DNA of 40,820 nucleotides from Gammaproteobacteria bacterium HGW-Gammaproteobacteria-3 (GTDB taxonomy: Bacteria; Pseudomonadota; Gammaproteobacteria; Methylococcales; Methylomonadaceae), in contig PGZD01000068.1 in NCBI GenBank assembly GCA_002843155.1, positions 1 to 40,820 of the forward strand, given 5' to 3'. Every line of letters begins with the position of its first letter. The stretch's first letter is position 1. Positions 1-40,820 of this stretch are shown piece after piece. A program made the position numbers and the translations under genes. Under the pieces are notes generated by a model, which searched no databases, was not told where the DNA came from, and saw only the letters and a program-made list of their open reading frames with translations.

Positions 1-70
1 AGGGTTCTTTTTCATGGCACGATCTCCAGTCAGGGTAGGGCTCAGGTTCGACTAACCGAAGGGTCAAAAG

Positions 71-967
71 TTGCTGAGACTTATGGGTAATCAGGAAAAT
101 ATTAATACCGTATTCGGCACCCGTGATGAAATGAGTTCGCTGTTTGGCATCGCCAAAATAAGCCCCGGAATAGGTTGTCTTCTAAACGATGCCTGGTCGG
201 TAGGCGCCAGCCTGGCAGTCACCTATGCCAGCGTCAAACAAAAATTTTTCCCTGATACTTCAGTGGGCGAGCAGTTCGCCGGTTATAAGCTCGACGATGC
301 CACCTCACTCAAGGCAGGGTTCAAACTAGGCGTTCAATATCGTGTCAATCCATCTCTGACTCTGGCCGCGACTTATACGGAAAAAACCAAATTGCCCTTG
401 ACCGGGGGCAAGCTGGATGCCAATTTTTCCGGATTGGGACTTGGCGTGGTCAGGTACGACAACGCCAGCATCAAAGGCTTGGCGCTACCCCGCGAAATTG
501 CGCTGGGTGTGGCGTTCAAACCAAGTCAGGATTGGTTATTATCGTTCAAACTCAACTGGATCAACTGGAGTGACGCAATCAAAACCGTCACCTTGCGCGC
601 TAGTCGCCCCGACAATGCCTTGGCACCTGCAGTTTTTCAGATCGTAACGCCCGGTGATTGGAAAGACCAGTGGGTATTTGCCAGCGGATTGGCTTATAAC
701 TGGGATGAAAAAACTACGCTTTATGCCGGACACAATTACGGGCGCAATCCGGTTCCGGTACAAAATTCCAGCCCGCTATTAGCGGCAATCCTGGAACATC
801 ATGTCACCTTGGGAGTGGCACGAAAAATCAACGCACAATGGCAACTGAGTGGTGGTTTTGAATATTTGCTGCCGGTCAAAGAGAACTTCAGCAATCCTTT
901 ATTCGGCGATGCCCAGTTAAGAAACGAAGCATTATTCCTGCATCTTATGATCAGTCGCCGCTGGTAG
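71..967 (+). pseudogene. 5'-truncated FadL/OmpP1-family outer membrane porin
   Basis: The product resembles the C-terminal two thirds of FadL/TodX-type beta-barrels, which carry long-chain fatty acids or hydrocarbons across the outer membrane. Visible are alternating amphipathic strands, repeated aromatic residues and a C-terminal aromatic (final residues SRRW). Full-length members have about 400-450 residues with a signal peptide, an N-terminal hatch and an NPAGM-like motif. None of these is present here. The open frame starts at a TTG (71) or ATG (83) and is preceded by an in-frame TAA at 53-55. The first 70 bases do not encode the expected upstream barrel strands in any frame, so the 5' end was probably lost by rearrangement rather than by one frameshift. 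Family assignment is fairly secure; whether any product is made is doubtful. Confidence 0.65.
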
Positions 968-1180
968 TTTAGGAACGTGCATTTTATAACTTGTGCAACT
1001 GGCTTGTTTTTTGTCCGTCTTCTGCGTTGCCTACAGGGATGTAGGTAAGTGGACATCTGATATGACAGGTCAGATTTACCCCGTAGACGTTATCCCGGAA
1101 AACCAGGTTTATTCAAAAAAATAATGCCGTATCGAAGTCAAGCTTTTTTTAAATTTAAACAGTTACATAGCTCACTATCG

Positions 1181-2359
1181 CTAAGTTTGCACGCCTTGAA
1201 CCCAACAGACTTTATCCTGATCGTCCCGAAGCAGTTCAGTGTCAAAACCGAACAGCACACCCAACCAAATGAAAACTATCCAGGCCAGAATGCCGAAAGG
1301 CAAGTAACCCAGGTATCCCAGCAGCGGCATTTCAGCGAAAATATGAATAACATTGACATAAGGAATATCGTATATCCAGTAATTGGGGTTGGTTACCGGT
1401 TGTACCGGATGGGCGCTGCCCCAATTCCATACTTCCCAAAAAAAACCATTGAATAATGCGCTGAGCGCCATCAGCAAGGCAGGCCCCCAGTTACCTTCGG
1501 CAATGGCAGTCAATGGGTTGCTTATGCCTTTTCTGATAAGCTGCCCCGAAAAAATCGCCAGGGGTCCAATCCACATTACCCAAAACAGCGGATAGGGAAA
1601 AAACACCACAGCAAATATCAAAATAAAACCACCCCAAAGCAATAGTCCGCCAGGTAAGACTATTTTGGGTCCATAACGATAACGACTGGACAAACCGGGA
1701 AAACTGTTGAGCAGGGTATACCATTCAAAAATAACGGGCCAAACTGTGGTGTAGGCAGTCAAGTACAACAACACGACCATGCCATGACCGAGCTCCGGCA
1801 TCATGCTGTTGGGATAGTACCAGTTACCCAGCGCAAAATAATCGAAATATTCGAAATAAAACCAACCCACCAATGACACCGTAGCGCTGATAAGTAAAGT
1901 TTTGGGACGCTCCGCCAACAGCGAATAACCGCCACTGCGGTGATACACCAGTCCATCCAGAACGAGGATAAAGCCCCACCACAAAGGCGTGAAAGCGTAG
2001 TAGACCCAGTCACCAAAAACTGTGGCCCGCGCCCACATCAACCACCAGAAAAACAACGTCAATGCCGCACCCAACCAAAACCAAATCGGAAAGTGTGCGG
2101 GAGCAGGCTTGGGTGGCGGAACCGGAATAGTGAAGCCAAACCATCGCGGAAACAGCAAAAAGAGTACGACAACAGCTTCCACCAAACCCAGAATGATGAA
2201 GATCATCAAACTGAAACCGGGAGGATTTTCCACGAACAATGGAGGAAAAACACCGAAACCAGGCGGCAAATGAGTTTCGGGATAGGCAAACCAGGCCGCC
2301 ACAAGCGGTAATATGACCGATAACACGATTGGCCAAAGCAGACTACGGATTCGTTGCAT
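1181..2359 (-). CDS. Polytopic membrane protein of unknown function
   Basis: The protein has 392 residues and about ten hydrophobic segments. I do not recognise the family. It is very rich in Trp, Phe and Tyr, with conserved-looking loop motifs such as FTPLWWGFILVLDGLVYHR in the middle, WFYFEYFDYFALGNWYYP shortly after, and GFFWEVWNWGSAHP plus HIFAEMPLLGYLGYLPFG near the C-terminus. The layout suggests two related halves of transmembrane helices joined by aromatic loops. No nucleotide-binding, heme or metal motif is obvious. A Pro-rich cytoplasmic-looking linker (VPPPKPAPAHFP) follows the second helix. It stands alone on the minus strand, 128 bp downstream of the diguanylate cyclase gene. ATG at 2357-2359 is the natural start, with basic residues before the first helix. 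An enzyme or a transporter are both possible. Confidence 0.75.
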   Translation of the reverse strand: MQRIRSLLWPIVLSVILPLVAAWFAYPETHLPPGFGVFPPLFVENPPGFSLMIFIILGLVEAVVVLFLLFPRWFGFTIPVPPPKPAPAHFPIWFWLGAALTLFFWWLMWARATVFGDWVYYAFTPLWWGFILVLDGLVYHRSGGYSLLAERPKTLLISATVSLVGWFYFEYFDYFALGNWYYPNSMMPELGHGMVVLLYLTAYTTVWPVIFEWYTLLNSFPGLSSRYRYGPKIVLPGGLLLWGGFILIFAVVFFPYPLFWVMWIGPLAIFSGQLIRKGISNPLTAIAEGNWGPALLMALSALFNGFFWEVWNWGSAHPVQPVTNPNYWIYDIPYVNVIHIFAEMPLLGYLGYLPFGILAWIVFIWLGVLFGFDTELLRDDQDKVCWVQGVQT

Positions 2360-2487
2360 TTTTCACCTCGTTAGTTATACTCATCACGTTTCATATTTCG
2401 GTAGTGCCTATTTATCTCAGGACGCCCTAAAAGGACGAACTCAAAACCTGCCTTTGATTTATCGCACAGAGGTACAGTATCCCTCAA

Positions 2488-4113
2488 CTACTGTTTTTCC
2501 ATATCTTCGTGGCGACTGCGTTTGCGCAAACGCTTATTTTGGTACATACGGACATCCGCCATGTGTTTGAGTTTTGCCGAATCCCGGGCTTCGTGAACAT
2601 GCGCCGAACCGCAACTGGCGCCTGCCGATTCAAAGCCATTGGCTCTCATATCGGCAGTGGCCAGCGCCAATCTGCTCTCGACCCACGCCACATCGCCGTG
2701 TTCACAGATAATAGCGAACTCGTCGCCGCCCAAACGATACGCCCGCGCCCGGCCTCCCAGATGTTCGCTCAGGTAACGGGCGAGTGCGCTCAACAAGGCG
2801 TCTCCGCATTCATGTCCGAACCGGTCGTTATAATATTTGAGGCTATCCATATCGATGAAAGTCAGACTGCCTTGTTGCGGGAGGTTGACCAACGCCTCTT
2901 CCAATGCTGCACGATTGGGCAAACCGGTCAGATTATCAGTATGGGCAAGATACATGCTATGGTTCATACGTTTGACAGCGTCGTCTTTTTCATGGGCAAG
3001 CTGCGCAAGTTGATAAGACAAAACCAGCGCCAGCAACAAGACTTCTATCGCCACCGAAAACAACCCAAGATGTTCGATATACAAAGCAGAGACGCTGGAA
3101 CCGTTGGCCGAAATAGACATGACACCCAATACAAAAAATGTCCCGATGGCACATAAATACAAGCGGGCGCTCTTACTCCCATCCCGTGAACGAGCAATGC
3201 CGGCAACCAAACCATAAACCAAAAACAAGCCGACACCATAACGATCGATTTCCATTGACCAGTTCGGCATGGCAGCAGCCAAAACCATCAGCCCGCCCAA
3301 CAGAGCCAATATCATCAGTCCGACCGTATACAGGCGCGGATGGCTATCATACCGTATTTCCAGCAAGGCCATGACAAACAGAACATAGGCGATATTGGAA
3401 AACAAGATGGGAAGACTGACCAGATAAAACCAGTGCATGCCGAACAGTTCTGAAAACATCAACAGCCCCGAACCGTTGAACAGCAGATTGCCCAGAATGA
3501 ACAGCGAGTACATCGCCGCAGATAAATTCCAGCGCGCCACAGATTGCGCGGCGTAATAACACAGCAAACCAAGAAACAGGCCCAAACCCAGCAAGGTCAG
3601 GGCATTTCCGGGCTTGATTGCCTGCCGATAAAGATCCAGCGTATTCAAATAGGGCTGTGGATGGGCCAGAAAAAACGGAGAATTCAATTCGGTCAGCAGG
3701 CGATAATGACCGGCGGCAAGCTCGATTTCACGCCCGTGTCGCAGAAAAAAAGGATTGATCGCAGGGCTTTCGATACCGCCTTGCCTATCGGCAATCGGGT
3801 GTCTCTGTGCATCGAGAACGATATGGCGGAAATAACCGATGATACTGGTATTCTTAAAATCAATCACATACCGTCCCGGTATTTTTATCTCGAAATCTGC
3901 CTGCTGCCAAAAATGACCACCCGTCAAATTAACTTGTGTCACCGGCTTAAGCCCCGTCATCGCAAGATCGGCCTGCCCTTGATAACCCCAATCTCCCGGC
4001 GCTTGATACCAGAATCCTGTAAGCTCGCGCGCATCGGCCAGACAAGCACCCGACCACACCATAAGGCAGATGGTCAGGTAAAGTATCACTTTTGCTGCCA
4101 TACGTCTGAGCAT
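2488..4113 (-). CDS. Membrane-anchored diguanylate cyclase (7TM sensor plus GGDEF)
   Basis: A predicted cyclic-di-GMP synthase of 541 residues. An N-terminal signal-like segment (residues 1-27) is followed by a periplasmic beta-rich domain of about 140 residues, then roughly seven transmembrane helices (about 170-375), a short coiled segment and a GGDEF domain. This order matches the 7TMR-DISM sensor architecture. The GGDEF domain opens with the usual DNLTGLPNRAAL motif, and the signature GGDEF is intact at residues 462-466, so catalysis is expected. The allosteric inhibitory I-site (RxxD, five residues before GGDEF) is absent: the sequence there is GGRARAYRL. The enzyme may therefore escape product inhibition. 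ATG at 4111-4113 is used; an in-frame ATG four codons later is an alternative. The ligand of the periplasmic domain cannot be told from sequence. Confidence 0.88.
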   Translation of the reverse strand: MLRRMAAKVILYLTICLMVWSGACLADARELTGFWYQAPGDWGYQGQADLAMTGLKPVTQVNLTGGHFWQQADFEIKIPGRYVIDFKNTSIIGYFRHIVLDAQRHPIADRQGGIESPAINPFFLRHGREIELAAGHYRLLTELNSPFFLAHPQPYLNTLDLYRQAIKPGNALTLLGLGLFLGLLCYYAAQSVARWNLSAAMYSLFILGNLLFNGSGLLMFSELFGMHWFYLVSLPILFSNIAYVLFVMALLEIRYDSHPRLYTVGLMILALLGGLMVLAAAMPNWSMEIDRYGVGLFLVYGLVAGIARSRDGSKSARLYLCAIGTFFVLGVMSISANGSSVSALYIEHLGLFSVAIEVLLLALVLSYQLAQLAHEKDDAVKRMNHSMYLAHTDNLTGLPNRAALEEALVNLPQQGSLTFIDMDSLKYYNDRFGHECGDALLSALARYLSEHLGGRARAYRLGGDEFAIICEHGDVAWVESRLALATADMRANGFESAGASCGSAHVHEARDSAKLKHMADVRMYQNKRLRKRSRHEDMEKQ

Positions 4114-4666
4114 TGAGTTAAAGCCACTGTTTGATTATTGAGGATACTTCCTGGACTCTTCCTGACGGCAATCGGACGACCTGGACATGACGTCCATCTG
4201 TTTAATTATCGACCGTCGCTTCAAATTCTGCATAAAACCTTTCGAAATCCGGACATAACTACCTATTTTACCCTCATAGTCAATGGTTTTTTCGTTCGTC
4301 TTGATCCAGTCTTAACATTCTGAAATCATAAGATATTGAAAAACATGTAACAATAAATTTTATGACACTATAAAGTTAAATTCGGCATAATTTTAAATTC
4401 TTTTATTTCAATCGCATAGGACATAGGCACTAGATTTGTTAAAGCGGGTTGAGTTTGGCAAAGGCTTCATTATAGTGGCTGCCGAGAATTCTTGATTACA
4501 ATGCTAAGAAATCGACGCAAACGGTGTTAATATATCGACCGAGCTTTAGCTGTTTGAGCGGCGATCTCAAAAATTGCCCACGCTTTGACAAACCGGCAAA
4601 GCCCCGCACACGACTTCTTGGTCCTTGACCGGACATTATTTCAACTATAATTACAAGAGTTTGACT
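4114..4666. other. Long AT-rich intergenic region with a possible promoter
   Basis: This 553-bp stretch separates the divergent cyclase gene from the transketolase-family gene and encodes no convincing protein. It is clearly richer in A and T than the flanking genes, as expected for a control region serving both. The best promoter-like pair on the plus strand is TTGAGT (4449-4454) and TATAGT (4471-4476) with a 16-bp spacer, about 190 bp before the downstream ATG. No riboswitch or repeat family was recognised. Confidence 0.4.
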
Positions 4667-6571
4667 ATGACTACTTTCCCGATCGATTTAGGCGCTTATC
4701 AGCGTATTTCCTTAAACACCAGCACAGCTACCCTGACCGACGCACAACGTACCAGCCTGAAGGCCAATATTCAGTTGTGCCGCGATGCCATCGTGTTTTT
4801 TACCGCGACCGGCGCAGCCCGTGGCGTTGGCGGCCATACAGGCGGCCCTTTCGATACCGTGCCGGAAGTCATGCTTCTTGACGCCTTGTTCCGGGGCGCA
4901 GCAGATCGCTATGTGCCTGTTTTCTTCGATGAAGCAGGACATCGTGTCGCCACGCAATATCTGATGTCAACTTTGAACGGCGACCTTCCGGCAGAACAAC
5001 TGATGCGTTACCGTGAAGCGCATTCGCACTTGCCGGGGCACCCTGAGCTCGGTTTCACACCCGGCGTTAAATTCAGCTCGGGGCGTTTAGGCCACATGTG
5101 GCCTTATGTCAATGGCGTGGCTATAGCCAACCCCGGCAAAGTGCTGTTTTGCCTGGGTTCGGACGGCTCCCAACAGGAAGGCAACGACGCCGAAGCGGCA
5201 CGTTTCGCCGTGGCGCAAAAACTGAATGTCAAACTGATTATCGACGATAACGATGTCACGATTGCAGGTCACCCATCCCATTATTTATCCGGCTGCACCA
5301 CGGCCAAAACCCTCAACGGTCACGGCCTCCAAGTCCTGGAAGGCGACGGCGAGGATATCGATGATCTTTACCGGCGTATTTGCACCGCCGTCAACACGGC
5401 AGGTCCCATCGCACTGATTAACCACCGGCCGATGTGCCCCGGCATTGTAGGCCTGGAAGGCTCCACTCATGGCCATGATGTCATTTCCGTGAAACTGGCG
5501 ATCGAGTATCTTGAAGCGCATGGACAACAAGCTGCCGCCAATCATTTAAAAGGCATCAAAGCGCCTAAACAAGACTATGTGTTCAAAGGCTCCAGCGACA
5601 AATGGGATGCCAACCGTAACGTTTTCGGCGACGCCGCCGTCGCCATGCTGGGCCGCATGAGCGAATCCGAGCGCGTTGAAAAAGTACGGGTGATCGACAG
5701 CGACCTGGAAGGCTCCTGCGGCCTGAAAAAAATTCACGACGCCTATCCTGAAGTATTTATTTCTTCCGGCATCATGGAGCGCGGTAATTTCTCGGCAGCG
5801 GCCGGTTTCGGTATGGAACAGGGCAAACAAGGTATTTTCGGCACTTTCAGCGCTTTTCTGGAAATGTGTATTTCTGAAATCACCATGGCACGCCTGAACA
5901 ATTCCAACGTACTCAGCCACTTTTCCCATTCGGGAATTGACGACATGGCCGATAACACCTGTCATTTCGGCTTAAACAATATGTTTGCCGACAATGGCCT
6001 GAGTGATGGCTATGCCACCAACCTGTATTTTCCCGCCGATCCGAATCAGATGAAAGCCTGCGTGGAAAGTATTTTCTTTGATCCGGGCCTGCGTTTTATC
6101 TTTTCAACCCGCTCTAAAGTTCCCAGCATTCTGGATACCGACGGCAATGAATTCTTTGGTGGCGACTACCAATTTGTTTCCGGTAAAGATGAAGTCATCC
6201 GTGAAGGCACGCAAGGCTATATCGTCAGTTTCGGCGAATCCCTGTACCGCTCTCTGGATGCGGTAGAGCGCTTAAAAGAACAAGGCATCGATGTAGGTCT
6301 GATCAACAAGCCCACACTGAGCGCTATCGATGAAGACATGATGACTAAACTGGGACAATCACCGATGGTGCTGGTGGTTGAGTCCTTCAATCGCAAAACC
6401 GGCCTGGGCAGTCGTTTCGGCTCCTGGCTGCTGGAACGTGGTTACGCGCCCAAATACGCGCATCTGGGAACGCACAAAGAAGGCTGCGGCGGCCTTTGGG
6501 AACAATTCCCGCACCAGGGTATCGATCCTGCCGGCATTATGGGCAAAGTAAAAGAGCTGTTAAAAGCTTGA
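4667..6571 (+). CDS. Transketolase-family ThDP-dependent enzyme
   Basis: A 634-residue protein with transketolase architecture: N-terminal ThDP-binding (PP) domain, pyrimidine (Pyr) domain and C-terminal domain. The ThDP/Mg signature runs from GSDGSQQEGNDAEAARFA to IIDDND. The motif HSHLPGHPELGFTPGV matches the transketolase LPGHPE region, and a His in GGHTGG sits where transketolase has its first active-site His. The Pyr domain keeps a Glu (GIMERGNF) in the position of the catalytic glutamate. The NGHGS motif and the usual TTGPLGQG motif of standard transketolases are replaced (FDEAGHR; FSSGRLGHMWP), so this is a divergent member whose substrate is uncertain. A role in pentose phosphate or formaldehyde-assimilation rearrangements is possible. 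The ATG at 4667 is preferred over an upstream TTG (4625) because it begins the conserved length and has a weak AAGAG ribosome site. Confidence 0.82.
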   Translation: MTTFPIDLGAYQRISLNTSTATLTDAQRTSLKANIQLCRDAIVFFTATGAARGVGGHTGGPFDTVPEVMLLDALFRGAADRYVPVFFDEAGHRVATQYLMSTLNGDLPAEQLMRYREAHSHLPGHPELGFTPGVKFSSGRLGHMWPYVNGVAIANPGKVLFCLGSDGSQQEGNDAEAARFAVAQKLNVKLIIDDNDVTIAGHPSHYLSGCTTAKTLNGHGLQVLEGDGEDIDDLYRRICTAVNTAGPIALINHRPMCPGIVGLEGSTHGHDVISVKLAIEYLEAHGQQAAANHLKGIKAPKQDYVFKGSSDKWDANRNVFGDAAVAMLGRMSESERVEKVRVIDSDLEGSCGLKKIHDAYPEVFISSGIMERGNFSAAAGFGMEQGKQGIFGTFSAFLEMCISEITMARLNNSNVLSHFSHSGIDDMADNTCHFGLNNMFADNGLSDGYATNLYFPADPNQMKACVESIFFDPGLRFIFSTRSKVPSILDTDGNEFFGGDYQFVSGKDEVIREGTQGYIVSFGESLYRSLDAVERLKEQGIDVGLINKPTLSAIDEDMMTKLGQSPMVLVVESFNRKTGLGSRFGSWLLERGYAPKYAHLGTHKEGCGGLWEQFPHQGIDPAGIMGKVKELLKA

Positions 6572-6589
6572 TTCTTTTTTGCAACTTAT

Positions 6590-6614
6590 CCCCCTTTGAT
6601 AAAAAGGGGGTTTA
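6590..6614 (+). terminator. Probable rho-independent terminator after the transketolase-family gene
   Basis: Perfect inverted repeat: CCCCCTTT (6590-6597), loop GATAA, AAAGGGGG (6603-6610), followed by TTTAGG. It lies 19 bp after the stop codon. The trailing T-run is short, so it could also be a dispersed intergenic repeat. Confidence 0.6.
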
Positions 6615-6635
6615 GGTTAAGACGATACTATCACT

Positions 6636-6668
6636 GGGGGTAACATCCGGTGTAATCGTTTAGCCCCC
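6636..6668. repeat. Imperfect inverted repeat with G5/C5 arms
   Basis: GGGGGTAA at the left and TTTAGCCCCC at the right can pair around a loop of about 15 bases. It follows the terminator directly and marks the edge of the accessory patch. Its function is unknown; it may be a remnant of a mobile-element end. Confidence 0.4.
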
Positions 6669-6746
6669 ACCACTAAAAAGTAACATCCCAAGCCAAAACA
6701 TGAAAAGCTATAGGACATGACGTTGAGCGACTGAGACCTTAGCCAA

Positions 6747-7182
6747 ATGGGTACGGACTCTCTGGATGAAATGCCGGAAGGCGAGCTGCGTCCATTGAGT
6801 AAGCAACTAAAGCCGGACGCAGGATCGGTAGCCCAGGCCATAGCCGTAACCTGACCTTGCCGGTGACGCAGACGATTGCGCATCGCCTCGATGAAACGCC
6901 TTGGCAACGCTGTATCAGTGTTTGGACAGCGAGGGACAAGCCTTTGGTGAAGCCTTGTTATTGGCCATGATCCTGTTACTGCGCAACATTCATCGACTCC
7001 GCGAGTCGCCGCCGGAGGCGTTAGCCTTACGAGCGCTGAATCAAAACATGCCTGCCTTACTGCGTACACTGTGCGAAGCGCATCAGAGAGAACTGAATCC
7101 CTGGGAATTTATCGCTCAGGTACTGGCTGAACGCCGTAAAAATCAACCCGCTCCTCGTTTGCCTATGCCGGTTTTGGTGTGA
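6747..7182 (+). pseudogene. Degraded coding remnant, possibly from a transposase
   Basis: Coding-like sequence is spread over different plus-strand frames. A first piece starts at ATG 6747 and stops at 6854. A second, from about 6851, contains AHRLDETPWQRC. A third, from 6901 to the stop at 7182, has 93 codons and ends NPWEFIAQVLAERRKNQPAP. At least two frameshifts would be needed to join them. The last part is Leu-rich, and its Pro-rich basic tail recalls the C-terminal tails of some IS66-like transposases, but I cannot name the family with confidence. No intact terminal repeats were found. The piece ends exactly where the integron cassette region begins. It is a relic rather than a functional gene. 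Confidence 0.35.
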
Positions 7183-7493
7183 TGGGAACAAGGGGGCTGA
7201 ACGATTACGCACAAAGAGATATTTTGTTGCTTATTAATTCCGCAAACTGGAACGAAGAGTTTTATGGCCTATCGAGCGGGGCCATAGAACGATGGGTAAA
7301 TGCGAATCAAATCAAAAGACAAAGCGCATTAATTCAATTAACTCAAGAAGCAGCTAGCAAGCTTTTTTTCTTGTCGAATAAAAGCCAAGAGCAAATTACT
7401 GAAGAATATCGGGAGTTATCTCAAGAAGTACGGAGCTTAGCTGACAAAATTAAACACGAGATTTTGAATCCAAGAGGCCTAACAAAGCCATAA
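7179..7493 (+). CDS. Integron cassette ORF, hypothetical protein
   Basis: A 104-residue ORF of unknown function. It starts at GTG 7179 or the adjacent ATG 7182, and its stop codon lies inside the following attC site, the usual arrangement for a gene cassette. The product is hydrophilic and mostly helical. Its C-terminal half (SKSQEQITEEYRELSQEVRS) looks like an amphipathic or coiled-coil helix. Base composition is more A+T-rich than the neighbouring housekeeping genes, consistent with acquired DNA. The left boundary of the cassette is unclear: no GTTRRRY site was found immediately upstream, so the true start codon could be one of several downstream alternatives. No domain is recognised. Confidence 0.55.
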   Translation: MMGTRGLNDYAQRDILLLINSANWNEEFYGLSSGAIERWVNANQIKRQSALIQLTQEAASKLFFLSNKSQEQITEEYRELSQEVRSLADKIKHEILNPRGLTKP

Positions 7494-7576
7494 ACTCGGA
7501 CGTCAAAAAGCTGCGCCGCTCGTGCCTCGCTATGCACTATGCAGCTTTTTGCCTCCGGTTATGGCAAGCGTTAGGC
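7477..7576 (+). repeat. Integron attC recombination site 1
   Basis: A 100-bp attC site. The R'' box GCCTAAC (7477-7483) and R' box GTTAGGC (7570-7576) are perfect inverse complements and fit the RYYYAAC/GTTRRRY consensus. Inside, GCCATAAACTCGG pairs with CCGGTTATGGC leaving unpaired (extrahelical) bases, and AAAAAGCTGC pairs perfectly with GCAGCTTTTT around a variable loop. This paired-arm structure with bulged bases is how integron integrases recognise the folded bottom strand. Its orientation places the preceding ORF in the cassette it terminates. Confidence 0.93.
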
Positions 7577-7624
7577 CTTTGTTCGACATTGGCAGCAAAG
7601 CTCGGTAGAATTATTTTATTAGTT

Positions 7625-8054
7625 TTGAACGGTGGTCAGATCATAAATACACAACTCTTACAGCAAGCTCGTGTACTCGACATTGATGAGCAAATCGAAC
7701 TGGTTGAAGCCATATGGGATGGTATTGTTAGTCGTGGTGCCGCACCACCGTTGACCGAAGCGCAAAAAACGGAACTTGACCGCCGCCTCGCAGACCACCT
7801 TGCCAACCCCCCAGTGCAGAGTTCATCGAAGCAAGTGCGTGGTATGAGGCCAAGCGAGTTGGTCTTGCACTTGAGTTCATGGCTGAAATTGAACGTTGCG
7901 TGTCGCTGGTATTCTAAACAGCCTCTCCAGTTTGCCATTGTTCGTGCGGATATACGGCGTGTTGTTGCCAATCGTTTCCCGTACAACGTTTATTTTCGCG
8001 CAGAAGATCATCGCATCGTTGTCTTGGCGGTATTTCATGACAGCAAAGATCCCG
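7625..8054 (+). pseudogene. Decayed toxin-antitoxin cassette (addiction-module antitoxin fused to ParE/RelE-type toxin remnant)
   Basis: The first part encodes a typical small antitoxin of the unstable-antitoxin family: TQLLQQARVLDIDEQIELVE, EAIWDGI, then LTEAQKTELDRRLADHLANP. Its C-terminus, normally an acidic PWxEV-type tail, is missing. Toxin sequence follows at once in another frame from about 7812 (AEFIEASAWYEAKRVGLALE ... CVSLVF, stop at 7914). The toxin C-terminus then returns to the first frame (KQPLQFAIVRADIRRVV, RFPYNVYFRAEDHRIVVLAV, FHDSKDP). Thus a deletion joins antitoxin to toxin and a further indel splits the toxin. The antitoxin start is also poor: the expected ATG position reads ATA, and a TTG at 7625 is the nearest in-frame alternative. 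TA pairs are common in chromosomal integron arrays, where they stabilise them. This pair is inactive as it stands. Confidence 0.8.
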
Positions 8055-8055
8055 A

Positions 8056-8143
8056 ACCTAACATGCCGCAACCGGAGCGCGGTTATAATGCGATTTTATT
8101 TTTTCAGCTTTCCGTGCCGCGCCCGGTTAGCTCTACGTTGGAA
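8056..8143 (+). repeat. Integron attC recombination site 2 (degenerate R' box)
   Basis: An 88-bp attC-like structure directly after the toxin remnant. The R'' box is ACCTAAC (8056-8062) and the R' box is GTTGGAA (8137-8143), which departs from GTTRRRY only at its last base. The inner arms AACCGG (8070-8075) and CCGGTT are perfect complements, and adjacent GCGCGG/CCGCGC extends the stem with a bulge. A variable AT-rich loop lies between. The position at the end of the TA cassette and the orientation shared with the flanking sites support the call. Confidence 0.7.
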
Positions 8144-8186
8144 TGCCCGCTTTCAGAAAGACCAGTCGCACACAAGAATTTTATGA

Positions 8187-8390
8187 CTGTCTCTTGATGG
8201 CCGTTTGGATCAATTCGAATTATTTTTTAAAGCGCGCTCACAACTTCTGCGTAATATGATTGGATTATATACGAAGAAATTTTTACAACACCATTATTAT
8301 AAAGGGTTAAAAAATTACGAGGGTTTGGGCTTAGAATCCTTTGACAGTACCGGGCTTGCCCAACGAATAACAAATAAGGTTAGATTGTGA
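8187..8390 (+). CDS. Integron cassette ORF, small hypothetical protein (possibly truncated)
   Basis: The frame is open from 8187 (after a stop at 8184-8186) to the stop at 8388-8390, which lies inside the third attC. The only starts are non-ATG (CTG 8187, TTG 8205) or an internal ATG, so the natural N-terminus may have been lost. The sequence DQFELFFKARSQLLRNMIGL followed by TKKFLQHHYYKGLKNYEGLG is basic and helical. No family is recognised. A+T content is high compared with metG next door. It is supported as a cassette gene mainly by its position between two attC sites. Confidence 0.4.
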   Translation: MSLDGRLDQFELFFKARSQLLRNMIGLYTKKFLQHHYYKGLKNYEGLGLESFDSTGLAQRITNKVRL

Positions 8391-8427
8391 GAGCGAAGCG
8401 AACCACAATCTGAACCGTTTGTTGGAC
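8358..8427 (+). repeat. Integron attC recombination site 3
   Basis: A 70-bp attC. The R'' box GCCCAAC (8358-8364) and R' box GTTGGAC (8421-8427) both fit the consensus, and complementarity extends outward (GGGCTTG before, CAAGCCC after). The inner arms GGTTAGATTGTG and CACAATCTGAACC are complementary except for one extra base, the hallmark extrahelical nucleotide of attC hairpins. A loop with the AGAGCGAAGCGAA sequence separates the arms. It closes the cluster; metG begins 65 bp further on. Confidence 0.9.
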
Positions 8428-8492
8428 AAGCCCGATCCTGCTAAGCGGTGGCAAAAAAAACTGGAATGTATAGACTCATCGAACCTTTTTCG

Positions 8493-10508
8493 TTATTTAA
8501 CCCGCATTCCAGCTACGGCGCCGTTATCGGGGCTCAAAAGCCAAATATCCCGGCCGCCGGGCCCTGCCGCCAGCACCATGCCTTCGGATACGCCGAAACG
8601 CATTTTCCGGGACGCCAGATTAGCGACCACCAGTGTCAGTTTACCGATTAATTGCTCCGGCGCATAAGCCGATTTAATACCGGCAAAAACGGTGCGGGTT
8701 TCATCGCCGATATCGACGGTCAGTTGCAATAATTTATCCGCACCTTCAACCGCATCGGCTTTGATGATTTTGGCGATACGCAAATCCAGTTTGGCAAAAT
8801 CGTCAAACTGGATTAAATCGGCAATGGGTTCAAATTGCCTCGCTTTGGGTGTTTGAGTTTTTTGCAGGTTTTCTTTCGACGCTTCGATAATAGCGGCGAT
8901 TTTGTCGGGTTCGACACGGGTCATTAACGGTCTGAACACGTCGATCTGATGGTTCAGCAGCGGTCGGGCATCGTCGGGCCAGGTTTGCGCTTCGATATTC
9001 AGAAAAATTTCGGCATTGTGCGCCAACACCGGAACCACCGGCTTCAGATAAGCGACCAAGATTCGGAACAGGTTGAGACCGATCGAGCAAACTTCATGTA
9101 ATTCGGTGTCTTTGTCTGTTTCTTTGGCCATTTGCCAGGGTTTTTTCTCGTCGATATACTGATTGGCCCGGTCTGCTAACGCCATGATTTCGCGCATGGC
9201 CTTGCCGAATTCACGGTTTTCGTAAAGTTTGGCAAGCGCTTCGTTGGCTTCGACAAAATGCCCGAACAAGTCCGGTTCGGCGCAATGTTTCGATAACAGA
9301 CCATCAAAACGTTTGTGTATGAAACCGGCGCAGCGGCTGGCGATATTGACGACTTTACCGACCAGGTCGGAATTGACCCGCTGCGTGAAGTCATCGAAAT
9401 TCAAGTCGATATCGTCCACACCCGAGCCCAGTTTGGCGGCAAAATAATAGCGCAGGTATTCAGGATTCAGGTGTTCGAGATAGGTGCGCGCTTTGATGAA
9501 AGTACCGCGCGATTTGGACATTTTTTCACCGTTGACCGTCAAAAACCCGTGCGCGAATATGGCGCTCGGTGTTCGAAATTGAGCACCGCGCAGCATGGCG
9601 GGCCAGAACAGCGCGTGAAAATAGATAATGTCCTTGCCGATAAAGTGATACAACTCAGCCGTGCTGTCTTCGGCCCAGAATTCATCAAAACTTAAATTTT
9701 CGCGTGCGCACAGGTTTTTAAAACTGGCCATGTAGCCAATCGGCGCATCCAGCCAGACGTAAAAATATTTACCCGGCGCATCGGGAATTTCAAAACCGAA
9801 ATACGGCGCGTCGCGGGAAATGTCCCATTCATGCAAGCCGTTTTCCAGCCATTCGTTCATTTTATTGCCGACTTCGCTTTGCAGATGATCGGCCTTGATC
9901 CACTGTTTCAGCATGTCGGCAAAATCGTTCAGATTAAAAAAGTAATGCAACGAGTCTTTTTCAATCGGTTTTTCGCCGGATAGTGCCGATACCGCGTTTT
10001 TCAGTTCAATGGGTGAGTAAGTCGCGCCGCAGGCTTCGCAGTTGTCGCCGTACTGATCTTGGGCGCCGCATTTAGGGCAATCGCCTTTAATGAAGCGATC
10101 CGGCAAAAACATGTTTTTAACCGGGTCGTAAGCTTGCGTGATGCTGCGTGAATGGATGTGGCCGCCATCGCGCAACCGCCGGTAAATCAGGCTGGAAAGT
10201 GTTTTGTTTTCTTCGGAATGGGTGCTGTGAAAATTGTCGAAAGCTACACCGAACTCGGTAAAGTCGGCGAGATGTTCAGTGGCAACCCGGGCAATCAATT
10301 GTTCCGGGGTAATGCCTTCACTGTCGGCACGCAGCATGATGGGTGTGCCGTGCGTGTCGTCGGCGCAGACAAAATAACATTGCTGTTGCCGTTGTTTCTG
10401 AAAGCGCACCCAAATGTCGGTTTGAATGTACTCGACCATATGCCCCAAGTGAATCGGGCCGTTGGCGTAAGGTAGCGCGCTGGTAACTAATATTTTTCTG
10501 TCTGACAT
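8493..10508 (-). CDS. metG: Methionyl-tRNA synthetase
   Basis: A class I aminoacyl-tRNA synthetase that charges tRNA-Met in the cytoplasm. The 671-residue length matches the E. coli type (677). The HIGH-like motif is HLGH (residues 20-23) and KMSKS lies at 329-333. A zinc knuckle in the connective peptide carries Cys in CPKCGAQ and CEACGATY. The C-terminal EMAP-II/OB-fold tRNA-binding domain ([20 protein letters not shown] ... [10 protein letters not shown]) gives the dimeric long form. Start ATG at 10506-10508. It is transcribed toward the integron cassette patch, so those cassettes sit just beyond its 3' end, a gene-neutral insertion point. All key motifs are intact. Confidence 0.97.
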
Positions 10509-10614
10509 AAGTGCTTGAAGGGACGAAGCGTTGAATAAAAATTATCAGAACATTATCGCATAAATACGCCCGCCCCAATGCACGAGATTTTAGCTGGAAA
10601 ACGCGTTCAGACTG

Positions 10615-11952
10615 TCAATGCTCCAGAAAATTATTGATGTATTCCAGGTCGGCCTCGGTGAGACTGCTGGTCGCCTGTTTCAGCTTGATGCTATCGATCA
10701 GATAATCATAGCGGCTGCGCGCATAGTTGGTTTTGGCCCGATACAGATTACGTTGTAAAGCCAGTACATCCACCATGGTACGGGTGCCGACTTCAAAACC
10801 GGCTTCGGCCGCCTCTAAAGCGCTTTTGGCTGATTTAACGGTCGCCTTTAACGCCTCGACACGGCTTATGTTGGAAATAACGCCGCGATAAGCGTCTTTC
10901 ACCAGACGGTTGACCGCACGCTGTGTTTCCACCAGCTTTTCCCGAGCCGCGATATAATCCTGCCGGGCTTGACGGATACGCGAATTGACGGCGCCACCCT
11001 CGAACAAGGGCAAACTCAATTGCAGGCCGATATTCTGGCTGTCACCGCGAAAACCGAAAGTACTGTTATTGTCGGAAACAAAGTAAGAGCCGACAATATC
11101 CAGTTGCGGCAAATGACCGGCAGTTTGCAGCTCTATCGCTTTACGGGCGAATTCGGACTGATTGAAAGCTGAAGCAATCGAGAGATTATTGCTGGCCGCA
11201 GCCTTGCTCCAAGCCGACATGTCGGACGGTTTCGGATCGATCAAAGCCAGATGCTCCCCTAATGGGGCCAGCGTGGTTTCGTATTCACCGATTATTTCCT
11301 TCAATGCCTCTTTTTTATTACCGAGATCGTTTTCAGCCTCGATCTCGTCGGCCCGGGCTTGGTCGAAACCGGCTTGCGCTTCATAGATATCGGTGATGGG
11401 GATAAGCCCGACTTCAAAGCGCTGTTGCGCTTGATCCAACTGCCGGGCAATGGCTTTTTTTTCGGCGCCGGCGAATTCCAGCGTGTCTTGCGCCGATAAG
11501 ACATTGAAGTACGCTTCGGTGATTCTCACCATCAGGTTTTGCTGCTCGGCCCAGTAATCCGCTTCCGTCTGCGCGATTTGATTGTCGGACTGGCTTAACT
11601 GCACCCAGTAATCCCAATGAAATACCGGCTGGATGAAGTTAAGATTAAACGTCTGATCCCAAAAACTCTGGTTCACCTGTGCCCCGCGAAAGTCGTTGCC
11701 GGCTTTTTTGTTGTGCAGGTAGTTTCTGGTACTTGCCGCCGTCGCGCTGAAATTGGGCAGAAGCCTCGCGATACTTTGATCCCGGGTTTCCGCAGTTGCA
11801 TTCTGCAGCGCCAGCGCTTGTTTGGATACCGGGTCACTGTACAGAGCCAGTTGATATATTTCGATTAAATCCTGGGAAAAAGCCTGATTCTGAATACCGA
11901 TCAAAACCAGGCAATAAAAACTTTTTTTGAAATAAAGTAAAAACTTGCCCAT
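10615..11952 (-). CDS. tolC: TolC-family outer membrane channel protein
   Basis: An outer membrane efflux channel component that works with inner membrane pumps or type I secretion systems. The sequence shows the TolC repeat: a signal peptide (GKFLLYFKKSFYCLVLIGIQ to AFS), then DLIEIYQLALYSDPVSKQAL, the first of two helical-barrel repeats, and RIRQARQDYIAAREKLVETQ with FEVGTRTMVDVLALQRNLYR in the second. The first repeat has the equivalent FEVGLIPITDIYEAQAGFDQ. The ATG at 11952 (445 residues) is chosen over an upstream TTG at 12006, because the longer form only adds a second hydrophobic stretch encoded partly by a 9-bp tandem repeat. TolC of E. coli has 493 residues. The gene is 106 bp upstream of metG on the same strand and diverges from the lipoprotein hydrolase gene. 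Confidence 0.92.
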   Translation of the reverse strand: MGKFLLYFKKSFYCLVLIGIQNQAFSQDLIEIYQLALYSDPVSKQALALQNATAETRDQSIARLLPNFSATAASTRNYLHNKKAGNDFRGAQVNQSFWDQTFNLNFIQPVFHWDYWVQLSQSDNQIAQTEADYWAEQQNLMVRITEAYFNVLSAQDTLEFAGAEKKAIARQLDQAQQRFEVGLIPITDIYEAQAGFDQARADEIEAENDLGNKKEALKEIIGEYETTLAPLGEHLALIDPKPSDMSAWSKAAASNNLSIASAFNQSEFARKAIELQTAGHLPQLDIVGSYFVSDNNSTFGFRGDSQNIGLQLSLPLFEGGAVNSRIRQARQDYIAAREKLVETQRAVNRLVKDAYRGVISNISRVEALKATVKSAKSALEAAEAGFEVGTRTMVDVLALQRNLYRAKTNYARSRYDYLIDSIKLKQATSSLTEADLEYINNFLEH

Positions 11953-11988
11953 AATTCTGATAATGTGAATTAAGTTTAGAATAAAAAA

Positions 11989-12012
11989 CCTGAACAACCT
12001 GAACAACCTGAA
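11989..12012. repeat. Short tandem repeat in the tolC upstream region
   Basis: The 9-bp unit CCTGAACAA occurs twice in a row and is followed by a partial third copy (CCTGAA). It lies between the divergent tolC and hydrolase genes and could vary in copy number by slippage, altering promoter spacing. Confidence 0.6.
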
Positions 12013-12066
12013 TAGCTACGATTTTTTTTATCTCTCAGGGTTCCATTTCACTTGTCAGTCCAGCCC

Positions 12067-13332
12067 ATGAAAAATATTAACCGATTACTTGCGCTCTCGA
12101 CCCTCGCCAGTTTTATTTCGGGCTGCGCCAGTTTCGGCAAAGGTATTGCCGAAGCTTATTTTGAAAAACAAGAGACCGCAGATACTCGGGTTTGCGAAGT
12201 TTTCGGCAGACCTTTCAAAGGTATAATGCCTTACCTGGAAAACCCGCAAGGAAAAATGAAAGTCTTGATGGTGCATGGAGTCGGCGACCATCTGCCGGGC
12301 TATTCTACACAATTCGTCGAGAAACTGGCGAAAGAACTGCAATTAAACGTCCGCGCCAAGCGCGCCAAAAACATTGCTTTGACCGACCCTCTGGATACTT
12401 CAAAAAAACTCGGTAACTTAAGGGTTCAAAGGTTGCTCAACAAAGCCAGGACTAAAGAGTTGTTGTTTTATGAATTGACCTGGTCCGAGATTACGGCGAA
12501 AGAAAAAGCCGTACTGGCTTATGACAATTCGGGAGAATATTCATTTCGCCGCGCCCAAGTCAATGATCTGTTAAAAAAATTTTCCAACGATACCGGTCCC
12601 GACCCGATTATTTACCTCGGCGACAGCCGCGAGGATATTCTGATTGCGTTCACCCAGTCTTTTTGCTGGATGATCAACGGCAAATGGCAAGATTTGCCGG
12701 ACGGCGTCAGTCAGGGCTGTACTTTTGACAACCCGCAGGCCGTGAATAATTTACATAACGACCAGTATGCTTTTATTTCGCACAGCCTCGGCAGCCGAAT
12801 TACCATAGACGGTATGCAGCGCATCGCTGCCTTTTTTGGCGACAGCAGTTTCCGGCCTGAGCTAAAAAGACCTCGGGAGCTGGTTCAGGCTTTACGGGAA
12901 AAGGAAATTCCGCTTTATATGATGTCCAATCAGCTGCCGATGCTGCAATTGGGCCGCAAACTGCCGGAAGTCAACGGACAAAAGGATGCCTACTGTACCC
13001 CGGGGGGGTCACATTATAACGACCGGATGGTCAGTAAAACCTCGATCATCGCTTTCAGTGATCCTAACGACTTACTGAGTTATGCCGTGCCGCAAGGCTT
13101 TGTCGAAAAATACCTGGATTCAAGGCTTTGCATCGACGCCACCAATATCAACATCAATGTCGCCACTATCTTTGACGCTTTTGGCATGGGTAAAATGGCC
13201 AATCCGTTAGATGCCCATATCGGCTACGACACCGATGACAGAGTGGTCGCAATGATTGCTCAAGGCATTGGCAATGGCCATACCGCCAAAATCGTCAACG
13301 AAAAATGCAGTTGGGTGGAAACCATCGATTGA
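12067..13332 (+). CDS. Lipoprotein with alpha/beta-hydrolase (esterase-like) fold
   Basis: A 421-residue predicted lipoprotein. The signal peptide ends in a lipobox (ISGC, Cys20). The mature part shows alpha/beta-hydrolase features: an oxyanion-type motif VHGVGDH at residues 69-75 and a nucleophile elbow SHSLGS with the candidate Ser240, where the usual first Gly of GxSxG is Ser. A later Asp (FSDPNDLLSY) and a C-terminal His (HIGYDTDDR or NGHTAK) could complete the triad. A lipase/esterase activity in the periplasm or at the outer membrane is inferred; the substrate is unknown. ATG 12067 is preferred to an upstream TTG (12052) because it yields a clean signal peptide. It ends 10 bp from the convergent kdsB stop. 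Confidence 0.75.
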   Translation: MKNINRLLALSTLASFISGCASFGKGIAEAYFEKQETADTRVCEVFGRPFKGIMPYLENPQGKMKVLMVHGVGDHLPGYSTQFVEKLAKELQLNVRAKRAKNIALTDPLDTSKKLGNLRVQRLLNKARTKELLFYELTWSEITAKEKAVLAYDNSGEYSFRRAQVNDLLKKFSNDTGPDPIIYLGDSREDILIAFTQSFCWMINGKWQDLPDGVSQGCTFDNPQAVNNLHNDQYAFISHSLGSRITIDGMQRIAAFFGDSSFRPELKRPRELVQALREKEIPLYMMSNQLPMLQLGRKLPEVNGQKDAYCTPGGSHYNDRMVSKTSIIAFSDPNDLLSYAVPQGFVEKYLDSRLCIDATNININVATIFDAFGMGKMANPLDAHIGYDTDDRVVAMIAQGIGNGHTAKIVNEKCSWVETID

Positions 13333-13342
13333 CGTTTGGTTT

Positions 13343-14107
13343 TTATTGCGCCAGCGCCCGCTCGACGCGGTGCAAATCCTCTTGAGTATCGACCCCGGCT
13401 GGCGGTGTTTTGGCGACTGTTTTTACTAAAATCGTCTCGCCATGCCACAAAACCCGGAGTTGCTCCAAAGCTTCCACCGCTTCAAGCGGCGCTGCCTGCC
13501 ATTGGCAATAGCGCTTGAGAAAATCGACCCGGTAGGCATACAGGCCGATGTGGCGCAAGTAGGCGATGCGTCCGCTGTCCTGCCCGCCTTGATGCCCGAA
13601 ATGATCCCGATCCCAGGGAATCGGCGCGCGGCTGAAATAAAGCGCATACCCGGCTTCATTCAACACCACCTTGACGGCATTGGGATTGAAGATTTCTTCC
13701 TCGTCGATGATTCCGGCGGCCAGTGTGGCGATACCGGCCGTTTGCTGGCTTGCCAATGCCACCGCCACTTCCCGGATATATTCCGGCGCCAGCAGCGGCT
13801 CATCGCCTTGCAGATTGACAATGATCGTCTCGCTGTCCCAGTTCAGGATAGCAGCGGCTTCGGCAATGCGTTCGGTGCCGCTTCGATGATCGGGCCGGGT
13901 CATCACGGCTTGTATTCCCAAAGCGCCTACGGCATCGGCTATGCGCAGATCATCGGTGGCCACGACAATATCATCGGCTCCGGCTTCCAGCGCGCGTGAG
14001 CAGACATGGACGATCATCGGCTTACCGGCTATTTTCAGCAGCGGTTTGCCGGGAAGGCGGGTCGAGCCGTAACGGGCCGGTATAACGACTTTAAATCCCG
14101 CCATCAT
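13343..14107 (-). CDS. kdsB: 3-deoxy-manno-octulosonate cytidylyltransferase (CMP-Kdo synthetase)
   Basis: Activates Kdo with CTP to CMP-Kdo for attachment to lipid A in LPS assembly, in the cytoplasm. The N-terminal nucleotidyltransferase signature [17 protein letters not shown] is intact, followed by [13 protein letters not shown] and the [16 protein letters not shown] motif, then [10 protein letters not shown], the metal/sugar-binding core. The 254-residue length is typical. Two ATG codons in tandem (14107 and 14104) can start it, overlapping the stop of ycaR (ATGATGA), which suggests translational coupling. It is the last gene of the exbB-exbD-lpxK-ycaR-kdsB set. Confidence 0.96.
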
Positions 14108-14295
14108 TTACGCAGTTCTTCGACTTCATCAAAACTCAAGGTGCGCGCTTCATCTTCCAGCATCACCGGAATGTCATCCCGAATGGGAAAGGCCAGGGCA
14201 TCGGCCTTACAAATTAATTCCTGGTTTTTTTTATCGTAAAGCAATGAACTTTTGCATAAAGGACAGGCTAAAATTTCAAGCAGTTTCTGATCCAT
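14104..14295 (-). CDS. ycaR: Trm112/YcaR-family small zinc-ribbon-like protein
   Basis: A 63-residue protein of the Trm112 family, invariably found between lpxK and kdsB in many gammaproteobacteria. It contains the half-ribbon [14 protein letters not shown] and the conserved [20 protein letters not shown] segment. Eukaryotic relatives activate methyltransferases; the bacterial function is not settled. It overlaps lpxK by 20 bp at its start and kdsB at its end, so it is surely co-translated with them. Confidence 0.93.
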
Positions 14296-15280
14296 TTTTT
14301 TCTCTCAGTAAGTTTAACAATCGGTCGGTAAAATCCGCTTCGACGACAGCCGCAACGGGAACATACCAGTCATTATCGCGCGCAAAGGCCAGACATTTCA
14401 CCGCATCTTTTTCCGTCATCAATACCGGCCCGGCATTAAAGGCTATATCGCTCGCCTTAAAGCAATGGTGGTCAGGAAACCGGTGCTCTGTACAAGTAAT
14501 ACCCGACGCTGTCAAGGCCTTAAAAAACCGGTCGGGATTGCCGATGCCCGCGACGGCATGACAAGGCGTCGCGGCAAAGTCACATAATGGCCTGACGACG
14601 CCGGAAACCAGATTGATGGCGCCCTGCCCTTGCAAAGTCATGGCAAAATGATCGCTCCGTTTTTTTTCGCCATTGACGACCACCACATCGACTTCATCGA
14701 GCCTGCCTGAAGGTTCGCGCAAGGGCCCTGACGGAAGGCAAAGCCCGTTGCCGAACCACCGGGCGCCATCGACCACAGCAATTTCAATGTCACGGCCAAG
14801 GGCATAATGCTGTAAACCATCGTCCGACAAAATCACATCGCAGGTCTCGGATTTAAGCAAAAATTCTGCCGCCTTGACGCGTTGCGCACCGACAATCAAA
14901 GGGCATCCGGAATGTCTGGCTATCAATAAAGCTTCATCGCCGACTTGCCTGACTTCACTAAGAAGCGTCACCCGCCGAGGTTCTTTAGAGCTATTGCCGC
15001 CATAGCCGCGACTGATGATGCCGGGCTGAAAACCGTGCGCTTTGAGTTGTTGCGCCAGGTAGATAATCAAAGGGGTTTTGCCGGTGCCGCCGACACAGAT
15101 ATTGCCGACAATGATCACCGGCACCGGTAAAAAATGTTGTTGCAGAAAACCTGCGCGGTATAAATAACGCCTGAATTTTATAACAGTCTGGTAAATCAGG
15201 CTGAACGGACGCAGCCACCAGACTGACGTCTGTGTGTCATACCAAATTTTAACCAGCCACAAGGCCGGTTTTTGCTTCAT
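14276..15280 (-). CDS. lpxK: Tetraacyldisaccharide 4'-kinase
   Basis: Phosphorylates the 4' position of the lipid A disaccharide precursor at the inner membrane, the sixth step of lipid A synthesis. The product has 334 residues. A membrane-associated N-terminal helix ([20 protein letters not shown]) precedes the P-loop GGTGKTP (residues 64-70), then the GIISRGYGG motif and [16 protein letters not shown], which holds the family's catalytic Asp. The start is ATG at 15278-15280: upstream codons are simply exbD in another frame. The 1-bp gap from exbD and overlap with ycaR support one operon. All motifs are present. Confidence 0.95.
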
Positions 15281-15281
15281 A

Positions 15282-15716
15282 TCACTTCCCGGGGCTTTTG
15301 ATAGCGGCAAAAGTAATATGGGTAAAGCCGACTTGCCCGGCAATATCCAATGCGGTAATGACCGCTTTATGCGGGGTATTGCCATCGGCGTTGATAATAA
15401 AGGGAACGGTTTTGGAAAGTCCCGCTAATTTGGCCAATTCCTGCTTGAGTGTCGCTTTTTTCTGATTGACCAGTTGATGCGACAAGCCATCGTCGCCCGT
15501 CAGATAATAAAGACCATCGGCATCGATAGTGAGATTGACTTCTTTGATATTTTTTTCGGGCTCGCTGCCTTCCGCCTCAGGTAACTTGATATTCAACGCG
15601 GTTTCGCGATTGAACGTAGTGGTCACCATAAAAAAAATCAGCAGCAAAAACACCACATCGATCATCGGCGTGATGCTGATTTCCAGCTTTTCTTTTTTTC
15701 TGCGGTAAAAATTCAT
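15282..15716 (-). CDS. exbD: ExbD/TolR-family energy-transducing protein
   Basis: A 144-residue inner membrane protein with one transmembrane segment, ISITPMIDVVFLLLIFFMVT, carrying the conserved Asp used for proton coupling, and a periplasmic C-terminal domain (LTIDADGLYYL; PFIINADGNTPH). With ExbB it forms a proton-driven motor for TonB-type or Tol-type systems. Placement directly before lpxK is seen in pseudomonads and other gammaproteobacteria. Its start overlaps the exbB stop by 4 bp (ATGA). The exact partner (TonB or another) cannot be told here. Confidence 0.93.
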   Translation of the reverse strand: MNFYRRKKEKLEISITPMIDVVFLLLIFFMVTTTFNRETALNIKLPEAEGSEPEKNIKEVNLTIDADGLYYLTGDDGLSHQLVNQKKATLKQELAKLAGLSKTVPFIINADGNTPHKAVITALDIAGQVGFTHITFAAIKSPGK

Positions 15717-16330
15717 CCATTTTCCTCGCGTTCACCTTGTAAAACATCGATCAGCTTCAAGGCTTCATCTTCCATGTTCAGCACATATTCGTCCACCAGG
15801 CGTTCAAAATAACGATGAAATATCAGACTGGGAATTGCCACCGTCAAGCCCGCCGCCGTGGTAATCAGCGCTTCTGAAATACCGCCTGCCAAAATAGCGG
15901 GATCGCCGACACCATGCTGCATGATGGCTGAAAATACCTTGATCATGCCAACCACGGTGCCGAGCAGCCCCAGCAATGGCGTGATGGAGGCGATGGTGCC
16001 GAGGGTATTGAGAAAGCGCTCCAGTTCATGAACGACCTGACGCCCGACTTCCTCGATACTGGTGCGCATGATGTCCCGACCATGATGGCTGTTGGCCAGC
16101 CCCGCCGCCATAATGGCGCCCAATGGCGAACTCATTTTCAGACTGCGCAGCGCGGCGGCGTCGAGTTTACCTTCGCGGGATAATTTCCAGATTTGCGGAA
16201 CCAGCGCGGCCGGTAAAATTTTATTTTTCCGCAACGACCAAAAGCGTTCGCCGATAATGCCCATGGCGGCAATGGAGCATAAAACAATGGGCAGCATCAG
16301 CCAGCCTCCACTTTTAATCAAATCAAACAC
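15713..16330 (-). CDS. exbB: ExbB/TolQ/MotA-family proton channel protein
   Basis: A 205-residue inner membrane protein with three transmembrane helices: residues about 10-28, then a cytoplasmic loop, then TLGTIASITPLLGLLGTVVG and GGISEALITTAAGLTVAIPS, the conserved family signatures lining the ion path. The partner is ExbD encoded immediately downstream. The start is GTG at 16328-16330, preceded by an AGGA ribosome site at the right distance. It is the first gene of the envelope operon, so the promoter should lie in the 90-bp gap before it or further upstream. Confidence 0.93.
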   Translation of the reverse strand: MFDLIKSGGWLMLPIVLCSIAAMGIIGERFWSLRKNKILPAALVPQIWKLSREGKLDAAALRSLKMSSPLGAIMAAGLANSHHGRDIMRTSIEEVGRQVVHELERFLNTLGTIASITPLLGLLGTVVGMIKVFSAIMQHGVGDPAILAGGISEALITTAAGLTVAIPSLIFHRYFERLVDEYVLNMEDEALKLIDVLQGEREENG

Positions 16331-16420
16331 ATCAAGTCCTCATGAATTCAGATACTAATATAAAAACCCCTGACAAGCAGTTCCGGGGATATTGGGTTTA
16401 TCGGGCGTCGGGCTTTACCT

Positions 16421-17581
16421 TCAGTTGGATGCGACCATCTGCCCGGGGCGTCGGCCAATCCAGACATAAGTTATGGTAAACGCCAGGACGCAACAGCCTG
16501 CCGCCAGAGTATAGACGAATTGCGGCCCCAGCAACTCCCAAAAATAACCGCTGTAGAGGCTCCCCAACATACCGCCGAGGCCAAAACTCAGACTGCTGTA
16601 CAACGCCTGTCCTTTGCCTTGATGGCGATGGCCGAAATAAAAATCAACCAGATGTATGGCCACCACATGCGTTGCGCCGAAACTGGCCGCATGTAATAAC
16701 TGAGCGGCCAGCAATACGACGAAATGGTCGGCATAGCCTGCGATCAACAACCAGCGAACAATACTCAAAGCAATACTGACCAGCAAAATACCGCGCAGTG
16801 AAAAGCGTCGCAAAAGCCTCTGCATTAACAGAAATAACACAATTTCGGCAAAGACTCCGAGAGACCACAATAATCCGGTCAGGGTTCCCGAGTAATGATA
16901 ATCTTTAAGGAAAATCGAGTAAAACACATAATAAGGTCCATGCGCCATTTGTATCAACAGATACACAACCAGAAAGGCGGCGACTTCCGGCTGTTTCAAG
17001 ACCTGAAAAATTCCGATTGTGTCAGCGCTCAAGCGCGATGCCCGGGCTTCCGGGGTTATTAATGATGTCAACCACATGAGCGCCAACAATACGATAATGA
17101 CTTGCGGCAGAATAGTCAGATCATGACTATCGAGCAGCCTGCCAACACCGACTACCGTCAAAATGAACCCGACCGAGCCCCAAAGCCTGATTTTACTGTA
17201 GCGGTGCGCTTCCTGGCGCAAATGAAACAACGTCGCCGCTTCAAACTGCGGTAATGCGGCATTCCAGAAAAAACTGAAGCCGACAGTCACGACGGCAAAC
17301 TGCACATAATCGGCAATAAACAAAAAACCGCTGAAAAAAACCACCGCAAAAAAACAAGCCACGCGGATGATGCGCAGGCTTTTGCCGCTGTGGTCGGCCA
17401 TCCAGCCCCAGATATTGGGGGCTACAATTTTGGTGCCGACCAGCAACGCGCTCAATTCACCGATTTCGACGGCACTAAAGCCTGCATGTTTGAGATACAA
17501 ACTCCAGTAAGGAAGAAATCCGCCGAGAGTCGCAAAATAAAAAAAATAGAACCCTGACAACCGCCAATACGGTACAGACAT
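16421..17581 (-). CDS. MFS transporter of the HcaT / MFS_1-like group
   Basis: A 386-residue inner membrane transporter with twelve predicted helices. The N-terminus (YWRLSGFYFFYFATLGGFLP, then GELSALLVGTKIVAPNIWGW and ADHSGKSLRI) matches the PP-family/HcaT-like group of the major facilitator superfamily. C-terminal hallmarks include GQALYSSLSFGLGGMLGSL. Substrates for the group include phenylpropionate and nucleosides; the substrate here is unknown. ATG at 17579-17581 is used because the 45 codons upstream are aroC sequence in another frame. It follows aroC by 11 bp on the same strand. Confidence 0.85.
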   Translation of the reverse strand: MSVPYWRLSGFYFFYFATLGGFLPYWSLYLKHAGFSAVEIGELSALLVGTKIVAPNIWGWMADHSGKSLRIIRVACFFAVVFFSGFLFIADYVQFAVVTVGFSFFWNAALPQFEAATLFHLRQEAHRYSKIRLWGSVGFILTVVGVGRLLDSHDLTILPQVIIVLLALMWLTSLITPEARASRLSADTIGIFQVLKQPEVAAFLVVYLLIQMAHGPYYVFYSIFLKDYHYSGTLTGLLWSLGVFAEIVLFLLMQRLLRRFSLRGILLVSIALSIVRWLLIAGYADHFVVLLAAQLLHAASFGATHVVAIHLVDFYFGHRHQGKGQALYSSLSFGLGGMLGSLYSGYFWELLGPQFVYTLAAGCCVLAFTITYVWIGRRPGQMVASN

Positions 17582-17592
17582 GGAAAAGGGCT

Positions 17593-18649
17593 TTAGCGCA
17601 ATGGCGGCAAACCGGAATCGACACCGGCATTCTGCGCTCTGTGCCTTAAAAAATGATCCATCAACACAATCGCCATCATGGCTTCGGCGATGGGCGTAGC
17701 TCTGATGCCCACGCACGGATCGTGGCGGCCTTTCGTCACCACCTCGATCGCTTCGCCTTTGACATTGATGCTTTTTCCCGGCAACCTTAGGCTCGATGTG
17801 GGCTTGAGCGCAATACCGGCAATGATGGCCTGACCGCTGCTGATGCCCCCTAAAATGCCACCGGCATGATTGCTCAAAAAACCGTTCGGTGTGATTTCAT
17901 CTCTGAATTCAGTGCCTTTGCTTTCGATACAGGCAAAACCGTCGCCGATTTCAACGCCTTTGACGGCATTGATGCTCATCAAGGCATGAGCAATATCGGC
18001 ATCGATGCGGTCGAAGACCGGCTCGCCTAAACCCGGCGGCACACCGGTGGCTACCACGTTGATTCGGGCGCCGATTGATTCGCCTTGCTTTCGCAGCGCG
18101 TCCATATAGGCTTCCATTTCCGGTATTTTATCGCTATCGGGGCAAAAAAACGGATTCGTGTCAATAATAGACCAATCCAGTTTTTCGCTTTTAATCGGGC
18201 CTAATTGGGCCAGATAACCTCTGATTTCGATACCGGCGGTTAATTTTAAATATTTTTTTGCGATGGCCCGAAGAACGACCTCCGCCGCGATAATCCCTAA
18301 AGCCGTATTTTTGCTGGTAGGTATAATCGGCATGACCGGGCCTGAAAGTTTCGGCAATGTCGGAATAATCTTTGGAACGTTGGTCGGTGTTTTCAATCAG
18401 CAAACCAATCGGCGTGCCGGTGGTTTTACCTTCGAATACGCCGGACAAAATCTTCACGGCATCGGCTTCCCGGCGCTGCGTGGTATGCCTTGACGTACCC
18501 GGTTTACGTCGGTCGAGATCATTCTGAATATCAGCTTCGGACAAGGTCATTCCCGGGGGACAACCATCGACGATACCGCCCAAAGCAGTACCATGGCTTT
18601 CGCCAAAAGACGTGAAGGTAAATAATTTTCCTATCGTGTTTCCGGACAT
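17593..18649 (-). pseudogene. aroC: Chorismate synthase gene broken by a deletion/frameshift
   Basis: Chorismate synthase converts 5-enolpyruvylshikimate-3-phosphate to chorismate, the last shikimate-pathway step. The first 127 residues ([20 protein letters not shown] ... [26 protein letters not shown]) are normal. After position 18269 the frame is lost and resumes in another frame as [20 protein letters not shown] to the normal C-terminus. The residues usually found at the joint (ARETAMRVAAG in relatives) are absent: one base remains where 33 are expected, i.e. an apparent 32-bp deletion. Pieces of 127 and 224 residues plus the missing 11 equal the usual length of about 361. The rest is well conserved, so the lesion is recent or an assembly artefact. 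It lies 1 bp downstream of prmB. Confidence 0.93.
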
Positions 18650-18650
18650 A

Positions 18651-19583
18651 TCAACTCAAGGCTTGTTCAAATAAAGGGGTGTAAAGACTTAACTGCTCGG
18701 CGGTCAGTAGCAATACGCCATCACCGCCGCGTTCAAAATCCAGCCAATAAAAAGGTACGGTGGGAAACAGGTTTTGCAAGGTTTCGGCGCTGCTGCCGAC
18801 TTCGATAACCAAAATGCCTCGTTCCGTCAGAAACTTATTTGCCTCGCTCAAAATACGCAGCACCAAGTCAAGTCCGGTTTTGCCGCCTTTAAATCCCATC
18901 GCCGGTTCGTGATGAAATTCCCGGGGCAAATTCTGCCATTCTTCTAACGCGACATACGGCGGATTGCTGACAATGAGGTCATAGTGCTTAGCTGGCAAGT
19001 CGGCAAATAAATCCGATTTTAAAAGCCCCATTTCGTCCGACAACCCGTACCGCTCAATATTGATTTGGGCCACGGCCAAAGCCTCATCCGACAGATCAAG
19101 CGCATCCACTCGGGCATTGGGGAAAGCCAAAGCGCAGGCAATGGCGATGCAGCCGCTGCCGGTGCATAAGTCCAAAATATTTGCGACGGCGTCAGCTTCC
19201 AGCCAGGGCGAAAACTGCGCCTCGATCAATTCGGCAATCGGCGAACGGGGCACCAGCACCCGCTCATCGACATAAAATGTCAGACCGGCGAACAACGCTT
19301 CATGGGTCAGGTAAGCGGCGGGTTTACGGGTGGCGATACGCTGCTCGATCAAGTCTATCACCGCAACTCTTTCTGCCGGAGTGAGCACGCTATCCAGATA
19401 AACCGGAGCCAAATCATAAGGCTGGTGCAAACCATATAAAACAATAGCGGCCGCCTCGTCCAGCGCCGAAGCGGTACCATGACCGAAACAAAGCTCAGCT
19501 TCGTTAAACCGGCTGGCTCCCCAGCGGATATAATCGCGCAGAGTGGCCAATGTATTTGCAACATCGGATAAAGGGGGATTCAT
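18651..19583 (-). CDS. prmB: Ribosomal protein L3 N5-glutamine methyltransferase
   Basis: A SAM-dependent methyltransferase of 310 residues that methylates a Gln of ribosomal protein L3. The SAM-binding motif is [20 protein letters not shown], and the amide-methyltransferase signature SNPPYV is intact. The N-terminal helical domain and the PRSPIAELI segment, which differs from the PrfA/PrfB-specific PrmC in this region, favour PrmB. The prmB-aroC order is common in gammaproteobacteria. The gene ends 1 bp before aroC, suggesting co-transcription. ATG at 19581-19583. Confidence 0.93.
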
Positions 19584-19660
19584 TGATAAACAACCAGCTA
19601 CTCGACTAAACGTGCGATTTTAAACTAAACTCTTAAGGCTTGCCTGAATATCGAATCATC

Positions 19661-20542
19661 ATGAGCACAATCCCTGAAACTTCCAAAGCAGCTAATGATC
19701 TGACGCAAAATCGTCTTTATCTTGAATGCTGCAAATCCATGCTGGCGGACAAGCTACAGTTGCCGACCATTCCCGATGTCGCATTCAAAATTCGGCGAGC
19801 AATTAATGACCAAAAAGCCAATAACGCCAGAATCGCCCGAGTGGTGCAAATCGACCCGTCGATCACCGCCCGTTTGATCAGAATCGCCAACAGCCCTTTA
19901 TATCGCGGCCGCAGAAAAATAGAAAGTTGTCCTGAGGCACTCACACGTCTTGGTTTGAAAGCGGCGCAAGATATAATCACCGCCTTTGCCATGAAGGCGG
20001 TTTTCCAGGCTAAATCACCGCTCATTCGCAAAAAAATGATCGATTTGTGGGGCCACAGCAGCTATGTTGCAGCCATCAGCGCCGTCTTCGCCCATAAAAC
20101 GCCCGGTTTCGATCCCGACAAGGCCATGTTGGCCGGTTTGATTCATGATATTGGCATCGTGCCGATTTTGACCTATGCCGACAAGCATCCGGATCTGGTT
20201 CAGAACCCTAAAGACCTTAGCGAAACGGTCAGGAGATTGCGCGTCGATATCGGTATGCAGATTGTCCGCAGTTGGGATTTTCCCCGGGATTTTGAAGAGG
20301 TCGTCACCCATGCCGAAAATTGGTACCGTGACAGCGGCGAGTCTGCCGATTATGCCGATATTGTCATCATTGCCCAACTGCACAGTTTCATTGGCAAAAT
20401 AGACATCAAGAAAATGCCGCCAATCGATCAGTTACCGGCCTATAAAAAACTGGCTAAAGGCCAGCTCAATGTCGATACCAGTATTTCTATTCTGGATTTG
20501 GCTAAAGATGAAATCGAAGCCATCCGGCAACTGTTGAATTAG
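19661..20542 (+). CDS. HDOD-domain signalling protein
   Basis: A 293-residue protein consisting mostly of one HDOD domain, a helical relative of HD phosphohydrolases used in bacterial signalling and stress or motility control. Motifs: LPTIPDVAFKIRRAINDQKA near the start, then DPSITARLIRIANSPLYRG, LTRLGLKAAQDIITAFAMKA, and GLIHDIGIVPIL in the HD-like position. There is no attached GGDEF, kinase or receiver domain. ATG 19661 is preferred over the upstream TTG (19640). It diverges from prmB and is followed after 7 bp by the FliK-like gene, so the two probably form an operon. Confidence 0.88.
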   Translation: MSTIPETSKAANDLTQNRLYLECCKSMLADKLQLPTIPDVAFKIRRAINDQKANNARIARVVQIDPSITARLIRIANSPLYRGRRKIESCPEALTRLGLKAAQDIITAFAMKAVFQAKSPLIRKKMIDLWGHSSYVAAISAVFAHKTPGFDPDKAMLAGLIHDIGIVPILTYADKHPDLVQNPKDLSETVRRLRVDIGMQIVRSWDFPRDFEEVVTHAENWYRDSGESADYADIVIIAQLHSFIGKIDIKKMPPIDQLPAYKKLAKGQLNVDTSISILDLAKDEIEAIRQLLN

Positions 20543-20549
20543 GCGCTGT

Positions 20550-22076
20550 GTGGACATCAAGTTACCCATCGATGCTAAAAGCCAACTGGCGCTGGCGCAA
20601 ATCAAGAACAATCCGCCGACACTGAAAGCCGGTCAGATCATCGAGGCCAAAGTGCTGCAAACACAAGCGGGTATCAATGCCTTGACGCTGGAATTAGGGA
20701 GTAAAACACTCCGGTTACAAAGCGACCGGCCCATCACGTTAAACCCGGGCGCACCGCTAAAGCTTGAAGTGCTGCAAGTTACGCCCAGCCCGGTATTCAA
20801 AATAATCAATGCCACGCAAGATGGCGCCAATCTCACGGTACTCAAACCGCCCCAAGCCGAAAATAGCCTGCTTAAAACCCAGACACCGCCCGATGAAAAC
20901 ACGCTTGCCAAAAATTCAGCATCCTTCGATAAAAGCGCCCCACTGCCGCCGCCCCGGACCGCTTCAGGCACGAGAGAGGCCTTGGTGGTAACGGCCAAAG
21001 TGGTAGCGGTAGTTCAAAATCAGGTTCAGTTGCAATTATCCAGCGCCGCCACCGGGCAAAAACCGGCCGCCTCGATTCAAATAACGCTGAACCGCGCAAC
21101 GACGGCTCAATTGCAACCGGGTCAGACGGTGCATCTGGAAATGAGCCAAAGCGGCGCCACGCCCACATTCAAGCTGGCTGAAACGCCGATCAAAATCACC
21201 GATCTGGTCAAGCAGTATTTACCCATTCATGAATCTCCGGTGCAATTTGTCAAACAATTGATGGCTACGCTGCCGACATTGCAACGCAGTGAAAGTGTCC
21301 CGGTCGCTCTGAAACGTCTGGCCGCGCAAATCATGCAGAATCTCCCCCGGCAACAGCAACTGACCCAGGGCGCCTCGCTCAAACAAGCTATCAGCCAGTC
21401 CGGCGTGTTTCTTGAAACAAATCTGGCGGCATCGCTGAAACTGCCTGATTCCGAAGCGACATCGCAGCCTTCGCAATCACCTCTCCCGGCTCAGCAATCT
21501 CAACTGCCGCCGACAAGCGATTTCAAAGCCCAGTTGCTGAAGCTGATTGCCGCGCTGAAGCACGAAACCGGTTCACAAAATGAAGCGACAGTCACGCCAA
21601 ACGAGCAAAACCAGCTCAAAGCTTTGTTACAGAAAACCGAAAGCAGCGTCGCCACCATCATTCTCGATCAATTGACTTCGCTGCCTGACGACCAAACCAC
21701 GCAACAGCTTTGGTCTCTGGAAATACCTTTTCTCGACAAAGGCAAGGCTCAGTCGGTCAGAATCGAAATAGAAAAGGATGCACAAAAAAACGAGGCGCAA
21801 GACAAATCCGGATGGTCGGTCACTATCACCGTCACACCGCCTGGTCTGGGAACGGTGCATTGCAAGGTATCCTGTCAGGATGGCGTCATCAACAGCCATT
21901 TCTGGAGCCAAAAGACCGAGATCACAGACTTGATCAAACAAAATCTCGACACCTTCAGGCAGCAACTGGAAAATTCAGGTCTGGAAATCGGCCATCTGGG
22001 CGCGATTGAAGGAGAGCCCACTCAAGTCAAATACGCTGGGTTTTCAGGAACAAAGTTGTTTGATGAGAATGCCTGA
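20550..22076 (+). CDS. FliK-like flagellar hook-length control domain protein
   Basis: A 508-residue protein starting at GTG (20550). The first three quarters are low-complexity, rich in Gln, Ala, Thr and Pro, with beta-like segments. The C-terminal 110 residues (SLEIPFLDKGKAQSVRIEIE, then GWSVTITVTPPGLGTVHCKV and LIKQNLDTFRQQLENSGLEI) match the Flg_hook domain of FliK, which switches export specificity once the hook is long enough. No other flagellar genes are near; its partner here is the HDOD gene. The architecture (long disordered region, then the switch domain) fits a true FliK or a diverged relative of a type III export ruler. I do not assign fliK because the context does not support it. 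Confidence 0.7.
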   Translation: MDIKLPIDAKSQLALAQIKNNPPTLKAGQIIEAKVLQTQAGINALTLELGSKTLRLQSDRPITLNPGAPLKLEVLQVTPSPVFKIINATQDGANLTVLKPPQAENSLLKTQTPPDENTLAKNSASFDKSAPLPPPRTASGTREALVVTAKVVAVVQNQVQLQLSSAATGQKPAASIQITLNRATTAQLQPGQTVHLEMSQSGATPTFKLAETPIKITDLVKQYLPIHESPVQFVKQLMATLPTLQRSESVPVALKRLAAQIMQNLPRQQQLTQGASLKQAISQSGVFLETNLAASLKLPDSEATSQPSQSPLPAQQSQLPPTSDFKAQLLKLIAALKHETGSQNEATVTPNEQNQLKALLQKTESSVATIILDQLTSLPDDQTTQQLWSLEIPFLDKGKAQSVRIEIEKDAQKNEAQDKSGWSVTITVTPPGLGTVHCKVSCQDGVINSHFWSQKTEITDLIKQNLDTFRQQLENSGLEIGHLGAIEGEPTQVKYAGFSGTKLFDENA

Positions 22077-22192
22077 ATATACTTTTCTGATTACACATGA
22101 CTGGTCGCCGGATGCGGCGTTTTTCAAGTAGGCCAGGAGTCTGTCGGACTTAAATCTATAAAGCCTTGATTTTGTTAAAATTCACGTAAAAC

Positions 22193-22225
22193 GCAAAAAT
22201 CAAAACCTCCGGCAAAGCCGGAGGC
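22193..22225 (-). terminator. Rho-independent terminator downstream of miaA
   Basis: Perfect 8-bp stem CCTCCGGC (22206-22213) with GCCGGAGG (22217-22224) around an AAA loop. Read on the minus strand it is followed by TTTTGATTTTTG, a good U-tract, about 100 bp after the miaA stop. It would end transcription of mutL-miaA. Confidence 0.8.
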
Positions 22226-22236
22226 TTGAAAATGTG

Positions 22237-22281
22237 AACCGCTCAAAGCGGGTTAAGATTTGTACCACCTAAAGCTGGTGG
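22237..22281 (-). repeat. Two further small hairpins between miaA and its terminator
   Basis: AACCGCT/AGCGGGTT (22237-22254) and CCACC/GGTGG (22265-22281) are short inverted repeats with A-rich loops, arranged in series with the terminator hairpin. Three consecutive hairpins of this kind could be a structured 3' UTR or the end of an IS200/IS605-type element. Confidence 0.5.
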
Positions 22282-22328
22282 GTTGTTTAGTTTTGTCGAA
22301 AGAAACCGGTCTACTCGACCAATAAATG

Positions 22329-23264
22329 TTAAGGCTGGGGTAACGTAGCCTTGATATTTTCAAGTAAATGCGTCGGGTCGGTAGTAAACCAGTGCGCATC
22401 GGTTTCCCGGCGCAACCAGGTAAACTGGCGTTTGGCCAGTTGCCGGGTGGCGACAATGGCTTTTTCCACCAGAGCGGCTTCATCGTATTCACCGTGCAGA
22501 TAAGACCACACCTGACGGTAACCGACCGTGCGCAGCGAGGGCATTTTTTCCGATAAATCGCCGCGTTGATAAAGTTTTTGTACTTCTTCAATCAAGCCTT
22601 GGTCGAGCATGTGCCTGAACCGTAGCGCGATCCGTTCATGCAGCACTTTTCTGTCGCCGGGAGCGAGCACCAGTTTAGTGATTCGATAAGGCACGGGCTG
22701 CGTTTGCGTTTGCCTGAACAATGCGCTCAATGGCTGCCCGGTCAGCTCGAACACTTCCAGCGCGCGCTGAACCCGTTGCGGGTCGTTGGGGTGGATACGC
22801 GCGGCCGCTTCGGGATCGATGGCTGCCAGTTTTTGGTGCATCGCGGCTTTACCCGATTCGGCCAGTTCCTGTTCCAGACGTTTTCTGATTGCGGGATTGG
22901 CAGGGGGTAATTGCGCCAGACCTTGCGTGAGGGCGTTGAAATAGAGCAGTGTGCCGCCTACCAGCAGCGGTATTTTGCCGCGCTCGCTGATGTCGGCCAT
23001 TAACGCCAGGGCCCGGTGTCGGAATTGTCCGGTCGAAAAGGCTTCACTCGGGTCGATGATGTCGATTAAATGATGTGCAATACCGCCTCTTTCTTCCAGC
23101 GTCGGCTTGGCCGTGCCGATATCCATGCCTTTATAAACCAGCGCCGAATCGACGCTGATAATTTCGGCATCGATAGCTTGCGCAAGTTGCACCGATAACG
23201 CGGTTTTACCGGAAGCGGTCGGGCCCATCAGGAAAATGGCGGGCGGCCAATCAAGGTTTATCAT
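22329..23264 (-). CDS. miaA: tRNA dimethylallyltransferase
   Basis: Transfers a dimethylallyl group to A37 of tRNAs reading UNN codons, giving i6A. The P-loop GPTASGKT lies at residues 14-21, followed by the substrate motifs EIISVDSALVYKGMDIGTAK, HHLIDIIDP and VGGTLLYFNAL, then the RTVGYRQVWSYL and RQLAKRQFTWLR segments. Length is 311 residues. ATG at 23262-23264 is chosen: an upstream in-frame start lies inside mutL and adds 26 unrelated residues. The gene follows mutL by 2 bp, the standard gammaproteobacterial order, but hfq is not found downstream. Confidence 0.95.
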   Translation of the reverse strand: MINLDWPPAIFLMGPTASGKTALSVQLAQAIDAEIISVDSALVYKGMDIGTAKPTLEERGGIAHHLIDIIDPSEAFSTGQFRHRALALMADISERGKIPLLVGGTLLYFNALTQGLAQLPPANPAIRKRLEQELAESGKAAMHQKLAAIDPEAAARIHPNDPQRVQRALEVFELTGQPLSALFRQTQTQPVPYRITKLVLAPGDRKVLHERIALRFRHMLDQGLIEEVQKLYQRGDLSEKMPSLRTVGYRQVWSYLHGEYDEAALVEKAIVATRQLAKRQFTWLRRETDAHWFTTDPTHLLENIKATLPQP

Positions 23265-23266
23265 AA

Positions 23267-25072
23267 CTATTGCCCGCGCAGGAAAAACCGATCCAAATCC
23301 TGTGTTGACAACTCGATCCAGGTCGGGCGGCCGTGATTGCATTGACCTATTCTTTCGGTGCGTTCCATGTCGCGCAGCAAGGCGTTCATTTCATCGAGTG
23401 AAAGCCGCCGATGTGCCCTGATCGAACCGTGACAGGCGACTCTCGCCAGAATTTCATTGGTTTTTTCCTGAATTCTCCGGCTCAGGCCGTGTTCGATGAG
23501 GTCGGCCAACACATCCTGGATCAAGGTTGCCATATCGGCGCCGTTCAATAATGCCGGAGCCGAACGCAAGACCAGGGTTTCAGGGCCTGAACGGTTCAAG
23601 TCAAAGCCCAGGCTTGCGAACAACCCGGCCTGTTCTTCGGCCAGATCGGCTTCATTCGTAGTGACTTTGATTTTAATCGGCAGCAACAGCGGCTGGCTCG
23701 GCACCGATCCTTGATGATAATGCTGTTTCAGGCGCTCATAAGTCACTCGCTCATGGGCTGCGTGGGCATCGACCAGAACAATGCCTTTGGCCGTTTCCGC
23801 CAGAATATAAATATTATGTAAATGCGCGATGGCATGACCTAAAGGATGAGGCTCATCGGCAGTCGGCGCGGGTACCTCGGCGTCTTTGTGCTGATACAAG
23901 CCGGCATAGGCTTGTATATCTTCCCGCACCTGCTGCGGCAGGGACGTTTGCCGGGGTTGGCTTTGGAAAAAAGCGGATTTTGCCACGAGGGCGGGACTGG
24001 GCGTTTGCGCGTCCTGAGGCGGCGGCGTAAAGCGTTCGGTTTGAGCGGCCATGCCGGTGTTCTGATGCCCGGGGCGAACATCGGCCAGGGAACGATGCAG
24101 GGCTTTGAATAAAAAGTCATGTACCAGGCGGCCTTCCCGAAAGCGAACTTCCAGTTTGGTCGGGTGCGCATTGACATCGACCAGCGACGGTTCCAGCGTC
24201 AGATACAAGACAAAAACCGGGTGACGGCCATGATACAGCACATCCTGATAAGCTTGTCTGATGGCGTGAGAGACCAGTTTGTCCTTGATCAGACGGCCAT
24301 TGACATAGAAAAACTGCATATCTTGCTGACTGCGCGAAAATGTCGGCAAACCGACCCAGCCCGATAAACGCAGACCCGACGCTTCGAACTTGATTTTGAC
24401 CGCATTGTCGATGAAGGCCGAACCGCAAATCGCGGCAATGCGCTGCTCCTGCTGGACTTCGGTTGCGGCCGGTTTGAAGTTTATGCTTTCGCGCTGATTA
24501 TGGTTCAGGATAAAACCGACATCAAAGCGGCTGAGCGCCATGCGCTTTATCAGCGTTTCGATATGGCCGAATTCGGTTTTTTCGGTTTTCATGAACTTGC
24601 GCCGCGCCGGTGTGTTGTAAAACAAATCGCGGACATCTATGGTCGTGCCTTGCGGGTGTGGATCGGGCTGGGCCGCTTCATCTTGCTCGCGGCCATCGGC
24701 GCTGACGCGCCAGGCGCATTCGGCGTCACACGTTCTGGAAATCAGCGTCAATCTGGAAACGGAACTGATGCTCGGCAACGCCTCGCCTCTGAATCCCATC
24801 GTCGCGACTTGTTCCAGGTCTTTCAGGGATGCGATTTTACTGGTGGCATGCCGGGACAACGCCAGCGGTAAATCTTCTTTGACAATGCCGCAACCATCGT
24901 CCCTGATTTTTATCGAACGGGCGCCGCCTTGTTCAATGTCGATGACAATGTGCCGGGCGTCGGCGTCAAAACTGTTTTCCACCAGCTCTTTCACCACGGA
25001 AGAGGGCCTTTCAACGACTTCGCCCGCCGCTATTTGATTGACCAGTTGAGTAGGGAGAGAACGAATGCGCAT
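23267..25072 (-). CDS. mutL: DNA mismatch repair protein MutL
   Basis: A GHKL ATPase that couples MutS mismatch recognition to MutH-type or other nicking. N-terminal motifs are complete: QIAAGEVVERPSSVVKELVE (with the catalytic Glu), DDGCGIVKEDL, RHATSKI and GFRGEALPSI. The middle linker is Pro- and Gln-rich (about residues 330-400), and the C-terminal dimerisation domain begins near HPLGHAIAHLHNIYILAET and ends CNHGRPTWIELS. No DQHAxxERxxYE endonuclease motif: the equivalent segment reads VDAHAAHERVTYERL, resembling MutH-partnered MutL proteins. Length is 601 residues (E. coli 615). First gene of mutL-miaA. Confidence 0.96.
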   Translation of the reverse strand: MRIRSLPTQLVNQIAAGEVVERPSSVVKELVENSFDADARHIVIDIEQGGARSIKIRDDGCGIVKEDLPLALSRHATSKIASLKDLEQVATMGFRGEALPSISSVSRLTLISRTCDAECAWRVSADGREQDEAAQPDPHPQGTTIDVRDLFYNTPARRKFMKTEKTEFGHIETLIKRMALSRFDVGFILNHNQRESINFKPAATEVQQEQRIAAICGSAFIDNAVKIKFEASGLRLSGWVGLPTFSRSQQDMQFFYVNGRLIKDKLVSHAIRQAYQDVLYHGRHPVFVLYLTLEPSLVDVNAHPTKLEVRFREGRLVHDFLFKALHRSLADVRPGHQNTGMAAQTERFTPPPQDAQTPSPALVAKSAFFQSQPRQTSLPQQVREDIQAYAGLYQHKDAEVPAPTADEPHPLGHAIAHLHNIYILAETAKGIVLVDAHAAHERVTYERLKQHYHQGSVPSQPLLLPIKIKVTTNEADLAEEQAGLFASLGFDLNRSGPETLVLRSAPALLNGADMATLIQDVLADLIEHGLSRRIQEKTNEILARVACHGSIRAHRRLSLDEMNALLRDMERTERIGQCNHGRPTWIELSTQDLDRFFLRGQ

Positions 25073-25150
25073 ACTGCTGCCGGAACAAAACGCTTATTTT
25101 AACTGACTGTAAACTATTTGTGTAAGCGATTAAATTATACTCATCGTAGA

Positions 25151-25215
25151 TCAAAATTCGGCCCTTCACCTAGCGTTACATGAGGGGCCTCCTTAAAAGC
25201 GGTGCCGAAATTTGA
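25151..25215. repeat. Near-perfect inverted repeat in the mutL-mobB intergenic region
   Basis: TCAAAATTCGGC (25151-25162) and GCCGAAATTTGA (25204-25215) pair with a single mismatch; between them CCCTTCA and TGAGGGG can pair as well, giving a long cruciform or RNA hairpin of about 65 bp. It could be a MITE-like remnant or a divergent regulatory element. Confidence 0.55.
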
Positions 25216-25270
25216 AGTGCGAAAGGTATATGTATGGATCAAGCACACACAAAAACAGGGCAAGGCGGCG

Positions 25271-25276
25271 TATAAT
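25271..25276 (+). promoter_or_regulatory. -10 promoter element for mobB-moeA
   Basis: Exact TATAAT, 37 bp before the mobB ATG. No good -35 box is visible at 17 bp, so the promoter may need an activator or have a weak -35. Confidence 0.4.
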
Positions 25277-25312
25277 AAAAAGTCTTGAATTCAATCGATA
25301 GCCGCCAAGACC

Positions 25313-25843
25313 ATGCTTCAATCACGCCCGCCCATTTTAGGTTTCGCCGCTTTCAGCGGAACCGGTAAAACAACGCTGCTCACCCAATTAATTCCATTGT
25401 TGAAGCAACAGGGGCTCGCGCTTGGCCTGATCAAGCACAGCCATCATAGTTTTGACATAGACCAGCCCGGCAAAGACAGCTACCGGCTGCGGGCGGCAGG
25501 CGCAGCCACGGTTTTGTTGGCGTCTTCCCGCCGACGTGCGATTATTACCGAATTCGAGCCGGAACAGGAACCCCGATTGACCGATCAGATCAGCGCTCTG
25601 GCGCACACGAAACCGGATTTGATTTTGGTCGAAGGTTTCAAGGCGGAATCTTTCCCGAAAATCGAATTGCATCGTCCCGCATTAAATAAACCCTTGCTCT
25701 ATCCTGATGATCGCGACATTATCGCGGTGGCGTCGGATTGCCCACTGGCTTTGCCCGAACATCTGGTCGCGCTTGACATAAATGCACCCGATCAAATTGC
25801 CCAATTCATTTTAACCCGTTTTATGGAGCCGCTTCGTGATTGA
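25313..25843 (+). CDS. mobB: Molybdopterin-guanine dinucleotide biosynthesis adaptor protein MobB
   Basis: A GTP-binding adaptor for conversion of molybdenum cofactor to its dinucleotide form, working with MobA. The Walker A motif is GFAAFSGTGKTTLL (residues 10-23), followed by GLIKHSHHSFDIDQPGKDSY and LILVEGFKAESFPKIELHR, both typical of the family. Length is 176 residues. ATG 25313 is used. It overlaps moeA by 8 bp, so the two are translationally coupled. mobA is not in the window. Confidence 0.94.
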   Translation: MLQSRPPILGFAAFSGTGKTTLLTQLIPLLKQQGLALGLIKHSHHSFDIDQPGKDSYRLRAAGAATVLLASSRRRAIITEFEPEQEPRLTDQISALAHTKPDLILVEGFKAESFPKIELHRPALNKPLLYPDDRDIIAVASDCPLALPEHLVALDINAPDQIAQFILTRFMEPLRD

Positions 25844-27086
25844 TTCATGCAGCCGGACTGAAAGCCGATTACTCACGCTGGATGCGGCTTTACTGACTAT
25901 CCGGCAGCAAATAGACAGCGTCAAAAGCTGTGAAACAGTTGATTTAAGCCAGGCTTTCGGACGTATACTGGCCCGCTCCCCGCAAGCGCCGATGAATCTG
26001 CCCCAATACCGGGGCGCGGCCATGGACGGCTATGCCCTTGCCAGTAGTGCCATCGATTCACACAAGGCGTTCAGTCTGGAAATGGCAGGCACATCCTGGG
26101 CGGGACAGCCTTTTACAGGAAGTTTGAGTTCTGAACAATGCCTTCGGATTTTTACCGGCGCCCTGGTGCCGGATACGTTTGACACGGTGGTCATGCAGGA
26201 ACAGGTCAGGAATGAAAACGGCCGTATTTATTTCCCGGCGGCCCTTCGTCCTTATCAAAACATCAAACAGCCGGGTGAAGACATCGCTCAAGGCGCGCTA
26301 TTGATTGACGCGCCGAAAAAACTGACGGCGGCGGATATGGGTTTATTGGCGTCGGCGGGAATTGACCACATCAGCGTCAAACGCCGTGTGAAAATCGCTT
26401 ATTTGTCCACCGGCGATGAGCTGGTCGCACTCGGGCAGCCGCTGGCTCCGGGGAAAATTTATGACAGCAACCGTTATCTGCTGCAGGGTATGCTCCGCGA
26501 TGACTGTTTCAGTGTCACCGACCTCGGCATCATTGCCGATGACAAAACGCTGCTGACCAATGCCCTGACTGCCGCCGCTGAAAATCATGACGTGATCATC
26601 AGCACCGGCGGCGCTTCTGTAGGAGAGGCGGATTTTATCAAGGAGATTCTGCACAGCCATGGCCAGGTCAGTTTCTGGAAACTCGCCATAAAACCCGGCA
26701 AGCCTCTGGCTTTTGGCACATTGGGCCCGGCTTGGTTTTTCGGGTTGCCCGGTAATCCGGTTGCGGTTGCCGTCACATTCCAGCAAATCGTCAAACCGGC
26801 TCTCGCGCAACTGGCAGGGGCGCCCGCCACCCGGTCTTTGCAGCTACAAGCCGTTTGTCTGGATAACCTGAAAAAATCGCCGGGGCGTCTTGAATTCATG
26901 CGCGGCTTACTGACGCAGACCAGCGCGGGCGAATTTCAGGTCAAATCGGCCGGCAAGCAAGGCTCCCATATTCTCAGCGCCCTGAGCCGGGCCAATTGTT
27001 ATATCGTTTTGCCTGCGGAGAATGCAGGCGTGAACAATGGCGATACGGTCACGGTTCTGCCGTTTGGAATCGATTTGGGCGTTTGA
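25836..27086 (+). CDS. moeA: Molybdopterin molybdenumtransferase MoeA
   Basis: Inserts molybdate into adenylylated molybdopterin. Motifs in order: PQYRGAAMDGYALASS, FTGALVPDTFDTVVMQEQ, GKIYDSNRYLLQGML, ISTGGASVGEADFIKE and FFGLPGNPVAVAVTF, all family hallmarks. Length is 416 residues (E. coli 411). The start is GTG at 25836 within the end of mobB; no later ATG precedes the conserved N-terminal helix. With mobB it forms a Moco operon, implying molybdoenzymes in the organism. Confidence 0.95.
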   Translation: MIDSCSRTESRLLTLDAALLTIRQQIDSVKSCETVDLSQAFGRILARSPQAPMNLPQYRGAAMDGYALASSAIDSHKAFSLEMAGTSWAGQPFTGSLSSEQCLRIFTGALVPDTFDTVVMQEQVRNENGRIYFPAALRPYQNIKQPGEDIAQGALLIDAPKKLTAADMGLLASAGIDHISVKRRVKIAYLSTGDELVALGQPLAPGKIYDSNRYLLQGMLRDDCFSVTDLGIIADDKTLLTNALTAAAENHDVIISTGGASVGEADFIKEILHSHGQVSFWKLAIKPGKPLAFGTLGPAWFFGLPGNPVAVAVTFQQIVKPALAQLAGAPATRSLQLQAVCLDNLKKSPGRLEFMRGLLTQTSAGEFQVKSAGKQGSHILSALSRANCYIVLPAENAGVNNGDTVTVLPFGIDLGV

Positions 27087-27255
27087 TAATGTGGCCGGGT
27101 AAACTTAGCGCATCCACCTTTTGCCGGATTTATCCAGTCTACGCCCGTCGTTTCAACGCATTTCCGGTAACATTTCTTTCACCTGATTATTTTTCAGGAT
27201 GCTGTAAAATAGCGCTTTAATTCTGATTTTAACTTTCAATATACCTTTTATTATT

Positions 27256-28656
27256 ATGCAGCAAAGTATTACGAGTCCCATGACGCCATTGGAAAAACGG
27301 GCAACCTGGTCTTTGGCGAGCATTTACGCATTGCGGATGCTGGGGCTGTTTATGATACTGCCGGTGTTGTCTTTGTTTGCGGAAAAACTGTCCGGTTCAA
27401 CACCGCTATTGATCGGGTTGTCGATCAGTATTTACGGCTTGAGCCAGGCGTTGTTGCAGATTCCTTTCGGCTTGATGTCGGATCGCTTCGGCCGTAAAAA
27501 AATCATTATTTTCGGTTTATTGCTTTTCGCTGGCGGCAGTATTGTCGCGGCGCTTGCAACCACTATTTACGGGGTTTTGCTCGGTCGGGCGCTGCAAGGT
27601 TCCGGCGCTATTGCCGCAGCCATTATGGCGCTGGTTGCGGATTTGACGCAGGAAGTGCATCGAACCAAAGCCATGGCGACCATAGGCTTGAGTATTGGCG
27701 CGTCTTTCGGCGTGGCGATTTCAATTGCCCCGGTCATTGCCGGTTTCATGGGCGTGCCGGGGATTTTTTGGCTGACTGCGGCGTTATCCATCATCGCCAT
27801 TATGGCGATTATTTATGTCGTGCCCAATCCGGTAAAATCCAGGCTGCACCGTGATGCCGAAGTAGTGCCGGGACAAATCAGCGTGGTGCTTAAAAACGCG
27901 GACTTGTTGCGGCTCAATTACGGTATTTTTATTCTGCATCTGATCCTGACCGCGAGTTTTGTCATCATTCCTCTGCTGATGCGGGATGCGGGGTTGACGG
28001 CCAAGCTGCATTGGCAAGTGTATTTGCCGGTTTTTGTGGTATCGATGCTTGTTGCGGTGCCTTTTGTGATTCTGGCGGAAAAGAAACGCAAAATGAAAGC
28101 GGTGTTTATCGGCGCGATTGCGGTCATCATGACGGCTGAAACGGGGTTATGGCTGTTTCATGACAGTCTGCCCGGTATTATTGCTTTTTTGTGGCTGTTT
28201 TTTTGCGGATTCAATTTGCTGGAGGCGACCTTGCCGTCGCTGATTTCTAAAACCGCGCCGGGCGATATGAAAGGCACGGCCATGGGATTTTATTCCAGTT
28301 CCCAATTTTTAGGCGCCTTTATCGGCGGAGCGGCAGGCGGCTGGAGTTATGGCGAATTCGGCGCCGATACCGTATTTGTCGTGTGCGCGGTCTGTGCTTT
28401 GAGTTGGTTGCTGGTGTCGCTGTTTATGAAACCGCCCCGTTATCTGGCGAATCTGCTGCTTTCGATAGAGCAGTTGACGCAGCAGGAAGCCGAAAATTTG
28501 AGCGATGTCCTGCTGGCTGTTGCCGGTGTTGAAGAAGTCAAACTGCACTGGCATGAAGGCGTCGCTTATTTAAAAGTGGATAACCAGCAATTGGATCGGA
28601 CGCAGTTGCAGCATTTGCTTTCACAGACGGTTTCGCCACTGCCGGTCAACGAATAA
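27256..28656 (+). CDS. yajR: YajR-like MFS transporter with C-terminal ferredoxin-fold domain
   Basis: A 466-residue inner membrane transporter of the major facilitator superfamily. Helices 1-12 occupy about residues 15-390; motif A (GLMSDRFGRKKIIIFG) lies after helix 2, and the family's GSGAIAAAIMALVADLT follows helix 4. The tail (SIEQLTQQEAENLSDVLLAV, then GVEEVKLHWHEGVAYLKVD) is the YAM domain that distinguishes YajR from other drug-efflux-like members. Substrate is unknown. Start ATG 27256. A TAAAAT hexamer at 27205-27210 may be its -10 box. Its last 36 bp overlap the 3' end of the convergent ate gene. Confidence 0.88.
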   Translation: MQQSITSPMTPLEKRATWSLASIYALRMLGLFMILPVLSLFAEKLSGSTPLLIGLSISIYGLSQALLQIPFGLMSDRFGRKKIIIFGLLLFAGGSIVAALATTIYGVLLGRALQGSGAIAAAIMALVADLTQEVHRTKAMATIGLSIGASFGVAISIAPVIAGFMGVPGIFWLTAALSIIAIMAIIYVVPNPVKSRLHRDAEVVPGQISVVLKNADLLRLNYGIFILHLILTASFVIIPLLMRDAGLTAKLHWQVYLPVFVVSMLVAVPFVILAEKKRKMKAVFIGAIAVIMTAETGLWLFHDSLPGIIAFLWLFFCGFNLLEATLPSLISKTAPGDMKGTAMGFYSSSQFLGAFIGGAAGGWSYGEFGADTVFVVCAVCALSWLLVSLFMKPPRYLANLLLSIEQLTQQEAENLSDVLLAVAGVEEVKLHWHEGVAYLKVDNQQLDRTQLQHLLSQTVSPLPVNE

Positions 28657-29319
28657 TTGAATGGGCTGATAGTCGGTTTTGTAGTTCATTTTGGCGCAAT
28701 TACTGATCCAGTAACCGAGATAAAGCCAGTCCAATTGCCATTGCCGGGCGTATTCGATTTGCCAGAGAACGGCATAAACGCCGGGACTGTAAGCTGAATA
28801 ATCGGGATCAAAAAAAGTATAAACCGCAGACAGGGCATTGGGCAGGCGGTCCACTACGGCAACGGCGATGAGCTGGCCGTCATGTACAAACTCCACAAAC
28901 ACGGTGTCGCACCAACGGCTGCCAAGAAAATCCATATATTGTTCGGGACTGGTGTGCAGCATGTCGCCATCACCGTGTCGGCTTTGCTGATAACGCAAAT
29001 ACAGGTCGTAATGGAGAGGGTCGAAAACAGCGGGCTTGATAAAGGTTTGAGTGGCGGTATTTTTAGTCCGGCAACGTTTTTGTCGGCGTTTGGGTTTAAA
29101 TTCGTTGACTGCCAAACGGGCGGCGACACATTGCGAGCATTGACGGCAATAAGGGGCATAAACATGATCGCCGCTACGGCGAAAGCCTTGCGCGATGAGT
29201 TGGCTGTACACGCGGGTGGACAGCGCAAAAGAGGGATGCACGAAAGCCGAGCTGGCACTTTGGCCTTCGAGGTAGTTACAGGCGTGTTCCTCAGTGAGAA
29301 CAAGATCGATAGAGGTCAT
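28621..29319 (-). CDS. bpt: Aspartate/glutamate leucyltransferase (bacterial N-end-rule transferase)
   Basis: A 232-residue member of the ATE/Bpt family. Bacterial Bpt attaches Leu from Leu-tRNA to proteins with N-terminal Asp or Glu, marking them for ClpS/ClpAP degradation. The Cys-rich motif YCRQCSQCVAARLAV is intact, as are TSPEQYMDFLGSRWCDTVFV and YTFFDPDYSAYSPGVYAVLW. ATG at 29317-29319 is chosen: an upstream alternative lies in aat. It overlaps aat by 4 bp (ATGA). In many relatives infA and clpA follow; here the gene runs into the convergent yajR, so that synteny is broken. Also annotated as ate in older genomes. Confidence 0.93.
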   Translation of the reverse strand: MTSIDLVLTEEHACNYLEGQSASSAFVHPSFALSTRVYSQLIAQGFRRSGDHVYAPYCRQCSQCVAARLAVNEFKPKRRQKRCRTKNTATQTFIKPAVFDPLHYDLYLRYQQSRHGDGDMLHTSPEQYMDFLGSRWCDTVFVEFVHDGQLIAVAVVDRLPNALSAVYTFFDPDYSAYSPGVYAVLWQIEYARQWQLDWLYLGYWISNCAKMNYKTDYQPIQLFVDRQWRNRL

Positions 29320-30011
29320 CGGTTTTGCCAGGCGTCGGCGGCAGGCTTGAGTAGGCAATAACGATGCAGTCGGCCTACAAAATCACGTCGGCTGATTTCT
29401 TGCGCGCCCAGACTGAGTAAATGCTGTGTTTGCACCTGGCAGTCGATGAGTTGATAATGCCAGTTCCGGAGTTGTTCGGCGAGCGTGACAAAGGCCACTT
29501 TGGAGGCGTCGGTTTTTTTATGGAACATGGATTCGCCAAAGAAAACCTGTCCTATGGCAATGCCATACAAACCGCCCACCAGTTCACCCTCAGCCCAGGC
29601 TTCCGCCGAATGCGCCAGGCCCAGAACATGTAGCGCCCGATAGGCTTGCTTGATTTCTTCGGTGATCCAGGTGCCGTTCGACCCGGCCCGGGATGCCGCG
29701 CAACATTCGATAACCTGATTGAAAGCGCTATCGTAGGTGATCGTGAACAACGAACGGCGCAAGGTTTTTTGCAGGCTTCTGGATAGCTTGACCTGTTCCG
29801 GGAACATGACCAGTCTCGGGTCCGGCGACCACCATAGTATCGGCTCGCCCGGGTTATACCAGGGAAATATGCCGCGCCGATACGCATTGAGCAAGCGCAC
29901 GGGCGACAGACAGCCGCCTATCGCCAACAAGCCGTTGGGCTCGTCCAGGGCTTTGGTCAAGGGCGGAAAAGCCTGGTCGGGGCGGTAGGGGTCAAGTGCG
30001 GTCAATGCCAT
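29316..30011 (-). CDS. aat: Leucyl/phenylalanyl-tRNA-protein transferase
   Basis: Adds Leu or Phe to proteins with N-terminal Lys or Arg, the other half of the bacterial N-end rule. The 231-residue product shows the family core: FPPLTKALDEPNGLLAIGG, RLLNAYRRGIFPWYNPGEPI, WWSPDPRLVMFPE, NGTWITEEIKQAYRALH and GGLYGIAIGQVFFGESMFH. ATG at 30009-30011 replaces a longer frame that runs upstream into trxB. It lies between trxB (49 bp upstream) and bpt, an arrangement known from other gammaproteobacteria. Confidence 0.95.
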   Translation of the reverse strand: MALTALDPYRPDQAFPPLTKALDEPNGLLAIGGCLSPVRLLNAYRRGIFPWYNPGEPILWWSPDPRLVMFPEQVKLSRSLQKTLRRSLFTITYDSAFNQVIECCAASRAGSNGTWITEEIKQAYRALHVLGLAHSAEAWAEGELVGGLYGIAIGQVFFGESMFHKKTDASKVAFVTLAEQLRNWHYQLIDCQVQTQHLLSLGAQEISRRDFVGRLHRYCLLKPAADAWQNR

Positions 30012-30060
30012 AAATAAAACGCTGGTGGGCGAACAGCGTATCGATGCGCCGTTTTTGTGC

Positions 30061-31059
<999 letters not shown>

Positions 31060-31213
31060 TTATTCGATATGCCTTTTACCGAATAATTCAACCGATTATG
31101 ACCGGAAAATATTTTTTCGCAAGCCTGAACCACTTAGCCCTTATTCTGAAATAAGACAAAAGCAGATCATTCGGGCATGATCTGCGGCATTGTCAAAGTA
31201 GGGGGTTAATTAA

Positions 31214-31242
31214 TGTCAACTATTGAATTAATCATTTATAAT
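31214..31242 (+). promoter_or_regulatory. Possible ftsK promoter
   Basis: An exact TATAAT (31237-31242) lies 33 bp before the ftsK ATG; the matching -35 position (31214-31219, TGTCAA) is weak. The surrounding 258-bp trxB-ftsK gap is AT-rich and probably also holds the divergent trxB promoter. Confidence 0.4.
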
Positions 31243-31275
31243 GATGTTTTAGCAATATAATTTCGAGTGTATTTT

Positions 31276-33546
31276 ATGTCTGCAGTGATAGAAGAAAAAA
31301 CATTTCGCGGTTTGCGGGAAGTTGCTTTGCTGGGGTTGTCGGCCTGCGCGCTGTTTTTTTTAATTTCGCTGGTCACTTTCAGCAACGAAGACGCGGGCTG
31401 GACGCACAGCGGCACCGGGCAGGACGTCACTAATGCCGGCGGCATGGCAGGAGCCTGGCTGGCGGATTTCAGTCTCAGCATGCTGGGTCTGATGGCTTAT
31501 CTTTTGCCCGTCATGATGGCCTGGCAAGGCTATCTTTTTTATAAGCAGCCTGAGCAGACCGAAGGCAGACTCAACAGGCTTCTGCGTTGGCTCGGCTTGC
31601 TCGCGACGCTGGTTTCCGGCAGCACATTGTTTTATCTGCATTTGCTGCGCATCAGGCTTGAGCTGCCGGGCGGTACCGGCGGAATTTTAGGTCAGGAGAC
31701 CGGTGATGCCTTGTTGATTATTTTAGGCAACTCCGGCGCGACGCTGATATTGCTGGCGATTCTGTTGGCGGGCGTTACCCTGTTTACCGGCATGTCCTGG
31801 TTAAAAACCATGGATTATATCGGTAAATACACGCTGGCCTTATTGCGCGCATTGGCTCGCGGATTGTTCGGGACGGCCCGCTATGCGGCTCAAAATACGG
31901 CGGCAAAATCGGTCAGGACTTCGGAAAAAGAGCTGCCTAAAACCAACGTCAAGCCCAAGCTGAAAATTGCGCCCGTCATGACGCAAGTCGAAACACTTCC
32001 ACAGGCCAATAAAAACAAGGCAAAAAGGCCTGACTTTGAAGCTTATGAAGGCCAGTTGCCGGATTTGTCCCTGCTCGATGTGCGCGACAGCCGTGTCAAA
32101 GGCTATAGCAAAAGTGAACTGGAAGCTATGTCACGTCTGGTCGAGGATATTCTGCAGGATTTCAATGTCGTGGTCGAAGTCGTTGCAGTACATCCGGGGC
32201 CGGTCATCACCCGCTTTGAATTGCAACCCGCGCCCGGGGTAAAAGTCAGTCGTATCAGTACGCTATCGAAAGATTTGGCGCGCGCGTTGTCGGTTACCAG
32301 TGTGCGCATTGTCGAAGTGATTCCCGGCAAACCGGTTATCGGGCTGGAAATTCCGAATCAGGAGCGGGAAATGGTAACGCTTCGGGAATTATTGGCCTCG
32401 CAAAATTTCGAGAAGGCCAAATCGGTGTTGACCTTGGCTCTGGGCAAGGATATTTCCGGTGCGCCGGTAGTGGCGGATTTGGGCAAAATGCCGCATGTGC
32501 TGGTGGCGGGGACTACAGGTTCCGGTAAATCGGTAGCCATCAATACCATGATTTTGAGCTTGCTGTACCGGGCCACGCCGGAGGATGTCAGGTTAATCAT
32601 GATCGATCCTAAAATGCTGGAATTGTCGGTTTATGAAGATATTCCGCATTTATTGACACCGGTGGTCATCGATATGAAAGAGGCCAGCAATGCGCTGCGC
32701 TGGGCGGTGGCGGAAATGGAGCGGCGCTATAAATTAATGTCCAAAATGGGTGTCAGAAACCTGGCCGGATTCAACCAACTGGTCAAAGACGCCGAGCGGG
32801 CCGGTGCACCGATACGCGATCCTTTTTTTGTGTTGGAGCGACCGCTTGAAGAAGGCGAAGAATTTCCAGTATTGACGTCCTTGCCCAGCATTGTCATTGT
32901 CATCGACGAATTGGCCGACATGATGATGATCGTCGGTAAAAAAGTCGAGGAATTAATCGCGCGGCTGGCGCAAAAAGCCAGGGCTGCCGGTATTCATTTA
33001 ATCCTCGCGACGCAGCGGCCTTCGGTCGATGTCTTGACCGGCCTGATCAAAGCCAACGTGCCGACCCGGATTTCCTTTCAGGTGTCCTCGCGTATCGATT
33101 CCCGTACCATTCTGGATCAGGGCGGAGCGGAGACACTGCTGGGCAATGGCGATATGTTGTATTTGCCTTCCGGCACCAGCATTCCGATTCGGGCTCACGG
33201 CGCTTTTGTCGATGATCATGAAGTACACCGGGTGGTTGAATTTCTCAAACAAACCGGCCCTGTCAACTATCTCGATGAAATTACCCAGGAACGGGTCGAT
33301 ACCGGTGACGGTTTTTTTGCCACCGGTAGCAGTGACGACAGCGAGACGGACGCGCTGTACGATGAAGCGGTGGCTTTTGTCACCGAGTCCCGCAAAGCTT
33401 CGATTTCCAGCGTGCAGCGACGTTTTAAAGTCGGTTATAACCGGGCGGCACGCATGATAGAAGACATGGAAGCCGCCGGTGTCGTCAGCGCGTCCGAAAC
33501 CAACGGTTCCCGGGTAGTGCTGGCGCCGCCACCGCTCAAGGATTAG
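31276..33546 (+). CDS. ftsK: DNA translocase FtsK
   Basis: Septal DNA pump that clears chromosomes from the division plane and activates XerCD recombination. The 756-residue protein has four N-terminal membrane helices (to about residue 180), a short basic linker, then the motor: Walker [16 protein letters not shown] near residue 411 and Walker [16 protein letters not shown] near residue 540. The C-terminal winged-helix gamma domain ([30 protein letters not shown]) reads KOPS sites. The linker is far shorter than in E. coli FtsK. ATG 31276 is preferred over an upstream GTG at 31267. Confidence 0.96.
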
Positions 33547-33549
33547 ATT

Positions 33550-33750
33550 GTGATCATTGCCGTTGGCGGCGCAGTCATATTGCTGATCGCCGCAATCGGC
33601 GGCTGGTTTTTAGTCCGACGCCGGAAAACGGATGAAAAGCAAGTCAGGGTGGTATTTTTTGTTTTTTATTTCTGGCTGCTGGTGTTTATACAAATGCTGT
33701 TGTTCGCCTTGGCATATCAAAGTATGAACTTGGGTTTGAAGTTTCACTGA
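33550..33750 (+). CDS. Small two-helix membrane protein, hypothetical
   Basis: A 66-residue ORF starting at GTG, 3 bp after the ftsK stop, which would allow re-initiation. Two hydrophobic stretches (VGGAVILLIAAIGGWFLV; VFFVFYFWLLVFIQMLLFAL) flank a basic loop RRRKTDEKQ. No family is recognised. Coding status rests on its position and the hydrophobic pattern, so it remains tentative. Confidence 0.45.
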   Translation: MIIAVGGAVILLIAAIGGWFLVRRRKTDEKQVRVVFFVFYFWLLVFIQMLLFALAYQSMNLGLKFH

Positions 33751-33825
33751 GCTACCATTACCTCACCTGGGCTAGAACAGTCGTCACCCCAAGCAAAACC
33801 GGAGATCATGAAAATGGCCTGGAAT

Positions 33826-34110
33826 TCAAGCAAAGCCATAGAAAAAATCGTGCTTATCCGGTTGTCTCCCACACCAATCCGGAAAACCCACTTCCGCCAA
33901 ATTCTCGGTAAAACCGGCGCAGCGTCGATCTGCTGATGCCGGAAACCGGGTCGGCGCCCCACTTTTTGCCTGAAAAAATGCATGTGTTTTGTCGTGTGTT
34001 AACCGGATACCCAAGGCGCCGGGTAGATCTCGCCAGGGACAACCTGCGCGCAAGCGATAAAAAATCCCTTCAATTGTTTGTCGAAGACAGGGTTTGTCAT
34101 AAATTCGCTC
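33826..34110 (-). pseudogene. Remnant of an IS5-family transposase
   Basis: On the minus strand one frame reads GIFYRLRAGCPWRDLPGALG, the signature N-terminal region of IS5-family (DUF4096-type) transposases. It is flanked by pieces in other frames (MTNPVFDKQ upstream; KKWGADPVSG and similar downstream), so at least two frameshifts are present, and only about 100 codons of some 250-300 remain. A possible upstream terminal repeat, AGGGGCTGTTGCC on the minus strand, ends at about 34182; the other end was not found. Non-functional relic between ftsK and the glycosyltransferase operon. Confidence 0.7.
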
Positions 34111-34182
34111 GTTTTTGACTCAAAATTAATAATCTTTGATGCAGAGGTATTGAAATTCAAGGGGTAACTACAAAATGGCAAC

Positions 34183-34462
34183 AGCCCCTAGTCTGCACTA
34201 AAAAAGGCAAAGTTAATTCTTTGCGTTGCCAAGAATAATTTTTCCCGTTTCAAAAAAACGAAGATCGACCGCCGTAACGCTTAACAACCTGCAGCTCTTA
34301 GCTTGTCGGCATGGCTTCGGTGGCCGTACCTTTCAGGAAAACTTTTTCTTATGTAGTATGTAAATATGGTATCTTAACATTCTGCATGGATAGACAGAGC
34401 GTACCCTCTAGTACAACAGTCGTTTTGCTTAGGGTGGTTTTTAGCAGATGTATTATTGAAAT
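34183..34462 (+). other. Leader region of the glycosyltransferase operon with possible structured segment
   Basis: About 280 bp without a gene. The segment 34288-34340 can fold as a multi-branched structure: CCTG/CAGG closing, AGCT-CTT-AGCT inside, and a CGGC...GCCG arm. It is followed by AT-rich, promoter-like sequence before the ATG at 34463. No known riboswitch class was recognised, so this is only a note for the region. Confidence 0.25.
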
Positions 34463-36112
34463 ATGAATCATAACGACACGGTTTTTAGCTCAAAAAAATC
34501 TATTTATGCAATATTGATTATCATGTCGGTATTGTCCTTGAGGCAAATCGATGACGCCAGTCTGGGTTATCCTGATGCCGATAGAATATTAATGGATGGG
34601 GTCTTTCTGCTGGATTTTATCAGCGACTTTCCCATTACACATATTTACCAATACACCCTCAATTATTTTGGGCAATACCCCGCCTTGAGTATTGGTTATC
34701 GCCCACCTTTTTTTCCATTGCTGGAAGCGATTTTTAACGGTGTTTTCGGCGTCAACATGTGGAGCAGCCGTCTGGCTTTATTGACGTTTTATATCGTTGG
34801 CGTTAGTGCATGGTTTAATCTGATCAGCCGAATTTATAACGGCTCCCTGGCCTTTGCCGCATCACTGTTATTGGTTACCACGCCTTTTATTGCCAAATGG
34901 GGCTGGTATACCATGGCGGGGTTGCCCGTGCTTTCCATGGTATTGTTGACGGGTTATTTATTTTATCGCTATACGGAAACCGATAAACCTTCTTATTTAT
35001 ATCAAACGGCCATCGTCTTTAGTTTAGCGTGCTGGACAAAACAAACGGCTGTTTTTATGGGACTTTGGTTTATTATTTTTGTGCTGCTGCAAGGAAATTT
35101 ATCGACCTATGTAAAAAGGCAAGAATTATGGTTATCCATGGCCATCATAATAATACTGCTGGCGCCTTTGGCGGCTATAACTTTATGGCTGGGAAAACAA
35201 AATATTGCCCAATCGATCGGTCAGTCTGAAGGGCATTATCATTTAAGCCGCTTAAGCTGGAATAACCTTACACTGCATTTCAGGACACTTTATAAATACC
35301 ATTTAACCTTGCCGGTACTGAGTTTGAGCTTTATTGGAATGTTGGCGGCGCTTGTGCAACGGGATAAAAAAACATTTTTTCCTTTGTCTTTATTGCTGGC
35401 GACCTATCTTTTCTTTACTTATCTGGTCGGAAAGAATGAACGCTATCCCATATTCTGGATACCCGTTTTTTGTTTGTTTGCAACGCTGCCTCTTTATTAT
35501 TTAAGAAATAAAGTCCTTACTTATTGGCTGATGCTGTCCGTGATTTTAGGTGTATCCGTATTTCAGATAAACAGCATTTATAAAATCAAGCCTAATTTTG
35601 CCACAGGTTATGCGGATGCTGCCGCTTTTGTACTGGCTAACCAGCAAGTACCCACGGTTTTTTTCGATGGTTACAATAACGGGTATTTTACCTATTTCAT
35701 GCGGGCATTGGATGAGAGTGAATCAACTTATGTACTGCGCGCCGATAAATTATTGTCATCTTCATCGATATCATCCAAGCAATGGCTCGAAGTCCATGCC
35801 CATTCAACGGACGATATCAAAAAAATACTGGATGATTATGGTGTTGATCTGGTTGTCGTCGAAAGCCGTGACGTTTCGGACATAGATATTCATCGACAGT
35901 TCCGGCAATTCTTGAAAAACGGGCCTTTTAAGTTATTGAAAACAATAGCTGTTGACAGTAACCGCCCGCCATTAAAAAATCAAAAATTATTGATATACAG
36001 ATACCTTGACAGACCACCGGCTTCCAAAGGTTATATAACTTTACGTCTGCCCGTGGTCGGGCAAACTATTAAAGTCCCGGTAAAAAACAGACCCATCAAC
36101 AGTGAGAATTGA
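34463..36112 (+). CDS. GT-C type glycosyltransferase (ArnT/PMT-like, family 39)
   Basis: A 549-residue integral membrane protein with about eleven helices and a C-terminal soluble domain of some 160 residues. The organisation, an acidic pair in the first periplasmic loop (YPDADRILMDG) and the segment IGYRPPFFPLLEAIFNGVFG match lipid-phosphate-sugar-dependent GT-C enzymes (dolichyl/undecaprenyl-phosphate sugar mannosyl- or arabinosyl-transferases). It would move a sugar from undecaprenyl phosphate to a periplasmic acceptor. The gene overlaps the next frame and is followed within 8 bp by a DPM1-like GT2, the likely supplier of its lipid-linked donor. The base composition is more A+T-rich than its chromosomal neighbours, hinting at acquisition. 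Confidence 0.8.
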   Translation: MNHNDTVFSSKKSIYAILIIMSVLSLRQIDDASLGYPDADRILMDGVFLLDFISDFPITHIYQYTLNYFGQYPALSIGYRPPFFPLLEAIFNGVFGVNMWSSRLALLTFYIVGVSAWFNLISRIYNGSLAFAASLLLVTTPFIAKWGWYTMAGLPVLSMVLLTGYLFYRYTETDKPSYLYQTAIVFSLACWTKQTAVFMGLWFIIFVLLQGNLSTYVKRQELWLSMAIIIILLAPLAAITLWLGKQNIAQSIGQSEGHYHLSRLSWNNLTLHFRTLYKYHLTLPVLSLSFIGMLAALVQRDKKTFFPLSLLLATYLFFTYLVGKNERYPIFWIPVFCLFATLPLYYLRNKVLTYWLMLSVILGVSVFQINSIYKIKPNFATGYADAAAFVLANQQVPTVFFDGYNNGYFTYFMRALDESESTYVLRADKLLSSSSISSKQWLEVHAHSTDDIKKILDDYGVDLVVVESRDVSDIDIHRQFRQFLKNGPFKLLKTIAVDSNRPPLKNQKLLIYRYLDRPPASKGYITLRLPVVGQTIKVPVKNRPINSEN

Positions 36113-36119
36113 CGCAACC

Positions 36120-37070
36120 ATGAAACTGATAGTGCAAATTCCCTGCTATAACGAAGAGCATACACTGCCTGAAACGATCGCCGATATTCCGCGCCAGATA
36201 GAGGGGGTCGATAAGATTGAAATTCTGATTATCGACGATGGCAGTACCGATCGGACGGTAGAAGTCGCCAAAGAACTCGGCGTCGATCATATTATTCGTA
36301 ACAAGAATAATCTCGGGCTTGCCCGAAGCTTTCGCAAAGGCATGGATGAATGTCTTAAACGCGATGCGGATATTATCGTCAATACCGATGGCGATAATCA
36401 ATATTTTGGTGCGGATATCAGCAAATTAGTCGCGCCTATCGTTAACGGTACGGCCGATCTTGTGGTAGGCGACAGGCAAACCAGTAAGATTCCACATTTT
36501 TCTCCGCTTAAAAAACTGTTGCAAAAATTAGGCAGCGCCACCGTGCGTAAGTTATCGGGAACCACCGTGCCTGATACGGTAAGCGGTTTCAGGGCATTTT
36601 CCAGGGATGCTGCCATTCGCCTGAATATTATTTCTTCTTTCAGCTATACCATAGAAACCATCATTCAAGCCGGTAAGAAACACATGGCGATAGTATCGGT
36701 TCCGGTTAGAACCAATCCAAAAACCCGGGACTCCCGATTATTTAAAAGCATCCCGTCATTTATCGAGCGGCAGTTATCGAGCATGATACGCATGTATCTC
36801 ATGTATCAGCCTTTACGGTTTTTTATCTATATCGGTACTTTACTGATACTGACAGGTCTCGTACCCATAGTTCGCTTTCTGGTATTTTATTATTCAGGTG
36901 ATGGCAGTGGTCATATACAGTCGCTGATTCTCGGCGGAGTTTTTTTATTGATGGGCTTTATTACTTATGTCATAGGAATGCTGGCGGACTTGATGAATTT
37001 CAATCGACAGTTATTGGAAGCGACATTGGAAAAAGTTCGCAGGATTGAACTTGAAAAAGAAAGTAAATAA
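36120..37070 (+). CDS. DPM1/GtrB-like family 2 glycosyltransferase
   Basis: A 316-residue enzyme that probably attaches a sugar from a nucleotide donor to undecaprenyl phosphate on the cytoplasmic face. The GT-A fold starts with QIPCYNEEHTLPETI, then ILIIDDGSTDRTVEVAKELG and IIVNTDGDNQYFGADI (the DxD-like metal motif is TDGDNQY). GFRAFSRDAAIRLNIIS follows, and two C-terminal membrane helices (about residues 225-300) anchor it. ATG 36120 is preferred; an upstream GTG (36102) overlaps the preceding gene. The pairing with the GT-C gene before it is the classic donor/transfer couple of polyprenyl-phosphate glycosylation. Confidence 0.9.
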   Translation: MKLIVQIPCYNEEHTLPETIADIPRQIEGVDKIEILIIDDGSTDRTVEVAKELGVDHIIRNKNNLGLARSFRKGMDECLKRDADIIVNTDGDNQYFGADISKLVAPIVNGTADLVVGDRQTSKIPHFSPLKKLLQKLGSATVRKLSGTTVPDTVSGFRAFSRDAAIRLNIISSFSYTIETIIQAGKKHMAIVSVPVRTNPKTRDSRLFKSIPSFIERQLSSMIRMYLMYQPLRFFIYIGTLLILTGLVPIVRFLVFYYSGDGSGHIQSLILGGVFLLMGFITYVIGMLADLMNFNRQLLEATLEKVRRIELEKESK

Positions 37071-37139
37071 TGTCTGTTAATTCTTTATCACGCGTTTCAG
37101 TATCGCAGATTCATTTTTATCCTCAATTTCAATAACCCG

Positions 37140-39164
37140 ATGTTTTTAGTAACCCTGGAAAAACTGCTATGGCGTTACCGGCGGCTGGTTACTGTATTAA
37201 TCGTCATTTCAATTGTCCAATTTTTTGAGCTTGCCCTTTTACAAGTCAAATACGATATTTTTACCGGTGGGTTTCTACAGCCTTTCTCTTACCAGTCCTG
37301 GTTGGAAAGAGGACTGTTTCTGCTACTTTCTTTCTGGTATGACTTTGTCTTTTTCGGTGTTTTGGCCAGCCTTTGGTTCCATGCTGCCGACCGGCTGAAT
37401 AAGTTCGGCATTCTGATTTATTACAGTTTCACCGTGCTGATATGGCTGGCAATGGGTTTCTGGCTGGGCCTTAAATTCAAGGTGCTGTCTTATTTCAACG
37501 ATACACTCAATTATCAGATTATCAGTAATCTTGGCGGTGGCAGCTTAAAACGGGGCTTGCTTTATGCCACCAATGAAATTGCCTTGTTCACCGGCATTAT
37601 GGCGATTGTTATCATTGCTTTTGTTTTGAGTGCCCGGATTTTTAAACAGTATCACTACAAGCGGGATTATCATCGGCGAATTGCACCAGCGGGCGCTTTT
37701 AAATGGTTGCTGTTGATGACAGTATTTCTGACTCCGCTGCTGACGTATAACATCTCCGATTACGCATTCTTGCGTTATGGCCTGGAAAAAAAAACCACTT
37801 ATCGGCTGATCAGTTCGGGCCTGGATTTTTTGACAGACTTTGACGACGACGGTCACGGTCTGTTCTTTTATCCCAAAGACACGGCCCTGTTTGACGGGCA
37901 TATTTATCCGGGCGCTCTGGACATTCCTGGTAACGGTATCGATGAAGACGGTCTGCTGGGTGATGCCAAAATCATCCCGCTGGCACCCGATCCTCTAAAA
38001 GCTATAAAGCCTCGCTCCGGCAAGCATATTGTATTGATCGTTCTGGAAACCGCGCGCGTCGATTTATTGACCCAACAAGTCAATGGCCGTTATGTCGCGC
38101 CGGTCATGCGCGAAATAGCGCGTACCGGTACTGCGGCTGAATACGCGTACAGCCATACCGGTTATACGACAACTTCGCTGACAGCATTGTTTAATCGCGA
38201 GCTGATTCATGACGATAACCGCATCAGACTGATCGATTTTTTGCAGGAGGCAGGTTACGGCATTTCAATCATTTCGGGGCAAGATGAATCGTTTGGCGAT
38301 ATCGCCACGCATACCGGCATGAATAAAAAAGGCGTGTATTATTTTGATGCGCGGGTCGCCATTGCCGACCGGGTTTTTCCCAGCAAGGATGCGGGTAGTC
38401 TAAGGCTCAGCGAAGAACGTGTAGTGGAACAATTTCAGCAGCGCTTCAGTGAACTTGATCTGCAAACTCCGCAGTTTATTTATTTAAACTTTCAGGCGGC
38501 GCATTTTCCTTATTCGCATCCTGCCATGCAAAAAAGGCTGATAAAAGAATTCATACCCCGCCCCGAGATTCTGGCGGAAAATCGCGACCGGGTCGCCGAC
38601 ACCTACTGGAATGCCATTGCCAATGCCGACTGGGCGGTGGGGCAGGTGGTCGAAACATTAAAAAAACACAAACTCTACGAGGACACAACTTTAGTCATTT
38701 TGGGTGATCACGGCGAGTCATTGTTCGAAGACGGCTTTCTGGGCCATGGCCATGCGATGAACGATGCACAAACGCATATCCCTTTGTTGTTCAATGATCC
38801 AAATCTTCAAATAAAGCAGGCGATAGGGCAGATCGATGTCGCGGAAATGGCGATTCGCTCGGCTTTTGGCCTCTCCAATCGGTGGCTGGATACGGATCAT
38901 TCAGTGTTTCAATTGGTGGGCAATTTGACTTTTCCGGTGTTAATCGGGTATGTCAAATACGGCGGTGACCGTATTGTTTTTGATTTCCGCTCCCAGCGGG
39001 TTTTTTTAAATACTCTAAATCGCTGGGAAACTTATCAGGCATTGCTGGAGAATCCGGCACAAAGCGAGCGTATCAGTCATTTGCTCAGCGAATGGGAAAC
39101 CCTGAAATGGCATGAGTTTGATTTTCGTCAGCAAAGTCAAAGTAAACAGAAGCCTGGGCACTGA
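37140..39164 (+). CDS. Membrane-bound sulfatase-fold transferase/hydrolase with an embedded MopE-like motif
   Basis: A 674-residue protein with about five membrane helices (residues 15-210) and a periplasmic alkaline-phosphatase/sulfatase-fold domain like LtaS, phosphoethanolamine and phosphoglycerol transferases. Metal-site residues visible are Glu303 (VLETARVDLL), a Thr nucleophile candidate in GYTTTSLTALF (343-346), GDHGES (522-527) and GHGH (535-538). Between the two parts, residues 233-275 contain DFDDDGHG, HIYPGALDIPGNGIDEDG and LLGD, which resemble the acidic MopE repeat found in a methanotroph copper protein and in many secreted proteins. This insert probably binds a metal such as calcium or copper. 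It follows the GT2 gene by 69 bp and likely modifies an envelope lipid or glycan. Confidence 0.82.
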   Translation: MFLVTLEKLLWRYRRLVTVLIVISIVQFFELALLQVKYDIFTGGFLQPFSYQSWLERGLFLLLSFWYDFVFFGVLASLWFHAADRLNKFGILIYYSFTVLIWLAMGFWLGLKFKVLSYFNDTLNYQIISNLGGGSLKRGLLYATNEIALFTGIMAIVIIAFVLSARIFKQYHYKRDYHRRIAPAGAFKWLLLMTVFLTPLLTYNISDYAFLRYGLEKKTTYRLISSGLDFLTDFDDDGHGLFFYPKDTALFDGHIYPGALDIPGNGIDEDGLLGDAKIIPLAPDPLKAIKPRSGKHIVLIVLETARVDLLTQQVNGRYVAPVMREIARTGTAAEYAYSHTGYTTTSLTALFNRELIHDDNRIRLIDFLQEAGYGISIISGQDESFGDIATHTGMNKKGVYYFDARVAIADRVFPSKDAGSLRLSEERVVEQFQQRFSELDLQTPQFIYLNFQAAHFPYSHPAMQKRLIKEFIPRPEILAENRDRVADTYWNAIANADWAVGQVVETLKKHKLYEDTTLVILGDHGESLFEDGFLGHGHAMNDAQTHIPLLFNDPNLQIKQAIGQIDVAEMAIRSAFGLSNRWLDTDHSVFQLVGNLTFPVLIGYVKYGGDRIVFDFRSQRVFLNTLNRWETYQALLENPAQSERISHLLSEWETLKWHEFDFRQQSQSKQKPGH

Positions 39165-39261
39165 TTTCGACTGTGTTGAACAAGTCGGTCGGATAAGTTA
39201 TGGAGCCTTACCCGCTGTCCAGCACTTTGGCTCGTCTAAATTTATTCCGTACAAAAAGCCA

Positions 39262-39514
39262 ATGCAAAATACATCAAATATCTTGCCCGAAAACCCGCTG
39301 AAATTACCGGATCAAGTGCGCGCCAAAATTCGTTTGGAATAATGACAGCATTCGTACCAAGCAGGTTTACATGAACCGGATTAAACGCTCTATTGCGTAT
39401 TTTGACAAGCATCATCCGCACGACTTGGGCGCTAGTGAAGCGGATCGATTTCTGACACATTTGGCTGACAATGGTACCGTTGAATTTCGTGCGGGACGGA
39501 CCTACGGGTTATGA
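39262..39514 (+). pseudogene. N-terminal fragment of an integron-type tyrosine integrase
   Basis: ATG 39262 opens NPLKLPDQVRAKIRL, then a stop; one base later another frame continues NDSIRTKQVYMNRIKRSIAY, FDKHHPHDLGASEADRFLTH, LADNGTV. This is the N-terminal SAM-like (core-binding) domain characteristic of IntI and close phage integrases (compare KLLDQVRxxIRxxHYSxRTExxY in known members). A one-base insertion near 39343 breaks the frame, and homology ends at about 39481; the catalytic tyrosine domain is absent. The product is inactive. Because no attC lies nearby, it could be the fossil of the integrase that once served the attC cluster, but other integrases in the genome are equally possible sources. 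Confidence 0.75.
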
Positions 39515-39673
39515 TGCCGTGTGCTCGAATAACGCGCGGTGGCGGAGAATCGCCGAAAACAGACGGAAACCAAGTTGGAGTTTCTTTTCGGGGTGCTCGG
39601 TGAGACTTGCCAGCCAGAGTGAGAAGTGAATAGCGGGGGGCGATATGAACAAAAAGAAAACAAGAGGTACGAA
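39515..39673. other. Unassigned junction sequence between two gene fragments
   Basis: GC-rich stretch that continues neither the integrase nor the DksA-like piece in a recognisable way. It begins shortly after a GTGCG sequence at 39489-39493, the 5' consensus of group II introns, but no intron domains V/VI or reverse transcriptase are present. Nothing further can be said from sequence. Confidence 0.3.
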
Positions 39674-39898
39674 GTGAAACCGGAGCAGATCGAATACTTT
39701 CGCGGATTGCTGGAGGCTCAGCGGCAGGAGCTGCTGACGAGCAAGGACACCAACAAGGATTCCACCAAGCCGGTGATACTGGACCAGGCCAGCGTCGGCC
39801 GCCTCTCACGCATCAATGCCATGCAGGGACAGGCTATGGCCATCGAGACCCAGCGCCGTCTACCGGGAATTAAACATTTTTTTACAGCTATGTTATAA
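39674..39898 (+). pseudogene. Truncated DksA/TraR-family protein lacking its zinc finger
   Basis: From a GTG at 39674 the product begins KPEQIEYFRGLLEAQRQELL and continues ILDQASVGRLSRINAMQGQA, MAIETQRR, the N-terminal coiled-coil part of small TraR/DksA proteins, which modulate RNA polymerase with ppGpp. Members then continue with a helical segment and a four-Cys zinc finger. Here the sequence instead ends LPGIKHFFTAML, so the zinc finger is lost; length is about 74 residues versus about 110. The 3' truncation point (about 39860) abuts the promoter region of the following lipoprotein gene. Confidence 0.72.
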
Positions 39899-39933
39899 AT
39901 ACTGCTGTCTACATATTTAAAAAATCATTAGTC

Positions 39934-40494
39934 ATGAAAAACATCCAACTTTGCTTTGGTCTGATTTTACCTTTGTTGATGGCAGGCTGTGCCGGTGTGA
40001 CAGACCGTCAGGCCGAAGCGCCGGTTTATGACCCTTATAAAACAGCACCTGCGGCACGAAAAAAACCAGCCTCTGAAAAGTCAACACCCTCTCATGCGGT
40101 CGAGACTTCGCCTTTGAAACCTTCCGCGCCGCCGACCTGGGCGAGGCCCGTAGAGCCATCGCAAACGGAGCACTTAAGCCCGGTTGTGGTTGCGCTGATT
40201 TCCGATGCCGAGCGTAACAGCGGCACCGGCAATCTGGACTCAGCGGTGGCGACGCTGGAGCGTGGTTTGCGCATCGAGCCGAGAAACGCGACACTGATGT
40301 ACAAGTTGGCCGAAGTTCGCTTAAAACAATCCCAACCCAGACTGGCCGAAGATTTGGCCAGAAAAGCTGCCTTATTGGCAGGGCGTGACACCAAACTGAA
40401 AAGAGATAGTTGGTTATTGATTGCCAGAGCCCGAAAAATGCAGGGTGATGACACAGGAGAAAGACAGGCGAAACAGAAAGCTTACGGCTTGTAA
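39934..40494 (+). CDS. TPR-containing lipoprotein
   Basis: A 186-residue predicted lipoprotein: the signal peptide ends LLMAGC with Cys19 as lipidation site. A Pro/Lys-rich linker (about residues 25-80) is followed by two tetratricopeptide-like repeats (SAVATLERGLRIEPRNATLM and ARKAALLAGRDTKLKRDSWL). It is probably a periplasmic or outer-membrane scaffold; similar proteins occur in many gammaproteobacteria but have no fixed name. ATG 39934 follows a short AT-rich control region. No operon partner lies within the window. Confidence 0.82.
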   Translation: MKNIQLCFGLILPLLMAGCAGVTDRQAEAPVYDPYKTAPAARKKPASEKSTPSHAVETSPLKPSAPPTWARPVEPSQTEHLSPVVVALISDAERNSGTGNLDSAVATLERGLRIEPRNATLMYKLAEVRLKQSQPRLAEDLARKAALLAGRDTKLKRDSWLLIARARKMQGDDTGERQAKQKAYGL

Positions 40495-40820
40495 GAAGCT
40501 ATATCCGATATTCGGCAGGTGTTATTTGTCAGAAGAGTTACTTAAAATCACACGCCTTTCAAAGTAGCCTTGCGCATCCTGACATAAAAATCTTCCATGA
40601 CCGCAATAAACGAGTTTTGTTTGTGTCAAAACGCGGGAAAATCACCGCCTTTTTTAATCAACATGGCGGGGATAGTCGCCGCCTGGCTAGGAGCCTGTCC
40701 GAAAATAGCATAGCGCAAAGAGGTATTTGATCGAACTTTCATTAGAATGTTCGAATATTTGCTTTATTAAGCGGTATTTTGCACTTGTCAGCGCCTAAAT
40801 CAGACTCTTGTCTCGCTATT
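40495..40820. other. Window end without a recognisable gene; possible insertion-sequence end
   Basis: No convincing ORF is seen on either strand. At 40687-40701 CTAGGAGCCTGTCCG resembles the outer end of some IS5-type elements, including a CTA that could be a target duplication, but no transposase can be read before the window stops. Confidence 0.25.

Follow-up and report, generated by a model that had tools for sequence, protein, structure and literature searches.

The window analyzed here is a stretch of DNA of 40,820 nucleotides from Gammaproteobacteria bacterium HGW-Gammaproteobacteria-3, a member of the Methylomonadaceae (contig PGZD01000068.1). It carries the gene for a predicted membrane enzyme of 674 amino acids (aa), preceded on the same strand by two glycosyltransferase genes:

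34463 to 36112, + strand, PMT_2-type membrane glycosyltransferase, upstream, with an 11-base overlap with the next gene (PF13231, E 2.5e-16)
36102 to 37070, + strand, family 2 glycosyltransferase directly upstream of the enzyme gene (PF00535, E 7e-28)
37140 to 39164, + strand, 674-aa membrane sulfatase-fold enzyme of the phospho-group transferase type, as predicted from open reading frame, Pfam, AlphaFold2 and fold matches

The family 2 glycosyltransferase gene and the enzyme gene are separated by 69 bases, and by type the three genes presumably make up an ArnC/ArnT/EptA-like trio. Elsewhere in the window two long open reading frames, at 1181-2359 and 12052-13329, are without a Pfam match at E <= 1e-5. 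The enzyme itself has no prior characterization, and the joint of its membrane and catalytic parts is a 43-residue acidic loop. Its main parts, and the residues predicted to form its active site, are as follows:

37179 to 37760, + strand, five-helix transmembrane part, aa 14-207 (AlphaFold2 helices; aa 111-190 of low confidence)
38022 to 38816, + strand, PF00884 sulfatase-fold catalytic domain, aa 295-559 (E 9.4e-30, 104.4 bits against a cut-off of 25)
38046 to 38048, + strand, E303, predicted active-site metal ligand, invariant in alignment A2
38166 to 38168, + strand, T343, predicted nucleophile, invariant in A2
38706 to 38711, + strand, D523-H524, predicted active-site metal ligands, invariant in A2

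The full-length AlphaFold2 model has a mean pLDDT of 87.1 and a pTM of 0.85, with long helices at aa 14-38, 54-85, 91-118, 144-170 and 185-207, the membrane region of aa 111-190 being modeled at low confidence (pLDDT blocks of 40-77). The first strand of the catalytic domain spans aa 296-302. Foldseek ranked PbgA/YejM, EptA and LtaS at the top, with LtaP and EptC also among the fold matches. In VIA-align comparisons the periplasmic domain of YejM (6vc7) gave Z 28.6 with an rmsd of 3.7 over 316 aligned residues and 13% identity, LtaP (4uop) Z 28.0 with an rmsd of 3.7 over 339 residues, and LtaS (4uoo) Z 26.6 with an rmsd of 3.8 over 339 residues. The transferase group as a whole fell at Z 25-29, and because plain sulfatases fell in the same range, with a top value of 29.0, the fold cannot choose between transferase and sulfatase. 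Membership in the FGly sulfatases was rejected, the CxPxR-type nucleophile being absent and the aligned position being Thr343 in all 43 relatives of alignment A2. E303, T343, H455, D523, H524 and H536 are likewise invariant (43/43), at positions which we take to be those of the metal ligands and the threonine nucleophile of EptA, MCR and LtaS. No NCBIfam model matched the window protein at its cut-off. Five transmembrane helices, a threonine nucleophile and a Glu/Asp/His site, as in EptA, MCR and LtaS, are found by model and alignment, with residue roles presumed from those enzymes and the helices read subject to the low-confidence region of aa 111-190. We infer that the predicted enzyme adds a lipid-derived phospho-group to an extracellular or envelope glycan.

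Between the two domains lies the acidic motif:

37836 to 37964, + strand, 43-residue acidic motif, aa 233-275, the Cys-free form of the PF11617/MopE unit (alignments and profiles)
37836 to 37853, + strand, DxDxDG calcium-type loop, aa 233-238 (D233, D235, D237 and G238 in 41 of 41 motif rows)
37878 to 37880, + strand, D247, motif position 15, invariant; the next residue, T248, is the site of the first cysteine in the Cys form
37908 to 37952, + strand, PGALDIPGNGIDEDG, aa 257-271, bulk of the weak PF11617 match (254-270); G271 is the site of the second cysteine in the Cys form

An earlier note, made from the sequence alone, had drawn attention to this motif, and its coordinates agree exactly with those found here. 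Its placement of the motif between the transmembrane and catalytic domains is borne out by the AlphaFold2 model, in which the last membrane helix ends at residue 207 and the catalytic strand starts at 296. The 43 residues are gapless in 41 of the 43 relatives of A2, and D233, D235, D237, G238, D247, A259, P263, G271 and D275 are invariant in every motif-bearing row (41/41). When Cys-form motifs are included, D233, D235, D237, D247 and D275 remain invariant in 86 of 86 rows; some of these positions are set by the pattern used to select the 45 Cys-form rows. All 15 rows of a first, smaller alignment carry the motif as well. A2 omits several loci: L050, whose given range contains a stop; L054 and L065, whose frames are broken; L070-L073, as fragments or too distant; and L067 (by oversight), L075 and L076, in all three of which the motif is intact. 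L071 and L073 showed no motif when read.

In the full-length model residues 232-284 form neither helix nor strand, and the loop is modeled with confidence, block means of pLDDT over 231-280 being 92, 88, 90, 91 and 87. The motif folded alone (41 rows) reached blocks of only 58-68, which is of low confidence. Confident in context and weak alone, the loop appears from these models to be ordered but reliant on its protein context. Two relatives, L066 and L069, lack the motif as a whole block; they retain E303, T343, H455, D523, H524 and H536 but not H538, and they are nested within the Cys-free group of the tree, which implies one later loss. With their core catalytic residues kept, these two proteins may serve as a natural control for the motif.

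The earlier note had further proposed that the motif resembles the repeat of MopE, had suggested a search with the PF11617 profile as a check, and had named the lack of a profile match among the outcomes that would speak against it. At the Pfam cut-off this outcome formally applies, since the window protein alone stays below threshold, but the intermediates described below overturn it: PF11617 matches aa 254-270 at 13.7 bits and E 0.076, against a curated cut-off of 27 bits, and a 111-aa piece at 16.6 bits. Across the alignment, 32 of the 43 relatives match at E <= 1, the best at E 0.0029. The cysteine pair of PF11617 (DC ... DC) is replaced in the window protein by T248 and G271. A PF11617 search of the window's own genome gave no matches at E <= 10; because the window motif itself was missed, this search is insensitive to the Cys-free form. 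The match was re-established through intermediates that carry the cysteines. A profile of 45 Cys-form motifs, built from a pattern that fixes the cysteines, finds the window protein at 37.2 bits (E 5.5e-12 among 43 proteins) and has 41 matches in A2, each of at least 26.7 bits, whereas none of 2000 shuffled versions of the window motif exceeded 8.3 bits. Aligned by hhalign, the Cys-form and Cys-free profiles match with a probability of 99 over 43 of 43 columns. The Cys-form profile in turn finds residues 6-45 of MopE (2vov) in the PDB at E 9e-9 and, at 37.9 bits, L077, a MopE-like protein encoded in a different genome of the order; a mixed profile finds MopE 2vov at E 6.5e-11. The Cys-free profile reaches the same MopE-like protein at E 0.01 only, and MopE is absent among the 17 PDB matches at E <= 5 obtained with an 88-residue Cys-free alignment (A3). 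In that search a BH2092 protein ranked first (E 0.012-0.016), followed by dynein light chain 4A, plastin-2, calmodulin and others at E 0.1-4. The link to MopE is thus weak without the Cys-containing intermediates and is accepted because they bridge it. A chance resemblance is excluded by the shuffles together with the intermediates, and by sequence comparison the window motif is genuinely related to the MopE/PF11617 unit.

The Cys form was found in the phylum of a Myxococcales MAG (L071). Matches to the enzyme were present in 105 of the 140 genomes searched (E <= 1e-12), and among the matches listed many span the last membrane helix, the motif and the nucleophile. Thirty loci returned by the search were read, together with 36 regions selected for a match over the motif segment. 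All 36 of the latter are of the Cys form, which is not a rate because they were picked for that match. By pattern, the 30 loci divide into nine with the Cys form, seven with the Cys-free form and 14 with neither, some of the 30 being fragments, lacking membrane segments or matching in the catalytic part only; ten of the 14 (all save L104, L109, L110 and L116) were rechecked with looser patterns. In total 45 Cys-form proteins, all with predicted membrane segments, carry the 43-residue unit at the same place, their cysteines standing at positions 16 and 39 of the motif. Ten of these proteins were scanned whole, and PF00884 was found in all ten and PF11617 above its cut-off in eight. The combination of motif and membrane sulfatase fold is therefore not peculiar to the window protein.

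The two cysteines occur as a pair. Both are present in 40 of 89 motifs, neither in 49 and a single one in none, as collected with a pattern that, in the distant set, fixes several of the aspartates, leaves the cysteines, D15 and D43 free, and missed five Cys-form rows. On a tree calculated with the motif columns left out, the split between Cys and Cys-free forms is one change (SH-aLRT 100), and two quick trees, with the motif columns in and out, gave the same splits. Because the tree requires one change only, the pattern of the pair counts as one event and not as many. The both-or-none distribution is as expected for a disulfide joining positions 16 and 39 of the motif. As assigned by pattern, the first catalytic metal ligand of the Cys-form proteins is Asp in 40 of 45, Glu in three and unassigned in two, and it is Glu in the eight Cys-free rows of the same phylum set. 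The nucleophile of the Cys-form proteins, read by regular expression only, is Thr in 26 of 45, Ser in three, Ala in one and unassigned in 15, and one row has a CxPxR-like string.

The close family is found mostly in methanotrophs among the named hosts and is rare in wider samples. In a set of 101 genomes around and including that of the window, matches were obtained in 18, in G062 through no more than a short part of the catalytic domain. Named genome contigs, when scanned, yielded 50 loci, mostly from Methylococcales methanotrophs, the other hosts including Sedimenticola, a Nitrospira MAG, a Burkholderiales MAG, Kordiimonas, Sediminihaliea and an Acidobacteria MAG. L028 is the homologue in Methylotuvimicrobium buryatense 5G. 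We know of no special copper need in Sedimenticola, Kordiimonas or the Nitrospira and Acidobacteria MAG hosts. Matches were found in four of 369 genomes of the class (E <= 1e-25) and two of 398 of the phylum (E <= 1e-20), the window's own genome included in each count. Broken or partial gene copies occur at L022 and L023 (G036), L015 and L021 (G054), and L017 and L020 (G024), and in G036 a partial copy shares its contig with an intact one.

The gene neighborhood is not conserved as an operon with both upstream glycosyltransferases: a PMT_2 or family 2 match is present in only five of 52 loci (L025, L031, L054, L056 and L059), at 22-54% identity. The flanks elsewhere differ. An exosortase, an XrtA-type EpsB or an exosortase-A-associated O-glycosylation ligase cluster member lies in the flanks of 18 of 37 Methylococcales and nearby loci, a raw count made on one scanned representative per cluster, with flanks of unequal length. 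Among loci L024-L067, examples of such exosortase/XrtA exopolysaccharide genes near the enzyme gene are L065:8601-9578, L065:4371-5777 and L056:9181-10521. In the window no exosortase, XrtA-type EpsB or ligase member stands beside the enzyme; an exosortase gene of the same genome lies on a different contig (G000:C76).

The earlier suggestion of a metal motif stands insofar as the conserved positions, which are Asp, Asn and Glu, form what appears to be a metal-binding pattern; the copper implied by the likeness to MopE does not. According to one report (PMC3423442), the high-affinity Cu(I) site of MopE consists of His132, His203 and kynurenine-130, the N-terminal aspartate-rich piece of MopE* is invisible in crystals and is linked to weak Cu(II) binding only, and calcium stabilizes MopE* against proteolysis. 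The relation found here is limited to MopE* residues 6-45, which leaves all three copper ligands outside the related stretch and gives the motif no copper site of the MopE/CorA kind. Among the 41 Cys-free motifs none contains Cys and only eight contain any His; the window motif has His239 and His254, and position 239 is His in 2 of 41 only. A DxDxDG loop binds Ca2+ across many unrelated folds, as stated in a further report (PMC3123361). Because of the conserved Asp, Asn and Glu residues, the Ca2+ precedent of the DxDxDG loop and the location of the MopE copper ligands elsewhere, the metal held would most likely be Ca2+ and not copper. Acyloxyacyl hydrolase (AOAH), a lipase of unrelated fold, gave a weak match to the mixed profile over a DxDxD...DCNDSD..YPG stretch (E 0.04-0.1, not significant alone), in which its Ca2+ is presumably located. 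Calcium ion binding activity is stated for AOAH in PMC12898756, and by analogy the weak match would point the same way. The AOAH structures 5w7a, 5w78 and 5w7d contain a PF11617-like half motif and possibly are solved structures showing such a unit with its metal.

The analysis shows that the motif exists, is conserved, lies between the two domains, is related to PF11617 and MopE, and folds confidently in context. The loop is probably a structural calcium clamp at the membrane/catalytic joint of a membrane phospho-group transferase. The enzyme would be a five-helix inner-membrane protein with a periplasmic domain of the alkaline phosphatase superfamily, moving a phospho-group (phosphoethanolamine or phosphoglycerol, for example) from a lipid to a glycan or lipid. 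The conserved Asp, Asn and Glu side chains would most likely bind at least one Ca2+ ion, and such binding may stiffen the linker and set the catalytic domain relative to the membrane. In other relatives the apparent disulfide joining positions 16 and 39 would brace the same loop.

The earlier note had raised the possibility that the motif senses a metal or requires one for activity. The loop could be a true sensor of calcium or another divalent metal; transfer would then wait for periplasmic metal to occupy the site, and surface decoration would track the metal supply. The joint is a natural place for a switch, the five aspartates are invariant within the limit set by their selecting pattern, and a double mutant in the DxDxDG loop of PepX was inactive though folded, according to PMC10536834. 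The same paper reports, however, that the activity of PepX was not significantly affected by EDTA or excess Ca2+, the two motif-less relatives keep their core active site, and the observations fit stabilization as well as sensing; a sensor is unlikely. The acidic stretch could also be a metal-free linker conserved through packing on the catalytic domain, as its confident fold in context only and its loss as a block in L066 and L069 might suggest. Packing alone is disfavored because it does not predict the spacing of the invariant aspartates, which is that of known Ca2+ loops, or the recurrence of the pattern in the Cys form and in MopE, and such a linker is quite unlikely. A broader proposal, that the enzyme is a calcium-gated phospho-group transferase, a periplasmic switch coupling surface-glycan decoration to the supply of divalent cations in two separate lineages, one using metal only and the other metal plus a perhaps redox-sensitive disulfide, would be a long shot. 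Finally, a motif that binds copper like MopE and gives the enzyme a part in methanotroph copper economy is highly improbable: the relation to the aspartate-rich stretch of MopE*, the preponderance of methanotrophs among the named hosts and the two histidines of the window motif speak for it, but the MopE copper ligands lie elsewhere, His and Cys are scarce in the Cys-free motifs, and the motif occurs also in Sedimenticola, Kordiimonas and the Nitrospira and Acidobacteria MAGs.

As a probable structural clamp for calcium, the motif would be a deeply conserved metal-type element that many membrane enzymes, relatives of LtaS, EptA and YejM, carry at their joint. The "copper-binding" label of PF11617 is misleading for its use in membrane sulfatase-fold enzymes. 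Any Pfam scan of Cys-form proteins would reveal that PF11617 and PF00884 occur together in a single protein, and no paper pairing PF11617 with sulfatases was found in the open-access literature searched. What is new here is the Cys-free form of the motif in a methanotroph enzyme family. Cys-form, Cys-free and motif-less relatives together make a ready series with which to probe the function of the joint.

Compared with known systems, the window protein is like LtaS, EptA, MCR and YejM (PbgA) in its five transmembrane helices, its periplasmic alkaline-phosphatase-like domain and its Glu/Thr/Asp/His site; to our knowledge no PF11617-type unit occurs in any of these enzymes. With EF-hands, thrombospondin type 3 repeats and other Dx[DN]xDG calcium loops, which the earlier note had also invoked, the likeness consists of the first six residues of the motif. 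Membership in the EF-hands was rejected, since coil (232-284) stands in place of the second helix and position 12 is Y244, which is not acidic; the thrombospondin type 3 repeat is not among the Pfam families found at E <= 10, in a search whose HMMER filters drop weak matches. The PF11617 and PF00884 proteins of the L071 phylum share the membrane segments, the 43-residue unit and the catalytic domain, but they have cysteines at positions 16 and 39 and form a separate clade. With the N-terminal unit of MopE and with PF11617 the motif has in common the DxDxDG loop, the spaced aspartates, P-G-A-x-[DE], G-[IV]-D-x-[DN] and the final Asp. The window protein falls below the Pfam cut-off, and its family differs from them in having no cysteines and no copper-site residues and in a spacer three residues longer than that of the MopE-like protein L077.
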